DNA of 64,000 nt, taken from positions 1-64,000 of the forward strand of contig JAAUTY010000010.1 in assembly GCA_012031265.1 (NCBI GenBank), written 5' to 3'. Position 1 is the first letter of the stretch, and every line of letters starts with the position of its first letter. Under the pieces are notes generated by a model that worked only from the letters and a program-made list of their open reading frames with translations, was not told where the DNA came from and did not search any database. Positions 1-64,000 of this stretch are shown here, in pieces. This stretch comes from Spirulinaceae cyanobacterium SM2_1_0 (GTDB lineage: Bacteria; Cyanobacteriota; Cyanobacteriia; Cyanobacteriales; Spirulinaceae). The translations under genes and the position numbers were made by a program.

Positions 1-987
1 CGACATCTGTGCCAAGCCTGCGCCGGACATTTGTGCCAAGCCTGCGCCGGACATCTGTGCCAAGCCCGCGCCGGACATCTGTGCTAGGCCGACGCCCGAC
101 ATCATGCCCGCACCCGACGCCCACTTACCGACGCCAGAGGGGAAGACATAGGAGCTAAGGGTTTCCGATGCGCCGCCAGCCTGTTGCATGGAGCCGTAGA
201 GCGAGCCAGCGCGTCGCTGTGCCTCAGCCGCCTCGGCAAGGCTGAAAACTTCATCGTAGATGCGGCTGCTAGCGGACAAGCCTTGACGCTCGGTAGGGGT
301 TATTAGACGGAAGATGCTCTGGCTGCGGAGGTCGCGCTGCCAGGGCACGGTGACGAAATGATCCTCGATCCAGTCAGAGGGATAAACCGGCGGGACGCGC
401 ACCGCTGCGGAGCGAGCTAGGGTCAGCCAGCGACCATCTGCACAGCGATAGCCGATGTCAACGGCATAGTCGCGATCGCTCACCGGCAGCGGCAGGTACC
501 ACTCACGCGCCAGTTCATCGCAGGGGTATTCCTGGACACTGTGCGGGCTTTGACCGTCGATATTAATATCAGTCACGTCATAGAGACGCAGAGCCAGTTG
601 TTGACCGCCTTGCTGGCGACAGGCTTGCTTTTGTTCGTTGGTGATATCCCAATAGGCATAGGCCCATTGGGGATCACGGGGCATCAACACAATACGGCTA
701 TCGCCATAGCCAATCGGCAAGTCAGGTAGACCCTCATCGACAGAAGCGAGGATCCCACCGGTGGGATCGTCTTGGCCGAGTTCAAATTTCGCTGCTTCCA
801 CTTCTTCCTTAACCTCTTGAGGACGCGACGCACTGGACGGGGTTGGGGGCGAACCTTCGACACGTCGGATCGCTGCGAGCAGTTGCGACTTACGCATCCG
901 ACTGTAACGGGAGATGTTGTACCTGCTCGCCACCTTACGGAGCTGTCGCAGTGTTAGGTCTTCAAATGGTTGGCGTTCGTTAGCCAT
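1..987 (-). CDS. DUF4912 domain protein, C-terminus beyond window
   Basis: The gene reads leftward and leaves the window still open, so only the first 329 codons are seen. The N-terminus (about residues 1-45: LRQLRKVASRYNISRYSRM) looks like the Rho-termination-factor-type SAP-like helix pair that starts cyanobacterial DUF4912 proteins. A DUF4912 core follows (about residues 85-220, with DPQWAYAYWDI and later WIEDHFVTVPW). The visible C-terminus is low-complexity and becomes tandem copies of MSGAGLAQ. The ATG at 987 was chosen because the family begins just before the helix pair, although the frame stays open further upstream. Function is not established; the N-terminal domain suggests nucleic-acid binding, which is inference. 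Confidence 0.85.
   Translation of the reverse strand, partial: MANERQPFEDLTLRQLRKVASRYNISRYSRMRKSQLLAAIRRVEGSPPTPSSASRPQEVKEEVEAAKFELGQDDPTGGILASVDEGLPDLPIGYGDSRIVLMPRDPQWAYAYWDITNEQKQACRQQGGQQLALRLYDVTDINIDGQSPHSVQEYPCDELAREWYLPLPVSDRDYAVDIGYRCADGRWLTLARSAAVRVPPVYPSDWIEDHFVTVPWQRDLRSQSIFRLITPTERQGLSASSRIYDEVFSLAEAAEAQRRAGSLYGSMQQAGGASETLSSYVFPSGVGKWASGAGMMSGVGLAQMSGAGLAQMSGAGLAQMSGAGLAQMS
2..105 (-). repeat. 24-bp tandem repeat encoding MSGAGLAQ octapeptides
   Basis: At least four 24-bp units start at 2, 26, 50 and 74, with a degenerate fifth at 98. Read on the minus strand each encodes the octapeptide MSGAGLAQ or a close variant (MSGVGLAQ). The units differ by one to five bases, mostly silent, so the protein repeat is conserved better than the DNA. 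The array continues beyond the left edge, so the copy number is unknown. Confidence 0.9.
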
Positions 988-1629
988 CAGTTTTTTCCCA
1001 GTTTCAATCAGAACAGCACAGGAGTTGGCAGCCTGCCTCGCAAAGACGGCACGAGGAATAGCCCTAATTCAGTCAACTGCTCACAAAGCCTTCGCGGCTA
1101 AGCACCGAGCTGAGAGTTGGCAGAGTCGCGCTGCCGCAGCAGACAAACCGAGCAAGCCAGCGAGCACGTCAAATCCTCAATCATTGCTTCGCGTGAAGTC
1201 AAGAAATGATGATGTGGGGGATCGCTAGGCTGAAGCGCTATTAACTCTGATATAACAAGCAACGACTCGATCCGGTCAAGAGTACCGCTGAGTAATTTTG
1301 CCCAGTCCAACGCAGCCATTGGGATCGCAGGGATCATTACGTCAGGGGATTTTGACATTCGATCCCAAATAGAATCTAAAAAAGCCGTGATGACCCAAGT
1401 TGGAGATTGGCACAGTCGCTAGCCGCAATCCCCCACCCGTTTGTCAAGATCATCTTGAGAGTGATTACGACTGTAGTGATCATGCTAACTGCCATACCAG
1501 CTCGATCGGGGCGCGATCTTGCAGGCGCAGCGATCGCACTCTCACCCTAGATGCATAGGAAACCGGCGGCTGTTGCTAAATATCAGTATCGGCTCCGGTT
1601 AGTGCCGCTTTACGATTAGGTGCTCAACG
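988..1629. other. Gene-poor stretch
   Basis: Between the divergently transcribed DUF4912 gene and the Gly-Tyr repeat gene I see no convincing gene. An 86-codon open frame on the minus strand (1358 to 1098) has no recognisable domain, signal peptide or clear ribosome site. The stretch must hold the promoters of both flanking genes. HIP1-like sites occur near 1530. Confidence 0.4.
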
Positions 1630-2166
1630 ATGAAACGCTATTGGTTACTTGCGATCGCTGTTCTGGGCATGACGGCGGGTACGCTATTGCCCCCCACTTC
1701 TCTGGGCGCACAACAGCCACAACTAGAAGAACTAAATGCCCGTGCGGATGCGGAGAAGCCATTTGAAACTGGCTACAACCTGGGCTATGAGTTGGGTTTG
1801 AGCCAAGGCCATCAGGGTCGTCGTCAGGCTGCAACCTATGCCCCCCAGCTCGATGCCGAAACCCTCAAAACTTGGCTGAGCGATCGCGTTCGCGCCGGTT
1901 ACCAGGCTGGTTTCTTCGCGGGTTATCAGGACGGCTACCATCACGACGCGGACAATCAGACCGCTGCTATCCAGGCGTTCAACACGGGGTACACCGACGG
2001 TTATCGCACCGGCCTCAACAACGGCAACATTTGCCGTCAGCAGGACTGCCGCTACAATCCTCAGCCCACCGTTGACCCGGCTGTGAGTGCGACGCCGGAA
2101 TATGACAGTGGTTACCGCATCGGCTACTGGCAGGGATTTGAAAAGGGCTACACCTACTGGGAATAA
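1630..2166 (+). CDS. Exported protein with Gly-Tyr repeat motifs
   Basis: This 178-residue protein begins with a clear Sec signal peptide (about residues 1-27, hydrophobic LLAIAVLGMTAGTLL, likely cleaved after LGA). The mature part has four clusters of G-Y-x-x-G-Y/F type: FETGYNLGYELGL (about 47-59), AGYQAGFFAGYQDGYHH (about 90-106), NTGYTDGYRTGLNNG (about 117-131) and SGYRIGYWQGFEKGYTYWE at the C-terminus. Two Cys lie in CRQQDC. I do not recognise a named family; repeated aromatic-Gly motifs suggest a periplasmic or envelope-associated role, which is inference. The gene converges on the Ap4A phosphorylase gene with only three bases between the stops. Confidence 0.8.
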   Translation: MKRYWLLAIAVLGMTAGTLLPPTSLGAQQPQLEELNARADAEKPFETGYNLGYELGLSQGHQGRRQAATYAPQLDAETLKTWLSDRVRAGYQAGFFAGYQDGYHHDADNQTAAIQAFNTGYTDGYRTGLNNGNICRQQDCRYNPQPTVDPAVSATPEYDSGYRIGYWQGFEKGYTYWE

Positions 2167-2169
2167 TCT

Positions 2170-3057
2170 TCAGACTTTGGTGTCGGCGATCGCCGCAGTT
2201 CGCAAAACATTCAGAGGCTGCAAGTTCTGAAGCAAGGCTAGTTGCGGGCGATCGCGCACAAAAAAACTACCCGCAAAGCCGAGAGAATTGATCCCAATCC
2301 CAGCGACTTCGGGCTGTGATCGCGGCACGATCAACAACCAGTCTCGCGTCGCCAAGACATTGTGGGCTTGCTCGGTGGTGTGAATACCTAAGTGCGCCAG
2401 TAACTGTTGATAGGCGGCACGGGCGGCGACCGCCCCCATTACGGGCGGCAAGCTAGCATCGAGGCGGCTGAGCGCGTGCGGAAAATCGAAGGCGGGGAGT
2501 CGCCCGCAGCCGCCGGTAAACTCAGCCCGGGCGATCGCTGGGCTGATCGGCAGACCGGTCATCGCGCCTGCTAGTGGCAGCGGCACGAGTTGCAAGTGCT
2601 TGTGCCGCTGGCTGGCCCCCGCCCCCGCCCCAGCATTGTAGAAGCCCAAGCTGTCAAACTCGCACAATCCCTGCCACAGCGCCGCGAAGTCGCGTTCATT
2701 GAGCCAGTCGGTCTGTGGCTCAAAGGCACGAGTCACGATCAGCGCGTGGTGTTCGACGACATTGAACTTATTGAGCAGGCAGAGGTGCGTGGGACTGAAA
2801 TCGGCGACGAACAGCGCCGCTTCGTAGGGCAAGAAGGGATTGAAGTCGGGACTGCGTTTTTGCCGCTGATGCTGCACGGTGACCTTGCGCTCGACATTCG
2901 CCGAGATCCGCACGCGAAACTCGATCTCGTCCTGAACCAGCGTCTCGCTGGCGGTGGGGATCGGTTGCAGCGCGCCGCTGGCGAGGGCACTCGCGGTTGT
3001 GGCTTGCAGGCGCGATCGCAAACTTCCCGGTTCAAACGGCTGACAGGCTGGATTCAT
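2170..3057 (-). CDS. Ap4A phosphorylase (ATP adenylyltransferase) family protein
   Basis: About 295 residues, the usual size of the APA1/2 family in the HIT superfamily. These enzymes phosphorolyse diadenosine tetraphosphate to ATP and ADP. The family-type core reads NKFNVVEHHALIVTRAFE (about residue 105), and the active-site histidine triad variant appears as SQRHKHLQLVPLPL (about 155-168) after a Gly/Ala-rich AGAGAGAS loop. The ATG at 3057 is preferred over the upstream TTG at 3072. The gene lies 63 bases downstream of the co-directional DUF928 gene. Role in clearing the alarmone Ap4A is family knowledge; the assignment rests on these motifs. Confidence 0.85.
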   Translation of the reverse strand: MNPACQPFEPGSLRSRLQATTASALASGALQPIPTASETLVQDEIEFRVRISANVERKVTVQHQRQKRSPDFNPFLPYEAALFVADFSPTHLCLLNKFNVVEHHALIVTRAFEPQTDWLNERDFAALWQGLCEFDSLGFYNAGAGAGASQRHKHLQLVPLPLAGAMTGLPISPAIARAEFTGGCGRLPAFDFPHALSRLDASLPPVMGAVAARAAYQQLLAHLGIHTTEQAHNVLATRDWLLIVPRSQPEVAGIGINSLGFAGSFFVRDRPQLALLQNLQPLNVLRTAAIADTKV

Positions 3058-3120
3058 CCTCGGCTTTCTCAACAGGCGCTACCGGCGCGATGGTAACGCA
3101 AGTTGCCGCCGGGCGATCGC

Positions 3121-3879
3121 CTACAGCTCCCAATCGGAAAACTCAGCCGCTTCTAACTCCGCCAAGCCCGCGTCGCGGAGCATCTGCGTCCACAACCCGG
3201 ACAAATCGCGATCGGCCGGAGCCTCGCGATAGATCTGTGCCAACTGCGTCACCATGTCGTGCCAGATACCCAATTCGGCATACAGTAGCGCTTGTTGCAT
3301 CGGGGTCAGGGTTGCCAGTTTTTCCAGTTGCTCGCTCGGCAGTTCGATACGCTCCAACTCGCCCTCGGTGACCAGATTGCCGCTACTATCGATTGGATCG
3401 CAGACTAAGGAAAAACTCCATTCGTAGCGCTGGTTTGGCTCCAGGGCGGGCATATCTTCCATGCGGTTGAGCGGCAACTCGATCAGGCCCGATTGCTCAG
3501 TCAGCTCGAAGTCCAGATTGTAGACCTCCGCACCCTGAGCATCCACGAGCAAGAAGTTTGCCCATTCAGCCGTTGTCTCGGGAACGTAGACCCAGAGTGT
3601 TGGGTAAGCCGCTGCGGTTTGGCCCAGCGGCAGGGTCGCCGCTGCCGTCTGTGGCAAGAGGGCCGTCAGCGAGGGAAGCCCTGCTGTCGATTTGATGCAC
3701 TGACCGCGCACTCCGGAGGAGGAGGTATCACCACTGTCAGCACCGACGCCGGCTGGGACGACGCTGTGGTTCCGCTGGGCGACAGCCGGGGTCAATCCGA
3801 GTAAAAACTGGCTGCTGGTAGCGAGCGCTGCGGCGCTAATGGCGATCGCCCATCTGACCCGTTGTAAATTATGTTGCAT
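3121..3879 (-). CDS. DUF928 domain exported protein
   Basis: A signal peptide runs over about residues 1-35 from the chosen ATG (3879), with a hydrophobic AIAISAAALATSSQFLLGL core ending in AVA. The mature protein matches the cyanobacterial DUF928 family: LTALLPQ, then YPTLWVYVPETTA, a beta-rich central part (LPLNRMEDMPALEPNQRYEW) and a helical C-terminus with ALLYAELGIWHDM. DUF928 genes often lie near CHAT, TPR and haemagglutinin-type secretion genes in cyanobacteria; here it sits instead between Ap4A phosphorylase and the amino-acid symporter. Molecular function is unknown; location is probably periplasmic. Confidence 0.85.
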   Translation of the reverse strand: MQHNLQRVRWAIAISAAALATSSQFLLGLTPAVAQRNHSVVPAGVGADSGDTSSSGVRGQCIKSTAGLPSLTALLPQTAAATLPLGQTAAAYPTLWVYVPETTAEWANFLLVDAQGAEVYNLDFELTEQSGLIELPLNRMEDMPALEPNQRYEWSFSLVCDPIDSSGNLVTEGELERIELPSEQLEKLATLTPMQQALLYAELGIWHDMVTQLAQIYREAPADRDLSGLWTQMLRDAGLAELEAAEFSDWEL

Positions 3880-4164
3880 CTGTCTGCCTCCACACGCTTT
3901 GCCCCTCAACCGCGATCCCTAGTAGCCGGGTTCGCTGCGATCCATCTGCATCACCACCATCTTTTGTATTCTAGGCGGCGTCGCTCCAAGTTGCCGGTCG
4001 AGGTCGTTGCTCCCCGATTGGCCACTGGACTCGCCAGGGAGGCGTGAACAGCGCACCCAGACGCTCAGAAACTGCTCGGTTGGTTATGCTTCAGCGACGG
4101 GCAAGCCAGGTTTGGGTTCCCGACCGAGTTGCGAACCTTCTGACGCGATCGCCGCAACGGCAGA

Positions 4165-5691
4165 CTACTGCACCGGAACCATCTCGCCAGACTTGAGCCG
4201 TGACAGATAGCTCTTTAGATCCCGGGCGACGATATTGGACAAGAAATAGGCTCCTAATAAATTGGGTAATGCCATCGCTAATAGCATTCCATCGCTGAAG
4301 TCAATGACGGGGCCGGGAGCGGCGATTGAGCCGATGAAAGTCGCGAGCAGGAAAAGAATTTTGTAAATAATCAGACCCCGGCCGCCGGAGAGATAGTCCC
4401 AGCAGCGCTCGCCGTAGTAACCCCAAGAAATCATGGTGGAGAAGGCGAAGAGGAACACGGCGATCGCCAACAACACCGGAAACCAGCTAATGGCACTGCC
4501 GAAAGCGGCGGAGGTCAGCTCAGCGCCAGCCCCGCTAGCGCGCAAGTCTTCATAAGCCGGGTCATTGTAAGCGCCGGTAATCACCAAGACCAGGGCAGTC
4601 ATGTTACAAACGACGATTGTGTCGATAAACGGTTCGAGCAGGGCGACAATGCCTTCGCGGATCGGCTCCTCAGTGCGGGCGGCCGAGTGGGCGATCGCCG
4701 CTGAGCCGATCCCGGCCTCGTTGGAGAAGGCCGAACGCCGCAGACCTTGAACAATGACCCCGAGAATACCCCCTTCAATGGCTTGGGGATTGAAAGCGCC
4801 ACTGATAATCACACTGATCGCATTCGGGATTTGAGCCATATTGGTAAGGATGATGAATAGCGAAGCGAGCACGTAGAAGGTACACATCAGCGGTACGATC
4901 GCGCCCGCCACCTGACCGATGCGCTCGACACCACCGATAATCACCAAACCGACCAGCGTCGCCAGAATAACGCCATAGAGCCAGCCCGGAATCGGCACAA
5001 TCTGCGCCACCGCCCCATAGGACTGATTCGCCTGAAACATATTCGCGCCGCCAAAAGCCCCAAAGATGCACAGGACAGAGAAGACAGCGGCGAGCACTTG
5101 ACCCAACTTCCGTTGACCCAGCTCGGCGAGGCCGCGCGAGAGGTAGCGCATCGGGCCGCCCGAGACCGTGCCGTCGGGTTTGACGACACGATACTTCTGG
5201 CCGAGGGTGCATTCGACAAACTTGCTGGTCATGCCAAAGATGCCGCCGACCGTCATCCACAAAACCGCGCCGGGGCCGCCGACGCTAACGGCAATCGCCA
5301 CGCCCGCAATGTTGCCCAGACCGACCGTGGCTGAAAGCGCTGTCGCCAGGGCTTGGAAGTGCGAAACCTCCCCCTCTTCTTCGGGATCGTCGTACTTGCC
5401 GCGCACAACATCAATCGCGTGTTTGAAGGCGCGAATATTGACAAACTGCATCCGGAAGGTGAAGAAGATCGCTCCCGCGATCAGCCACAGGACGATGAAG
5501 GGAAAGCCTGTCCCTGCATCAAAAAACAAGATACCGAAAATGATGTTATTAACAAACCAGGCAAAACTAGCATTAATGCCTTCTAGAAAGCTGCCGCCAC
5601 TTGCTGACGCCTCATCCTGGGCGATCGCCACTGTCGGGATCACCAGAAAGAGCAGAACGTAAAGCCATGTGCGTCGTTTCATATTTCTCAT
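4165..5691 (-). CDS. Sodium:alanine symporter family (AGCS) transporter
   Basis: This 508-residue membrane protein carries family motifs of AGCS (alanine or glycine:cation symporter) transporters: ATALSATVGLGNIAGVAIAV and GGPGAVLWMTVGGIFGMTSK in the first third, SGGPMRYLSRGL in the middle and FSNEAGIGSAAIAHSA after the central helices. About ten hydrophobic segments can be counted. The first 24 residues look like a cleavable signal peptide (LYVLLFLVIPTVAIAQ), as in many cyanobacterial members. Na+-driven uptake of alanine or glycine is family knowledge; the substrate cannot be read from sequence. Two in-frame ATGs (5691, 5682) are possible starts. It is divergent from the universal stress gene, with 240 bp between. 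Confidence 0.9.
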   Translation of the reverse strand: MRNMKRRTWLYVLLFLVIPTVAIAQDEASASGGSFLEGINASFAWFVNNIIFGILFFDAGTGFPFIVLWLIAGAIFFTFRMQFVNIRAFKHAIDVVRGKYDDPEEEGEVSHFQALATALSATVGLGNIAGVAIAVSVGGPGAVLWMTVGGIFGMTSKFVECTLGQKYRVVKPDGTVSGGPMRYLSRGLAELGQRKLGQVLAAVFSVLCIFGAFGGANMFQANQSYGAVAQIVPIPGWLYGVILATLVGLVIIGGVERIGQVAGAIVPLMCTFYVLASLFIILTNMAQIPNAISVIISGAFNPQAIEGGILGVIVQGLRRSAFSNEAGIGSAAIAHSAARTEEPIREGIVALLEPFIDTIVVCNMTALVLVITGAYNDPAYEDLRASGAGAELTSAAFGSAISWFPVLLAIAVFLFAFSTMISWGYYGERCWDYLSGGRGLIIYKILFLLATFIGSIAAPGPVIDFSDGMLLAMALPNLLGAYFLSNIVARDLKSYLSRLKSGEMVPVQ

Positions 5692-5935
5692 ATTTCTTGA
5701 CGAGAGTGCAATAGATTTATCAGACTATACGGGATCACTAGCCGGGAAAGTTTATCCGCTACAGTTTTTTGGCTTTTTGTTTACCGAAAACACTCTCGCC
5801 ACAATGCATCTGCTATGTTAGTAGGATATTGACCTACTCAGAATTATGCGGCCAGATTCATGGCAAGTGATGCCACTATTTTGAGACTTCGGGTCAAATT
5901 TTCCAACCTTTATCCCATTGGTTGAATTTATAAAA

Positions 5936-6370
5936 ATGAGCTTATTCAATACTGACCGCGTCCTGATTCCGATCGATTTCTCGGACGAGGCGCTGGAAAC
6001 TCAGGCCGAGACCCTAAAGATGGTGCAAGACCCCGAACATCTGCACATTCTGCACGTACTCCCACGCCTGAATCCGGCTGAACCCGGCATGGCTTGGGGC
6101 ACCATTGATGACGAAAAGCGCAAAGCCAACACACTTGCTGCGCTCAAGGAAAAGTTTCCTCGTGATCAATATGACGGAGTTCACTTCCACGTCGCTATTG
6201 GCGATCCCAGTGCCGAAATCGTCGATTTCGCTGGCAAAGAAAGCGTTGATCTAATCGTCATTTCTTCCCACGGTTATACGGGGTTGAAACGCTTTCTCCT
6301 CGGCTCGGTCGCAGAGCGCGTGGTGCGGTTTGCGCCCTGCCCTGTCCTGGTATTGCGCCGCAAGGATTGA
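5936..6370 (+). CDS. Universal stress protein (UspA family)
   Basis: A single Usp domain of 144 residues. The N-terminal strand VLIPIDFSDEALE and the C-terminal ATP-binding signature G-2x-G-9x-G-S/T (SSHGYTGLKRFLLGSVAERV, about residues 111-130) are both present, so this is probably an ATP-binding type. The ATG at 5936 was chosen over an in-frame TTG at 5918 because the family starts directly before the first strand. Usp proteins are small cytoplasmic stress-responsive dimers; the specific signal is unknown. The neighbours give no operon context: the symporter is divergent and the next gene converges. Confidence 0.92.
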   Translation: MSLFNTDRVLIPIDFSDEALETQAETLKMVQDPEHLHILHVLPRLNPAEPGMAWGTIDDEKRKANTLAALKEKFPRDQYDGVHFHVAIGDPSAEIVDFAGKESVDLIVISSHGYTGLKRFLLGSVAERVVRFAPCPVLVLRRKD

Positions 6371-6372
6371 AT

Positions 6373-6393
6373 CTCAACGTTTGAGCGTTTTTT
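6373..6393 (+). terminator. Weak intrinsic terminator after usp gene
   Basis: Directly after the stop codon, CTCAA-CGT-TTGAG forms a 5-bp stem followed by CGTTTTTT. The stem is short, so activity is uncertain, but position and T-run fit a terminator between the converging genes. Confidence 0.4.
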
Positions 6394-6411
6394 GGCGAGC
6401 AAGGGACGGAA

Positions 6412-6876
6412 TCAGAGTACCTGATGCGTGTAGTCGTGCTGTTTCACGTCATCTTCAGTGCGGACGACGCGCTCGCCATTCAGCAGTCGCTTTTTCTCGG
6501 TGGAATAGTTGAGGTCATCGCGCTGCGTACCCAGTGGCAATAGCGCGATCGCCGACGGACGACGCTGATAGGTGCGCGCGGCCGCGATCGCCCGGGCGAC
6601 AAAATCGACACCAAGCTGCACGCCATCGGGAAAGCCGTCGGGAACTTGCAGCGCGTCGGCCGTAAAAAACTCGGCGAGTGGCTTGCCCCAAACCTGCGAA
6701 TAGGAGGTCGCTATCCCGGTAAAGAGGGTCTCCAACTGGGCCGACGGGATCGGCTCCACGATCTCCACCGCCCGCACCTCGCTGTCGTCGCGCACGAAGC
6801 AGGTCGCGAGGCCGAAGGCACAGTAGTCTTCGCCAGAAACATCGGGAGCATCGGGAAACACGATCGTCGCAGTCAT
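6412..6876 (-). CDS. Conserved cyanobacterial hypothetical protein
   Basis: A 154-residue protein beginning MTATIVFPDAP, with a conserved-looking segment DYCAFGLATCFVRDDSEV and then IVEPIPSAQLETLFTGIATSY. I recall similar uncharacterised proteins across cyanobacteria but know no function. There is no signal peptide and no membrane segment, and the composition is that of a soluble alpha/beta protein. The ATG at 6876 gives the family-type start; upstream in-frame residues look non-coding. It converges on the usp gene and diverges from the TPR gene. Function is not assigned. Confidence 0.7.
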   Translation of the reverse strand: MTATIVFPDAPDVSGEDYCAFGLATCFVRDDSEVRAVEIVEPIPSAQLETLFTGIATSYSQVWGKPLAEFFTADALQVPDGFPDGVQLGVDFVARAIAAARTYQRRPSAIALLPLGTQRDDLNYSTEKKRLLNGERVVRTEDDVKQHDYTHQVL

Positions 6877-7111
6877 GGCAGCAGCGCCTAGTCCAAAAAA
6901 TCTATTGGGATTGTACCAAGTTCTCTGCTGGCACATGCCTGCAAACTAACTGTGCGGAATGGCCATCACGGCTTTTGTAGAGTCAAGCGTAGCGCCAACT
7001 TGTATCTGTGTAGTATGTTTGTAGTGGACATCGCTGGAAAGTGACACACCTGCTTTGCTACCCGACTCTCACTGACCGTAGGGTGAAATTAACCAAGCCG
7101 TGGAGGTTGTG

Positions 7112-7804
7112 ATGGATACCGACCAAACTTTTACCTCATCGTCCGCAGAGCCAGCACTGCTCGCACTCTCTGGCAAATCGCCTGATCCGCTGGCGACGGA
7201 GTGGGCGCAGCTCATCCGCGATCGCCAGCAGCGCGCCGAAGTTTTGGCTTGCTCGCATCGCGGCGACTATGCGGCGGCGATCGCCCATCTCGACGACCTG
7301 CTCATCCGCCACCCGGAGCAGGCAAGCGACTACAACAATCGCGGCTTGATGCACTTCAAACTCGGTCATCACCAACAGGCGATCGCTGACTATGACCGCG
7401 CCCTGGCAATCCAGCCGCGCCTCGACAGCGCCTACAACAATCGTGCCAACTGCCAGGTGGTCTTGGGCAATCTCGCCGCTGCCCTGACCGACTATCAAGT
7501 TGCCCTGGATCTCAACCCCAGCAACTTGCGTGCCTGGATTAACCAAGGGGTGACCTACCGCGAACTGGGTCTTTACGAGCTAGCGATTGAAAACTTTGAC
7601 CTAGTGCTCGTCCTCGGTCGCCGTCTGCAAGCGCGTGCCTATGCGGAGCGCGGCCGCGCCTACCACCTGCGCGGCGACTGGAATCTCGCTAATGCTGACT
7701 ACCAACGCGCTCTCAGCGGTCTCCTGCAAACCCGCTCAGCGCGCCACTATCGGCAGCAGGTACAAGCTTGGATCGATGAGTTAAATGCACCGCTGACGGC
7801 TTGA
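7112..7804 (+). CDS. TPR-repeat protein
   Basis: A soluble 230-residue protein with consecutive tetratricopeptide repeats from about residue 45: DYNNRGLMHFKLGHHQQAIA, YNNRANCQVVLGNLAAAL, AWINQGVTYRELGLYELAI and AYAERGRAYHLRGDWNLA. A short N-terminal lead (about residues 1-40) precedes them. The ATG at 7112 has GGAGG about seven bases upstream, which decides the start over an in-frame GTG at 7100. No signal peptide is seen, so it is probably a cytoplasmic scaffold; partners are unknown. It is followed by a strong terminator. Confidence 0.85.
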   Translation: MDTDQTFTSSSAEPALLALSGKSPDPLATEWAQLIRDRQQRAEVLACSHRGDYAAAIAHLDDLLIRHPEQASDYNNRGLMHFKLGHHQQAIADYDRALAIQPRLDSAYNNRANCQVVLGNLAAALTDYQVALDLNPSNLRAWINQGVTYRELGLYELAIENFDLVLVLGRRLQARAYAERGRAYHLRGDWNLANADYQRALSGLLQTRSARHYRQQVQAWIDELNAPLTA

Positions 7805-7857
7805 GCCGACGCCTCAGGAATGCGGTGCTGAATCCCATGGCAGCAATCTCCGACCGA

Positions 7858-7881
7858 GGCTGAGTGTGCTCAGCCTTTTTT
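7858..7881 (+). terminator. Intrinsic terminator after TPR gene
   Basis: A perfect 7-bp stem GGCTGAG/CTCAGCC with a TGTG loop is followed directly by six T. It ends the TPR gene and lies just before the converging CTDH stop codon. Confidence 0.9.
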
Positions 7882-7888
7882 CATGGCC

Positions 7889-8275
7889 TCAGCGAGTCAA
7901 TTGCAAAAGTTCTTCGGGGCTGGCGAGCAGTTCGATTTGCAGATGTGCCAGTTGACCGTGAGGGTTGAGCGCAAAGTGCCAAGCGACGTTGAGCGCAAAG
8001 AAGGGAGTCTGCACCCGACCCAAGACGCGCGTGCCGCCAGCATCGACGCTGGTTGCCCCTGGAAAACAGCGAATGCCGCTGGCTTCGCGGCTCAGGTAGT
8101 TGGCGATCGCCCCCGGCCCGACCACAGGTTCTTCAAACGGCGGCTGTAGCCAACCGTCGGTGGCGAACAGTCGGGCGACCGCCGCGAAATTGCCGGTGTT
8201 GAACTGCTCGAAGTACTGGGCGATCGCCGTCGCGGTCGCATCCGCCGTCGAGCGGGTTGCAGTCTGGGTCGTCAT
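7889..8275 (-). CDS. C-terminal domain homologue of orange carotenoid protein (CTDH)
   Basis: A 128-residue NTF2-like protein that matches the C-terminal domain of OCP rather than a generic SnoaL protein. LFATDGWLQPPFEEPVVG corresponds to OCP's LFTSDGALQPPFQRPIVG, GRVQTPFF to GKVQTPWF, and the end IELLASPEELLQLTR to IDLLASPKELLNFAR. The two OCP residues that hydrogen-bond the keto-carotenoid ring appear conserved as Tyr21 (AIAQYFEQF) and Trp99 (LNVAWHFALNP). One Cys (about residue 69) is present; a surface Cys controls disulfide dimerisation in a studied CTDH, but whether this is the equivalent residue is unknown. CTDHs are carotenoid donors or quenchers. The start at 8275 gives the domain boundary. 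The HCP gene lies upstream, co-directional. Confidence 0.9.
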   Translation of the reverse strand: MTTQTATRSTADATATAIAQYFEQFNTGNFAAVARLFATDGWLQPPFEEPVVGPGAIANYLSREASGIRCFPGATSVDAGGTRVLGRVQTPFFALNVAWHFALNPHGQLAHLQIELLASPEELLQLTR

Positions 8276-8468
8276 AGATGATCTCCAATCAGGGCGGGGG
8301 TCAGGCCGAGCGTACCGAGCGCCAAATATAGATCGGTAAAATAAAAACGGCTCGCCCTCCAAACCGCCATAGCAGCAGTCGGCAGAGAGCCAGCCTCGCA
8401 ATCTGTCATCCTCGAAGGTTGGTGGTGGCAAGCCGTCAATTGACCAGCGGCTGCCACCATGCCTAGGA

Positions 8469-8963
8469 CTAGGCGAGCGGATCGACGCCCATTTTGACGA
8501 CTGCTGAGCGCAGCACCGTGATCTGTTGACCGAACTCGAGGCGCTGAATCGCATCGAAGGCACGCAGCGTTGCTTCATTCATGCGATAGGATGCAGGCAC
8601 TGGCACCACTGTCCCCGCGGTCATCATTTCTGACAAGCGATACCAGAATGCCAACTTGGTGTTGACGCTGAGCACGCCGTAGGAGCGGCTGATCGGCGAG
8701 TTGATTTGGTTGACGAGGTCACGCATTGCTTTCATTTGCTCGTCGTGTGACATCGCCTTGAACTGCTCCAGCAAGCCTTGGGCAAACTGTAAGCGGGCGG
8801 CACCCGGAGCCGCTGGCGTGATCGTGCGACCCATCTGGGTGTAGGCAAACCAGAGTAGCGCTAGCTGATCATCAGCACCGAGGCGCTTGATCTGCTCGGT
8901 AACAGTTGCGACGGAGCCGGTAGACAGTGCCGCGTTGGAAGGATTCGTTGTTGTAAAAGTCAT
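8469..8963 (-). CDS. Helical carotenoid protein (HCP), OCP N-terminal domain homologue
   Basis: A 164-residue all-helical protein homologous to the OCP N-terminal domain with no C-terminal domain attached. Carotenoid-tunnel residues align with a constant offset of three: Trp38 and Tyr41 (LALLWFAYTQMG, OCP Trp41/Tyr44), Trp107 (LAFWYRLSEMM, OCP Trp110) and Arg152 (LRSAVVKMG, OCP Arg155, the salt-bridge residue). HCPs bind keto-carotenoid and act as singlet-oxygen or phycobilisome quenchers depending on clade; the clade cannot be settled by eye. The CTDH gene follows 193 bp downstream. The ATG at 8963 starts the conserved region. A good sigma-70-like promoter lies upstream (9036-9064). Confidence 0.92.
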   Translation of the reverse strand: MTFTTTNPSNAALSTGSVATVTEQIKRLGADDQLALLWFAYTQMGRTITPAAPGAARLQFAQGLLEQFKAMSHDEQMKAMRDLVNQINSPISRSYGVLSVNTKLAFWYRLSEMMTAGTVVPVPASYRMNEATLRAFDAIQRLEFGQQITVLRSAVVKMGVDPLA

Positions 8964-9035
8964 AGTTCCAAAAACAGTTACAGGGCAATTTGGTGCTTGC
9001 ACCACGAGCAGTCAGGTTTGCTTCTCGTTGTTTAC

Positions 9036-9064
9036 ATTATGCAAAGTTTTGTAAATAAATGCAA
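9036..9064 (-). promoter_or_regulatory. Predicted sigma-70-type promoter for HCP
   Basis: On the minus strand TTGCAT, a 17-bp spacer and CATAAT form a near-consensus promoter about 70 bases upstream of the HCP start codon, in the 151-bp region shared with the divergent queG gene. Confidence 0.55.
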
Positions 9065-9114
9065 ACAAGTCTTGCAAATACGTTCCATAAGTGCAGCTTA
9101 ATTACTTGCGTGCT

Positions 9115-10065
9115 ATGCCCCTCCCCTGCTCTCACTCGCTTACCCCAGCCCGCCTCAAGCAACAGGCGCGCGACCTCGGCTTCCACAAAGTCGGCATCGC
9201 CAGCGCGACTCACGATCACGCCAGCGAGCAGGCGCGCGATCGCCTGCAAGCCTGGCTTGCCCTCGGTTTTCACGCCGATATGACCTGGATGGCAAGCCCC
9301 AAACGCCAAGACATTCACCAATGTTTACCCGGAGTGCAGTCCGTCATCTGTGTGGCGCTCAACTATTACACCCCGCACCAACATTCCACCGCGCCGGAGT
9401 GCGGCAAAATCTCCCGCTACGGCTGGGGGCGCGACTACCACCGGGTCTTACACCAAAAGCTGAAGCAGCTCAGCCACTGGCTCGAGACCCAGGGCGAAGG
9501 TATCCAGACTCGCTACTATGCGGATACCGGCCCCGTCGCCGATAAGGTTTGGGCTGAGCGGGCTGGCTTGGGCTGGATCGCTAAGAATGGCAATCTGATT
9601 AGCCGTGAATACGGCAGTTGGCTGTTTTTGGGGGAGGTACTGACGAATCTGTCGCTCCCACCGGATCTACCCCACAGCCAGCACTGCGGTACTTGCACGC
9701 GCTGTCTCGAAGCCTGCCCAACCGGGGCGATCGCCCAACCTTTTGTCGTCGATGCCAACCGCTGCATCGCCTACCACACGATCGAAAATCGGGCGGAGAC
9801 TTTCCCAGCGGCGATCGCCTCACAACTGCATGGCTGGATTGCCGGTTGCGATATTTGTCAGGATGTTTGCCCCTGGAATCAGCGCTTTGCCCAGGTGACG
9901 GATGTTGAGGCCTTTCACCCCTATCCTGAAAACTTGGCTCCGAACCTGGAGGAGTGGGCTGAACTGTCGGACGCGGACTGGGATCGCCGTCTGCGCGCTT
10001 CGGCCCTCCGCCGCATCAAACCCGCCATGTGGCGGCGCAATGCCCGTGCGAACCTCGGTCAGTGA
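9115..10065 (+). CDS. queG: Epoxyqueuosine reductase QueG
   Basis: About 316 residues. The last step of queuosine biosynthesis reduces epoxyqueuosine in tRNA, using cobalamin and two 4Fe-4S clusters. Both cluster motifs are present: [16 protein letters not shown] (about residue 190) and [11 protein letters not shown] (about 250). Upstream, the catalytic-domain segments [19 protein letters not shown] and [18 protein letters not shown] match the family. The ATG at 9115 fits the usual QueG length; a GTG at 9091 is the alternative. It is divergent from the HCP gene, and a HAD phosphatase gene follows 59 bases downstream in the same direction. Confidence 0.93.
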
Positions 10066-10124
10066 GGCGCGGCGATCGCCGCGCGCCCCAAAATTTCTCA
10101 ATCTTGCCGCTCACTCCCTCTCCC

Positions 10125-10760
10125 ATGCCGATCCAACTCGCCCTCTTCGACTTCGACGGTACGATTGCCGACACACACAGCAGCTTCATCGCGATTCTCA
10201 ATCGGTTGTCCGATGAGTTTGGCTATGCCCCCGCGACCCCGGCTGATGTTGAGCGCATGCGCGGTTTGAGTTCGAGTCAGCTTGTGCTCCAGTCGAAAAT
10301 TTCGCGGTTCAAGATTCCTTTCCTCCTACGACGGGCAAAGGAGGAGCTGGGCAAGGAGATAGCCGATATTCAGCCGATTGCGGGCATGGAGACGGTGCTG
10401 CGATCGCTGACTCCGCAACTGCGCCTCGGTATTCTCACGTCGAATCTGACGGCGAATGTGCAAGCCTTTCTCGAGCGCAATCAGCTCCAGGATCTCTTCG
10501 AGTTCGTTCATTCTGATAGCACTTTGTTTGGCAAGCACAAAATTATCCGTCGAGTGCTGGCGAACCTGCACCTGCCGCCGAGCGCGATCGCCTACATCGG
10601 CGACGAAACTCGTGACATTGAGGCCGCGAAACGGTGTCGGACACCCGCGATCGCCGTGACTTGGGGCTTCAATGCCGCCAGTGTGCTCGCACAACATCAG
10701 CCTGATTTTTTGGTCACGACCCCGGCTGAGCTGGTGGCGGCGCTGCAAGCATTGCGCTGA
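10125..10760 (+). CDS. HAD-family phosphatase, phosphoglycolate-phosphatase-like
   Basis: A 211-residue HAD superfamily hydrolase with all four motifs: DFDGT (motif I, nucleophile Asp near residue 10), LTSN (motif II), the Lys in FGKHK (motif III) and YIGDETRD (motif IV). The helical cap between motifs I and II is of the Gph type. Phosphoglycolate phosphatase is plausible in a photorespiring cyanobacterium, but substrates of this family are hard to predict. The ATG at 10125 directly precedes the first motif. It is probably co-transcribed with queG and followed 113 bp later by trmFO. Confidence 0.85.
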   Translation: MPIQLALFDFDGTIADTHSSFIAILNRLSDEFGYAPATPADVERMRGLSSSQLVLQSKISRFKIPFLLRRAKEELGKEIADIQPIAGMETVLRSLTPQLRLGILTSNLTANVQAFLERNQLQDLFEFVHSDSTLFGKHKIIRRVLANLHLPPSAIAYIGDETRDIEAAKRCRTPAIAVTWGFNAASVLAQHQPDFLVTTPAELVAALQALR

Positions 10761-10873
10761 GTGCGCTCGCGGTGCGAAATTCTGCTTGACAACACCCTGT
10801 TCAAACCGCCGCTCCGCAGAACCCGTTGGATACGCTAGACTAAGCAATTCAACGGCTTTTGCGAGGGGAACTG

Positions 10874-12253
10874 ATGAGTGGCGATCGCGAACCTATCCAG
10901 GTCATCGGCGGCGGCCTAGCCGGGACAGAAGCCGCTTGGCAAATTGCCCAGGCGGGCTGGCCTGTTGTGCTGCACGAGATGCGGCCGCAGCGCCAAAGTC
11001 CGGCCCACCACAGCGCCGAGTTGGCGGAGTTGGTCTGTAGCAACTCGTTTGGAGCCTTGTCCAGCGATCGCGCCGCTGGTCTCCTGCACACCGAGCTACG
11101 CCAACTGCGATCGCTGATTATTGCCACAGCCGACACACACGCGGTTCCAGCCGGGGGCGCGCTGGCGGTCGATCGCGCCGTGTTTAGCCAGCAGTTGACC
11201 CAGACGCTGGCCAGCCATCCCTTAGTTGAGCTACGCCGCACTGAGGTGACCCAGATCCCGACAACGGGCATCACGGTGTTGGCGACGGGGCCGCTGACCA
11301 GTCCAGCGCTGGCTGAGGATTTGCAACGGTTGACCGGGCTGGAGTATTTCAGCTTTTTCGACGCCGCTAGCCCGATTGTGATGGGCGATTCGATCGATCG
11401 TGAGGTTGCTTTCCTCGCCTCGCGCTACGACAAGGGCGAAGCGGCTTATCTCAACTGTCCCTTCGACCGCGAGCAGTATCTCGCATTTTGGCAAGCATTA
11501 TGCCGCGCCGAACAAGCCCCGGTGAAAGACTTCGAGTTGGATACGGCAAAGTTTTTTGAGGGCTGTCTACCGATTGAAGAGTTGGCACGGCGCGGTGAAG
11601 ATACGATGCGCTACGGGCCGCTGAAGCCAGTCGGCCTGTTCGATGCCCGCCACGGTGACTTTCGCGCCCCAGAAAATCGTGCCAAGCGTCCCTACGCCGT
11701 AGCCCAACTCCGCCAAGAGGACAAAACCGGGCAGTTGTGGAATCTGGTCGGTTTTCAGACGAATTTGCGCTGGGGGGAGCAAAAGCGCGTTTTTCGCACC
11801 ATTCCCGGCTTGGAGCAGGCGGAGTTTGTGCGTATGGGGGTGATGCACCGCAATACGTTTATCAATTCACCGCAGTTGTTGCAGCCGACTTTGCAGTTCC
11901 GCGATCGCCCCACCCTCTTGGCAGCAGGCCAATTAACCGGGACAGAAGGATATACAGCCGCCGCCGCCGGGGGATGGCTGGCGGGCACGAATGCGGCACG
12001 ACTAGCGCTGGGTCTAGAATCCCTGGCGTTACCGGCGAGCACGATGATGGGGGCACTGTTCGCATTTATCACCTCGGCATCGCCGAAGCATTTCCAGCCA
12101 ATGCCGCCGAATTTTGGCATTTTGCCACCCCTTGCCACGCGCATCCGCAACAAGCGGGAGCGTTATGGCGCTTATCGCGATCGCGCTCTCGCAGACTTAC
12201 AAGCTTGGCAAACTCAGTTGGAATCGTCGGCAGCGATCGCCCTGTCCGTCTAG
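10874..12253 (+). CDS. trmFO: Methylenetetrahydrofolate-tRNA uracil-54 methyltransferase TrmFO
   Basis: A 459-residue folate- and FAD-dependent enzyme that makes 5-methyluridine at position 54 of tRNA. It begins with the dinucleotide-binding motif [16 protein letters not shown] and carries [19 protein letters not shown], family segments [10 protein letters not shown] and [11 protein letters not shown], and [20 protein letters not shown] near the C-terminal FAD site. Start: the ATG at 10874 has GAGGGG just upstream, preferred over TTG 10859. The TAG stop lies inside the left end of a MITE-like repeat inserted there (12250), so the target was the native CTAG at the end of the gene. Confidence 0.95.
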
Positions 12254-12395
12254 TACACCACGGCGGCAATGAGCTGCCCATTCAGAATCCCCAGGATTCA
12301 CGTATTGCAGGCACTCAAAACTCCGCAACACGGTTATTGCAGGCACTCAGAACTCAAAATTTAGAACTCAAAACTCCGCAACGCGGCACTCGTAC
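12250..12395 (+). repeat. MITE-like element copy A (degenerate, at trmFO stop)
   Basis: Starts with CTAGTAC at the trmFO stop codon and contains the family core (ATGAGCTGCCCATTCAG, then TGCAGGCACTCAAAACTC). Unlike the other copies it is longer (about 145 bp) because the GGCACTCAAAACTCCGCAAC part is present twice. The right end is damaged (CTCGTAC instead of GGTACTAG). A 12-bp direct repeat GTACACCACGGC occurs at 12253 and again at 12392. Confidence 0.8.
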
Positions 12396-12832
12396 ACCAC
12401 GGCATCAATAACGTCATCATTGCACAGGATTGGGGAGCCATGACCGATTGAATCGCATCGCCATTGATGCCGTCCTCCACCTCACGCAGTGCTTTGATCG
12501 CTTCCGCATCCTGCTGCTGAAATCCCAGCGGCAGCGCCTCGCCATCAGCCCGGCGACTAAATTCACTGATCAGCTCCAAGGTGACGTAGACTGCCGCCAG
12601 CATCGGATTGACAATGCTCTGCGGGCACTCTAATTCCTCATTGGCAGTCGCGACAGGCATGGGCTTGACAGTGCCGATACTGGTTGTCTGCAAGTGACTG
12701 GGCATCCGCTTGGGCGCGGCGATTATAGATTTCGCGCAGCTGCGCGACGAAACGATCCGTGTAGGCGGCCCAGATTGCGGTGACGACTACCACCGGCAAG
12801 GCTAAGATTGCCGGCAACCAAGCTTGTTGCAA
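12361..12832 (-). pseudogene. Frameshifted small membrane-anchored protein gene
   Basis: Two overlapping minus-strand frames together look like one protein. The first (12832 to 12638) starts MQQAWLPAILALPVVVVTAIW, a single N-terminal membrane helix, then AAYTDRFVAQLREIYNRRAQ. The second (12705 to 12361) continues with LAAVYVTLELISEFSRRADGE and IKALREVEDGINGD. A frame change is needed near 12700. Near the end, a third frame reads LCNDDVIDAVVYE, which looks more protein-like than the overlapping frame, so a second shift is possible. The 3' end runs into MITE copy A. I do not recognise the family. Either a decayed gene or assembly errors. Confidence 0.45.
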
Positions 12833-12920
12833 CCAAGGAATGCAATCTGTGCTCGAACATCGCCCATCGACTTCAGCCGAATTTTGTCGGTATTTTCGGC
12901 ATCGTCCAAGTCAATCTCGG

Positions 12921-14036
12921 TTAGCGACGATAAACCGAAGCGGCGACCCCCTGCTGTTGCAGGCGATCGATCAGGCTCTGGGCATCGGCTTCTGAGCCGA
13001 AGGCCCCCATCTGAATCTGCACCCCTTGCGGGAAGCGGCGCAGGTAGGCTTCGGGCACGATGCTACGGGCTTGGCGCAGTGACGACTCGCCGCCATAGCT
13101 AGCGACCACGTAGTAGAAGCGATCGCCCTCAGCTGGGCCGGGCACCGCATTGGCCACTGCTGGGTCTTCGGTGTTGGGTGTCGGCGCTGGGGACGGCAAA
13201 GGTGAGGCTTGCGGCGAGGAGGCTGCTTCTGGCTCCGGCTCGGCACTGGGTGACAACAAGGCGGTCGTGAGGTCAGATTCGCGGCTGGGCACTTCTACCC
13301 CCTCAGCACGAATCTGCGGTGAATTTGGGGTGGGCAGACCCAGATCGGGCAGCGTATCGGTTGTACTCGGCTCGGTTTCGACGGTGCTCAGAGCATCGAG
13401 GTCAAGGGGATCAAATTCGTCATTCGCCAGATTGGGACCCTGGAGGTCAATTCCCCCGTTCTCAGCATCTTCGGCTGGCGAGTCGGGAGAGAGTTCTGGG
13501 TCAGGCTCGCCCGTTGTCAGCCAGTTCCCTGCCAGGTTGTTGAGGCTGTCGGGCGCGAACAAAGCCGAGCCGAGCAGGGCGGTGGCGATCCCCAGAACGA
13601 CGAGTGAGCTAAGGCCCAGAGGCGTGAAGAGGCGATCGCGCCAAGACGGAGACGGTACTGGCGATACAGTCTCGGTCGGCTCTGGCTGCGGCAGCTGGCG
13701 GCGGAGTTCTTTTGTAGACTCTAGGTCGTCTTCCGGAGGCGGATTCACTGCATTCACACTGGCATCATCCGCGCGGGGCGGCTGGCGGGTGAGATCAGCG
13801 ATGTCGTTGGCATCGTTGGCGATCGCCGGTGTGGGACTGGGTGGAGCGATCGCCGCCGCCGTTGTCAGCGGCGCAACAGGCGCGGGCACTCCCCGACGGC
13901 TAGCCTCATGGCGCTGGCGTCGGTAGCGAGCCAGCTCTTCTTCGAGCTGCACATCCATACAGCCCAGCGCTGCCTTCAGCACTGGATGAATGGTGGTTGG
14001 GTGATCGGAACGATCCGCAGCAGCCTGCTTTGCCAT
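12921..14036 (-). CDS. SPOR domain protein, single membrane helix
   Basis: A 371-residue protein with three parts. A cytoplasmic N-terminus (about 1-150) opens with HPVLKAALGCMDVQLEEELARYRRQ, conserved in cyanobacterial members. A transmembrane helix (SLVVLGIATALLGSALFA, about 166-183) follows. Then comes a long Pro/Glu/Ser-rich periplasmic linker and a C-terminal SPOR domain (about 298-371: FYYVVASYGG, then VQIQMGAFGSEADAQSLIDRL and GVAASVYRR). SPOR domains bind denuded glycan strands at septa, so a role in cell division or envelope maintenance is likely from family knowledge. The ATG at 14036 was chosen because residues upstream do not look coding. Confidence 0.85.
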   Translation of the reverse strand: MAKQAAADRSDHPTTIHPVLKAALGCMDVQLEEELARYRRQRHEASRRGVPAPVAPLTTAAAIAPPSPTPAIANDANDIADLTRQPPRADDASVNAVNPPPEDDLESTKELRRQLPQPEPTETVSPVPSPSWRDRLFTPLGLSSLVVLGIATALLGSALFAPDSLNNLAGNWLTTGEPDPELSPDSPAEDAENGGIDLQGPNLANDEFDPLDLDALSTVETEPSTTDTLPDLGLPTPNSPQIRAEGVEVPSRESDLTTALLSPSAEPEPEAASSPQASPLPSPAPTPNTEDPAVANAVPGPAEGDRFYYVVASYGGESSLRQARSIVPEAYLRRFPQGVQIQMGAFGSEADAQSLIDRLQQQGVAASVYRR

Positions 14037-14509
14037 AGCTTTAGTCTTCAAAAAACTACATCGCATAATTATTTTGGCATATCGCTCGCGCCCTGCCGGT
14101 TGAATCCCAACTTGCATTAGCGGCTTGATTGGGACATCTCCCCCTGTGGAATCTACTGAGAGCCGACGTGAAATGGCTACCCATGGTCAGGAAATGAAAT
14201 ATAAATCAAAAGAAAAACTGAAGATTAAATCGGGCAAGATTTTCCACGGGTTATGTTAGGTTTATGCGTTTGGGAAATAAGGCCAAGGACGCCCTTAGCA
14301 GTTCGGTTTTGGTTGATCCCCAGTCTTTTTCCCACGATCGTTACCCTTTTCGCTGCAATAAACGTTCACAAAAAATGTGTGGCTCCTCTAGCAGCCGATA
14401 TACGTTTATTTTCACGCAGAAACACAGGCTGGCAGTGAGTAATGCGAACAGGAAGTCAAGCGACACCGAATCTTGCACTGACCTTTTTAAAATCTCCTGA
14501 CAACACACC
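14037..14509. other. Gene-free AT-richer stretch
   Basis: The 470 bp between the divergent SPOR gene and the small Cys-rich gene hold no convincing coding sequence. The DNA is more A+T-rich than its surroundings, especially 14190-14260, and contains TTTTCCACGGG near 14240. Promoters of both flanking genes must lie here; I see no clear terminator or structured RNA. Confidence 0.4.
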
Positions 14510-14791
14510 ATGAATGCCAATTCGCCTTTAGGGACTTGTCGTTGTTGCACTCACTACCAGCCGGAAGGACGACGTGGCGGCACTTGCGAGCAACTTGGCG
14601 TTCCCGTCAAAAGCTGTTGGCAGGCTTGTAGCTTGGCGGTACGACCCTTTGCATCACTCAGCAGTCTCGATGGCGACATCGCACGCCTAGAAACCACCCT
14701 AACCTTGGCTTATGCTGCGCCTGTCCCCGCCGCTAAACCTCAGGTGCAACAACCAGTCCGGCGTATGATCCCGAAGCTGGCAGCAAGCTGA
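14510..14791 (+). CDS. Small Cys-rich conserved cyanobacterial protein
   Basis: A 93-residue protein. The N-terminal half has five Cys in a compact pattern: GTCRCCTHYQPEGRRGGTC, then KSCWQACSLA. This C-x-C-C...C...C-x3-C arrangement resembles a small metal-binding or redox module that I recall in many cyanobacterial genomes as an uncharacterised protein (typically with the CRCC and PEGRRGG segments). The C-terminal half is Ala/Pro-rich and low-complexity. There is no signal peptide or membrane segment. A MITE-like copy lies directly downstream. Function is unknown; metal binding is inference. Confidence 0.8.
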   Translation: MNANSPLGTCRCCTHYQPEGRRGGTCEQLGVPVKSCWQACSLAVRPFASLSSLDGDIARLETTLTLAYAAPVPAAKPQVQQPVRRMIPKLAAS

Positions 14792-14801
14792 GGAGAACCC
14801 C

Positions 14802-14912
14802 CTAGTACAAGGCGGCGGAAATGAGATCCCCATTCAGGATCCGTAGGATGCGCGTATTGTCTGCACTCATCACTCAAAACTCAGAACTCAAAATTCCGCG
14901 TAGCGGTACTAG
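14802..14912 (+). repeat. MITE-like element copy B
   Basis: A 111-bp element bounded by CTAGTAC on the left and GTACTAG on the right. The core shares GGCGGCGGAAATGAGAT, TGTCTGCACTCATCACTC and AAAATTCCGCGTAGCGG with copies C and E at almost every base. It lies in the intergenic region between the Cys-rich gene and the S66 peptidase gene and disrupts no gene that I can see. Confidence 0.92.
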
Positions 14913-15030
14913 TCCCGCTTGACATCAATAACCTCGCTGTAAATCGCCGCCTATTTTGGGATCAGGAGTTGGGCGATAGGTGTGCATTGGTTACGAAACT
15001 TAGGCCGCCATGTCTAGCGAGACTATCGCC

Positions 15031-15954
15031 TCAGCCGAGCCAAGTCAGTGTCCCGGCATTGGCATCGAGGCTGACGGGCTGTCCGACTGGGAGCGTCGCA
15101 TTGGCGCCGTCGTGACCGAAGGGTAGATCCGCAACAATCGGTAAGCCGAGATCGCTGAGGCGATCGCGCAACACCTCGCTCACCGTCCAGCTCGGAATCC
15201 CGCCCGTCGGCTCGCAGCGACTGAAGCGGCCGAGGGCAATGCCACGCACCCCGGCTAGCGCACCGCTCATGCGCCATTGGGTCAACATCCGGTCAATGCG
15301 GTAGGGGGCTTCGGTGACATCTTCCAGTGCCAAAATCGTACCTGCCAATTCCGGTTGAGCATACGTGCCAAGCAGATGCGTGGCAACGGTGAGATTGGCC
15401 GGTAGCAGCAAACCAGCCGCGCTCCCGCCGCCCCAGCCCGTTCCGCTCAGCGGCGCGAGCGGCTTGCCAGCCACACAGTCAAAGAGGCGTTGTTGTGACC
15501 AGGCCGGTTCCGCTGCCAGGCTGGTGAGCACCGCCGCGTGAACCCCGGCACAACCGCGCGTAGCGAGGCTCCAGAGAAGACCCGTGATGTCGGAGAAGCC
15601 GATCAGCCATTTCGGCTCTACGGCTTCCGGCCATAGCCAGTTTTCCAACAAGCGAGCACTACCATAGCCGCCGCGCGCGCAGAGGATGCCCTGGTAATCC
15701 GGATTTTGCCAAGTGCGGCTGAGGGCTTGTCGCCGCTGCTCATCACTGCCAGCGAGGTAGCCATCGCGGGCGGTGTAGTCGGGATCGAGATCAATCTCGT
15801 AGCCTCGCGATCGCCACAGGGCCACCCCTTGCTCAAAAGTTGCCAGCTCCCGCAAGGCTCCACTCGGCGCGATCACACAGAGGCGATCGCCCGGTTGCAG
15901 CGGCGGCGGCAGCCGCAATGGCGCGCGAGCCGGGGCGTCCGAGTCGGATGGCAT
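15031..15954 (-). CDS. S66 family LD-carboxypeptidase
   Basis: A 307-residue serine peptidase of MEROPS family S66 (muropeptide LD-carboxypeptidase A / MccF group). The nucleophile Ser lies in GFSDITGLLW (about residue 116), the catalytic Glu in ALEDVTEAPYRIDRML (about residue 210) and the His in PFGHDGANATLPVG (about 282). The start of the family fold is PGDRLCVIAPSG. LdcA enzymes trim the D-Ala from murein tetrapeptides in cytoplasmic recycling. The MccF-like branch instead gives immunity to peptide-nucleotide antibiotics; I cannot separate these by eye. The ATG at 15954 is preferred over a TTG at 15978. Confidence 0.9.
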   Translation of the reverse strand: MPSDSDAPARAPLRLPPPLQPGDRLCVIAPSGALRELATFEQGVALWRSRGYEIDLDPDYTARDGYLAGSDEQRRQALSRTWQNPDYQGILCARGGYGSARLLENWLWPEAVEPKWLIGFSDITGLLWSLATRGCAGVHAAVLTSLAAEPAWSQQRLFDCVAGKPLAPLSGTGWGGGSAAGLLLPANLTVATHLLGTYAQPELAGTILALEDVTEAPYRIDRMLTQWRMSGALAGVRGIALGRFSRCEPTGGIPSWTVSEVLRDRLSDLGLPIVADLPFGHDGANATLPVGQPVSLDANAGTLTWLG

Positions 15955-16086
15955 CGATACAACTGGGTCAAGTGGCAACTAGCATTATATGGAATTGCCA
16001 GAAAATCCAGGCACTTGAACTTTGGGACTAGTGTATGTTCCCGATTCCAGGGGGTGAACGAAAGATTGCGCGGGATATTTGTACTA

Positions 16087-16398
16087 CTAAATCAACACCA
16101 TCGCCCGCAGAGGGAGTGCAGCCCGTTCATTGAGAGCGAAAAGCGCCGAGAGAAGAAAAGGCGTAGTTTCAGATGAGTCAAGCAAACCATGACGAGATTG
16201 CATTGCGGGGGTAGGGCGAAATGCGGCTATTTGGTCGGGGGTAGGCTGACTGGTCAAAAAACTCAGGATGTAGCGGTAGACCGGAGCGGAAAGCAGGTCG
16301 GGCTGGAGACAGCGGCGCAGTAGCTCTGGCAATTGATCGCGGATGGGGTCGAGTCGCTCCATCAGATCATCAGGAATTTCGATTGTGAGGCTGGCCAT
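16087..16398 (-). pseudogene. Truncated second copy of the HNH-partner gene
   Basis: The first 69 residues (MASLTIEIPDDLMERLDPIR onward to MQSR) are identical to the intact gene at 19519-19872 except for two substitutions. At 16191 the homology stops abruptly and the frame continues into 34 unrelated residues. The HNH nuclease gene that should follow is missing. The copy lies at one end of the 385-bp duplication. The chimeric 103-residue product could still be made, since the start codon and upstream DNA are intact, but it lacks the acidic C-terminal helix of the complete protein. Confidence 0.75.
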
Positions 16399-16575
16399 AG
16401 AGGTTGCGAGTCTTGGCTACTGAGGTTTCGATGTCTGAATTGTAAGCTCGCTGAGGGCGTCGAGCTAGGGCATGAGGCGAGGTTGACGGGCGAGTTGCCA
16501 GTCGGGGGGGATGATGCCGCTGCCTTTGAGGAAGGTGGGGGTGAGGAGGATGGGGTTGTTGTCGGGGGCGGCTAG
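16191..16575. repeat. Direct duplication, copy 1 (empty target site)
   Basis: About 385 bp nearly identical to 19665-20050 in the same orientation, offset 3,474-3,475 bp. I see only a handful of differences: single-base changes near 16207, 16275, 16482 and 16515, and seven versus eight G after 16503. The right end is GGCGGCTAGGGT with no insertion, the unoccupied form of the site that carries MITE copy C in the other copy. Confidence 0.9.
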
Positions 16576-16605
16576 GGTTGGGGTTAGTTCTTGGTAGGAA
16601 AACAT
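16465..16605 (-). pseudogene. Truncated remnant of a small gene upstream of the HNH-partner
   Basis: A 46-codon frame starting MFSYQELTPTLAAPDNNPI and continuing ILLTPTFLKGSGIIPPDWQ to a TAG stop. The segment looks like a real protein N-terminus and resembles uncharacterised cyanobacterial proteins that I recall starting in this way and continuing much longer, so it is probably cut short. The second copy (19940-20187) keeps the same frame around the insertion but is broken by a MITE and an extra G. Confidence 0.5.
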
Positions 16606-16899
16606 ACAACAAATGACGTAGTCTATCAAGCTTTGTGGGGTCAAGGGCACTGTACTCTTATGAAGGTGACGGTCGTGCTGAATTCCTGACACATCCAAGG
16701 ATTTTGAGGCATTTTCATGGTGATCGCCAGAACCCTCAATCTCACAAGGCTTATAGCCCTAATCACCCGTTAGTAGTCCAGTACCAGGTCAAGATCCTGC
16801 AAGATCGCCATGGAAACACTTCGAAAACCGTAATGTATAGGCAGTCTAGCACGATTATCATCTTCTAAGAACTCAGTGCCGCAATTTTAACTCTCGAAG
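16606..16899. other. Gene-free AT-rich left edge of the RHS module
   Basis: I find no coding sequence in these 294 bases. The base composition changes here from the G+C-rich flank to the A+T-rich immunity genes, so a junction of acquired DNA probably lies within it. No clear attachment site or inverted repeat was found by eye. Confidence 0.35.
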
Positions 16900-17469
16900 T
16901 TAAAATGATCCAAATTTATAGAGAAAAGTAAATTGCCCCAACTCTTTTTCTGTCCAAGGGTAGGCACCATTTAAAGTTACTCCATCCAATGACTTCACAA
17001 GGATAGGGAATAGCCTGCCCTTATCAGACAGTAATATACAGTCATCACTATGCTCTAAAAAAATATTTACAGCACTCAGGATAAGTAGATGAATAGATTC
17101 ATAATGGGGAGGGTTTCCTCTAATCCAAATATGCATATTCGGATTAATCCCAAATTCGGCGCTAACAATTTTTGGAAATTCATGCTTTATAGCCCCAACA
17201 ATTAATCCTCTGCCTTTCAGGCATTTTTTTCTATCTTCTCTGACATCCACAGCATGTCTTAGGGCTAATTTCAGCAATAGAAATTCAAGCAGTTCTCTTG
17301 ATTCTACATCCATGGATGCCTCCAAGAGATAGACTTCTCCAAAAATTTGGCTCCGTTCTTCTAAAGTCCAGATATGACCATCAACCTTATCGACCGCAAC
17401 TGTAAGCCCACCTGGGCACTTTGATTCTTCCATCATCTGGCGAGAAGGTATATTGAATAGCCAGTACAT
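16900..17469 (-). CDS. Immunity-like protein of the RHS module (distal)
   Basis: A soluble 189-residue protein in A+T-rich DNA without HIP1 sites. Segments such as GGLTVAVDKVDGHIWTLEER, FLLLKLALRHAVDVREDRKK and PHYESIHLLILSAVNIFLEH suggest a mixed alpha/beta fold; I do not recognise a named family. It is the third gene reading away from the RHS toxin fragment, 36 bases after the 108-residue gene and in the same direction. This is the position in which immunity genes of polymorphic toxin modules stack up. The immunity role is inferred from position only; it could serve a toxin now lost. Confidence 0.6.
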   Translation of the reverse strand: MYWLFNIPSRQMMEESKCPGGLTVAVDKVDGHIWTLEERSQIFGEVYLLEASMDVESRELLEFLLLKLALRHAVDVREDRKKCLKGRGLIVGAIKHEFPKIVSAEFGINPNMHIWIRGNPPHYESIHLLILSAVNIFLEHSDDCILLSDKGRLFPILVKSLDGVTLNGAYPWTEKELGQFTFLYKFGSF

Positions 17470-17505
17470 TGGCTTAGAATCTACAAGTCTTGTGGATTCA
17501 AATTT

Positions 17506-17832
17506 CTATGTAGAAGCGATTGCGGAGTGATGCTTCCTATGGATTTCCATCTTAGCAATCTCGTAAGCTTGCTGCACCGTGATCTTGGGATCTCGATAAT
17601 GAGATGGAAGGATAATCCACTCTTCCCATATCGGGTGTATATCTTCAATAAGCTCTGAGGCATCAAGCGCTGATAAATCAAGCCCGAGATAGATTGTGCC
17701 ACCTTCGGATTTGCCAGCATTACCAAAATTCAAATCTACTTGCTTACCTGATGAAAGAGATAAAGACAAGATGCTCGGCTGTATAGCCTTTTCGTTTCCA
17801 CTGGTTGTAAATAAATCGTAAAACTCTCTCAT
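17506..17832 (-). CDS. Probable cognate immunity protein of RHS toxin module
   Basis: A 108-residue acidic soluble protein starting 14 bases after the toxin stop codon, in the same direction. The start MREFYDLFTTSGNEKAIQPS leads into a beta-rich middle (ILSLSLSSGKQVDLNFGNAG and GGTIYLGLDLSALDASELIE) and a helical end (KITVQQAYEIAKMEIHRKHH). I do not recognise a family. Small acidic proteins encoded directly behind an RHS C-terminal toxin are usually its immunity partner; here that is inference from position and size. Confidence 0.65.
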   Translation of the reverse strand: MREFYDLFTTSGNEKAIQPSILSLSLSSGKQVDLNFGNAGKSEGGTIYLGLDLSALDASELIEDIHPIWEEWIILPSHYRDPKITVQQAYEIAKMEIHRKHHSAIAST

Positions 17833-17845
17833 TTCCTAATACCTG

Positions 17846-19024
17846 CTAGGGTTTATAGACAATAGTTCCTAACCAGGGAGCAGCAATAAACCTATCTAGA
17901 GGCACACTATACGAAGAGCCAGAGCCTACGGGAAGTGGATCCCTTAAAAAGACACTGCCACCTTCTATTTTATCAATCACTACTGCATGTTCACCACCCA
18001 GAGAATCCGATATTATCGTAGCTCCGACAGGCCCTCCATCAAGAGCACTAACAAGCTCCTCTGTAGTCCTGTTGCTTGCAAAAGTAAATCCGCTCAGCTC
18101 AGGAACATCACAGGCTTTTCCTATTCTATTTAGTGCATCAGGTATGTTACTTAAATTCGCACCATCCAAACCAGTTCCTACCCATGAATAATCAAATGTC
18201 TGTCCTCTGATAGGTTGGCCTGCTGGAGGAGTATAACTGCCCTTGTATTCATCTGGGAACACACTATTCCCCTTAGCATACAGGTTATTGAATTCACCAC
18301 CACCCTGTCCATATCTTAGCCCATTGGGAGTTAGTCGAAAATTGGCACCAGTCCAGACAATTACAGGCAAAAAAGGAAGTATATCCCACCAAGTCGTTTC
18401 CCCATTCATTATGTTCACGGTGCTTTGGATCATACCAACCCCAGCACCAAGGAGATCGTATCCTAATGCCCCCTTTGCCCACCAGGGAGCCGCCTGTAAA
18501 CTAGAGAATGGTGCAGCAAAGGAGCTGATCCAAGTGCTTGATATTGCTCCAGCCAATCGCCCGATATTGAAGCCAATCCCACTGTGATTTTGTGTTGCGG
18601 TTGTGCCGTATATCTGACGACGGGCAAAAGTGCTGCCCCCAAAAGTCATTGCATCCCCAAACCCAGCAAAGAAACGGTCGTACTCCGAGATCGCATCCTC
18701 AATGCTGCCCCCGTTCCGCAAAACGCCAAATGACCGAGTCGTCGTGTACTGGAAACCTGCTCCAATCGCCGTCAATGTCGCAATTGCCGCTGCCTCCTGC
18801 AAGCTCGTCACATACCCACTCGGGTCAGTATTGACCACCGGATTGGCATGAGCATACTGATAGTCATGCAAACTCATCGGGTCAGTCAGCGTCCCCTGAT
18901 AAGCATCCGCCGCAATAAACTGCCCCAACGTCGGGTCGTAATACCGCGCCCGCAGATAATCCAACCCCGTCACCGCATCCCGCTGCTCGCCCGCAAACAG
19001 ATACCCCGTCCTCGCTTGGGTCGT
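17846..19024 (-). pseudogene. Orphan RHS-repeat C-terminal fragment with toxin-like domain
   Basis: The open frame starts behind a TGA at 19025 and reads GYLFAGEQRDAVTGLDYLR, then RARYYDPTLGQFIAADAYQG and YQYAHANPVVNTDPSGY. This is the hallmark RHS-repeat-associated core that precedes the variable toxin tip. The long RHS shell upstream is absent, so the gene is a displaced C-terminal end with no proper start (a GTG at 18973 could serve). The remaining roughly 320 residues have hydrophobic segments (residues 110-190), then a C-terminal domain with KACDVP, GGEHAVVIDKIEGGSVFLRD and a final WLGTIVYKP. The Cys...His...Asp order resembles papain- or C39-like peptidase toxin domains; that assignment is inference. 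Confidence 0.75.
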
Positions 19025-19129
19025 TCAACTTGCGAAAGGTCGTACTCGTAGATGACAGCTCTGACGACTATGTCTGTGGAGAATGCAAGCGATTCGGCGT
19101 TTCGCAGTGATCTATGCTGAGGTTGGGAG

Positions 19130-19522
19130 CTAAAGACGCATTCGCTCTCGCTCTGCCAAACGCTCTGGAGTATTGAGTTTTAGCAGTTGAACTGTTGTGC
19201 GTCCTTCTGGCGTTTGACCCCAAATTCTGGTGCCCTGTTGACAGAAGTGCTCATTCCAAGCCTGAGTACGAGGATTGAACAAGAAGCGATACTTCCCTGT
19301 TTGCGGGTCGAAGGAGCCCAGGTCACTACCTTTGTAGCGATTGCAGCGCCAACAGGCATAAGCCAGGTTATCGGCTGCGGTGACACCACCGTGTTTTAGA
19401 GCAATCACGTGGTCGACTTCGTGGGCATAGAAGCTGAGAGGGGCAGGAATTAGACAGTATTCACAATGATCGCCAGCCCGCTCCATCACGGCCCGTCGCA
19501 GAGACTCGGAAATGTAGGTCAC
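19130..19522 (-). CDS. HNH endonuclease
   Basis: A 130-residue single-domain HNH nuclease. The zinc-binding Cys pairs are C-x2-C in GDHCEYCLIP and in ACWRCNRYKG. The catalytic motif is AHEVDHVIALKHGG followed by DNLAYACWRCN. The C-terminal part (TPEGRTTVQLLKLNTPERLA) matches a common cyanobacterial HNH family beginning MTYISESLRRAVMERAG. Its start codon overlaps the stop codon of the upstream small gene (19519) by four bases, so the two are translationally coupled. The target is unknown; possibilities are defence, toxin or homing roles. No intron or transposon context is visible. Confidence 0.9.
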   Translation of the reverse strand: MTYISESLRRAVMERAGDHCEYCLIPAPLSFYAHEVDHVIALKHGGVTAADNLAYACWRCNRYKGSDLGSFDPQTGKYRFLFNPRTQAWNEHFCQQGTRIWGQTPEGRTTVQLLKLNTPERLAERERMRL

Positions 19523-19872
19523 GATGCAGTTTCGGTCGTCAGGTAAGGCAGATTGCCAGCTTTCAGCAAGACGATGAGGTGTTCGATACGCTCATATTCG
19601 TCGAGTTCTTGGGATTCGGTGGGGGTAAGGCTGCCCTCGGCGCTACGGTTGAGGAGATCGCGCAGACGAGATTGCATTGTGGGGGTAGGGCGAAATGCGG
19701 CTATTTGGTCGGGGGTAGGCTGACTGGTCAAAAAACTCAGGATGTAGTGGTAGACCGGAGCGGAAAGCAGGTCGGGCTGGAGACAGCGGCGCAGTAGCTC
19801 TGGCAATTGATCGCGGATGGGGTCGAGTCGCTCCATCAGATCATCAGGAATTTCGATTGTGAGGCTGGCCAT
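19519..19872 (-). CDS. Small partner protein co-encoded with HNH endonuclease
   Basis: A 117-residue soluble protein: an N-terminal beta-strand and helix (MASLTIEIPDDLMERLDPIR), a middle with PVYHYILSFLTSQPTPDQIA and RPTPTMQSRLRDLLNRSAEG, and an acidic helix SQELDEYERIEHLIVLLKAG. I recall this family, often annotated only as hypothetical, directly upstream of HNH nuclease genes of this type in several cyanobacteria. The beginning resembles the short strand-helix DNA-binding start of small antitoxins, but I cannot confirm a ribbon-helix-helix fold. The four-base overlap with the nuclease gene suggests a stoichiometric pair. A nuclease-restraining role is inference. Confidence 0.8.
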   Translation of the reverse strand: MASLTIEIPDDLMERLDPIRDQLPELLRRCLQPDLLSAPVYHYILSFLTSQPTPDQIAAFRPTPTMQSRLRDLLNRSAEGSLTPTESQELDEYERIEHLIVLLKAGNLPYLTTETAS

Positions 19873-20050
19873 AGAGGTTGCGAGTCTTGGCTACTGAGGT
19901 TTCGATGTCTGAATTGTAAGCTCGCTGAGGGCGTCGAGCTAGGGCATGAGGCGAAGTTGACGGGCGAGTTGCCAGTCGGGGGGGGATGATGCAGCTGCCT
20001 TTGAGGAAGGTGGGGGTGAGGAGGATGGGGTTGTTGTCGGGGGCGGCTAG
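19665..20050. repeat. Direct duplication, copy 2 (occupied target site)
   Basis: Near-identical to 16191-16575, same orientation. It covers the first two thirds of the HNH-partner gene and the DNA upstream of it. It ends at CTAG (20047-20050), where MITE copy C is inserted. Beyond the MITE, homology resumes weakly (CTAGGGT, then scattered matches). Confidence 0.9.
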
Positions 20051-20187
20051 TACCGCTACGCGGAATTTTGAGTTCTGAGTTTTGAGTGATGAGTGCAGAC
20101 AATACGGGCATCCTACGGCTCCTGAATGGGCATCTCATTTCCGCCGCCTTGTACTAGGGTGAGGAGGAGTGCTTGATGGGAGGGCAT
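19940..20187 (-). pseudogene. Small gene interrupted by MITE copy C
   Basis: Reading from the ATG at 20187 gives MPSHQALLLTL, then the MITE, then AAPDNNPILLTPTFLKG on the far side. With the element and one CTAG removed, the frame is continuous and parallels MFSYQELTPTLAAPDNNPI of the other copy. An extra G in the G-run near 19978 shifts the frame later. The gene is therefore doubly broken. Confidence 0.6.
20047..20157 (-). repeat. MITE-like element copy C (inverse orientation)
   Basis: A 111-bp element in the opposite orientation to the other copies: CTAGTACCGCTACGCGG at its left end and CCGCCGCCTTGTACTAG at its right. The sequence is almost identical to copies B and E. CTAG is present on both sides, whereas the homologous empty site at 16572 has a single CTAG. 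Confidence 0.95.
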
Positions 20188-20303
20188 CGTTTGATCACTA
20201 CAGATCCTGAGATCCTGGAGAGCCGTACAAATTGAGAAGGATGGGCCGGTCACACTACTACTGGAACGAGGGGCAGAGATCACGGCACTGCCAGCGATCT
20301 GAC

Positions 20304-22610
20304 CTAACTAGCGTATGCCGTTTCAGTTTTTGCTGTGGTCTCGCTTACTTCGCCGAGACGACGCAAGCTCAGCACATCGCTCATCTGACGAATTTGATTA
20401 AAGGTGCGCTCGAGTTGATTGCGATCGCGGATTTCAATCCCCAGATTAATCAGCGCTGGCTTGCCCGTGTTGGTCGTCACCTCAGCCCGGCAGACATTGA
20501 TATTTTGATCGCTTAGCTTGGCGAGAATATCTTTCATAATCCCAACTCGATCGATGACTTCCACGCGGATATTGACGCGGTAACTCGTGGCGCGACCTGT
20601 CTCAGCCACTGGGTTCCAGCCGACGGGAATCAAGCGATCGCCCATCGTATGGTCAAGATTGTTACAGCCCTGGCGGTGAATGGAAATCCCCCGACCGCGT
20701 GTCACTACACCGACAATGGGTTCACCCGGCACCGGATTGCAACAACCTGCTAGGAAGTGCATCAAACCTTCAACACCGACAATCGGCGCATTGCTGCTAC
20801 TCGTACTCGGCGTACTCCGAGCCGGCAGCGCCAATGCTTCTCCTTCACGCTCCAGGTAGCTCGCCGTCTCCACGGTCTCGATCGGCTGCAAGGCCCGAAT
20901 CGCCTCGCGCAGGCGGTTGACCACAGCATTTAAGGTCACTTCGCCATAACCGAGTGCGGCGAGGAGATCATCGACGGTCTGATAGTTGCACCGCTCAGCG
21001 ACCACTTGCATCGGTTCTGACTTGAGCAAGGTGTCAAAACCGCTGCGACCCACTTCTTTTTCCAAGAGGTCGCGGCCGCGCGTGACATTTTCGTCACGGT
21101 GCGATCGCTTATACCATTGGCGAATGCGATTGCGCGCGCTGGGGGTCACCGCAAAGTTGAGCCAGTCGAGGCTGGGGTGACTATTTTTGCTGGTCAAAAT
21201 CTCAACAATATCGCCATTATGGAGCGGAGCATCCAAAACCGACCAGCGCTCATTCACTCGCGCCCCCTTCATGTGATTACCCACCTCAGTATGGATGCGA
21301 TAAGCAAAATCAACCGGCGTCGCCCCCCGTGCCAGCGACATCACATCGCCCTGTGGGGTGAACACATAGATGTCGTCGTCGAACAGATTCTCTCGCAGAT
21401 TTTCGTAATACTCCTGAGCATCCTTGAGGTCGTTTTGCCATTCGAGCAACTGCCGCAACCAGGTAAACTTTTCATCTTCCGATGACAGATTAATGGCGCT
21501 AGATCCACCCGTCTCCTTATATTTCCAGTGTGCCGCAATACCATATTCAGCAATACGATGCATTTCGAGCGTCCGGATTTGGACTTCTAGCGGCCGCCCC
21601 GTGGAACCGACCACCGTTGTATGCAGGGATTGATAACGATTGGGCTTCGGCAAGCCAATGTAGTCCTTGAAGCGGCCGGGAATCGGCTTGAAGACATCAT
21701 GAACGACGGCTAGGGCACGATAGCAACTATCTTTTGAGTCATTGATGATTCTGACGGCTGCAATGTCGTAGATCTCGTGAAACTCCTTCTGCTGCCGCTG
21801 CATTTTCTGGTAAATGCTGTAGAGATGCTTGGGACGACCCTTCAGCTCCCAAACGTTGATTCCCAACTCACGCAAGCGTTGGCGTAGCGTTTCGAGCACT
21901 TGCTCGATGCGTTCCTCGCGATCGCTCCGTCGCTCCGCCACCAGGGTCTGAATTTTCCGATAAGCATCGGGTTCTAAATACTTAAAGCTAAGATCTTCTA
22001 GCTCCCATTTGAAACGACCAATCCCCAAGCGATTGGCGAGAGGGGCAAAAATCTCACGGGTTTCCTGAGCAATGTGTTGTTGCTTTTCGGGCAGCAAATG
22101 CTCCAACGTCCGCATATTGTGTAGGCGGTCGGCAAGCTTGACGATGATGACGCGGATGTCCTTCGCCATCGCCAAAAACATCCGACGGAAATTCTCGGCC
22201 TGACGCTCAGTTTTGCTAGAAAAGTTGAAGCTGGAAAGCTTGGTTACACCTTCCACCAAGCAGCGGACTTCAACCCCGAACTCAGCTTCGATCTGCTCAG
22301 GGGAAACATGGGTATCCTCAACCACATCATGCAGAAAACCTGCTGCAATCGTCGTACTATCACCGCCTAGATCGCGCAGTAAGCTGGCGACGGCAACGGG
22401 ATGAGCAATATAGGGTTCGCCCGACTTGCGGTACTGACCCTGGTGTAACTCGTAGGCAAACTGAAAGGCTCGGCAGATCAGGTGCGTGTCGTTTCCTGGT
22501 GTGCGGGCGGTACCATCCGAGTTCAGCAAGCAATCACTCAACCAAGATGGCAGAGTGAGATCGGTTGGGGGCGTGTACAAGTTGGCTATCGACGACAGAG
22601 GTGCGTTCAT
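20304..22610 (-). CDS. rel: Bifunctional (p)ppGpp synthase/hydrolase (RelA/SpoT)
   Basis: A 768-residue long RSH enzyme that makes and degrades the alarmone (p)ppGpp in the cytoplasm. Domains in order: HD hydrolase (about 50-200, with AAGFLHDVVEDTH, the intact HDxxED metal site), synthetase (about 255-370, with GRFKDYIGLPKPNRYQSLHT and VQIRTLEMHRIAEYGIAAHW), TGS (about 415-480, DDDIYVFTPQGDVMSLARGA), a helical/zinc-finger region (LAGCCNPVPGEPIVG) and a C-terminal ACT domain (about 670-745). The hydrolase motif is intact, so it is bifunctional, as expected for the main RSH of cyanobacteria. The ATG at 22610 is preferred over the GTG at 22616. It is divergent from the PatD-like gene. Confidence 0.95.
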   Translation of the reverse strand: MNAPLSSIANLYTPPTDLTLPSWLSDCLLNSDGTARTPGNDTHLICRAFQFAYELHQGQYRKSGEPYIAHPVAVASLLRDLGGDSTTIAAGFLHDVVEDTHVSPEQIEAEFGVEVRCLVEGVTKLSSFNFSSKTERQAENFRRMFLAMAKDIRVIIVKLADRLHNMRTLEHLLPEKQQHIAQETREIFAPLANRLGIGRFKWELEDLSFKYLEPDAYRKIQTLVAERRSDREERIEQVLETLRQRLRELGINVWELKGRPKHLYSIYQKMQRQQKEFHEIYDIAAVRIINDSKDSCYRALAVVHDVFKPIPGRFKDYIGLPKPNRYQSLHTTVVGSTGRPLEVQIRTLEMHRIAEYGIAAHWKYKETGGSSAINLSSEDEKFTWLRQLLEWQNDLKDAQEYYENLRENLFDDDIYVFTPQGDVMSLARGATPVDFAYRIHTEVGNHMKGARVNERWSVLDAPLHNGDIVEILTSKNSHPSLDWLNFAVTPSARNRIRQWYKRSHRDENVTRGRDLLEKEVGRSGFDTLLKSEPMQVVAERCNYQTVDDLLAALGYGEVTLNAVVNRLREAIRALQPIETVETASYLEREGEALALPARSTPSTSSSNAPIVGVEGLMHFLAGCCNPVPGEPIVGVVTRGRGISIHRQGCNNLDHTMGDRLIPVGWNPVAETGRATSYRVNIRVEVIDRVGIMKDILAKLSDQNINVCRAEVTTNTGKPALINLGIEIRDRNQLERTFNQIRQMSDVLSLRRLGEVSETTAKTETAYAS

Positions 22611-22817
22611 GGGCACAGTCGGGGGGAATGGCGATAAGCGACGAGCTGGCAGTCAATGCCCTGTAGCTTGTACTGATGGCAGCCAGCGCTGAATCGGAGC
22701 AAGCTGTCTTGAATCAAGCTTGAGAACAAGCCTCGAGTCAATAGACAACTGGCAGCCGGTTGGAGTGCCCAAAACGCAATACTATTCATATAAAGTTTAT
22801 CGCAGTTCGACTTGTTA

Positions 22818-23186
22818 ATGTTGTCTTCCCAACATTGCGCTCGTTATCAGCAGTTTTTGGTCAGTTTACAGGTGCTGCAACAGACCATAAGCAACGAGAA
22901 TGCAGCTAAATCTACGCTCAACGAGAATTTTCGGCAAGCGAAACAGGTGTACCAGTCAGAGATCGTCCCCTTAAATAGCGAGGGATTGGAGGGCGCGATC
23001 GCCAGTCGCTGGCAGTCAATTCAAACCGAACTCAACCGCACCTTCCGACTGTTGCAGACGGATATCAGCTTCTTACAAATGGCCCGCCAGAGTACCACAA
23101 CTCAGCAGCGTCGCGCCAGTTGCCAGCAGCAGTTGACGCGCTTGATTGCGGGCTGCGAAGCGGCGATCGCCCTCGGAAATCATTAG
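22818..23186 (+). CDS. PatD-like (heterocyst frequency control) family protein
   Basis: A 122-residue all-helical protein with heptad-like Leu/Gln spacing (QQFLVSLQVLQQTI, LNENFRQAKQVYQ) and a C-terminal half ASRWQSIQTELNRTFRLLQ then DISFLQMARQSTTTQQRR. This pattern resembles the PatD family, which influences heterocyst frequency in Anabaena but also occurs in strains without heterocysts. No heterocyst genes are seen here, so the role in this organism is open. The ATG at 22818 is preferred over TTG 22812. The zinc-ribbon gene follows downstream. Confidence 0.6.
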   Translation: MLSSQHCARYQQFLVSLQVLQQTISNENAAKSTLNENFRQAKQVYQSEIVPLNSEGLEGAIASRWQSIQTELNRTFRLLQTDISFLQMARQSTTTQQRRASCQQQLTRLIAGCEAAIALGNH

Positions 23187-23292
23187 GCGATCGCGCGACC
23201 CCGGCACGCAGACTTTGGTGAAAACACTGACGGCACGGCTACGCGCCGTTAAAATGGGTAGTCTCGATCGTTGCGGCAAGGAGAAGCAAGTC

Positions 23293-23892
23293 GTGGACTG
23301 CCCCAAATGCAAGAATGTGGTGCTGTTGGAGACCCGCTTGGCGGGTGAACTGCCAGCGGCTCGCTGCTCACAGTGCGGTGGCAGTTGGTTGCCCGCCCTC
23401 GCCTATCAGCAGTGGCAACGAGAGCGACCCAACCACAATGCCAGCCCAGAACATCTCCTGAATGGCAGCTACATCCACCTCCAACCCTCAGAATTTGACA
23501 CCAAAGCCTGCCTCTGTCCCCAATGCCGCCGCTATTTATCACGTACCCGCGTCGAGTCCAAACCCCCATTCTTCCTGGAACATTGCCAGGAATGTGAAGG
23601 TTTCTGGTTTGATGCGGGTGAATGGGAAGCGCTGCGACAATTGGGCCTCGCCAACAGCTTGCCAGAATTATTTGATCCACAGTGGCAGGCGCAATTTCGC
23701 GAGCAGCAGCAGATTCAGGCGGAGCGGCAGCAAATGATTGATAAGCTCGGTCCTGATTTGGCTCAGAAGATTGTTGAGCTAACTGATACCATCCTCGATC
23801 ATAAAAACGGCGACTTTGCCCTCGCTTACATCATGCGTAAGGCGGTCAACAATCCCAATATCGAAAACTTCAAGGATGAGAAAATCGTCTAG
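23293..23892 (+). CDS. TFIIB-type zinc-ribbon protein
   Basis: About 199 residues with two zinc-ribbon modules of the zf-TFIIB/DUF-type family: CPKCKNVV...CSQCGGSW (about residues 3-37) and CPQCRRY...HCQECEGFWFDAGEW (about 77-118). The second has the characteristic C-x2-C-x-G-x-W-F/L-D-x-G-E ending. A helical Gln-rich tail follows. I place the start at GTG 23293, which has AAGGAG about ten bases upstream and puts the first Cys at residue 3 as in the family. An in-frame ATG at 23254 is the alternative. Function unknown; zinc binding is supported by the eight Cys. Confidence 0.8.
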   Translation: MDCPKCKNVVLLETRLAGELPAARCSQCGGSWLPALAYQQWQRERPNHNASPEHLLNGSYIHLQPSEFDTKACLCPQCRRYLSRTRVESKPPFFLEHCQECEGFWFDAGEWEALRQLGLANSLPELFDPQWQAQFREQQQIQAERQQMIDKLGPDLAQKIVELTDTILDHKNGDFALAYIMRKAVNNPNIENFKDEKIV

Positions 23893-24031
23893 GGTGTGTT
23901 ATCGTCCAGCCGACAAGCTTTGTTGCGATTCTCCTGATGTTGGCGCTGACTGACAGCATAGTTCCAGGCTAAAGGTTGTGCCCGCGCCAGGGGTTGTTCT
24001 GCCGTGAGTTGGGTCAGGTGAGTCTGCAAGG

Positions 24032-24154
24032 TCACCGCGATCGGGAGATCGCGATCGCGCCGACCAGAATTTCTGCTGGTGAGCATCCCAAGAGGCGCGC
24101 AAAAGCGGCATTACAAAACTGGTATTGGTAGGCGACCCAATCACTGAGATGCTC
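24032..24154 (-). pseudogene. PAS-domain remnant
   Basis: About 40 codons between stops read EHLSDWVAYQYQFCNAAFAR and then LLGCSPAEILVGAIAISRSR. The N-A-A-F-A-R-L-L-G-x-S-P-x-E stretch is the classic first half of a sensory PAS domain. No start codon or continuation is present in frame, so this is a fragment of a lost signalling protein. Confidence 0.6.
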
Positions 24155-24195
24155 AAATCAGGCGGGTAGGAGTGGTTCCACGCTGTCAGGTTCTG

Positions 24196-24426
24196 CTAGG
24201 GACGCGGTCTCAGTTTGGCGATGCGATCGAGGTTTCGGCGTCGCGGTGGGCTGGAAAATAGGTCTAGGCTCACTTTATTATGCTGAAAGCTGTTTGAGAG
24301 TCTGCTGTTGAATGTCTGTGAGTGTTGCCAACAGCGGCGATCGCGCCCTTCGCTCTGATTGTGGTAGCAGACTTGACACTTCTCGAAAAAACAGTAACAA
24401 TAGATACAGAACAAAGATTCGTTCAT
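24196..24426 (-). CDS. Doubtful small Cys-rich protein
   Basis: A 76-codon frame from ATG 24426 with six Cys within its first 34 residues (MNESLFCIYCYCFFEKCQVC, then RRCWQ). The rest is basic and low-complexity. There is no family match that I recognise and no clear ribosome site. The Cys cluster is the only argument for coding; it could equally be chance. Confidence 0.25.
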   Translation of the reverse strand: MNESLFCIYCYCFFEKCQVCYHNQSEGRDRRCWQHSQTFNSRLSNSFQHNKVSLDLFSSPPRRRNLDRIAKLRPRP

Positions 24427-24524
24427 CTCTGTAACCCTAGTGGTCCGCAGAGACGGAAGTAGGGACACATCCCGAAGGAACGCGCCCCATAAACATCAGC
24501 CACAATTCTATGGAGGCGAATACC

Positions 24525-24668
24525 ATGCAACCTAATCACCGCAATCGCAATGATCGTCCCTCGATCGCGACTCAGTCACGCTTGCTCTTTCTCTCGCAGG
24601 AGCGTGCAAGCCTGAACCGTCAACAATCGATGCTGAACCGTGCCGCCCACCGTGTCGGCCTCAACTAG
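24525..24668 (+). CDS. Small basic protein, 47 residues
   Basis: A short frame with a good ribosome site (GGAGG about ten bases before ATG 24525) encodes 47 residues rich in Arg, Asn, Gln and Ser: MQPNHRNRNDRPSIATQSRL then LFLSQERASLNRQQSMLNRA to VGLN. A strong terminator follows about 80 bases after the stop, making a self-contained transcription unit. There is no membrane segment or Cys. The high Arg/Gln content could fit nucleic-acid or ribosome association, but no function is known to me. Confidence 0.55.
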   Translation: MQPNHRNRNDRPSIATQSRLLFLSQERASLNRQQSMLNRAAHRVGLN

Positions 24669-24746
24669 GTTCCGCAACTCACATTGCCATCTTGTGAATT
24701 GAGTCGCGAGCTTCTGAGATCAGGATTCAATCAGTTAGTTTGCCAC

Positions 24747-24788
24747 AGCAGCATCTTCAGCCCTCTGAAGGTGCTGCTTTACTTTTTT
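24747..24788 (+). terminator. Strong intrinsic terminator
   Basis: A 14-bp stem AGCAGCATCTTCAG/CTGAAGGTGCTGCT (one T.G wobble) with a CCCT loop is followed by TTACTTTTTT. It ends the unit carrying the 47-residue gene and insulates the Nudix gene. Confidence 0.9.
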
Positions 24789-24849
24789 GCGCACCTGTCT
24801 TGTATGTTTGAGGCTTAACCATCTCGAACCGAGTGAACCCATTGAGCTT

Positions 24850-25281
24850 ATGGCGTACCGTAATCCCGTTCCAACAGTAGACACCATCATTGAACTAATC
24901 GACCGGCCGCAACGTCCAATTGTGCTGATCGAGCGGCAAAATCCCCCGCATGGTTGGGCGATTCCGGGCGGGTTTGTGGATTATGGTGAGTCTGTGGAAG
25001 GGGCGGCGCGGCGAGAGGCGCAGGAGGAGACTCGACTCAATGTTGAATTGATTGAACAATTTCACGTTTACTCGGCCCCCGATCGCGACCCTCGCCAACA
25101 TACGCTGAGTATTGTTTTTTTAGCGGTGGCTCGCGGTGAGCCTTGTGCGGATGACGATGCCAAAGCTGTGGGTTTGTTTTATCACTGGGATTTACCCACT
25201 CCGCTCTGCTTTGACCATGCCCAGATTTTGCAGGACTACTGGCGGTATCGGCATTATGGTCAACGGCCGCTACTCAGTTGA
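24850..25281 (+). CDS. Nudix hydrolase
   Basis: A 143-residue Nudix-fold protein. The Nudix box runs [20 protein letters not shown] then ETRL (about residues 39-62). It keeps the essential G-x5-E and the R-E-x2-E-E metal-binding core but has Arg where the consensus has Gly. The entry segment [20 protein letters not shown] is typical of the ADP-ribose or NMN-type branch (compare NrtR/ADPRase-like proteins). Substrate is unknown. The ATG at 24850 was chosen for family length. It lies between two terminators and appears monocistronic. Confidence 0.88.
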
Positions 25282-25294
25282 TGTTGATGATGCT

Positions 25295-25324
25295 GAAAAA
25301 AACGAGCCTGATTGCAGGCTCGTT
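25295..25324 (-). terminator. Minus-strand intrinsic terminator
   Basis: A perfect 10-bp stem AACGAGCCTG/CAGGCTCGTT with a four-base loop. On the minus strand it is followed by a run of T (the A-run 25296-25302 on plus). It lies about 95 bases beyond the stop codon of the large secreted protein gene. Confidence 0.88.
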
Positions 25325-25416
25325 GGGTGAGCAGTGGCGGTTGACTTAGAGGGACGATTGCCAATCACGCACTGACAGATTCAATCGCTGTCCTCAAGCA
25401 CTGATCAACCGCGTGA

Positions 25417-27132
25417 TTATTCCTCCTCAAGTGAGCGCACTGGTGCGAGGTAAGGCTGAAATACCGTTGAGAGGGGCGATTGCCCAGAGACAGGTTCAAC
25501 TGGCAGACTAAGTTCAAGATCCAGCACCGGCTCGCTGTCCAATACAGTTGGGACTTGCAAGAGCGTCAGGGGTTCAGTTTCGGACAGGTTGAGCCAGTCG
25601 TCAGTGGCGAGATCGAAGGCAACTGGTTCAGCGAGTGCCGTAAAGGATTGCTCGGTTCCGGACAGTAGCATGAGTGAATCGCTGAGCGATCGCCAGTCTG
25701 CAATCGGCAGCGCCGTGCTGGGCACAAGGGGGCTGGCTGTGACATTAGCCAGCACGACATTGAGAGTGCCGTCAAACAGAGGATTGCCGGCGAGGAATTG
25801 GTTGGCGAGCACCTCGTTCTTGCTAGGCGGGTTGAACAAGGCGAGACGCAAACCGTGGCGATCGCGCTCAAAGGCCGCCGTTTTCAGGAAGCTGAGATTG
25901 GGCGGCTGGAACACGACCGAAGCGGGTCGCAGACCTGGGAAGTTGGGGTCAACGGGGACCTCAAAGATCGTTGGCGGCAGGGCGCTGGTTTCGCGGGGAT
26001 CGAAGCGGAGCGGCGAGGGTGAGAGCGCTGAGCGTGCTGCCAGCGGTGCGGGTCGGAAGTTGACCAGGGGAGCCGCCGCCGTCGCGGGCAAGGGGAGCAC
26101 CCGTGACCGGATGCGTTGCAGATCAGCCTCTAGCTGTGCCAGTAGCGGTGTGACATTGCGGGTGAGGGTTGCGACTTCGGGTGCGCTAGCCGCTTCCGCC
26201 GTGGTTTCTGGCGCGGGTGTAGCTGGTTTGAAGGTGATGGGAGCCGGGATGTTTTTGGCGGCGATGAGATCGTAGTAGCTGCGATCGCCCCGAATCAGAT
26301 CCTGCGACTGCACGAGTGCAACCGTGCGCGCCGCTTCCGAGTCACGTTCGAGCCAGGCGCGGAACTGAGGATCATTTTCGATCAGGTTAGCACCGGGGTT
26401 AGCGGCAGTGGTCTCCGCCAGATCAGCCGTGGCGTCAAGCGGTGCCGTCACGAGGGCTGGTGCGACGGCTATGGGCTGTGCCGGTGCGGGCGTCACTTCT
26501 GCTGCGGCTGGTGTTACATCCACCACTGGTGCAGGACTGACGGCGATGTTTTCCTCAACCGGCATCTGCCACTGCGGTGAGGCTTCGAGGGAGTCAATGA
26601 CCGGGTCGGTTGCAACAGCCGCTGGTTCGCTAGCGTCGTCTTCTAAGTCAGCATCGGTGAAGTCAGCCGCGCCTAGGGTGGCGGTGCTGTAGTCGTAGTC
26701 GCCGTAATCGTAGTGGGTGGCGTAGAAGTCGTCATCGAGACTGGCTGCGTCTAGGGTTGCTGTGTCGGTGACTGCTAAACAATCAGCGGTAGCAGTTGGC
26801 TCTAACCCATTGGCAGTTGGGGGCAGGGTTTCGACATCGTTGGCGATCGCCGGCTCCTGAGCCACTGCCACTTCTGGATCAACCGCCAACTCGTAGTGCA
26901 ACTCGTCTTCGGCAGTGGATGCTTCGTCGGCGATCGCGCAACTCGTTAGGGGTTGCTCCTCGGCTAGCCAGTCAGCGCCATAGGCTTCATCGTTATAATG
27001 TGCGTCGCTGAATTCGCCAAAATCAGCATCGAGGTCTGCAAAAGTTTCCGCCTGCGCGGCGCTAGCACCGAGACCAACCAAGACCAGTGCGGCCGTTGCC
27101 GACTGAGTTACGAGCCAGAGCTTATTCATCAT
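25417..27132 (-). CDS. Large secreted acidic Ala-rich protein of unknown function
   Basis: A 571-residue protein with a signal peptide (about 1-28, ending GASAAQA). The first half is acidic and low-complexity (TFADLDADFGEFSDAHYNDE, repeated Asp-Tyr around DDDFYATHYDYGDYDY, then Ala/Val/Pro-rich linker). The second half (about 260-571) looks more structured: FRAWLERDSEAARTVALVQS, PSKNEVLANQFLAGNPLFDG and LNVVLANVTASPLVPSTALP. No family recognised. Only four or fewer Cys are seen. It is probably periplasmic or surface-bound. A strong terminator follows, and the gene appears monocistronic. Two adjacent ATG codons (27132, 27129) are equivalent starts. Confidence 0.75.
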   Translation of the reverse strand: MMNKLWLVTQSATAALVLVGLGASAAQAETFADLDADFGEFSDAHYNDEAYGADWLAEEQPLTSCAIADEASTAEDELHYELAVDPEVAVAQEPAIANDVETLPPTANGLEPTATADCLAVTDTATLDAASLDDDFYATHYDYGDYDYSTATLGAADFTDADLEDDASEPAAVATDPVIDSLEASPQWQMPVEENIAVSPAPVVDVTPAAAEVTPAPAQPIAVAPALVTAPLDATADLAETTAANPGANLIENDPQFRAWLERDSEAARTVALVQSQDLIRGDRSYYDLIAAKNIPAPITFKPATPAPETTAEAASAPEVATLTRNVTPLLAQLEADLQRIRSRVLPLPATAAAPLVNFRPAPLAARSALSPSPLRFDPRETSALPPTIFEVPVDPNFPGLRPASVVFQPPNLSFLKTAAFERDRHGLRLALFNPPSKNEVLANQFLAGNPLFDGTLNVVLANVTASPLVPSTALPIADWRSLSDSLMLLSGTEQSFTALAEPVAFDLATDDWLNLSETEPLTLLQVPTVLDSEPVLDLELSLPVEPVSGQSPLSTVFQPYLAPVRSLEEE

Positions 27133-27429
27133 TTCTTACTGCCTTTCCTCACCACAACTGCAAACGACAGGCCGCGAACGACCGCGACTCGATTGATTCT
27201 GGGGGGCATCTTCTTTGAGCGAACACCCGCCAGGCCCAAGTTGGCAACAATTCTAGCAAGAATTCCCGCCGCCACCAGCGCCAAAGTGCGGCGATCGCCT
27301 GCTGTTCCTCGCCAATGCTAGCCCAGACTCTAATGGCGGCGTTGAGACTGCTCAGGATAGAGATTGCTACCACGCTTGCAGTGATCGCCGCGCTCAGCAT
27401 TGAGGAACGAATGCAATTGCTGCAAGCGA

Positions 27430-27704
27430 TCTGGGGCAGCCATTAGTTGTCTATGCTTCCAGTCTTGAACTACTGCAAGCCAACTTCCTGGAGCGTGCCC
27501 GCAGCCAGTCACAGCGCGAGCGCAGCGAAGAACATCTATCGATTTTGGTCGAACCAGCAAGTGGAAGCCGGAGCGATCCGCAGCAGTCACCGGGACGAAG
27601 TCGTCAAGCCCGCCCGCGCGGCTGAGGTCGTTCTAGCGATTCAAGACACAACCGACCTCAACGCTTCCCAGATGGCGGGTTCAGACGACGACCGAGGCGG
27701 CTGA
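27430..27704 (+). pseudogene. IS4/Tn5-like transposase N-terminal remnant
   Basis: The plus-strand frame reads SASAAKNIYRFWSNQQVEAG, then AIRSSHRDEVVKPARAAEVV and LAIQDTTDLN before degenerating. The A-x-Y-R-F-W/L-S-N...H...V-V-L-A-I-Q-D-T-T-x-L-x order is the conserved N-terminal and first catalytic-Asp segment of IS4-family (Tn5-like) transposases. The DDE residues downstream are absent and no inverted repeats were found, so it is an inactive fragment. Confidence 0.7.
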
Positions 27705-27783
27705 AACGGTGAGTGGGCGGCGGATTACCGTCATTCGTGGTTAGTACCTGACCCCCTGACCCTGGCTAGCAACCGGGACAATA

Positions 27784-27903
27784 ACCCTAGCCTGAATCAT
27801 TCATCGAGCGCTGGCAGCCCGACCGCTAGGACAATCCCCAAAAACACATTGTTCTTTGCGTCGATCGCCAAACCAACTGTTTTGAGAGGCTCTCAGGGAT
27901 TTC
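27784..27903 (+). repeat. Structured repeat element, copy X
   Basis: A ~120-bp element about 60-70 percent similar by eye to copy Y (28216-28338). Shared landmarks: CCTAGCCTGAA, ATTCAT, CGCTGG, CGCTAGG, AAAACACA-TTGTT and AGGCT. Three nested stems can be drawn: AGCC/GGCT (27816, 27888), AGGACAAT/ACTGTTTT (27828, 27876) and CAAAAACA/TGTTCTTTG (27839, 27850). It lies about 110 bases upstream of the start codon at 28013. Confidence 0.65.
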
Positions 27904-28012
27904 CCCAAATCATCGTGAATAATCCAGGCTAGCCTGCTCCGGATGAGCCGAAAGAAGCGTGGCATAATTTCGGCAACGATCCCGTTGACCCAGACACACC
28001 GGAAGTCCTGTC

Positions 28013-28150
28013 ATGCCTCCAGTCCCCCGTCCGCTCACCTCCGCAATCACCCTCGCTCTGACACTGAGCCTGCCGCATCTCGCTCACGCCGAGCTGATCC
28101 CAGACCTCCGGACCCAAGCCGCATCGGTGAACCAGCCACCTCGTTCGTAG
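28013..28150 (+). CDS. Short peptide with signal sequence (possible gene remnant)
   Basis: A 45-codon frame: MPPVPRPLTSAITLALTLSL then PHLAHAELIPDLRTQAASVN to PPRS. The first 26 residues form a textbook signal peptide cleaved after AHA. What remains is only about 19 residues, so it is either a secreted micropeptide or the surviving 5' end of a larger exported protein. It is followed by copy Y of the structured element and the TPR-CHAT gene. Confidence 0.4.
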   Translation: MPPVPRPLTSAITLALTLSLPHLAHAELIPDLRTQAASVNQPPRS

Positions 28151-28215
28151 CTGTTCAACAGCATCTCCCCTACCAGTTTGCCCAAGCTGATGAGCCAGAA
28201 AGCCTCGACCCCCTG

Positions 28216-28338
28216 AACCTAGCCTGAAGAATTCATTGATCGCTGGAAGCCTCATCGCTAGGGCAGTCTAAAAAACACACTGTTTTTTAAACTGAGCGCC
28301 AAGCCTACTGCCCTGAAAGGCTTTTAGGAATTTTTCAA
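28216..28338 (+). repeat. Structured repeat element, copy Y
   Basis: Nested perfect stems: outer AAGCCT/AGGCTT (28247, 28318), middle AGGGCAGT/ACTGCCCT (28260, 28307) and inner AAAAAACA/TGTTTTTT with a CAC loop (28270, 28281). The corresponding stems of copy X are kept with compensatory and G.U changes. It lies about 125 bases upstream of the TPR-CHAT start codon. Confidence 0.7.
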
Positions 28339-28462
28339 CTGGCGCGAAAATAGCGATGGCACGGCCAAGGTCTATCCTGAGCCGCTTGCGGCGATCGCCC
28401 TGTTTTCCCTAGCAACCTGTACCGTCAATCTGGTTACTCAACCCTAACGACCGAAATCTCTT

Positions 28463-29650
28463 ATGCGGATCCTCAGACTGCGCGAGCTCGGATTCAGTCT
28501 TGTCGGGCTTTGTCTTGTTCTGCTGCTCGCCAGCGGCACTGCCAGAGCGAAGCTGCCGACGGCGATCGCCTCGCTCCCGACTCCAGCGACCGCCCAACCG
28601 CCTGCGAACCTGCTCGACACTGGCCGCCAACTCTATGCTGCGGGTCGCTTTGCAGAAGCCGCCACCATCTGGCAGGCAACGGCGAGTCGCTTTGCCGCCC
28701 AGGGCGATCGCCCCAACCAAGCCCTCAGCCTCAGCTACCTCTCCCTCGCTCAACAACGACTCAACCGGTGGGACAGGGCACAGCAGGCGATTGCAGAAAG
28801 CCTGGTGCTGCTGGCAGCCATCCCCAATGTTGACGCGATCCTCTGGGCACAAGCGCTCAACACCCAGGCTAGGCTGCTGTTGCACGCCGGACAAACCCAA
28901 ACCGCCCTCGACACCTGGCGACAAGCCGAAAACTACTACCAGCAGGCGGGCGATACCCAGGGCATCCTCGGCAGTCGGCTCAATCAGGCGCAGGCTTGGC
29001 AAATTTTGGGATTTTATGGGCGATCGCGCCAGCTTCTGCTGGCAATCGGTCAGCAGCTTGCGGGGACGTCAGACACCACCGTCAAAATCCAAGCTCTGCA
29101 CAGCTATGGCAACGCCCTACGTGCCAGCGGTGACCTAGTCGGCAGCCAGGATATTCTACGCCAGGGTCTCGAACTGGCGGAAGCACTGAACGCAGTCAAT
29201 CAACTGAGTCCGCTCCTGCTCAGCTTGGGCAACACCGCCGCTGACCGCCAAAACACTATCGATGCCCGCTACTACTTCGAGCAAGCAGAACGCACCGCCA
29301 CCAATACCGAGGCCCGCCTGGATGCCCAGCTCAATCGGCTGCGACTCGCTGCTGAACGGGGCGATCGCGCTGCCCTGACCCAACTCGCACCCCAGATCCA
29401 GCAGCAACTGGCACAACTGCCGCCGAGTCGTCCCACGGTCTACGCGGCAGTGAATCTCGCCAGTACCCTGGATGCCAGCCCGTCCGTCCTGCCACCCCAG
29501 ACCCTGGCTCAGACCCTGGCGCGAGCTGTGCAAGCTGCTCGCGAGCTTGGGGATGCTACCGCAGAAGCCTATGCCCTTGAGCAGTTGGGGCAACTTTACG
29601 TTGACCAGGGCAAACTGGCGAGGGGATTGAGCTGTTGCAGCAATCACTGA
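28463..29650 (+). CDS. TPR-CHAT protein, N-terminal TPR part (frameshifted)
   Basis: 395 codons: a signal peptide (about 1-29, LVGLCLVLLLASGTARA) and then a long helical TPR-like array (RQLYAAGRFAEAATIWQATA, LSLSYLSLAQQRLNRWDRAQ, and so on). The frame ends at a TGA shortly after GQLYVDQGKLARG. The +1 frame continues IELLQQSLTLGR, exactly as expected for an intact TPR-CHAT protein. A GGGG run (29622-29625) is the likely site of a lost G. The normal product would be an exported TPR-CHAT protease-like protein of about 845 residues. As written, this half would be a secreted TPR protein without the CHAT domain. Confidence 0.8.
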   Translation: MRILRLRELGFSLVGLCLVLLLASGTARAKLPTAIASLPTPATAQPPANLLDTGRQLYAAGRFAEAATIWQATASRFAAQGDRPNQALSLSYLSLAQQRLNRWDRAQQAIAESLVLLAAIPNVDAILWAQALNTQARLLLHAGQTQTALDTWRQAENYYQQAGDTQGILGSRLNQAQAWQILGFYGRSRQLLLAIGQQLAGTSDTTVKIQALHSYGNALRASGDLVGSQDILRQGLELAEALNAVNQLSPLLLSLGNTAADRQNTIDARYYFEQAERTATNTEARLDAQLNRLRLAAERGDRAALTQLAPQIQQQLAQLPPSRPTVYAAVNLASTLDASPSVLPPQTLAQTLARAVQAARELGDATAEAYALEQLGQLYVDQGKLARGLSCCSNH

Positions 29651-31008
29651 CTCTCGGTCGGACGCTGCAAGCAGAGCCGATCGTTTCACAGTCCGCTTGG
29701 AGCTTGGGACGGTCACTCAAGCAGGCTGGGCGCAATCAAGCGGCGATCGCCGCCTACCGCGAAGCCATCAACGCCCTGCAAGCCCTACGCAGCGATCTCG
29801 TCGGTATCAACCAAGAAGTCCAACTCTCCTTCCGTGAGAGTGTTGAACCGGTTTATCGGCAGTTGGTCGGTCTCCTACTCGACAGCGATCCTGACCAAGC
29901 CGCCCTCGCGGAAGTACGGGAACTGATCGAAGCCCTGCAACTGGCTGAACTGGACGACTTTTTCCGTGATGCTTGCCTAGATGCTCAACCCCGTCAGATT
30001 GACGAGATCGATACTCGGGCGGCGGTGCTCTACTCCATCCTGTTGTCTGACCGCCTAGCCGTCATCGTCTCTGCGGCGGGACAACCCCTGAGCTACTACG
30101 CGGTGTCTGTCCCGCAAATCCAAGCGGAACAAACTTTCCGCAGCTTCTTGGCGGCGATTCACCCGGCCTCGGACAACACCGAACAACTGCGCCTCGCACA
30201 GCAAGTTTATGACTGGCTGATTCGCCCGGCTGCAACGGCGGGCGCACTCCAAGGGCGCGAAACCCTCGTCTTTGTGCTCGATGGCATCCTCCAGCGCTTG
30301 CCCGTCGCCGCCCTGCACGACGGGCAACAGTACCTGATTGAAAAATATGCCGTCGCCCTCTCACCCGGATTGCGCCTCCTGCCGACGGCGACGTTGATAC
30401 AGCGGCAAATCAAAGCGGTCGTCGGCGGCATCAGCGAGGCTCGCCCTGGCTTCGCAGCCCTGCCCAAAGTAGCGGAGGAAATTGAGGACATTACAGAGAC
30501 CGTGCCCGCCGTCAGTTTGCTGAATCAGGAGTTCACCCGTGACAATTTTGCGCACCAAGTGCAGACCCTTGCACCCAATGTCGTCCACTTGGCAACCCAC
30601 GGGCAGTTCGGCTCCTCGCAGGCAGAGACCTTCTTGCTGACCTGGGACGGGCGGCTGAATGTGCGTGAGCTGGCGGAACTGCTGCAAAACCGCGATGTCA
30701 GCCATGACAATCCCCTAGAGTTGCTGGTGTTGAGTGCTTGCGACACGGCGGCTGGGGATGAGCGCGCCGTCTTGGGCATTGCCGGTTTTGCGGTTCGTTC
30801 TGGGGCGCGCTCGACGGTCGCCACGCTCTGGCCGGTGCGGGATAATGTTGCCGCCGAGGTGATGGCCCAGTTCTACAAAACCTTCCGCCAGCCTGGCATC
30901 ACTAAGGTCGAAGCCCTACGCCGTGCTCAGCGATCGCTCCTCGCTGAGGAAAGATTCAATGCGCCTTTCTTCTGGGCATCCTTTATCGTCGTCGGCAACT
31001 GGCTCTGA
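29635..31008 (+). CDS. TPR-CHAT protein, C-terminal CHAT caspase-like part (frameshifted)
   Basis: 457 codons continuing the preceding gene in the next frame. Last TPR helices (GRSLKQAGRNQAAIAAYREA) lead to a linker and the CHAT domain (about residues 195-457). The caspase-clan dyad is intact: His in NVVHLATHGQFGSS and Cys in LLVLSACDTAAGDERAVLG. ARSTVATLWPVRDN and FFWASFIVVGNWL complete the signature. CHAT proteins are caspase-HetF-related peptidases; in cyanobacteria many are exported TPR-CHAT proteins of unknown substrate. Because catalytic residues and reading frame on both sides of the break are intact, decay is recent, or the break is an assembly error or programmed. Confidence 0.85.
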   Translation: MQQSLTLGRTLQAEPIVSQSAWSLGRSLKQAGRNQAAIAAYREAINALQALRSDLVGINQEVQLSFRESVEPVYRQLVGLLLDSDPDQAALAEVRELIEALQLAELDDFFRDACLDAQPRQIDEIDTRAAVLYSILLSDRLAVIVSAAGQPLSYYAVSVPQIQAEQTFRSFLAAIHPASDNTEQLRLAQQVYDWLIRPAATAGALQGRETLVFVLDGILQRLPVAALHDGQQYLIEKYAVALSPGLRLLPTATLIQRQIKAVVGGISEARPGFAALPKVAEEIEDITETVPAVSLLNQEFTRDNFAHQVQTLAPNVVHLATHGQFGSSQAETFLLTWDGRLNVRELAELLQNRDVSHDNPLELLVLSACDTAAGDERAVLGIAGFAVRSGARSTVATLWPVRDNVAAEVMAQFYKTFRQPGITKVEALRRAQRSLLAEERFNAPFFWASFIVVGNWL

Positions 31009-31382
31009 GAGTCATCCCATGCAATGAGCTGCCATCAGATTGCTGAGCTGAGGAACCGGGGGGGGGATCGTTCAGCCGCTGCACACTTTTTTAAGCGTCG
31101 GGATCATTAACTTCCTGGCGCACGCTCATTGCAGCCGACTCGGGCAGGGGAGCAGACACGCTACCGGGCGATCGCCAAGCGACAGACTATTCTGGCTCAA
31201 TTGGCATGACTTGCTGAGAGAGTGAATTTCTCTTGCCGCTCTTCACGACTTTTTCACAACTGCTCCCTAGACTATGAATTTAAGTTAAGGCAACGCCAAG
31301 TCAATGTAGCAATCCTCATTACGGCACGTTAACCCTCACATTTTTCGCCGTCACCTGCTCAGTCCACTCACCCCTGCACAGT
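31009..31382. other. Gene-free upstream region of the PatA-type regulator
   Basis: These 374 bases between two co-directional genes hold no coding frame that I would support. A G-run (31061-31067) and CTTTTTTAAGCG (31087) are the only notable features. The promoter of the regulator gene must be in the A+T-richer right half (31240-31370). Confidence 0.4.
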
Positions 31383-32552
31383 ATGTCTGCTCAATCCTCT
31401 AGTCTGACCCGACTCGTTCAAGCGGCTGCGAAGCTTTATCGCCAAGAGGCTACGGGCTGCCTGATCATCGCTGCTGGCAAACAGCAGTGGCAGATCTATT
31501 TCTATGCAGGACAAATCGCCTATGCGGTGGGCCAGACCCATCGCGTGCGGCGCTGGCAGCGGGCTTTGCAACAGCAGCAAGTGACGCTCACTAGCCAGGC
31601 ACCCGTCCCGGCCGAACCCTGGGAATATGCGCAACTGCTGCGCGGGGTCAAGCAAAAGCAGATCAGCCCGGCGAAGGCGCAAGCGGTCATTCAAGCGAGT
31701 TTGCAAGAGGTGTTGTTCGCGATCGCCATGAGCCAAGACCTCCAGTGCCGCTGGCGAACCGGTTGGTCACTTGCCCGCCACGCCCACAAAGTGCTGACGG
31801 TGCCGGTCGCCACCTTCAAGCAAGCCATCCGCGAGACTGAGCGCTTGCAAGCTCAGTGGCAAACCCTCAAGCTACAACCGGCCTACGTAAACGCCGCACC
31901 GCTGTTGCAAAATTGTCCGCTCGCCCAAAGCAGCGCCAGCCAAATCAGCCTGCGCCCGCTGCTCAATGGTAAGCGCACGGTCTGGGATCTGGCTGTCAGG
32001 ATGAAGCTCTCGCTGGCGGGTGTTGCCCGCTTGCTGCACTACTACATTCAGCGGGGCAGCATTGAGTTCAAGATTTTGCGCGATCGCCCGGCTCCCGTCA
32101 CCGTCCAAGCCGCCACCACCAAACGCCCGCTCGTCGTCTGTGTCGATGACAGCGCTCAAATCTGCCACCAAGTTAAGTGCCTGCTCTCAGCCGCTGGCTA
32201 CCGCTGCCTCACCTTCCAGGATTCGACCCAGGCTCTGCCCGCACTGGTGCAACAGCCCCCTGACCTGATCCTGCTCGATCTGGTCATGCCCGTGGTCAAT
32301 GGCTACGAACTCTGCGCTCATCTGCGGCGCGTGCCCAGTCTGACAGAGACCCCGATCGCGCTGATGACCGGCAACAAGGGTCTCGTCGATCGCCTCCGCG
32401 CCAAGCTCGTCGGCGCAAATGATCTGATCCTAAAACCCCTCGACCGCGAGCGGCTGCTCGCCCTCATTCATCGCCAGCTTCAGCCGCAATCCTCGCCCCA
32501 GACGGCTGAGGTTCCGGCGCATACGGCTTTTTTGCAACCGGCGATGCCCTAG
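31383..32552 (+). CDS. PatA-type response regulator (DUF4388 + receiver)
   Basis: A 389-residue protein with the PatA/PATAN layout. The N-terminal domain (about 1-250) begins LTRLVQAAAKLYRQEATGCL with the recognition segment WQIYFYAGQIAYAVGQTHRV. A C-terminal CheY-like receiver spans about 252-372, with acidic pair VCVDDSAQ, phosphoacceptor Asp in LILLDLVMP and the Lys in DLILKPLDRE. There is no DNA-binding output domain. PATAN regulators control phototaxis, pili and heterocyst pattern in cyanobacteria. The partner is unclear: the large histidine kinase nearby is on the other strand beyond ispH. A terminator follows. Confidence 0.88.
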   Translation: MSAQSSSLTRLVQAAAKLYRQEATGCLIIAAGKQQWQIYFYAGQIAYAVGQTHRVRRWQRALQQQQVTLTSQAPVPAEPWEYAQLLRGVKQKQISPAKAQAVIQASLQEVLFAIAMSQDLQCRWRTGWSLARHAHKVLTVPVATFKQAIRETERLQAQWQTLKLQPAYVNAAPLLQNCPLAQSSASQISLRPLLNGKRTVWDLAVRMKLSLAGVARLLHYYIQRGSIEFKILRDRPAPVTVQAATTKRPLVVCVDDSAQICHQVKCLLSAAGYRCLTFQDSTQALPALVQQPPDLILLDLVMPVVNGYELCAHLRRVPSLTETPIALMTGNKGLVDRLRAKLVGANDLILKPLDRERLLALIHRQLQPQSSPQTAEVPAHTAFLQPAMP

Positions 32553-32612
32553 CTCCGTCAGCATCACGGTTGTGACCTGTTTTGCCTCGTAGAACATACC
32601 TCAAACTCACAG

Positions 32613-32643
32613 GGAGTCGTGCCACCCACGCTCCTTTTTTTTT
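32613..32643 (+). terminator. Intrinsic terminator after the PatA-type regulator
   Basis: GGAG-T-CGTG pairs with CACG-CTCC (one bulged T), with a short loop, followed by nine T (32635-32643). It separates the regulator from ispH. Confidence 0.8.
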
Positions 32644-32765
32644 GGCACTGAGTGAGTGGTATTGCTTTGTGCCCCGGCCCGCTACCCGAAGAATCAACCA
32701 CTGACCGCGCCTTAGCCTTTACCATAGAGCTAAATCATTTTGACAAATCGCTAAAACAGCTCGTT

Positions 32766-33974
32766 ATGGACACCAAAGCGTTTAAGCGCGCCCTCAATCA
32801 CTCCGAGCACTACCACCGCAAAGGCTTTGGTCACCAAGATGAGGTGGCTGGGGTGCTGAATCAGGAATATCAAAGCGATCTGATTGCTGAGATTCGGGAG
32901 AACAATCACAGCTTGACGCGCGGCGATGTCACGATTCGCCTCGCCGAATCCTTTGGGTTTTGCTGGGGTGTCGAGCGGGCGGTGGCGATGGCCTACGAGA
33001 CGCGCCAGCATTTTCCCACCGAGCGTCTGTGGATTACCAATGAGATTATTCATAATCCCTCCGTCAACCAGCGTCTGCGCGAGATGCAGGTCGGCTTCAT
33101 TCCGGTGCTGGGGGAGCAAAAGGACTTCAGCGTCGTCGAACGCGGCGATGTTGTGATCTTGCCCGCGTTTGGGGCGAGTGTGTCGGAGATGCAGTTGCTG
33201 GACGAGCGCGGCTGCACGATTGTCGATACGACCTGTCCCTGGGTGGCAAAGGTCTGGAACTCGGTCGAGAAGCACAAAAAGCGCGACTACACCTCGATCA
33301 TTCACGGTAAGTACAAGCACGAAGAGACGGTGGCGACGAGCTCGTTTGCGGGCACCTATCTGGTGGTGCTGAATCTCGCCGAGGCGCAGTATGTCCGCGA
33401 CTACATCCTACAGGGCGGCGATAAGCAGGCCTTTCTCGCCAAGTTTGCTAGTGCTTATTCTGAGGGCTTTGATCCCGACCGCGATCTCGAGCGTGTGGGG
33501 GTGGCAAATCAGACGACGATGCTCAAGAGCGAAACTGAGGCGATTGGCAAGCTGTTTGAAAAAACGATGCTCCAGAAGTACGGCCCGACGCAACTGAATG
33601 AGCACTTCATGAGCTTCAATACGATCTGCGATGCGACGCAGGAACGCCAGGATGCGATGTTTGGCTTGGTGGATCAGGATCTGTCGTTGATGCTGGTGAT
33701 CGGTGGCTTCAATTCTTCTAACACGACGCATCTGCAAGAGATCGCGGTTGAGCGCGGCATTCCTTCGTATCACATTGACAGTGCTGAGCGGATCGGGCCG
33801 GGCAATCGGATTGAGCACAAGCCGCTTGATGGCGATTTGGTGGTCGAGACTGAGTGGTTGCCGCCGGGTCAAATCGTGGTTGGCGTCACGTCGGGGGCTT
33901 CAACTCCAGATAAGGTCGTCGAGACGGCGATCGCCAAGGTTTTGGCGCTGAAAGCGGCGGCACCCGTGGCTTGA
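32766..33974 (+). CDS. ispH: 4-hydroxy-3-methylbut-2-enyl diphosphate reductase
   Basis: A 402-residue enzyme for the last step of the MEP isoprenoid pathway, giving IPP and DMAPP in the cytoplasm with a 4Fe-4S cluster. The three cluster Cys lie in [29 protein letters not shown] and [15 protein letters not shown]. The active-site Glu is in the [16 protein letters not shown] region and VTSGASTP closes the site. The N-terminal extension ([20 protein letters not shown]) is typical of the cyanobacterial and plant type, and it fixes the ATG at 32766. It supplies precursors to the carotenoid (zds, crtH) and chlorophyll pathways represented in this window. Convergent with the histidine kinase gene. 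Confidence 0.97.
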
Positions 33975-33992
33975 GCGATCGCCAGGCTCATT

Positions 33993-36900
33993 TCAAGTTT
34001 GGTGGCTGGGGATGGCAATGATAAATGCGGTTCCGACGCCGAGCGTGGATTGGCACTCTAGGCGACCGCCATGCTTTTCGGCGACGATCTGATAACTGAT
34101 CGACAGTCCGAGGCCTGTGCCTTGACCAATTGGCTTGGTGGTGAAGAAGGGATCGAATAGGCGCGGCAGTAGCTCGGCGGGGATGCCCTCGCCATTGTCA
34201 CGAATGCGAATCTCGATCCAGTCGTCGGGCGATCGCTGTGTCGCAATTTCGATGCGGCTGGGGGCTGCCTCGTATTCGGCGGAGCTGCGTTGGCGATCGC
34301 GCTCTTCTAGGGCATCGATGGCGTTGCTGAGCACATTCATAAACACCTGATTCAACTGACCGGCGTAGCACTCAACGCGCGGCAGTTCGCCATAATTTTT
34401 GACGATTTCCACGCCTGGATGGCTGATTGAGCCTTTGATGCGGTTGTGCAAAATCGTCAGGGTGCTGTCAATGCCTTCGTGGATGTCCACGGCCTTCATC
34501 TCCGCCTCGTCCATGCGCGAGAAGTTGCGGAGCGAGGCGACGATGCTCTTGATGCGCTCGGCTCCGACTTGCATGGAGTGCAGTAGTTTGGGGAGATCTT
34601 CGATCAGAAACTCGAGATCGATGTCGTCGCAGGTGGTGGCGATCGCCGCTACGGGCGTCTGGTAGTGCTGCTGATAGAGCCGAACCAGGCGGATCAGATC
34701 ATGGGTGTAGTCCTGGGCGTGATCGACATTGCCGTAGATAAAGTTGACGGGATTATTGATCTCATGGGCGACGCCAGCGACCAATTGTCCGAGGCTAGAC
34801 ATTTTTTCCGTCTGCACCAGTTGCGCTTGGGTGCGGCGCAACTCACGCAGCGTCGTTTCTAGATCCTGAGTTTGCTGGCGTAGGCGGGCTTCGGAGGCGC
34901 GCAGTGCGGTTTCGGCGGTGTGGCGAATCTCGGCGATCGCGATCATTTCGCCAATCTGTCGTAGTAATCGCTCGTCGGCCGCCGTCCAGGGCCGCCACCG
35001 CCGTACCTGCTCGACGCCGATCAGGCCGACCACCCGACCAGAGTAGATCAGCGGCACGTGGAGGAGCGCCTGCGTGTCGGCGCTGAACAGGTTCTGGTGT
35101 TCATCAGCGGTTCCCGGCCAAGCATCGGGGGTGGCGATCGCCACTGCCCGGCCAGCTTGCAACTCGCGCTCGCAGGCGGGAATGACTGCAAATTCATCCG
35201 GCAGTGGCGCTGTGGCAACTTTGGCTAGGCTCTGGTGAACCCAAGCGTGGGTTTGGATAAGGCGATCGTGGTTGTCACTGTAGCGGCGGATATAGGTGCG
35301 ATCGCAGCGCGTGAAGCGCCCGGCCGCGCGCAGGGCGTAGTCAATGGCAGTCTCGAGGTTGCGATCAATAAACTGCCGCGAAAGACGGCTAAGGAGCTTG
35401 TCTTGGGATGCCCGGTAGCGGAGGGTTGCCGAGGTTTGGCGACGTTCCTGCCAGAGACCGATGGCGACGGACACTGTTTGCAATAAGTTGATATCAGTCT
35501 CGTCCCACTGCCGCGCTGTTTCACAGTCATCGAAGCCAATGAAGCCAAAAAACTCACCATTGGCAAAGATCGGCAGTATGAGAATCGAGAGAACGCCGTG
35601 GGCGGCTAGGGCCTCACGCTCGGGGCTGGGCAGCTCCGCGATAATCTCGGCAATAATCTGACCGCTCGTCAGGCAAGGATACCAATGCGGGACGGCAGCG
35701 GCGAGATCGAGGTTTTGCAATGTCGGATCGTCGATGTCGGGCGAGACACCGGGCGCACACCACTCAGCCTCGTAATTGGCGAGCAGTCGGCCGCTCCGAT
35801 CGTGATGGTTCTCGAAGATGTAGATGCGGCTGGCTTGGCTCACTGTACCCAGGATCTCGAGGACGGGCTGGTAGTCAGGAGTGCGATCCGAGTCTCCGAG
35901 CAGATAGCGTTGCACCTCGACGATGGCGGTGGAGTAGTTCTGGCGCTGGCGGAGTTTCGCTTCATTCGCTTTGCGCTCGCTGATGTCGGTGGCGAGCATG
36001 ACGAAGCCGACGATCTCGCCGGTGTCGGCTTGGATGCTGCTGGCGCGCAGCAGGGCTTGAATCGCCTGACCATCGCAGGTGCGCTGCTCGATCTCGTGGC
36101 TCCAGGTGCCGCCATTGAGCACGGTGCTAAACAGGCCGAGCATGGCGTCGGCGTCGGTGAAGGTGGCAGCCAGACCACCGCCGCTTTGCAGGGCGGCAAC
36201 CGACGGGTAGCGATAGAGCTGGGCGAAGGCGGGGTTGCAATAGAGTGCTCTGCCATCGAGATCGGCGATCACGATCGCATCTCCGGCGCTCTCGACGGCC
36301 TGTTGGAAACGTTGCAAGGCGGCAGCGGACTGCTTGCGATCGCTGATGTCTCGGACGATCACCAGGGTTTCATCCGGCCCGCTGACGGCAATGCGAATTT
36401 CTTGGTCGTACATGCGGCCATCGTGCGTCAGTTGGGCTTCAAAGACCTGCGGCTCACCGGTTGCCAGTGCTCGTTGGATGTAGTGCAATTGCTCAGCCGC
36501 GAGATCTGGCGGCAGGATTTCGCGCAGGTGCTTGCCAATGCGATCGCGCGCGAAGTGCACCTGGCAGTCACCCTCACCGATGTAGTCGCGGTAGTAGCCC
36601 TCGCCATCGATCCGCATCATCAGGTCGGGAATGGCGCTGACGATGGCGCGGTTGCGGGCTTCGCTCTGGCGCAGGGCATTTTCAAATTGTTTGCGGTCGG
36701 TGACATCGACACAGGCGATCGCATAGCCACTCGCGAGTTGCAATCGCTGCGGTTCGATCAGGGCGCGGGCCTGGGCATAGATCCAGCGGCTGGAGCCATC
36801 GGGACGCTGAAAACGAAATTCGGATTGGAACAGGTAGCTCGACTGCGAGGCGTCCTGCCATTCGGTTTGAACCCGCGGACGATCCTCGGCGGCGATTGCT

Positions 36901-37529
36901 TGCAGCCAGTTGAAACCATGCAAGGCCCGTTGATGCAAGCCGGTCAGAATGCAGGCCTGCTGATTTGCATAGATGCAGTTGCCACTCGCATCGGTGTTGA
37001 AAATAGCAACAGGAACGGTCTCCGCCAGAGTTTGGTAGTAGCGCTTGCTGGCTTGCAGTGCCGCTTCAGCCGACTGACGATTAGTGTTGAAAATATTGTC
37101 CCAGGGGGTTGTAAATCCGGGATGATCGCGCCGCACCTGTTGGGCGAGAATGACACCGCTAATCTCACCGGTGCGATCGCGCCAGGGCTGAGCTTGCCAC
37201 TGCACCCAGAGCTGCTGTCCATCTAGCGCAGTCAAGATCGCGGCGGGTGACTCGACCGACGCGCCCGCGAGACATGATTCTAGAGCCGCTTGCCATTCAG
37301 TCGGCGGTTGGGGCAAGCTGTCCAGATAGGGCAAGCCATAGGGAATTGCGGTGCGTAGGCTGTCGGCAAGCCAGCGATCACTCGCGGCCTGAATGCGGAG
37401 TTGGCGGTCGAGCAATACCAAAGCTACCGGCGCTTGAGCCGCGAGAATGCTGGCAAAGTCAGCGATCGCGCTCTCGCCGGAAGAGTCAGGCAGCGGCAGC
37501 GGCTGACGATTCGAGGGCGGCACAGACAT
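33993..37529 (-). CDS. Multi-PAS/GAF sensor histidine kinase
   Basis: 1,178 residues, soluble, with no membrane helices. In order: a PAS-like segment (about 25-130), three PAS domains (about 165-290, 290-405, 410-530; for example [20 protein letters not shown] and [20 protein letters not shown]), two GAF domains (about 560-700 and 720-890), a coiled-coil, HisKA with the phosphoacceptor His922 ([16 protein letters not shown]) and a HATPase domain ([41 protein letters not shown]). No receiver is attached. No conserved Cys of a bilin-binding GAF was spotted, so the signal is unknown. An antisense open frame of over 500 codons on the plus strand is a shadow of this gene. Confidence 0.93.
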
Positions 37530-37635
37530 GAGGAATAGCGAAGTGAGCGAGCAACAAGCGGCAAGCGCACCCTGAATGCTCTGCTACTAATCTAGCGGCT
37601 AACCGCCAGAAACGCGGCGGGCGATCGCTACACCG

Positions 37636-37672
37636 GCCAAAACAAACTACGGAGGCTGATACCCAACCTCCG
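37636..37672 (-). terminator. Probable terminator of the apc operon
   Basis: Downstream of apcC on the minus strand, CGGAGG/CCTCCG forms a 6-bp stem with an 11-base loop, followed by TAGTTTGTTTT. It is in the right place to end the apcABC transcript. Confidence 0.55.
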
Positions 37673-37700
37673 CACTTTATCGCAAATCTCAGCCGTGAAG

Positions 37701-37904
37701 CTACAGCAAACCCGCGTTAGCTCCCGGTTTGCCAGTCGCCAATTCAACCTTAACAATCTTGCCGCCCATTTTCATGATCCGTTGCTGCTCCCGAAACCAG
37801 TTGTCGTAGGGAACTAATTTCGTGAAGTAGGTATTTTGCAGCTCGCGCTGCGTGCGAATGCGAGTCTGGCTCGGCACGCAGGCGGTCACTTTAAACATCC
37901 GCAT
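37701..37904 (-). CDS. apcC: Allophycocyanin-associated core linker, 7.8 kDa
   Basis: A 67-residue protein, the usual length of ApcC. The start MRMFKVTACVPSQTRIRTQR and the body YFTKLVPYDNWFREQQRIMK match the CpcD/ApcC linker family. ApcC caps the trimeric discs of the phycobilisome core cylinders. Third gene of the operon apcA-apcB-apcC, 179 bases downstream of apcB, with a long inverted repeat in the gap (37950-38045) that may lower its expression relative to apcAB. Confidence 0.97.
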   Translation of the reverse strand: MRMFKVTACVPSQTRIRTQRELQNTYFTKLVPYDNWFREQQRIMKMGGKIVKVELATGKPGANAGLL

Positions 37905-37949
37905 CGATCCGTCTCTCCCGTGTTATCTAATGGCTGTTTATCTAAATGC

Positions 37950-38045
37950 AATTCGGGAGTTTGCCAAGCCAATACTAGCGGGTCAAAACCTATCATCAGG
38001 ATAAGTCTGCAACACTCTAGCACTCGCTCGCTAAACTCCCGAATT
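37950..38045 (-). promoter_or_regulatory. Long-range inverted repeat between apcB and apcC
   Basis: A 13-bp perfect inverted repeat, AATTCGGGAGTTT (37950-37962) and AAACTCCCGAATT (38033-38045), with a 70-base loop. In the apc transcript it would form a stem bracketing most of the apcB-apcC spacer. In other cyanobacteria intercistronic structures give a more abundant apcAB than apcABC transcript. Confidence 0.6.
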
Positions 38046-38083
38046 AAACTGCAACTGTCTGGAGTCAGTTGCGAGCAGCGAGC

Positions 38084-38569
38084 CTAGCTCAAGCCGGAGC
38101 AGATGTAGTCGAAGTACACACCCATTTCCTTGCCAGCATCCGGGCCGACGAGGCTAGCGGTGACTTCCTTCATCGCTTGGATCGCTTGCACGGTGGACGC
38201 GATCGGCACACCGAGAGAGTTATAGGTCTCTTTCAAGCCATTGAGCACGCGCTCGTCGAGGATCGACGGGTCACCCGCCAGCATGGCATAGGTGGAGTAG
38301 CGCAGGTAGTAGTCGAGGTCGCGGATGCAAGCAGCATAGCGACGGGTGGTGTACATATTGCCACCGGGGCGGGTGACATCAGAGTACAGCAGCGACTTTG
38401 CCACAGCTTCCTTGACGATCCCAGCGGCGTTGGCGCTGATCACGCTTGCCGCACGGACGCGGAGTTGGCCGGTCTGAAAGTAGCTCTTGAGCTTGTCCAT
38501 TGCTGAGCCGTCGAGGTACTTGCCCTGAACGTCAGCCGAATTGATAACAGCGGTGATTGCGTCTTGCAT
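38084..38569 (-). CDS. apcB: Allophycocyanin beta subunit
   Basis: 161 residues, the standard length. The chromophore Cys lies in [20 protein letters not shown] and the Asn that is gamma-N-methylated in beta subunits lies in GGNMYTTRR. The protein pairs with ApcA to form the allophycocyanin monomer of the phycobilisome core, carrying one phycocyanobilin. It is encoded 83 bases after apcA. No sequence oddity was seen. Confidence 0.98.
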
Positions 38570-38652
38570 TGCCTATTTCCTTAATGCCATTAAGTCTTTT
38601 ACAAAGTCAGGGGCGCGCCGTAGCGCCCGCCAGCAGCGGGTCGCGAGGCGAC

Positions 38653-39138
38653 CTACTGCATCGCACCGACAACATAGTCAAAGTAGGTACCAGCTTCAGC
38701 CGCGTCATCAGCGGACATCATGCCAGTGGCTACGTCCTTCATTGCACGCACGCTCAGGGCGACCGCCTCAATCGGGGTTCCCAGAGACTTGTACATTTCG
38801 CGCACGCCGACCAAGCCGATCTCTTCAATCGGGGTGACGTCGCCCGCAACCACGCCGTAAGTGATCAGGCGCAGGTAGTAGTCCATGTCGCGCAGGCAAG
38901 TCGCGGTCATTTCCTCGCCGTAGGCATTACCGCCGGGCGAGACCACATCCGGACGTTGTTGAAAGAGCTTATCGCCTGCTTCTTTGACGATGCGCTCGCG
39001 CGATTCGGACAAAGTTTGCGCGATCCGTAGGCGGCTTTCGCCCGTGGTGACGAAAGACTTGATGCGATCCAATTCACCGGGGCTTAGATAACGAGCCTCA
39101 GCATCGGCATTCACGATTGACTTCGTGACAATACTCAT
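38653..39138 (-). CDS. apcA: Allophycocyanin alpha subunit
   Basis: 161 residues. [20 protein letters not shown] is the standard ApcA start, and the phycocyanobilin Cys lies in [20 protein letters not shown]. First gene of apcA-apcB-apcC. In many cyanobacteria apcE (core-membrane linker) lies directly upstream; here it does not, since the next upstream gene is a small membrane protein. A TTGACA hexamer lies about 200 bases upstream in a long A+T-rich leader, as is common for apc operons. Confidence 0.98.
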
Positions 39139-39315
39139 GGGGATGGATTCCTCCAGAAAAGAGCAGACCAGATATTTGTAAAAACTGGCTTTCTAATAAT
39201 CGTCCGATCGCTGGGTGCAGCAGCAGCTAACCCAATCGCCGTCTGGCTTACGTAGCGACCTTCCGGGAATATTGTGAGGCATGGCGATCGCCTCTGCTCG
39301 GTCTTCTTAATATTT

Positions 39316-39344
39316 TGTAATCTAAATCCTCATTTTTCTGTCAA
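39316..39344 (-). promoter_or_regulatory. Candidate apcA promoter region
   Basis: On the minus strand a perfect TTGACA lies at 39344-39339, about 200 bases before the apcA start codon, followed by A+T-rich DNA (GATTTAGATTACAAAATATTAA). The -10 element is not clear: the 17-bp position gives only a weak match. Confidence 0.35.
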
Positions 39345-39415
39345 CCGTCACATGACAAAGTGCCGCTGCTCGCGCTAGAGCACCCAGATTTCGGCACCAC
39401 AGCACTCGATTGCCA

Positions 39416-39604
39416 TCAAAATCGCCGCATCTTCTCGGCTAGGAACAGCAGGCCGGTGCCCAAAGAGAGCAAAAACAACAGCCAGAGAATCCCGCCGGGT
39501 AAAAAGGCGAAGATCGCCAGACCGCGCAACACATAGACCACAGTGGTCAGGCCAAGGGTCATGAAGAAGAGCGAGGAAATAATCGTTTCGGAGCGGGGGG
39601 TCAT
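39416..39604 (-). CDS. Small conserved membrane protein
   Basis: A 62-residue protein with two hydrophobic helices: IISSLFFMTLGLTTVVYVLR and GGILWLLFLLSLGTGLLFLA, followed by EKMRRF. The start MTPRSETII and the LPGG turn recall a small protein conserved across cyanobacteria with unknown function. It lies upstream of apcA on the same strand, but over 270 bp away, so co-transcription is doubtful. Confidence 0.75.
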   Translation of the reverse strand: MTPRSETIISSLFFMTLGLTTVVYVLRGLAIFAFLPGGILWLLFLLSLGTGLLFLAEKMRRF

Positions 39605-40090
39605 TACGGTTTCTCGGTTGGGGGCAGGGGATCGAACCACTGCGGGTTGTAACGTTGGTGTTACACTTCGCCGCCACGAGGCTGACTTTTGACCAACTGT
39701 AATCATTCTTTACTGAAACGAGATTTTTGACTCGCCAGCGATCGCGCCCGATCACCAATCCGCTCAGCCAATAGAGGGTGGGCATTTGATGCAGGTGAGG
39801 CGATCGCCCAGACTCGGGTCATAGGACTGTTTGCTTTTTGTCACTCTTTATAAAAATAGGGCTTTTAAAAACCGTTTTACTGCCATTTAAGCTTCCCAGA
39901 ACGATCCTAAGCAGCTTTAGCGGCATTTAGACTTGCTTGAGCGACTTTAAGCCGACTAGCGCCAACTTTCGCCTCTCGCACCACTTCCCAATGCCGCGCC
40001 ATTGCGCCAATAATGCAACACAGCGACCGGCGATCAGCCAGGAATGGGGTCGGGACGCGATCGCCAGCATTCAAACAGGAGACAGCCCGC
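39605..40090. other. chlL upstream region with degenerate repeated motif
   Basis: These 486 bp between divergent genes hold no supported coding sequence. From 39880 to 39955 related motifs recur: CCATTTAAGC (39882), GCTTTAGCG (39914), GCATTTAGAC (39923) and ACTTTAAGCC (39944). They lie within 210 bases of the chlL start and could be operator-like sites. Confidence 0.4.
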
Positions 40091-40960
40091 GTGAAACTCT
40101 CAGTCTACGGAAAAGGCGGTATCGGCAAATCGACAACCAGTTGCAACATCTCCGTCGCCCTCGCCAAGCGCGGCAAGAAAGTCCTACAAATCGGTTGTGA
40201 CCCCAAGCACGACAGCACCTTCACTCTCACCGGCTTCCTGATCCCGACGATCATCGACACGCTGCAAGACAAAGACTTCCACTACGAAGACATCTGGCCC
40301 GAAGATGTCATCTATAAAGGCTATGCCGGGGTTGACTGTGTGGAGGCAGGCGGCCCGCCCGCCGGTGCCGGTTGCGGCGGCTACGTCGTCGGTGAAACCG
40401 TGAAACTGCTCAAAGAACTGAACGCCTTCGATGAATACGATGTCATCCTCTTTGATGTGCTCGGCGATGTTGTGTGCGGCGGCTTTGCCGCGCCACTGAA
40501 CTACTCCGACTACTGCATGATCGTCACCGACAACGGTTTCGATGCCCTCTTCGCCGCCAATCGCATCGCCGCCTCCGTCCGCGAAAAAGCCCGCACGCAC
40601 CCGCTCCGCCTCGCCGGTCTGATCGGCAACCGCACCTCAAAGCGCGATCTGATCAACAAATATATTGAAGCCGTGCCGATGCCGGTGCTCGAAGTGCTGC
40701 CGCTGATCGAGGACATCCGCGTCTCCCGCGTCAAGGGCAAGACCTTGTTTGAAATGGCCGAGACTGACCCCTCGCTGAACTATGTCTGCGACTACTACCT
40801 GAATATTGCCGACCAGATTCTGGCGCAGCCGGAGGGCGTGGTTCCCAATGAGTCCCCCGACCGCGAACTCTTCACCTTACTTTCCGATTACTATCTAAAC
40901 CCGGCAACCGCTCCCGCCCCCACCCCGGCGGAGGCAGAGCTGGATTTAATGATGGTTTGA
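40091..40960 (+). CDS. chlL: Light-independent protochlorophyllide reductase, Fe protein ChlL
   Basis: 289 residues. The nitrogenase-Fe-protein-like dimer uses ATP to pass electrons to ChlN-ChlB for dark reduction of protochlorophyllide. The P-loop is [15 protein letters not shown], and the bridging 4Fe-4S Cys are in [13 protein letters not shown] and [12 protein letters not shown]. The family starts at (M)KLSVYGKGG, which here needs a GTG start at 40091, with AGGAG about ten bases upstream. An upstream ATG in frame (40013) would add unusual residues. chlN follows, but a MITE copy lies between. chlB is not in the window. Confidence 0.97.
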
Positions 40961-40964
40961 TCGA

Positions 40965-41068
40965 CTAGTACAAGGCGGCGGCAATGAGATGCCCATTCAA
41001 AATCTACAGGATGCCCGTGTTGCAGGCACTCAAAACTCAAAACCCAAAACACCGCGCAGCGGTACTAG
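40965..41068 (+). repeat. MITE-like element copy D, between chlL and chlN
   Basis: A 104-bp element with CTAGTAC at the left and GTACTAG at the right. It is more divergent than copies B, C and E (for example TTGCAGGCACTCAAAACTC in place of the TGTCTGCACTCATC core). It begins four bases after the chlL stop codon and fills most of the 162-bp chlL-chlN gap. Confidence 0.92.
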
Positions 41069-41107
41069 CACCAAGCCCATTGAACGCTGACCCCCCACTG
41101 AGTATGA

Positions 41108-42529
<1,422 letters not shown>

Positions 42530-42557
42530 CGGGCAGAATTGCAAGTTTGGCTAGGCG

Positions 42558-42585
42558 AGAGCGAGCTAATGCTCGCTCTTTTTTT
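42558..42585 (+). terminator. Intrinsic terminator after chlN
   Basis: A perfect 9-bp stem AGAGCGAGC/GCTCGCTCT with a TAAT loop, followed by a T-run. It ends the chlL-chlN unit. Confidence 0.92.
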
Positions 42586-42727
42586 GAGACGGTTCAGGGG
42601 AGTTAGGGCAGCAAAAGGGGGAAGCTTACGTGCGTGCCTCGTCGCAGACCTATGCCGACGAGACCAGTTGACCGCAGCATGACCATCAAGCCTGATTGCT
42701 ATATCAATACCTAAATTATTGGGCAGC

Positions 42728-44362
42728 TTACTGAGCGACGATCTGGCCGTAGTCGAGCTTGATCAGGCGATCGCCCAGATCAAAATAGCGGTCATCGTGG
42801 CTGATCGCGATGACGGTTTTGCCGCGATCGCGCAACTCCGGCAACAACTGCCGATAGAAAAAGTCGCGAAACAGCGGGTCTTGATCCGCTGCCCATTCAT
42901 CGAAGAGGTAAATTGGGCGATCTTCTAGATAGGCAACCAGCAAGGCGAGGCGTTTGCGTTGGCCTTGGGAGAGGGCCGTCGTGGAGAAGCGATCGCCCTG
43001 CAAATGTACCTTGTGCGAGAGTTGCAACCGCTCGAGGTAAACCTGCACCTGCTGTTCCAGTTGCGGTTTTTTTGCCACGCCGAGCAAGCGGTCGAAGAGA
43101 TAGAAGTCACTGAAAATCACGGCGAAATGCTGGCGATACCAGTCGCGATTCGTTGCCGTGATCAATTGACCAGCAAAGTGAATTTCCCCGACATCCGGCG
43201 GATACAAGCCAACCAGTAACTTCGCCAACGTCGATTTACCACTCCCATTACCACCGATGATGAAGACCAACTCTCCGGGCTGGAATTGCAGGTCGATCGG
43301 CCCTAAAACAAACCGTTGCTCCCTCTCAAGATTCCCGTAGTGGCACACCACCCCCCGCAATGCTAAGGCTTGCCAATCGGCGGCGAGGGGTGGCAATTTT
43401 TGGGGTTGATGGGTCGATGGTTGCTGACTCGTTTCTGACTTCTGGCTCAGGCCCAAATTCAACTGCTCGATCTTGCTTAAGGCGACATCGGCTTTGCCCA
43501 GCAACGGCAATTTGTTGACGATATTTTCCATCGGGCCGATGAGGTAGGCGAAGGCCAAGACCGCAGCAGCCAGGGTATCGGTTGGGATCTGGCTCAGCGG
43601 CGGCAGTCCGAATAGCACAATGCCAATGGCGGCGAAGAAAATGAGCTTGCCGGTGCTGTCGGTGGTGGCAAATAGGCTCAGGCCCTGAACATTGTGTCGC
43701 CGAAACTGATCAGCGGTGCTCTGCAAATCGTGGGTGAGAAAGTCGTTACGGCGATCGCCATGCAACTTCAACTCTTTGACGCCATCGGTGATCGCCCGGA
43801 AGTGGCTGAAGAGGGCATCTTGGCGATCGCGTGCCCGTGCTAACTGTTGCCGACCTTGCTTGAGGAGCAAGCGGGTACTACTCGCCGCGAGTAAAGAAAG
43901 AGCAATCACCAGCGGAATTGCCTGCCAAATTAGAGTGGCGATGTAGAGGAGGCAACCGGCAACGATCGCCAAGTTAATCAACAAAAAGGGCAGCACATAG
44001 ACGGCATTGGCGATCGCCTGCACATCCTCCGTCAAGCTGGCTAACAAACGGGCTGCCCCCAGCGTTTCTAAATGCCGCAACTCCGCCGCTAGAATTTGCT
44101 CGCTCAGGCGCAACTGCAAGGCGAAGATCGCCCGCTGTGAGAGCCGAATCAGCACAATGCGGGCGAAAACGCTGGTGACGAGGGCGATCGCGGCTAAACC
44201 GGCAAAGCTCCAGGCGAGAATGGCGGGGGGGGTTTCGTATCGGAGCGATCGCCCGATCGTAGCAATCAGCCCCGCACTACTGCCGCCACTCAACAACCCA
44301 ATCGCCACCGCGATCGCCACCGCCGGTAGAGACGACTGGATGAGAAAGCGGAACAGTTTCAT
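42728..44362 (-). CDS. Cyclic-peptide-type ABC exporter (PvdE/SyrD-like)
   Basis: A 544-residue half transporter with six membrane helices in the first 290 residues and an ATPase domain behind. Walker A is IIGGNGSGKSTLAKLL, the signature is TALSQGQRKRLALL (Q in place of the common G), Walker B is YLFDEWAADQDP and the switch His is in AISHDDRYFDLGDR. The fused short form and DEWAADQDP motif are typical of the cyclic peptide export family (PvdE, SyrD). No peptide synthetase or RiPP gene is nearby, so the substrate is unknown. The PaiB gene lies 16 bases upstream, co-directional. Confidence 0.9.
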   Translation of the reverse strand: MKLFRFLIQSSLPAVAIAVAIGLLSGGSSAGLIATIGRSLRYETPPAILAWSFAGLAAIALVTSVFARIVLIRLSQRAIFALQLRLSEQILAAELRHLETLGAARLLASLTEDVQAIANAVYVLPFLLINLAIVAGCLLYIATLIWQAIPLVIALSLLAASSTRLLLKQGRQQLARARDRQDALFSHFRAITDGVKELKLHGDRRNDFLTHDLQSTADQFRRHNVQGLSLFATTDSTGKLIFFAAIGIVLFGLPPLSQIPTDTLAAAVLAFAYLIGPMENIVNKLPLLGKADVALSKIEQLNLGLSQKSETSQQPSTHQPQKLPPLAADWQALALRGVVCHYGNLEREQRFVLGPIDLQFQPGELVFIIGGNGSGKSTLAKLLVGLYPPDVGEIHFAGQLITATNRDWYRQHFAVIFSDFYLFDRLLGVAKKPQLEQQVQVYLERLQLSHKVHLQGDRFSTTALSQGQRKRLALLVAYLEDRPIYLFDEWAADQDPLFRDFFYRQLLPELRDRGKTVIAISHDDRYFDLGDRLIKLDYGQIVAQ

Positions 44363-44378
44363 GGGTTAGGTTCAGAGT

Positions 44379-44990
44379 TCATCTTTTCATCTCTATGCCA
44401 ACCTCGCGAGCGGGAGGATCGGTACTTTGTAAGAGCGCTTCAGAAACATTTTCTCGCTCAGTATGCGAGCGGTTTTGGCTGAGCTTGTACTTGCCTTCCA
44501 GGCGCGTTACGGCCATTTCAAAACCGACCATGCCGTTCATCATTCCTTCGCGAAATGAGTGAGACAACCCGTGCCAATGTTCTTTATAAGTCTCCTCATA
44601 AAATTCGATCATTTCATCGAGCATTGCCGCCATTTGTTCGGGTGAATCCTGGCGGGTGAGGATTGCTGGCGTCCCGTAGGCATGAACGGCGATGTAATTC
44701 CAAGTTGGCACACTCTCATGCCGTTCGTAGAGTTGCGGTGAGATGTAGGCGTGCGGGCCGGTGAAAATGGCCAGCGATTGAGCATCTGCGAATGCCTGCC
44801 ATTGGGGATTTTGTTTCGCCAGATGCCCCCGCAGGATCACAACCTCTGCTTGCTGCGTCGCTACCAACGGAATATGTGAGGCATAGGGGACACCATCTAC
44901 TAGCGACACCAAAGTTGCAAAGCTATTTGCTTGCATAAATGCGAGCAAGCGTTCGCGATTGTCTTCTTGAAAGAGGGTTGGGCGGTACAT
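44379..44990 (-). CDS. PaiB-family FMN-binding protein
   Basis: 203 residues with the PaiB fold (split-barrel FMN-binding). Conserved-looking segments are MYRPTLFQEDNRERLLAFMQ, HIPLVATQQ, HLAKQNPQWQAF, FTGPHAYISPQLYERHESVP and TWNYIAVHAYGTP. PaiB is a repressor of sporulation and protease genes in Bacillus, but most homologues are of unknown function and may be flavin-dependent enzymes. The last 30 residues beyond the conserved part (SEALLQSTDPPAREVGIEMK) look like an extension. It is followed after 16 bases by the ABC exporter gene, which suggests co-transcription. Confidence 0.9.
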   Translation of the reverse strand: MYRPTLFQEDNRERLLAFMQANSFATLVSLVDGVPYASHIPLVATQQAEVVILRGHLAKQNPQWQAFADAQSLAIFTGPHAYISPQLYERHESVPTWNYIAVHAYGTPAILTRQDSPEQMAAMLDEMIEFYEETYKEHWHGLSHSFREGMMNGMVGFEMAVTRLEGKYKLSQNRSHTERENVSEALLQSTDPPAREVGIEMKR

Positions 44991-45053
44991 GGCGAGCGGC
45001 GGTGAATCAGTTGAGGGAATCGAGTCGGCGATCGCCCAGCGATCACAATCAAT

Positions 45054-46178
45054 TTAGTAAAGCTCGAATTTTAAAAAGCGACAAGGCAGTGAGCCGTTGT
45101 AGACCTCAAATCGTCGTGAGGCGCGTAGACCCACCTGTTTGCTCAGCTCCGGGCTGCCGCTGAGAATGTAAGCCGTCCAACCTTGGAAACGCTGCTTGAA
45201 AATGTCCCCCAAGCGTCGATAAAAAGGGATCAAGGCTTCAACTTCCCCCAAGCGCTTGCCATAAGGCGGATTGCAAATCAAAATCCCTTGGTCGGCTGGT
45301 GCCGTCAAGTCTTCGAGGTCGCCGATGGTGAATGAGAGGCGATCGCCCACGCCACACCGCTCAGCATTGGCCTGCGCCTGGGCAAGCACGGCGGCATCGT
45401 GATCGCGCCCCCAGATCGGGGCGGGCAGGTCTGACAACTCCTGCTGTACCGCCTCCTGTTGCAGCCGTTGCCACAGCTCAGCATCGAAGTCCGGCCAATA
45501 CTCGAAGGCAAACTCGGCGCGCAGCATTCCGGGGGCGATGCGGAGCGATCGCAGCGCTGCCTCTAATGGCACTGTTCCCGAACCGCAGAGTGGATCGAGG
45601 AGCGGGATCTCCGGCTGCCATTCCGCCAGGACGAGCAAGGCAGCCGCGAGGGATTCTTTGAGCGGCGCGGGGCCGACGGCGGGGCGATAACCGCGTCGGT
45701 GCAGGCTGGTGCCGGAGCTGTCGCGGCTGAGCGTGGCGCGATCGCCATAGATGTGCAGATTCAGCCACAGATCCGGGCGCTCAGCATCTACACTCGAACG
45801 TTTGCCAAAGCGATCGCGCTGCTGATCCACCACAGCATTTTTGACTTGCAGCGCCGTGAAGTGGCTATGGTTCAGGGCGCGATTGCTACCCGTCGCGCGT
45901 ACCGCCAGCGTTTGGTCAGGAGTCAAGTAGTCGGCCCAATCCACCGCTTGCACCCCGCGATACAACGCCGCCGCATCCCGACAGGGAAACTCGGCAAGGG
46001 GTTCCAAAACCCGGAATAGCGTCCGTCCCCAGAGATTGACCCGATAGAGCAACTGGCGATCGCCCTGAAAACTCACCCCCGCAAATCCCGGCTCGACACT
46101 CTGACCGCCGAGGTCGCGGATTTCCTGGGCGGCAATCGGTTCCAAGCCGCGCGCTACGGTGGCGAAATATTGCCTCAT
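45054..46178 (-). CDS. THUMP-domain 23S rRNA methyltransferase (RlmL/YpsC-like)
   Basis: 374 residues. The N-terminus (about 1-155) has the ferredoxin-like start RQYFATVARGLEPIAAQEI and a THUMP domain. The methyltransferase domain has the SAM site LLDPLCGSGTVPLEAALRS (about 190-210) and the catalytic NPPYG motif in GILICNPPYGKRLG (about 300), typical of N2-guanine or N6-adenine rRNA methylation. It matches the RlmL N-terminal half (m2G2445) and the Bacillus YpsC type. Its ATG overlaps the TGA of the upstream methyltransferase gene by four bases, indicating translational coupling. Confidence 0.9.
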   Translation of the reverse strand: MRQYFATVARGLEPIAAQEIRDLGGQSVEPGFAGVSFQGDRQLLYRVNLWGRTLFRVLEPLAEFPCRDAAALYRGVQAVDWADYLTPDQTLAVRATGSNRALNHSHFTALQVKNAVVDQQRDRFGKRSSVDAERPDLWLNLHIYGDRATLSRDSSGTSLHRRGYRPAVGPAPLKESLAAALLVLAEWQPEIPLLDPLCGSGTVPLEAALRSLRIAPGMLRAEFAFEYWPDFDAELWQRLQQEAVQQELSDLPAPIWGRDHDAAVLAQAQANAERCGVGDRLSFTIGDLEDLTAPADQGILICNPPYGKRLGEVEALIPFYRRLGDIFKQRFQGWTAYILSGSPELSKQVGLRASRRFEVYNGSLPCRFLKFELY

Positions 46179-46855
46179 GCTCTGTATACCCGCAACATCT
46201 GATTGCCGCCCCGCTGAAACTCATAGGGGACGGGGCAAATCTGAACCGCGTAACCCTGGGTTCGGAGATTAACCATAACGGGTTCGAGATGTGGCGAGCG
46301 GCAGCCGCTGAAGTTTTCCAGCAGCGGAAACACTCTGACCTCGCGGGCGATACGTGCCAGCTCGCGGAGTGCGGCCTGGTGAAAGGCGGTCGAGAATGGC
46401 TCCGAGTAAGTGAAGAGCAGATGCGAGCACAGTGCTAGCTCGAATTGGCCGGCGGCAAACGGCAAGCGCGGCAAGCTGGCCACGACATAGCGACCAGCCG
46501 CTTTGCCGACTGGGAAATCAGCCAGGAAAAGATCAAGGGTTGCCAGCCGCGCTTGCCCCAGAGCTTCTGGAGTCGCCCACTGGTTCCAGACGAAGCGATC
46601 GCCGTGCTGCCGTAAACCATCCAGAATCGTCTCGTAGGTCGCCTCAACACGACGGGTAATTTCCGCCGCACTGAATTGGTAGAGGGGATCGCACGCAAGC
46701 ACCCGTCCGCCTTGGGCCGTATGCTCAGCCGTGAAGCTTGCCGGGCCGCCGCCACAGTCGAGAATCTCCCCGTGCAAATCGGCGTCACGGAGGTCAAACA
46801 TTGCGCGGTATTCTGCGAGCGATCGCCCCCAAGGAACGACAGCTTCTAGTTTCAT
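46175..46855 (-). CDS. Class I SAM-dependent methyltransferase
   Basis: 226 residues. Motif I is GEILDCGGGPASFTAEH (about residue 34), followed by VLACDPLYQFSA (acidic residue of motif II), then LPFAAGQFELALCSHLLFTY and a C-terminal beta-rich end. The family is the general class I methyltransferase fold; the substrate is unknown. It is the first gene of a coupled pair with the RlmL-like rRNA methyltransferase, so an RNA-related substrate is possible but not supported by a specific motif. The start at 46855 (MKLEAVVPWG) was chosen because upstream residues are unlike the family. Confidence 0.85.
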   Translation of the reverse strand: MKLEAVVPWGRSLAEYRAMFDLRDADLHGEILDCGGGPASFTAEHTAQGGRVLACDPLYQFSAAEITRRVEATYETILDGLRQHGDRFVWNQWATPEALGQARLATLDLFLADFPVGKAAGRYVVASLPRLPFAAGQFELALCSHLLFTYSEPFSTAFHQAALRELARIAREVRVFPLLENFSGCRSPHLEPVMVNLRTQGYAVQICPVPYEFQRGGNQMLRVYRA

Positions 46856-47213
46856 GGTGCATTCCATTGACAACCAAAGTTTACGTCACCCCTCCCCATC
46901 CTGCGCTTGCAGTCACCTCAATTTAACTGATGGCTCATTTTCGTCAGTTGACCCCGCAACTTCTTGGCATTGTTTTTTGGCTGACATGATTACATGGGCT
47001 GGGTCTTCTATGACCCACCTCGAGCAACCAGGACAATGATGGCGAGATCGCGGGACTGATTGCTTGTCAAACCGGAGTAAAACAGGGACTTGAAATTCAG
47101 CTCTCCTGCGCCCATTTTGGGAGTAGTAGTTGCGGGATGCGGGGGCATTGGCCGCGAAACTTGTGCCGCCGGGTACTCGGGAACGCCATAGAGACGCTCG
47201 CTCCAATTGACCC
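46856..47213. other. Gap between pyrR and the methyltransferase pair
   Basis: These 358 bases contain a 69-codon minus-strand frame (TTG at 47217 down to 47008) overlapping the pyrR stop by four bases, and an inverted repeat TGGGTC/GACCCA (47000-47017). The frame has no ATG and no recognisable family, so I do not call it a gene. Confidence 0.35.
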
Positions 47214-47756
47214 TCAACTCGGAATCCGAATTAACTCGACAGCATCGCGACCATCGTGACTGTGGAGATAGACCTTCACCTGCTCCTCTGCCGCTGTGGG
47301 CAAATATTTGCCGGTAAAGTCCGGATGGATCGGCAGTTGGCGATGACCTCGATCGACGAGGACGGCTAGGTAAATCGTCGCCGGGCGACCATATTCTGTT
47401 ACAGCACTGAGAGCGGCACGGACGGTACGCCCCTTAAAAATCACGTCATCCACCAAGACGACACAGCGATGGGTCAAATCGAGCGGAATCTCGGTGCGGG
47501 CGGGCGTCCGCATCCCTACCTGGTCGAGGTCGTCGCGATAGAAGGTAATATCTAGCGCACCGACCGGGACGTGAATCCCCTCTAGGCTCTCGATCTGAGC
47601 GGCGAGGGAGGCGGCCAGCGGGACGCCGCGTGTGTAGATGCCGACCAAGACCAACTGCTGAAGATCGCTGACTTTCTCGACGATCTCAGAGGCGAGTCGG
47701 GTGATGGTGCGGCGAATCTCGTCCGCGGTGAGGATTTCGACAATCGGCGCAGGCAT
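47214..47756 (-). CDS. pyrR: PyrR-type uracil phosphoribosyltransferase/regulator
   Basis: 180 residues. The PRPP-binding motif is [14 protein letters not shown] (about 98-111), with [12 protein letters not shown] before it and the PyrR-type middle [16 protein letters not shown]. In Bacillus PyrR is both a weak uracil phosphoribosyltransferase and an RNA-binding attenuator of pyr genes. No pyr genes or attenuator are next to it here, so a salvage role is equally possible. ATG 47756 directly precedes the fold ([20 protein letters not shown]). Confidence 0.92.
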
Positions 47757-47780
47757 GGGCGATCGCGCGTCGCGACAAGG

Positions 47781-47813
47781 AAAACAAAAATCCCCGGCAT
47801 TCACAACCGGGGA
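47781..47813 (-). terminator. Minus-strand intrinsic terminator
   Basis: On the minus strand TCCCCGG, a nine-base loop, CCGGGGA and then TTTTTGTTTT. It ends the peptidoglycan-binding protein gene and separates it from pyrR. Confidence 0.88.
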
Positions 47814-47881
47814 GTGCGGCTTGACAGGGCTATGCCGCGCTCGCCGACAGAAATCTGGCGAATAGGCTGTCTGCCAGCCGC

Positions 47882-48829
47882 CTAGCGTGGGGTGATGAAG
47901 CCGCGCGAAACATATTCACCGGGGCCGATCTGCGCCCAGAACTGATTAGGCAGAGCGCTCACACTCACCGTCGTCCCACCGCTCAAGCGACCAACCACAG
48001 GGAAGCGCGTTCCCGGCCCGCTGCGGACGTTGAGCGCACTGATGCCGCTGTTGACGCGATAGAGACCGATGCTGTTGGCCACCGGCAGCGACGCCGCCGC
48101 AACCTGCACAGGACCGCCGGTCGCAGGAACCGGAGTCGAAGCAGTCATCGGCTCCGAAGACTCCAGCGCCGCCATCGTTCTCGGCCCAACGATGCCATCG
48201 ACCACGAGACCGGCATCGCGCTGAAAGGCATTCACGGCTTGCAATGTCTGTTGCTCAAAACGACCGCGATTGCTGCCGTCAGCGCCATAGCTGATCGTGT
48301 AGCCGCGATTGCGGAGCATGGTTTGCACCGTGGCGACGCGATCGCCGGTGGAACCGACGCGCAGATTACCGGTGCTCTGGGGTAAGGTTGTCGCCGGTAG
48401 GGTCGTGACCGGCTTCGAGCCGCCGGTGCCGCTGAGCACCGCCATTGTTTTCGGCCCAACAATGCCATCAACTGGCAGACCATGCTTAGCCTGAAAATCA
48501 CGCACCGCCGCCTCAGTCTGCGGCCCAAAGACACCGCGACCACCGCCATCCGCTCCGTAGCGGATCGCGTAGCCGTTATTGCGAAGCATGGTCTGGACTT
48601 CGGCAACTGCCTCACCCCGCATCCCCTGGGTCAGCATCTGAGCCGCCGCCGGGCTGGCGACGCTCAAAATGCTCAGCAGCAGCGCTGTGGAAATCAGGCT
48701 GAGCCAAGTGAAGCTCGCGAGATTACGCCAGCGTCCGTGTCGGAACAGTTGTAGCTCAGACAGGTCGTATTCAATGCCCTCAGCCTCTTCGCGAGCGGCA
48801 TATCCCTGGATATAGGCAAGCGCGTCCAC
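47882..48829 (-). CDS. Membrane-anchored protein with two peptidoglycan-binding domains and SH3
   Basis: 315 residues. A cytoplasmic N-terminus (about 1-38) leads to a membrane helix or signal anchor ([20 protein letters not shown], about 44-63). Two PG_binding_1 domains follow (about 68-132 and 152-220, each with MLRN.GY...YGADG...RGxF...T...V..FQ....[11 protein letters not shown]) and a C-terminal bacterial SH3 domain (about 255-315, [20 protein letters not shown]). The GTG start at 48829 has AAAGGAG about nine bases upstream. It probably binds murein in the periplasm. There is no catalytic domain, so it is an adaptor or scaffold. Confidence 0.9.
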
Positions 48830-48973
48830 AATAAAAATTCTCCTTTCAACAACTCAGCAAAATATTGGCCGAGTTAGGCTCCCAGCCCAGCTCACTTTGC
48901 TATTTTAGCTGCCAAAACCAGCACGGGTGATGGGTCAGCCCGCATCTTCAGCCTAGGCAGTCCGTAGAATCGC

Positions 48974-49546
48974 TTAGACTCGCGACGCGGCTCCAGGTTC
49001 CCGCGCCGCCGCCTGTTTTTGAAGCTGCTGATATTCGGCCTCGGTAAAACAGTCCCGCTCACTGACGAGGCGATCGACGAAGAGGATGCCATCAAGGTGA
49101 TCGAGTTCATGCTGGACGATACGGGCCGCGAAGCCGGTCAATTCTCGCTGTTGCGGGCAGCCGTGGCGATCGCGGTAAGCAACCGTAATCGTCTGATGCC
49201 GCCAGACGCGGCCGCGAATACCCGGCACACTCAGACAGCCTTCCCAGTCCTGCTCGCGATCGCGAGAAGTTTTGACCAGGCGTGGGTTAAATAGGAGCGT
49301 CGGCGGTAGCAGCGGGGCGTGCGGATAGCGAGCATTGGGGCGCGAGGCGATCGCGATCACTCGCAAAGGCACACCAATTTGCGGAGCCGCCAGGCCGACA
49401 CCATCGGCGGCGCGTGTGACGGCGAGCAATTGGTCACCGAGGGCTTGGAGGGCGCGATCGCCCGCGAGATTTTCGACCGCAACCGCTGATGAACACTGGC
49501 GTAGAACCGGCTGGCCGAGCTGAGCAATCTTGAGGAAATTCTGCAT
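48974..49546 (-). CDS. def: Peptide deformylase
   Basis: 190 residues. All three motifs are intact: GVGLAAPQIG (motif 1), EGCLSVPG (motif 2, metal Cys) and QHELDHLDGILF (motif 3, metal His and catalytic Glu). It removes the formyl group from nascent proteins. The C-terminal tail (QQLQKQAAAREPGAASRV) is slightly long. It is followed on the same strand by the peptidoglycan-binding protein gene 144 bases away and is divergent from dnaA. Confidence 0.96.
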   Translation of the reverse strand: MQNFLKIAQLGQPVLRQCSSAVAVENLAGDRALQALGDQLLAVTRAADGVGLAAPQIGVPLRVIAIASRPNARYPHAPLLPPTLLFNPRLVKTSRDREQDWEGCLSVPGIRGRVWRHQTITVAYRDRHGCPQQRELTGFAARIVQHELDHLDGILFVDRLVSERDCFTEAEYQQLQKQAAAREPGAASRV

Positions 49547-49801
49547 GGTGACCCGGAATCGCGAAAACTTAGTATCATTTTAAGTCCGAGGCACGCGATG
49601 AAATCGGACTTCCCCATTCCACAATCTTTTCCTAAATCGAGCTATTCTAAACAAACCACGAATCGCGGCTGTTCGTCGCCGCCGCCAGTCGCTCAATCTT
49701 CCGAGTACGGCTGCCCCCCGGGCGCGAGTGAGCGATTCAGCCATGGTGAGAAAAACGCCGGGCGATCACGTTGCCAGACCGCGCCCAATAAAATTGGCGA
49801 C

Positions 49802-49864
49802 ACACTACATCTAGTGTTAAAATCAAATCCCTAGCGGCGGGTCTGCACTATATAGGGCAGACCC
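49802..49864. promoter_or_regulatory. Paired palindromes upstream of dnaA
   Basis: A 16-bp palindrome ACACTACATCTAGTGT (49802-49817) lies 82 bases before the dnaA start codon. A second inverted repeat, GGGTCTGC/GCAGACCC (49839-49864), encloses CACTATATA. The first fits the NrdR-box pattern (ACAC-WATATATW-GTGT) at 14 of 16 positions. The second matches about 10 of 16, starting 43 bp (about four helical turns) further on. Confidence 0.5.
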
Positions 49865-49898
49865 TCAGATTACTTAGACTCTTATAGCCATTAGCTCT

Positions 49899-51272
49899 AT
49901 GTCAGCTTCGATGACTACGAACATGTCTCCCGACGCACTCTGGAACCAAGTTCTCGAGCGGCTCGAGCGACAACTGACGCGCCCGACGTTTGAAACTTGG
50001 ATCAAGACAGCGACGGCCCGCGAGCTGACAGACGCTTATCTGATCATTTGTGCGCCCAATCCGTTTGCCTGTAGTTGGCTACAGAAGCACTACCTACAAA
50101 CGATTCAGGCCGTGGTCACCGAGATCCTTGGCCAGCCGCTAGAGATTCAAGTCGTCTCCGCTCAGGGCGAAAGCGTCAACGGTCACATGAGTGCCGCCGC
50201 CAGTCGCGAGGAGCGCCGCCAAGCAGAGCGCCAATTCTCGGCTCCAGAATTCAACTCCAAATACGTCTTCTCACGCTTCGTCGTCGGCGCGAACAATCGC
50301 ATGGCGCACGCGGCCGCACTCGCCGTCGCGGAGGCCCCCGGCCGCGAGTTCAACCCTCTCTTCCTCTGTGGTGGCGTCGGCTTGGGCAAAACGCACCTGA
50401 TGCAAGCCATCGGTCACTATCGCCTCGAAATCGACCGCAATTCCAATGTCTTCTACGTCTCGACCGAGAAGTTTACTAACGATCTGATCGCCGCGATTCG
50501 CCAGGACAGCATGGAGCATTTCCGCGAGCACTATCGCGCCGCTGACGTGCTGTTAGTCGATGACCTGCAATTCATCGAAGGCAAAGAGTACACGCAGGAA
50601 GAATTTTTCTACACCTTCAATACTCTCCACGAAGCGGGGAAGCAGGTCGTGCTGGCAGCCGACCGCCCTCCCAACCAGATTCCGCGCCTACAAGATCGCC
50701 TCTGCTCGCGATTTTCGATGGGCTTGATTGCCGACATCCAAACGCCTGACCTTGAAACCCGGATGGCAATTCTGGAGAAAAAAGCCGAGTATGAGAATAT
50801 CCAAATGCCGCGCGAGGTAATTGAGTACATCGCGACCCACTACACTTCCAACATTCGGGAACTGGAGGGCGCACTGATTCGCGCGGTGGCCTACGTCTCG
50901 ATCTCCGGCTTGACGATGACGGTAGCGAATATCTCACCGGTGCTCGGTCCGTCCAACCAGAAAGTAGAAGCCACACCCGAGGCAATTGTGCAGGCAGTTT
51001 CGGATACCTTGGGCGTGCCGATCACCGACCTCAAAGGCAGCTCGCGCCGCCGCGAAATTAGCTGGGCGCGCCAGATCGCCATGTACCTGATGCGCCAACA
51101 CACCGACCTCAGCCTGCCGCGTATCGGCGAAGAATTTGGCGGCAAGGATCACACAACAGTCATGTACAGTTGCGACAAAATCGCCCAATTGCAAAAGAAA
51201 GATGCCAAGCTCAGCCAAATGTTGCTGCAACTGAGCGATCGCATCAACACCATTTCCAGCCACTCGGCCTAG
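49899..51272 (+). CDS. dnaA: Chromosomal replication initiator DnaA
   Basis: 457 residues. Domain I (about 1-85, [20 protein letters not shown]) is followed by a short linker and the AAA+ domain III (about 120-335), with Walker [20 protein letters not shown] and Walker [14 protein letters not shown]. Domain IV is the DNA-binding helix-turn-helix with the DnaA signature [15 protein letters not shown]. The protein is complete. Its TAG stop codon lies in the CTAG into which MITE copy E inserted, so the last residues (HSA) are unchanged by the insertion. Divergent from def. No cluster of DnaA boxes was seen nearby. Confidence 0.97.
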
Positions 51273-51379
51273 TACAAGGCGGCGGAAATGAGATGCCCAT
51301 TCAGGAGCCGTAGGATGCCCGTATTGTCTGCACTCATCACTCAAAACTCAGAACTCAAAATTCCGCGTAGCGGTACTAG
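51269..51379 (+). repeat. MITE-like element copy E (at dnaA stop)
   Basis: A 111-bp element almost identical to copies B and C, bounded by CTAGTAC and GTACTAG. The left CTAG supplies the TAG stop codon of dnaA (51270-51272). Confidence 0.95.
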
Positions 51380-51475
51380 TAAGCCCTTGGGTTGCGGACA
51401 AACTCCCCAGAATTCCCGCCTCGTCGGCATTCAAAACTCAGAATTCAACACTCAGAACTCCGCATCGCGGCCCTA
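51380..51475 (+). repeat. Decayed relative of the MITE core
   Basis: Next to copy E, CATTCAAAACTCAGAATTCA and then ACTCAGAACTCCGCATCGCGG resemble the right half of the element (ACTCAGAACTCAAAATTCCGCGTAGCGG). The CTAGTAC ends are missing. It may be an older copy or a variant of the same family. Confidence 0.5.
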
Positions 51476-51931
51476 AGCCCCCGCCGTCGCACCCGTTTGC
51501 AAATTCTGGACATACTCGCGGAATCGTTCGAGATCAGCCTGGATCGTCGCCTCGACGGCGCGACCTAGAAAGAGGCTATCCATAATCTTGCCCAAAATCC
51601 CCGGCATGGCATAGGACACCGATAGCCTAACGATGCTGCTGCCGTGGCGATCGTAGAAGCGCACTGCCCCTTGATTGGGCAGACCATCGACCGACTCCCA
51701 CTGAATAATCTGGTGCGGCACGATGCGATAGACCCGTGAGAGCCAGCTAAACTCAAGCCCGCCGGTATCCAACTTCCAGCGCGACAGATCGGGGTTGTCT
51801 TCCAACACCTTGACCGACTCGATCCACTTCATCCAGCGCGGCATCTGTTCGAGGTCTGACCAGAGATTCCAGACCAGATCGATCGGGGCATCAACTTCAA
51901 TTTGGACGCTGTGTTCGAGCCAATTAGACAT
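51473..51931 (-). CDS. SRPBCC/cyclase-dehydrase-like protein adjacent to zds
   Basis: 152 residues with a START/SRPBCC (polyketide cyclase/dehydrase-like) fold: VQIEVDAPIDLVWNLWSDLE, MPRWMKWIESVKVLED, then IVRLSVSYAMPGILGKIMDS. It lies 99 bases downstream of zds on the same strand. The same order, zeta-carotene desaturase then SRPBCC protein, is known in Synechocystis (slr0940-slr0941). A role in carotenoid handling or desaturase function is therefore suggested by context, but no activity is proven. The start at 51931 (MSNWLEHSVQ) is at the fold boundary. Confidence 0.88.
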   Translation of the reverse strand: MSNWLEHSVQIEVDAPIDLVWNLWSDLEQMPRWMKWIESVKVLEDNPDLSRWKLDTGGLEFSWLSRVYRIVPHQIIQWESVDGLPNQGAVRFYDRHGSSIVRLSVSYAMPGILGKIMDSLFLGRAVEATIQADLERFREYVQNLQTGATAGA

Positions 51932-52030
51932 GAGTGAGAACTGCGGATTTGAGAATGAGTGAGAAGGCAAGCTGTTGCTCAGGCAGTCAGCAGTAGCGCG
52001 GATTTTACCCTCGGCGATCGCGTACCAAGC

Positions 52031-53467
52031 TTAAGCCTTCAGCGTGTCTAGAATCGCCTGTGCCGCCCGCCGTCCAGAGATCGTCGCCCCTTCCATGCTG
52101 TCGATGTAGTCCTGCTGCGTATAGCTCCCGGCTAGGAAAAAGTTGCTTAGCGGCGTGCGCTGGTCAGGACGATAACGATCCATGCCTGGAGCCTCGCGGT
52201 AGAGCGACTGGGCGAGCTTGACGACGCTGTACCAGGTCATCTCCAGGTCGCGGGCCGAGGGAAATAGCTCGCGCACTTGGGCGAGGACATGGTGAGCAAT
52301 TTCCTCATTACTCTGCTTGATGAACGGGTCGCCGGGAGTCAGCACCAGTTGCAGCAACGAGCCTTCACCCTCGCGGTAGTAGTCGTTGGGGCTAGTCAGT
52401 GCTAAGTCGGCAAAACAGGAGAAGTCGGCATCGGGGGTATAGAGCAGATTGTCGAGACCGGTTGCCTGTTCGAGTTGCTGGCGTTGTTGGGCGTCGTGCA
52501 GTTCCGTCACCCAGCCATTGAAGCGCAGTTGCACCGTCGCCACGGGAACCGCCGTGAGTTGATAGATATTGTCAAACTGCGGCCACTGTCGCCAGGCATC
52601 CGGCAGCAGGCGCTGGATGCCTGGAATATCGCAGGCGGCAACATAGGCATCAGCGGTGATGGTGTCTTCAGTCTCGCCCTGGGCGACTGTGAGACCCGTC
52701 ACTTCAGGATGCTCGCCCTCGGTGTAGTGGATGGCGCGGACACGACGACGGGTGTGGACTTGGGTGTGGCGATCGCTCAAGTACCGCAAAATCGGTTGAT
52801 GCAAATAAGCGTCCGGCGACCCCGCCAACATCCGCAGCACCGAAGCCTCGGTGCGTGCGGCGAAGAGCTGAAAAATCGTCAGCATACAGCGCGCCGAAAT
52901 ATTTTCCGTGTCGATGAAGCCGAGGGCGTAGGCGATCGGGTTCCACATCCGCTTCAGGCTGCCGTCGTTGCCACCATGCTGACGAAACCAATCGGCGAAG
53001 CTGATCGCATCCAGGTCGCGGATATTCTTCATCGCCCCCTCAAAATCAACCAAACCCCGCACAATTGGGCTGGTACCCAGGGCGAGCGAGTTCGCTAGCT
53101 TATCCACGGTGCTGAGTTGTGAAGTCGTGAAAAAGGCTTTCAGCCCGTTGAAGGGTGCGCCGGTGAGGAAGCGGAAGTCAAGTTCGCCGAGGCGGCCGCC
53201 TTCGTTCACGAAGGTGTGGACGTGCTCCTTGAGGCGGAGGTGATCGAGCGCGCCGACCTTGCCCATGAGGTCGAAGAGATTGTAGTAGCAGCCAAAGAAG
53301 ACGTGCAGCCCCATCTCCAGATGGTTGCCGTCGGGATCGATCCAGCTCCCGACCTTGCCCCCGACGAAGGGCCGCGACTCGAAGATTTCGACTTCGCAAC
53401 CGGCATCGGCTAACTCAACGGCAGTGGACAGCCCAGCCAGCCCAGCCCCAACAATCGCAACGCGCAT
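52031..53467 (-). CDS. zds: Zeta-carotene desaturase
   Basis: 478 residues. The FAD-binding site is [20 protein letters not shown], followed by [20 protein letters not shown] and [20 protein letters not shown], which mark the plant/cyanobacterial CrtQ/Zds type rather than CrtI. It converts 9,9'-di-cis-zeta-carotene to 7,9,9',7'-tetra-cis-lycopene at the thylakoid or plasma membrane, feeding CrtH (56863-58407). The C-terminal FAD motif appears near the end ([20 protein letters not shown]). Followed by the SRPBCC gene, as in other cyanobacteria. Confidence 0.96.
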
Positions 53468-53661
53468 TCTCAGTTTCCTTTAGCATTTCTTTACATTGAA
53501 TTGTAAACGAAGCAGGGAAAGCTGGGGGAAGCGAGAGGAGCGTGGCGGAGAGGTCAGCCTGTTCCGTAGGAATGCAGATCTGCCAATCCGAGACGCTCCC
53601 GACTGCTTGCAAGTTAGGCATTCTGGAGATTGAGTCATGCGGTGTGGCGGCTCTAGCGCGT

Positions 53662-54372
53662 TCAGTCGCCAAAGCCGACGTAGGCGAAGTAGGTAGCCAT
53701 CGGCACAACAGTCGCGACCACAAGCAAGACGATCACCCAAATACCGGCGCTCTTCGAGTTCGTTTCTTCAGCGGTGGTGAAGGTGGCTTCGATGTCGAGG
53801 CTAGCAATCTTGGGTGCGCCGGGGTCGGGCTGCCCGGACAGCACGATCGCCAGGCGATCGCTCGCATCGAGAAAGGCTTGGTTGTACTTGCCATCCTCGC
53901 GAATCGGGTAGAGCAGCGTGTCCTGCGCCACACTGGTGGCAATTTCCGCCGTCAGCGCGGCCGGGATCGCCTCACCGGTGCGAATGGCGCTGCTGTTGGT
54001 CAGGGTGTCGAGCACGAGCAAGACTTGCGGGGCACTTGCTTCCGGCGTCGGGAACCAGCGGCTGAAGAGTTGGTCGGCAAAGCTGTCAATGGTTTCGCCA
54101 TAGTCGAGGCGGCGAATGGCAACGAGTCGGACTTCTGTCCCCGTGTCTTCGGCAAGCTGACTGAGTTGCCGGTTCAGTCGCCCTTCGGTGCTGCGGCTGA
54201 GCACGTCGGCATTATCCACCACTTGGGTGGCTTCGTCCGCATTCAATGCGGGCAGTTCACTTGCACTGGTTGCCCAGGCGGGCGCGGCTAGACCCAGGGC
54301 TAAAAGGATGGCGATCGCCCCAGCGACGATCCCTTGCCACCTACGCTGTTCAAACGAAGCTTGCTTCACCAT
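53662..54372 (-). CDS. psb32: Psb32/TPM domain protein
   Basis: 236 residues: a signal peptide (about 1-35, IVAGAIAILLALGLAAPAWA), a TPM domain (about 45-200, with VVDNADVLSRSTEGRLNRQL and QVLLVLDTLTNSSAIRTGEA) and one C-terminal membrane helix (IWVIVLLVVATVVPMATYFA). This matches Psb32, a thylakoid-lumen protein found to protect and speed repair of photosystem II in Synechocystis. No other photosystem II gene is adjacent. The naming depends on the overall layout (signal, TPM, tail anchor). Confidence 0.85.
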   Translation of the reverse strand: MVKQASFEQRRWQGIVAGAIAILLALGLAAPAWATSASELPALNADEATQVVDNADVLSRSTEGRLNRQLSQLAEDTGTEVRLVAIRRLDYGETIDSFADQLFSRWFPTPEASAPQVLLVLDTLTNSSAIRTGEAIPAALTAEIATSVAQDTLLYPIREDGKYNQAFLDASDRLAIVLSGQPDPGAPKIASLDIEATFTTAEETNSKSAGIWVIVLLVVATVVPMATYFAYVGFGD

Positions 54373-54461
54373 GCTCAGACTCCCTTGCGATCGCCTTAAG
54401 AAATGCAGTTACAAAACACCATTGTATAAACTGCGGCCGCCCCCGTCCCAGCCCGAGCGGG

Positions 54462-55331
54462 CTAATGCTTGGGTTGATCGTCGTTATAGCCGTCTTGATT
54501 GAAAAAGTAGAGCGTGCGGATCGGATAAGGAATGCCAATCTCGGCGGCATCTAGCGCCTTTTTAATCGCGATCAGGGCACGGGTCTGAGCATCTAGCACC
54601 GAACGCTGCTCAGAAGCCGTCCAATAGCGGATGACAAAATCGATCGAGCTGTCGCCGAAATTAACCAGATCGACGGCGAGCGGCGGTTCGGCGAGCACCC
54701 CGTCCACTTCACTAACGGTACGTCGCAAAATCTCGGCGGCTTCGGGCAGCGCGGTATTGTAGTCCACCCCGACGGCTAAATCCGTCCGGCGATGCGGCGA
54801 GGCAGTGCGAACTGTGACGGCATTGGTAAACACCATCGAGTTAGGAACGAGAATCTGCTCACCCTGGTAGGTGCGGATCTGTGTGGTTCGCAGATTAATT
54901 TCCTGGATCGTCCCCTCGTAGCCCTCCAGCACAATCTGGTCGCCGATGCGAAACGGTTCTTCCCAGAGCAGAATCACGCCGGAGATGAAATTCTCAGCAA
55001 TATTGCGAAAGGCGAAGCCGATCGCGACCGTGCCTAGGGACAGCGAGGCGATGATGTCGCCCAGGGTGAGGCCGGGCGCGGCGACGACCGCAGCGAGAAT
55101 GATGCCCAGCGCCCAAGTGGTGACAAAGCTAGTTTTCTGAACCAGGGACTGGAGTGAGCGACTGCGAAAGAGGCGATCGCCCAGTCGGCCCGCCACTCCC
55201 CGCGCTGCTTTCGCGACGTAGCCCGTCAAAAATAGGATGACCAGACCGCCGAGGATGGTTGGAATAGATTCGATGAAGCCCGCGAAGATGTCTTGCAGAC
55301 TCTCGAAGGCAGTTTCAACAAACGGATTCAC
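54462..55331 (-). CDS. MscS-family mechanosensitive channel
   Basis: 289 residues with about three membrane helices (for example IPTILGGLVILFLTGYVAKA) and the MscS pore-lining helix with ASLSLGTVAIGFAFRNIAEN. The beta domain follows with FISGVILLWEEPFRIGDQIV, then GTIQEINLRTTQIRTYQGEQ and ILVPNSMVFTNAVTVRT. The C-terminal domain ends near IPYPIRTLYFFNQ. These channels release osmolytes on hypo-osmotic shock. The start is a GTG (55331). Confidence 0.93.
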   Translation of the reverse strand: MNPFVETAFESLQDIFAGFIESIPTILGGLVILFLTGYVAKAARGVAGRLGDRLFRSRSLQSLVQKTSFVTTWALGIILAAVVAAPGLTLGDIIASLSLGTVAIGFAFRNIAENFISGVILLWEEPFRIGDQIVLEGYEGTIQEINLRTTQIRTYQGEQILVPNSMVFTNAVTVRTASPHRRTDLAVGVDYNTALPEAAEILRRTVSEVDGVLAEPPLAVDLVNFGDSSIDFVIRYWTASEQRSVLDAQTRALIAIKKALDAAEIGIPYPIRTLYFFNQDGYNDDQPKH

Positions 55332-55408
55332 AACTGCGGTAGACCCAGTGACTCAACGCTAAAAGCATACCAGTCAGGGTCAGGCACGCAACCAAGGTGA
55401 TGCCGACG

Positions 55409-55990
55409 TTAACGCTGGCGACGCTCGACGAGTTCTTGGGCGATCGCCACCGCTGCACTGGGACTAACGTGGGCGTACTGCTCTTTGCCGGGCGAAATGC
55501 GAATCGCCGGCCCTTGCTTACAGGCCTTTTGGCAGCCGGTCGCCTCCAGGATAATGGCCGCATCGGGATGCTCTGCCAGGGTAGCCTCGATCGCCCGCCA
55601 AACCTGAGCACTGCCGCGCTTGTGGCAACTGCCCTTGCGGCAGACCTGAATTTTGCAAGGTTTCACCGCCGGTTCAGCCGCCACCGTAATCTCAGCCATC
55701 GGCACCGGCGATTCCAGAGCTTGCTTCGGCGATAGCGGCACCACCATGATCACTTCCAGCTCGTCACCGCGATCGCGCGCCCAGACCCGCACCGTCGTAC
55801 CCAGCTCAATCTCGCGATGGAGGGCATAGCCGACATATTTATCGACTTCCAGAGCCTGATCGCCCGTCGCCGTCGCCAAGCGAAAGCCCTTGACTTTGCC
55901 CTTGGGAGAGCGAATCAAGCCAAGGAACTGACCTTCGAGGCAGAGGCCGCGACGCGGAGGAGTGAGTGGGGGGGGCGTGGTTACTGTCAT
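55409..55990 (-). CDS. Thioredoxin-like 2Fe-2S ferredoxin domain protein
   Basis: 193 residues in two parts. The N-terminal half (about 15-85, CLEGQFLGLIRSPKGKVKGF then LGTTVRVWARDRGDELEVI) is a beta-barrel-like segment. The C-terminal half (about 108-193) is a thioredoxin-like 2Fe-2S ferredoxin with Cys in VCRKGSCHKRGSAQVW and ILEATGCQKACKQGPAIRIS. This two-part layout is found in cyanobacteria with unknown partner. An electron-transfer role is inferred from the four-Cys pattern. It lies 46 bases downstream of the Asr1405 gene on the same strand, so the two are probably co-transcribed. Confidence 0.88.
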   Translation of the reverse strand: MTVTTPPPLTPPRRGLCLEGQFLGLIRSPKGKVKGFRLATATGDQALEVDKYVGYALHREIELGTTVRVWARDRGDELEVIMVVPLSPKQALESPVPMAEITVAAEPAVKPCKIQVCRKGSCHKRGSAQVWRAIEATLAEHPDAAIILEATGCQKACKQGPAIRISPGKEQYAHVSPSAAVAIAQELVERRQR

Positions 55991-56036
55991 CGGTACTTTT
56001 CCTTACAACAATGCAATCTTAAAAAAACAGCGCCGT

Positions 56037-56282
56037 CTAGTCCGTATCGGGAGCTGCAAGCTGCCAACAGCGCTCCAACCAATCTAGATGCACTGGGCGG
56101 GGCGCTTCGATGCGGCGGATCGCGCTCCAGAGCTGGATCGCCGCCGTGGGCGTATCGACAGCGACTTTGAGCGGGCGATCGCAGCCACACTGACAAGGGA
56201 TCGCCAGCTCTTGCAGGCGACGATAGAGCGCCCAACGTGCCGCGCAATCTAGCTCAATGGCTGTGGAATCTTGGCAAATCAT
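56037..56282 (-). CDS. Asr1405/Asl0597 family protein
   Basis: An 81-residue protein: DCAARWALYRRLQELAIPCQ, CGCDRPLKVAVDTPTAAIQL and WSAIRRIEAPRPVHLDWLER, then CWQLA. The segments RWxxYRRLQEL.IPC, AAIQLWS and the Trp near the end match the small cyanobacterial family named after Anabaena Asr1405/Asl0597, of unknown function. Three Cys (C-x-C-G-C) lie together after the first helix. ATG 56282 gives the family start. Confidence 0.82.
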   Translation of the reverse strand: MICQDSTAIELDCAARWALYRRLQELAIPCQCGCDRPLKVAVDTPTAAIQLWSAIRRIEAPRPVHLDWLERCWQLAAPDTD

Positions 56283-56862
56283 GGGGTCGGGGTGGGGACG
56301 CAAAGGATAGGGAACCATGAGTCTGGGCAGAGCTAATGACCGAACCAGAGTGGATCGCCAGCAGCGGGCTGTGAGTGTGGCTCGTAACTACCTGTCCTGA
56401 ACCAGTTAACTATTATTGAGAATAACTTGTAACAAGCTTAGTTGCTATCAATTTTCATTAAAAAATCTTTCCCAGCTTCATGAACCCTTCACGAAACCGT
56501 AACATCCGGATGGAGCCGCTACGCTAGGAGCCAAGCCGCCGCCGTGAAAATGACCGGAAAAATAACTGTAAAACCGGGGTCAAGCCTTGATCCTCAACCG
56601 GATTGCGCTGTCAAGCGTAGGGTGGATAGCGAGCGATCGCCCGCTGCACCAAGTTCGGTTAATCGTTTCAACCCCACAGATTGGTGAGGTGCTACCAGGC
56701 AAGTCTGTGCAAACTATTCGCAACAAGCCACAGTAATTGGTTCTGGGTTGACCGGCTGCTATTTGAATCCCAGTCGCAGTTTGCGTTATAAGGAATCTGG
56801 CTGGGTTGCTTGAGAGTGCCTTGCCCATCTGTATCCCCTTAAGACTCGGCGCTAACCCTGTT
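56283..56862. other. Upstream region of crtH
   Basis: About 580 bases between divergent genes with no supported coding sequence. The stretch 56400-56480 is A+T-rich and holds a short palindrome TTATTGAGAATAA (56413-56425) with a weak similarity to Fur-type operators. A second G+C-rich half (56580-56860) shows no structure that I can support. Confidence 0.4.
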
Positions 56863-58407
56863 ATGACCGCGATCGCCATTCCCCCGCCCGTTCAAACTCC
56901 ACCCGACCGCCGCGACTGGGATGTGATCGTCATTGGCTCTGGCATCGGCGGCTTGGTGACGGCGACGCAGTTGGCGGCAAAAGGGGCCCAGGTGCTAGTG
57001 CTGGAGCGCTATCTGATCCCCGGCGGCAGTGCCGGTTATTTCGAGCGTCAGGGCTATCGCTTCGATGTCGGCGCGTCGATGATCTTTGGCTTCGGCACGG
57101 AGGGAACCACCAATTTGCTCACGCGCGCCCTCGAGGCCGTGGGCATGACGCTGGAAACGATCCCCGATGCTTGTCAAATTCACTATCACCTGCCCAATGA
57201 CCTAACGCTGAAGGTGCATCGGGACTATGAGGCGTTTTTGCAGGAACTGAGCGATCGCTTTCCCCACGAGCGCACCGGGATTCGCAAGTTTTATGACGAG
57301 TGCTGGCAAATCTTCAACTGCCTCAACGCGATGGAGTTGCTGTCGCTCGAGGAGCCACGCTATCTCACCCGCGTTTTTTTTCAGCACCCTTTTGCTTGCC
57401 TGGGCCTGACGAAATATCTGCCGCAGAATGTCGGCGACATCGCGCGTCGCCATATTCGTGACCCAGAGCTGCTGCGCTTCATCGACATGGAGTGCTACTG
57501 CTGGTCAGTCGTTCCTGCTGATAAAACCCCCGCGATCAATGCCGGGATGGTCTTCTCGGATCGGCACTACGGCGGCATCAACTATCCCAAAGGCGGCGTC
57601 GGGCAAATCGCCCAAAAATTGGTTGAAGGACTGGAAAAAGCCGGGAGCCAAATCGCCTACCGGGCGCGGGTGACCGAAATTCTGCGGGAGGGCGATCGCG
57701 CTGTCGGCGTGCGGCTGGCAACCGGGCAAGAGTATCGCGCCCGCCACATCGTCTCCAACGCTACCCGCTGGGACACGTTTGAAAAGCTGCTCAACCCCGA
57801 CAGTCTCCCGGCCCGCGAGCAACGCTGGCAGCGCCGCTACCAAAAATCGCCGAGCTTCATCAGCCTGCACCTCGGCGTCAATGCCGACGTCTTGCCTGCC
57901 GGAACCGAATGTCACCACATTTTGCTCGAGGACTGGGCGCAGATGGAAGACGCGGAGGGGACAATCTTTGTCTCGATTCCGACGCGGCTCGATCCCGATC
58001 TCGCACCGCCCGGCCGTCACATCCTCCACACCTTCACGCCGAGCTGGATCGCCGACTGGCAGGGACTCAGCCACCAAGACTATCAGGCTCACAAGCAAGC
58101 CGCCGCGCAGCGACTGATCACGCGCCTGGAGGCGATCTTTCCCGGCCTCGCCGCCGCCGTGGATTACCAAGAGATCGGCACCCCGCGCACCCACCGCCGC
58201 TTCCTCGGCCGCGACGACGGCACCTACGGACCGATCCCTCGCCGCAAGCTACTGGGCCTGTTGGGAATGCCGTTTAATACGACGGCAGTTCCAGGGCTGT
58301 ACTGCGTTGGCGACAGCACCTTTCCCGGTCAGGGTCTAAATGCTGTCGCCTTTTCGGGCATGAGCTGCGCGCACCGGGTCGCGGTCGATCTCGGCTTGCG
58401 TCGTTGA
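56863..58407 (+). CDS. crtH: Carotene isomerase CrtH
   Basis: 514 residues. The FAD site is [20 protein letters not shown], followed by [20 protein letters not shown] and [20 protein letters not shown], which mark prolycopene isomerases (CrtISO/CrtH). The C-terminal FAD motif is [20 protein letters not shown]. It converts tetra-cis-lycopene from Zds into all-trans lycopene in the dark. With zds about 3.4 kb away it documents the poly-cis route in this organism. ATG 56863 is chosen for alignment with the family start. Confidence 0.94.
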
Positions 58408-58435
58408 CGCCGCCGTGAACTCTGAGGCACGAATC

Positions 58436-58699
58436 CTAAACGCGCGGCTTGGTGATGGCAGCGCAGCGCTGGTCACCGACGGCTTTGGAAATGATCCGCA
58501 CCGGCTGCTGGTCGCGCTGGACGGCGGCCTTGGGATAGACCGCGATCTGCTTGCAGACGAGCTGGTTGCTGCCGATGTGGGCATACTCCCAGGTGTAAAC
58601 AACGGAATTGGGCTGGACGGCGCGGGCCGGTGAGACGCCGAGCGCGATCGCAATCACCACGGCAAAGCTGATGAGCGCCAAGATTGTGTTTCTGAACAT
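58436..58699 (-). CDS. Small exported protein of unknown function
   Basis: 87 residues with a signal peptide (about 1-27, TILALISFAVVIAIALGVSP, cleaved after ARA). The mature part is PNSVVYTWEYAHIGSNQLVC with a second Cys in DQRCAAITK, so a disulfide is possible. No family recognised. Convergent with crtH and divergent from ilvN. Confidence 0.65.
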   Translation of the reverse strand: MFRNTILALISFAVVIAIALGVSPARAVQPNSVVYTWEYAHIGSNQLVCKQIAVYPKAAVQRDQQPVRIISKAVGDQRCAAITKPRV

Positions 58700-58859
58700 G
58701 ATGGTGATGTATGAGTCAGCGAATCGTTGAGTCTTTTTTTAATTATTCCCCAAGCTTCGGTAAAAGCGATCGCCCCCCAGCCGGGAAAGGTTTCAAGCTA
58801 GAATCGATAGATCGCAAATTGGCAGCGGCGGCAATCGCGATCGCGCCGCCGGAAAGATC

Positions 58860-59378
58860 ATGAAACACACACTTTCTGTACTGGTTGAAGACGAAGCGGG
58901 CGTGCTCACCCGCATTGCCGGTCTATTCGCGCGTCGGGGCTTCAACATCGAGAGCTTGGCGGTCGGCCCCGCCGAGAAAGTGGGCATCTCGCGGATCACC
59001 ATGGTCGTCCCCGGCGACGACGCCACGATCGAACAGCTCAGCAAACAACTCTACAAGCTGATCAGTGTCCTCAAAGTGCAGGACATCACCCAAGTTCCCT
59101 GCGTCGAGCGCGAACTGATGCTGATCAAGGTCAACGCCTCCGCGTCTAACCGCGCTGAGGTCATCGAGCTAGCGCAGGTCTTCCGGGCGCGGATCGTCGA
59201 TATTTCCGAAGAGACGCTGACGATCGAAGTGGTCGGCGACCCCGGCAAGATGGTGGCGATTGTACAAATGCTCAACAAGTTCGGCATCCGCGAGATTGCC
59301 CGCACCGGCAAGATCGCGCTGCAACGCGATTCGGGCGTCAACACCGAATACCTCAAGTCCCTCGAAGCAAAAGTTTAG
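58860..59378 (+). CDS. ilvN: Acetolactate synthase small (regulatory) subunit
   Basis: 172 residues. An N-terminal ACT domain (about 1-75, [20 protein letters not shown] then [20 protein letters not shown]) and a C-terminal ALS small-subunit domain (about 85-165) follow the IlvH/IlvN pattern. It binds valine and regulates the catalytic subunit IlvB, which is not in the window. An identical two-domain arrangement without a catalytic neighbour is normal in cyanobacteria. argJ follows 57 bases downstream in the same direction. Confidence 0.95.
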
Positions 59379-59435
59379 CCGCGCCGACGAATTCGGGCTG
59401 CTATCATAATCGCGCGCAACCAAGCAGGTAGTCGT

Positions 59436-60707
59436 ATGGCAGATTGGCAGGTCATTCCCGGTAACGTCACCGCCCCGCGTGGCTTTAAAGCCGCTGGCAT
59501 CACAGCCGGGTTAAAACCATCGGGCGCGCCAGATTTAGCCTTGATCCTGTCAGAAACGGAGGCGATCGCTGCGGGCGTGTTCACCCAAACCGAAGTGCGC
59601 GCCGCTTGTGTCGATTATTGCCGCCGCCGCTTGCAGAAAAAAGGCAGCGCCCGTGCCATCCTCTGCAATGCTGGTCAAGCGAATGCGGCGACCGGCGAAC
59701 AGGGCAAGCGCGATGCTCAGGAGACGGCCGAACGCCTTGCCGCCGCACTAGCCATTGACCCCGACGCCGTGTTGCTGGCCTCAACGGGTGTGATCGGGCA
59801 GCGCCTGAAGATGGATGCCTTGTGTGCCGGGATTGCCCCGCTCGTTGCCGCTGCTTCAGAAACGGGCGGTGACGCCGCAGCCCGGGCGATCATCACCACC
59901 GACTTGGTGACCAAGGCGATCGCCCTGGAAACGACGCTGGGCGATCGCCCCGTCCGCATCGGCGGCATCGCCAAAGGCTCGGGCATGATTCATCCCAACA
60001 TGGCGACGATGCTCGGCTTCGTCACCTGCGATGCGGCAGTGTCCACACACCTCTGGCAGCAGATGCTCACCCGCGCCGCCGACCAAAGCTTTAACCAAAT
60101 CACCGTGGACGGCGACACCAGCACCAACGATACGCTGATCGCCCTCGCCAACGGCCAGTCGCGCACGCCCGCGATCACGGAAATGGACGCCGCCGGTCAG
60201 CAACTTGAGGCGATGCTCGTGGAAGTTTGCCAATATCTGGCGAAGGCGATCGCCCGTGATGGTGAAGGGGCAACTTGCCTGATCGAAGTGCAGGTCACAG
60301 GCGCACCGGATGACGCGGCGGCGCGACAAGTGGCGCGGACGGTGGCTGGGTCGTCACTGGTCAAGTCGGCGATCTTCGGTCGCGACCCCAACTGGGGACG
60401 GATTGCGGGTGCGGCCGGTCGGGCTGGCGTGCCCTTTGACCAAGCCCGGCTGCGGGTCAAACTGGGCGACATCCTACTGATGGACGCGGGACAACCGCTC
60501 ACCTTTGACCGGGCGGCGGCGAGTCAGTATATGCGGGACATTGCCGCCAACTCCAGCTCGACAGCAGCGGATGGCAGCTTGATCCAGCACTTGGATCAGC
60601 CCTTGGCCATCGCCGTCGATCTCGGCAACGGCAGCGGCACAGGCCTGGCCTGGGGCTGCGATCTCAGCTACGATTACGTGAAGATCAACGCCGAGTACAC
60701 GACTTGA
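59436..60707 (+). CDS. argJ: Bifunctional glutamate N-acetyltransferase/amino-acid acetyltransferase
   Basis: 423 residues. The self-cleavage site between alpha and beta chains is in KGSGMIHPNMATMLGF (Ala-Thr, Thr as nucleophile, about residues 185-193). Other ArgJ segments are FTQTEVRAACVDYCRR, LASTGVIGQRLKMD, SFNQITVDGDTSTNDTLIAL and FGRDPNWGRIAGAAGRAG. It transfers acetyl from N-acetylornithine to glutamate in the cyclic arginine pathway. Possibly co-transcribed with ilvN. Convergent with the haemagglutinin/CHAT gene, 12 bases between stops. Confidence 0.97.
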   Translation: MADWQVIPGNVTAPRGFKAAGITAGLKPSGAPDLALILSETEAIAAGVFTQTEVRAACVDYCRRRLQKKGSARAILCNAGQANAATGEQGKRDAQETAERLAAALAIDPDAVLLASTGVIGQRLKMDALCAGIAPLVAAASETGGDAAARAIITTDLVTKAIALETTLGDRPVRIGGIAKGSGMIHPNMATMLGFVTCDAAVSTHLWQQMLTRAADQSFNQITVDGDTSTNDTLIALANGQSRTPAITEMDAAGQQLEAMLVEVCQYLAKAIARDGEGATCLIEVQVTGAPDDAAARQVARTVAGSSLVKSAIFGRDPNWGRIAGAAGRAGVPFDQARLRVKLGDILLMDAGQPLTFDRAAASQYMRDIAANSSSTAADGSLIQHLDQPLAIAVDLGNGSGTGLAWGCDLSYDYVKINAEYTT

Positions 60708-60719
60708 GCCGCGATCGCG

Positions 60720-63700
60720 CTACCACGGATTACCAATGGCGGTGAAGCCGGACCAGTAGTAAGGGTGGCGAAAATCGCGATCGCCCAGTTCGCGCAGCGT
60801 CGCGGGCAGTGCCAAGATCGCCGACGAACTCGCCAGAGCCTGACCCTCCAGTTGCAACTCGCCCGACAACATCGCCCGTTGCGCCTGCCGCAGGGCTTCC
60901 GATTTCAGCGGTGTTTGCCCCAAGTAACGATAAAACTCATTCATCAACCCCAGGGTGGCGACATCGCTGACATACCAGAGACTGGCGATCGCCGTGTCCA
61001 CACCCGCTTGCACCGCCAGACCCGCGAAGCCATATTCCGCCGCTGGGTCGCCGAGGGCGGTGCGGCAGGCGCTCAGCACCAACAGCGCCAGTTCCGGATC
61101 ACTCCAGTCGAGTTGCGCCAGTTGCTCAAAGGCGAGCGGATGCTCCCAGAACTGGATGAAGGAACCGCCCCGCTCATCAGGGACAAACTCGGCGTGCGTC
61201 GCCAGATGCAGCACGGCGGCTTGCGACTGTTGGCGCTGTTCTTTGAGATTGTCGAGCGTGAAGCCTTCATTGAGGAAGGTCTTATGGCGGGGGGATTCGC
61301 GGGCGATCGCCGCTAGCTCCAGCGGCACCGCCGGGAGTGCGGGCAGATCCTGAAAATCAGCAATCCCCATCGCCAGGACATTCGCCTCACGCACATCGGT
61401 GTGGTTGAGATTCGCCAAGCTCAGGCTGGGAATAACGCTGAGGCGGTAGCGCTCGATCAAGAACTCCTCGCCGTCGTGGAGAGCGGCGATGGGGAGCGAT
61501 CGCAGCCCCTCATCCAAACTAAACAGCAGCGTATCAATGCCGAAGCGCTGCAAATCGGCTTGCAGCGGTTGCATCATCCAAGTGTCGAGTTGCTGAGCGG
61601 GCGCGAGGTAGGCCGTCGTGAGGCGGCGGGTCGGATCGACGACTTCATCCTGCAATTTGCGCACTTGGGCGAAGAGACGCTCCGCATCCGCCTCGGGAAC
61701 ACTGTAGTGGATTGGCTCGCTGACACAAGTGACCAAAATCAGCTCAAGCTGCTGCCGCCGCGCAAAGGCGTACACCAGCGCCGGGCGCGTGCCGGTCTCC
61801 TCTCCCAGCTCACACAAGCGCCGCTGAAATTGCTCGCGCGACACGCGCGGCGGCTGCCGCCCCAGCCGCTCAGCGAAGGCATTGCTGAACAGGTTATCCA
61901 GCGCTTCGGAAGCAGCGGTAGCATCGCCCTGGTCGAAGGCACGCTCGACAGCGGCGCGATCGCCAATCGTCAGCACCGCTTGCTCATTGCCACTCTCCGG
62001 TAAAAGTGGTGTGATAATCGGCAACACAGGCGGAATCAGCGTCAGTTGCGGCAGGTTACTGGCGTCTTCAGTAGGGTTGGCATTGAAGTTGGGCGTATTG
62101 GCACGCTCAAAGTTGAATGCCCCCATCAACCCGGTCGCCCGGTTGTTTGCCAGATTCACTGTTACTGGACTCGTGAACTGTGAATAGTCCAAAGTATCGA
62201 ATCCCGGCCCGCCATCCACCCAGCCCCCGAAGTTCACCCCATCCTGCACGATGACGGTATCGTTCCCGGCACCACTGGTAATGTTTTGGATCGTGTTGAA
62301 GTTGATCGTCGGGCCAGCCGTGTTGAATTGACCTTGCTGATTCCCGGTCAGTGTCCAGGTTGTATCTGTATTCGGCCCGATGAGATTGTTGGCACCCCGC
62401 AAGGTGGTGGCATTGGGCAAGTTAGCCGTACTCGCGACCGTCATCGTGCCGGTGCCATTCGCGCGCCCAATCGTCACGTTACTGAAGCCATGGCCAATGT
62501 TGGCGACCTCAGCCGCGACCAGGCCAAGGCGTGCGCCGATCTCGGGTGTATTGATGCCGACATCGTAGCTGGGATTATGGGGCTGAATCGTCAAGTTGCC
62601 GCTACCGACCAGCGGTGTATTGAGGGCGATGCCATCCCCTTCCAGTGTCAGGTTGTTGGTTGCCTCGACTGAACCATTGATGACCAGCAAATTGGCACCA
62701 CTCAGCGTGACATTGGTTCCGGTGATCGTACTGGCTGGACTCACTTCAACACGGACACTAGACTGAATATTGACATTCGTTCCGGTCACGGAGCCAAGGT
62801 CAATATCCAGGAAATTAGTGGAAGTGATACTGACATTCGTTCCGGTAACCGCCGCATCGATATCGACAATGTTGCTCCCAAACAGGTTTGCGTTTGTTGC
62901 CGTGATGTCGGCGTCTACCCCCAGGAGATTGCTGGCATTCAGATTGAGAGTATTGGCCCGGATCGGCGCGAAGTTCTGAACTTGTTGCGCCTCAAAGGTG
63001 ACCTGGGTTGCACCAGAAAAGTCAAGTTCGACAATGCCAGCATCGACTTCAATCAGCAGATTCGCTTGCAGTAAGACATTGCCGGTCAGGGCTTCCAGCG
63101 CCATTTCCGAGATCATGAAATCAGCCGCGCCGCCATCCCCGAAGAGAATCTGGTTGTCAGCCACCTGACCATCATGGAGTGTCGGCCCGCCCGGCATGAT
63201 GAAGATGCGATCGGGGTCAAGGAGCACCGTACCATCCAAGCCCAGCGGCGCGCCGACATCGACCGTCCCGGCAAAGTCTAGCGATCGCCTACCCGAAACT
63301 TCGACAAAGCCCCCATTGCCGCCTTGGTCACCGCCCCGGGCGCTGATCTCGCCATAGAAGCCGGTCACCTCGTCAGCCCAGAGGATGATGCGACCGCCAT
63401 CACCGCTCACCAGCGCATTGGCTGACAGGCGGGTATCGGCGCTGACATAGGTGCGTTCGGCGTTAGGGAGGTTGCCTTGACCCTGATACTCGCCACCGAT
63501 GCGGATGTTGCCGCCGCCGGTGTGGCCATCGGCATTCAGGTTGGCAGCGAGGAGCACCACGCGATCGCCGAGCACGGCGATTTCTCCCCCGACGCCGCTG
63601 CTGTTGGCCACGTCAAGGTCACCGGCGATCAGGGCGGTGGCCTCCGTAGCGGGGGCGCGCTGCCCCGAGGCGCTGAATTCGATCACATTTCCCGCTCGGC

Positions 63701-64000
63701 TGACCAGGCCGGTCTCAACCTCGCTCGCGGTCAGCAGTGCGGGCAAATCCAGGGGCGTGATCGGCAAGGGTGTACCGTCAGTCGTGCGCGGCGGTTCGAT
63801 TTCCAGGCTCAAAAGCTGTCCGGGCTGCGACAGGCGCACCAAGCTCGTCCCCGGTACAGCGCTGACCGTCACTTGTCCGCCCGGTGCGCTGAGCGTGCCG
63901 GTATTGGCGACCTGACCGCCGAGGAGTGCGAGGTGCTGACCGGGATTGACCTGGAGATCGCCCGCGTTAATGATGGCGCTGGCGATCGCGCCGTCAAAGG
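60720..64000 (-). CDS. Filamentous-haemagglutinin-type exoprotein with C-terminal CHAT domain (5' end outside)
   Basis: Over 1,090 codons are visible and the frame is still open at the right edge. The visible N-terminal part (QHLALLGGQVANTGTLSAPG and GNIRIGGEYQGQGNLPNAER) is typical of the TPS-secreted haemagglutinin beta-helix. A repetitive Thr/Asn-rich section follows (ITGTNVTLSGANLLVINGSV, ATNNLTLEG). The C-terminal 300-350 residues are a CHAT domain with His in AAVLHLATHAEFVPD and Cys in LLVLSACRTALGDPAAEYG. The combination of surface adhesin stalk and caspase-clan domain is a known cyanobacterial layout. Secretion would need a TpsB partner, not visible here. Confidence 0.9.
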   Translation of the reverse strand, partial: FDGAIASAIINAGDLQVNPGQHLALLGGQVANTGTLSAPGGQVTVSAVPGTSLVRLSQPGQLLSLEIEPPRTTDGTPLPITPLDLPALLTASEVETGLVSRAGNVIEFSASGQRAPATEATALIAGDLDVANSSGVGGEIAVLGDRVVLLAANLNADGHTGGGNIRIGGEYQGQGNLPNAERTYVSADTRLSANALVSGDGGRIILWADEVTGFYGEISARGGDQGGNGGFVEVSGRRSLDFAGTVDVGAPLGLDGTVLLDPDRIFIMPGGPTLHDGQVADNQILFGDGGAADFMISEMALEALTGNVLLQANLLIEVDAGIVELDFSGATQVTFEAQQVQNFAPIRANTLNLNASNLLGVDADITATNANLFGSNIVDIDAAVTGTNVSITSTNFLDIDLGSVTGTNVNIQSSVRVEVSPASTITGTNVTLSGANLLVINGSVEATNNLTLEGDGIALNTPLVGSGNLTIQPHNPSYDVGINTPEIGARLGLVAAEVANIGHGFSNVTIGRANGTGTMTVASTANLPNATTLRGANNLIGPNTDTTWTLTGNQQGQFNTAGPTINFNTIQNITSGAGNDTVIVQDGVNFGGWVDGGPGFDTLDYSQFTSPVTVNLANNRATGLMGAFNFERANTPNFNANPTEDASNLPQLTLIPPVLPIITPLLPESGNEQAVLTIGDRAAVERAFDQGDATAASEALDNLFSNAFAERLGRQPPRVSREQFQRRLCELGEETGTRPALVYAFARRQQLELILVTCVSEPIHYSVPEADAERLFAQVRKLQDEVVDPTRRLTTAYLAPAQQLDTWMMQPLQADLQRFGIDTLLFSLDEGLRSLPIAALHDGEEFLIERYRLSVIPSLSLANLNHTDVREANVLAMGIADFQDLPALPAVPLELAAIARESPRHKTFLNEGFTLDNLKEQRQQSQAAVLHLATHAEFVPDERGGSFIQFWEHPLAFEQLAQLDWSDPELALLVLSACRTALGDPAAEYGFAGLAVQAGVDTAIASLWYVSDVATLGLMNEFYRYLGQTPLKSEALRQAQRAMLSGELQLEGQALASSSAILALPATLRELGDRDFRHPYYWSGFTAIGNPW

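What the first reader, a model, noticed from the sequence alone, without database searches (positions are those of the whole stretch)
16900..19024. Orphan RHS C-terminal toxin module with two immunity-like genes
Only the RHS-associated core (RARYYDPTLGQFIAADAYQG) and the toxin tip are left. The long RHS shell upstream is missing and a TGA closes the frame 17 codons before a possible GTG. Behind it come a 108-residue and a 189-residue gene in immunity positions. The tip domain, with KACDVP and GGEHAVVIDKIEGGSVFLRD, suggests a cysteine peptidase-like toxin. Such orphan tips are reservoirs for toxin exchange by recombination at the core sequence.
Basis: partly seen in the sequence, partly recalled or inferred. 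Interest (0 to 1): 0.65.

Follow-up and report, generated by a model that had tools for sequence, protein, structure and literature searches.

The report
Disarmed orphan Rhs toxin with broken immunity
A cyanobacterium carries the broken-off tip of a bacterial-warfare protein that has lost its cutting active site, followed by a protective gene cut in two by a stop codon, so this looks like a decaying weapon rather than a working spare.

Summary
In detail: TGA, RHS-associated core, pretoxin region, C-terminal tip and two small same-strand ORFs lie at 16900-19024 (minus strand). The interpretation needs three corrections. The nucleophile Cys stands in 7 of 7 aligned relatives; the window has Trp there and lacks about 24 residues of that helix, so it is very probably catalytically dead. 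(2) The 108- and 189-residue "genes" are one frame cut by one TAG; two relatives have a single 305- or 338-residue immunity gene behind a C39 domain with its active site, SitI3-like in the C-terminal half. (3) The two other RHS cores in the assembly are too different to look like recombination partners. Best reading: a displaced RHS tip/immunity module in decay, between 386-bp direct repeats. One oddity: a second genome, its toxin reduced to a remnant, has a TAG in the same column of the immunity gene (about 1 in 190 by chance, tested after the fact). Judged from one stand-alone relative, the split falls inside the first immunity domain, against two separate genes. New member of a known kind; moderate interest.

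The parts
18812..19003 (-). RHS-associated core; similarity to full RHS shells begins at 19003 (YLFAGEQ..), nothing convincing upstream
   Evidence: TIGR03696 E 1.6e-16, place 18815-19021; tblastx/blastn against six RHS loci
19025..19027 (-). TGA that closes the frame 17 codons before the possible GTG start at 18973
18254..18811 (-). pretoxin region shared with RHS proteins that carry other tips
   Evidence: core plus pretoxin 56-58% identical to L042, L043 and an Oscillatoria plasmid RHS
17849..18253 (-). C39 papain-like toxin domain, disarmed: Gln, His (codon 17987-17989) and the Asp of RDP (17939-17941) kept, nucleophile Cys and most of its helix missing
   Evidence: alignments A1 and A3
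18170..18184 (-). site of the lesion: Trp in the nucleophile column, about 24 residues absent directly behind
17506..17832 (-). first part of the immunity gene (108 codons), ended by TAG at 17506-17508
   Evidence: 41% over 54 residues to the 305-aa gene of L015; same frame as the next part
16900..17469 (-). second part of the same immunity gene, from an in-frame ATG: rest of the first domain plus the SitI3-like part
   Evidence: 34% over 180 residues, E 2e-36, to L015; L015 and G509 relatives hit NF040657 over cut-off, this part itself does not
16191..16575 (.). left direct repeat (truncated copy of the small gene 19519-19872 and its upstream)
   Evidence: 381 of 386 aligned positions identical to the right copy
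19665..20050 (.). right direct repeat
19130..19522 (-). HNH endonuclease gene upstream of the module
   Evidence: PF01844 E 2.3e-13
19519..19872 (-). small gene, at most weakly ribbon-helix-helix-like, in front of the HNH gene
   Evidence: PF01402 E 0.13, below cut-off

Best explanation
This is a displaced RHS C-terminal module in decay. In its working relatives the tip would be a C39 (ComA/PCAT-like) papain-fold cysteine protease toxin; a studied toxin of this kind cuts essential proteins of a neighbouring cell, and one immunity protein encoded directly behind protects the producer. Here the RHS shell is gone, the toxin has lost its nucleophile Cys and most of that helix by an in-frame change, and the single immunity gene is interrupted by one TAG. 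Likely order (inferred): the module lost its shell, the toxin was disarmed, immunity was no longer needed and broke. Shown here: the missing shell, the missing Cys and helix relative to seven relatives, the single frame with one stop, single-gene relatives. Inferred: loss of activity, order of events, target.
For: Relative L015/L018 (Prochloron didemni) has the same tip with the Cys helix, Peptidase_C39 E 5e-8, directly followed by one 305-aa immunity gene; G509 has a C39-like tip (Peptidase_C39 E 4.4e-4, 20.5 bits, just below the cut-off of 22) on a different carrier, followed by one 338-aa immunity gene. Of 8 aligned C39 domains, Gln, His and Asp stand in 8, the nucleophile Cys in 7, all but the window. 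A model of the Prochloron tip (pLDDT 59.6) matches 9l5u, a papain-like cysteine protease toxin/immunity pair: Foldseek E 1.1e-5, Z 12.9 over 121 residues, rmsd 2.8. In Cpe1, replacing the catalytic Cys abolished toxicity (PMC12136450, passages). TAG ends 13 of 33 mechanically found ORFs of at least 200 codons in the window, the tip's own among them, so it is an ordinary stop here. In G653 a broken toxin also goes with an interrupted immunity gene.
Against: Only two relatives with an unbroken gene of this immunity type were found, and the Prochloron tip is itself a fragment: no ATG/GTG/TTG ahead of its Cys and a transposon-type gene directly upstream, yet its immunity gene is unbroken. Tip and immunity frames of the window hold no second stop or frameshift, which a long-dead module would not be expected to keep. 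The TAG sits in the same alignment column as in G653, which random decay gives with probability about 0.005. Sequencing error cannot be excluded.
Confidence: 0.78

Rival explanations
1. Functional orphan reservoir: a silent but intact tip with two immunity genes that can be recombined onto a full RHS gene through the core, as shown for an orphan rhs in Salmonella.
For: Core, pretoxin and tip form one open frame; orphan activation by recombination is documented (PMC3967940, passages); relatives show the same core and pretoxin with different tips.
Against: Nucleophile helix missing; immunity interrupted; the other two cores in the assembly match at 39-40%, whereas the Salmonella case used 522 bp at 95% identity.
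Confidence: 0.07
2. Disarmed but retained: the SitI3-like half, translated from the conserved internal Met, is kept as orphan immunity against the tRNase-type toxins that SitI3 proteins accompany, while the C39-specific part is dispensable.
For: Same-column TAG in two genomes, both beside broken toxins; Met 13 codons downstream in 4 of 4 full-length homologs; stand-alone SitI3 genes near CdiA_C-like toxin ends (P0006 next to a SitI3 gene, CdiA_C E 1.8e-18; by eye in 3 of 6 loci printed, L064, L065 and L074, and in part in L069).
Against: Window P0003 gives no NF040657 hit at E up to 10; only two cases; the Met is not kept in the stand-alone relative L083; no expression data; the G653 contig is short.
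Confidence: 0.09
3. Two genuinely separate immunity genes.
For: Two ORFs with starts; the same split in two genomes.
Against: The 12 codons between them align as protein in all 4 homologs, Phe in 4 of 4 and Glu in 3 of 4 at neighbouring places; a stand-alone 153-aa relative, L083, spans the split as one protein.
Confidence: 0.03
4. Sequencing or assembly error created the TAG and/or the missing helix.
For: The assembly has 149 contigs; reads cannot be seen.
Against: An in-frame loss of about 24 codons, and a same-column stop in a second genome, are unlikely errors.
Confidence: 0.05

Closest known systems
Tox-PLC39 / papain-like cysteine protease toxins (Cpe1; PMC12136450 and PMC3482391, passages seen)
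   Same: C39 papain fold in the relatives; Gln, His and Asp positions; C-terminal tip with an immunity gene directly behind. PMC12136450 already figures such a protein from Roseofilum reptotaenium (a cyanobacterium, recalled)
   Different: Window copy lacks the nucleophile Cys and its helix; immunity of the relatives is 305-338 aa and two-part, against 79-239 aa reported there
Orphan rhs-CT/rhsI modules (PMC3967940, passages seen)
   Same: Core fragment plus tip plus immunity without shell or export signals
   Different: No main rhs gene with a near-identical core found in the assembly; toxin and immunity both broken
SitI3 immunity family NF040657 (SitI3 of Myxococcus: PMC5562445, passages seen)
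   Same: C-terminal half of the two unbroken relatives scores over the cut-off
   Different: Joined to another domain and placed behind a C39 tip rather than a tRNase; the window's own half does not score
Imm35 / YrhB-like immunity (resemblance recalled from memory)
   Same: Helix followed by a VDKxDGxxW-type strand; Imm35 is reported with papain-like toxins Tox-PL1
   Different: No Pfam hit for either unbroken relative

Membership tests
RHS proteins | RHS-associated core domain | tested here: met
   TIGR03696 60.6 bits, cut-off 32.5
RHS proteins | YD/RHS repeat shell | tested here: not met
   No shell similarity upstream of 19003; no YD-repeat match on the window's contig
C39 papain-like protease toxin | Sequence match to Peptidase_C39 | tested here: not met
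   Window tip: none listed at E up to 10; its closest relative P0004: E 5e-8, over cut-off
C39 papain-like protease toxin | Catalytic Cys-His-Asp | tested here: not met
   His and Asp present, Cys replaced and helix missing in the window; Cys present in 7 of 7 relatives aligned
C39 papain-like protease toxin | Papain-like fold | tested here: inconclusive
   Relative: Z 12.9 to 9l5u; window tip model pLDDT 48.9, not searched
SitI3 (NF040657) | Score over the curated cut-off of 31 | tested here: not met
   P0003 no hit; relatives 33.1 and 58.4 bits; P0003 is 34% identical to one of them over 180 residues
Imm35 | Pfam match | tested here: inconclusive
   No family listed for the unbroken relatives at E up to 10; whether the library holds the model was not checked
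Orphan rhs-CT module | Shell-less core plus tip plus immunity | tested here: met
Orphan rhs-CT module | Main rhs gene nearby with near-identical core | tested here: not met
   Three cores in the assembly, the other two on contig C79, 39-40% identical to the query; the assembly is fragmented
Orphan rhs-CT module | Active toxin and immunity | not testable with these tools
   needs expression assays

The most novel reading that the evidence does not exclude
The split of the immunity gene is not random decay: once the C39 toxin is lost, a stop inside the first immunity domain is recurrently tolerated or favoured, and the SitI3-like half, started from a conserved internal Met, is kept as free-standing protection against a different toxin class. 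A two-part immunity protein would thus be a bivalent shield that can shed the half whose toxin is gone.
Probability: 0.1. Interest if true: 0.65.

Novelty: new member of a known kind. Interest (0 to 1): 0.38.

Why it matters
It shows how a polymorphic toxin module can die: the active site lost in frame, the immunity gene interrupted. It also points to a rare immunity type, an Imm35-like (recalled label) plus SitI3 two-part protein behind C39 tips in cyanobacteria, and to a same-column stop in two lineages that can be tested.

Tried and rejected
Rejected: KACDVP as the active site; two independent immunity genes; TAG as a sense codon in this genome; a shell remnant upstream of 19024 (only an 8-residue YEYDLS-like match at E 9.6).

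Led nowhere or gave little: viral contigs with the tip and with A1 (no relative); plasmids with P0004, P0008 and P0009 (no match) and with the Prochloron immunity protein (1 record, a Nostoc SitI3 gene); phages with P0009 (no match); the tip profile in 386 genomes of the phylum (1 of 386, the window's own); PDB by sequence (best E 0.47 and 0.16, a double-glycine-motif protease); synteny downstream of relA in 7 family genomes (fetched; none showed the other four neighbouring genes tried or the intervening module genes), so an empty site could not be shown; the model of the window tip too poor to use; no Pfam family for the immunity relatives. In the alignment I used 8 of the 9 C39 genes; L048 was left out (its ORF has a Cys in that motif but is shorter there).

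Full report
What is there. On the minus strand, from 19024 to 16900: 392 open codons behind a TGA (375 from the GTG at 18973), then 108-codon and 189-codon ORFs. The first stretch is an RHS-associated core (TIGR03696, E 1.6e-16). Similarity to RHS shells starts at 19003; nothing convincing lies upstream of it. An HNH gene ends at 19130 (PF01844, E 2.3e-13). The module lies between direct repeats 16191-16575 and 19665-20050, 381 of 386 aligned positions identical. G+C falls from 0.562 (core) to 0.509 (pretoxin), 0.447 (tip) and 0.398 (immunity) in a window of 0.574, the mosaic expected of a swapped tip (inference).

Core and pretoxin. These are 56-58% identical to RHS proteins with other tips: L042 (G008; an ORF of 1425 aa, open frame 1455), L043 (G015) and a protein of Oscillatoria nigro-viridis plasmid pOSC7112.02, where the gene behind is annotated Imm10. 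The boundary between shared pretoxin and variable tip lies near P0001 residues 226-243. The own genome shows 3 RHS cores, the other two on contig C79, 39-40% identical to the query (42-47% over the shorter stretches).

The tip. The closest relative found is in Prochloron didemni (L015 of G055 and L018, apparently the same contig): 46% identical over 117 residues. It scores Peptidase_C39 E 5e-8, over the cut-off; for the window tip no C39 hit was listed at E up to 10. A model of the Prochloron tip (2-row alignment, mean pLDDT 59.6) matches 9l5u, titled papain-like cysteine protease toxin/immunity pair, at E 1.1e-5 and Z 12.9, rmsd 2.8, 121 residues; a Citrobacter CdiA-CT and ComA/PCAT C39 peptidases follow. 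Whether 9l5u is the Cpe1-Cpi1 pair of PMC12136450 I did not establish. The model's confidence is middling, so the fold rests on sequence and structure together.

The lesion in the toxin. Of 388 genomes of the order, 7 (own included) match the tip profile, with 9 genes; I aligned 8. Gln, His and Asp are invariant. The nucleophile Cys is in 7 of 8; the window has Trp there and lacks about 24 residues directly behind, most of the nucleophile helix. Only two of these relatives (Prochloron, G509) are close; the other five scored E 1e-4 to 6e-4. The KACDVP Cys is in 1 of 8. In Cpe1 the Cys-to-Ala change abolishes toxicity (PMC12136450, passages). That the window tip is inactive is thus inferred with high probability, not shown.

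The immunity gene. The 108- and 189-codon ORFs share one frame; between them are one TAG (17506-17508) and 12 codons. They match the N- and C-terminal parts of the single 305-aa gene behind the Prochloron tip. G509 has a C39-like tip (E 4.4e-4, 20.5 bits, cut-off 22) at the end of a 576-aa protein without an NCBIfam RHS hit, overlapped in the ORF list by a single 338-aa gene. Both relatives score as SitI3 family in their C-terminal half (33.1 and 58.4 bits, cut-off 31); the window's half does not. The N-terminal half resembles Imm35/YrhB as I recall it; Pfam listed nothing. A stand-alone 153-aa relative on a viral-collection contig, L083, covers that half without interruption, so the TAG appears to fall inside the first domain. 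L083 lacks the internal Met and no C39 tip was found beside it.

A caveat on the relatives. The Prochloron tip is itself a fragment: its 156-codon frame has no ATG, GTG or TTG ahead of the Cys, and a transposon-type gene (TnpB by eye) lies directly upstream. Only G509 shows a whole carrier.

A second broken copy. Among 388 genomes of the order, 21 match the G509 immunity protein, own included; 4 of these reach into the N-terminal half: G509, G653, G055, G000. G653 also has one TAG, in the same alignment column; the two unbroken genes have a sense codon there. An in-frame Met 13 codons on is present in 4 of 4. Of the G653 toxin only about 31 C-terminal residues are recognisable (51.6% to G509, E 6.5e-9). 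So 2 of 2 toxin domains with their active site go with an unbroken immunity gene, and 2 of 2 broken ones with a TAG, with the Prochloron caveat. Two random nonsense changes share a column with probability about 0.005 (0.008 if both are TAG; 0.03 within five columns; a simple mutation model); the test was chosen after seeing the data and rests on four sequences. In the family of G653, 6 of 61 genomes match, only G653 itself over the full length.

Verdict. A displaced and decaying RHS C39 module is the best reading. The direct repeats could arise by single-crossover integration of a circle or by duplication, and could delete the module by recombination (inference only). The same-column TAG is the one thing left unexplained.

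Literature. PMC3482391 (passages) lists Tox-PLC39 without an immunity family, in Bacteroidetes, Chloroflexi and Firmicutes, and Imm35 with Tox-PL1. PMC12136450 (passages) figures a papain-like toxin locus of Roseofilum reptotaenium, so the kind is known in cyanobacteria (Roseofilum's phylum is recalled). PMC5562445 (passages): SitI proteins neutralise their cognate SitA toxins, and SitA3 is a tRNase. PMC3967940 (passages): an orphan rhs module reactivated by recombination. Searches listed no paper that I recognised, from titles and abstract starts, as describing a two-part SitI3 immunity behind a C39 tip; that is a small search.

Noticed in passing
window 20043-20158: A roughly 111-bp dispersed repeat, 85-100% identical in 38 further places of the assembly plus one 35-bp piece (334 first-look candidates, 40 scored); two of these places are in the window, 51268-51379 and 14800-14928.
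   Followed up: partly
window 16646-16788: A second dispersed repeat of about 140 bp, whole or in part in 11 further places at 72-90% identity, just behind the immunity gene.
   Followed up: no
L044 7459-10477 (G000:C79, contig end): Two RHS tips in a row, the first with a different, papain-like-looking tip (NCVKCAIAVDATLQGR; label recalled), the second with a pentapeptide-like neighbour by eye: an orphan-tip array in the same genome.
   Followed up: partly
G000:C7:4-96 and G000:C61:4-96: Near-identical YD-repeat stretches at two contig ends, so part of an RHS gene may be lost between contigs.
   Followed up: no
window 24418-24486 (+): Glutamine riboswitch aptamer, Rfam RF01739, E 1.2e-9.
   Followed up: no
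L048, L049, L050, L051: Small stand-alone C39-like proteins (163-184 aa), each followed by a 101-121 aa gene; possibly another toxin/immunity type or a peptide-processing pair.
   Followed up: no
L064 (G532:C282): Two SitI3-type genes close together with CdiA_C-like toxin ends before and between them, by eye.
   Followed up: no
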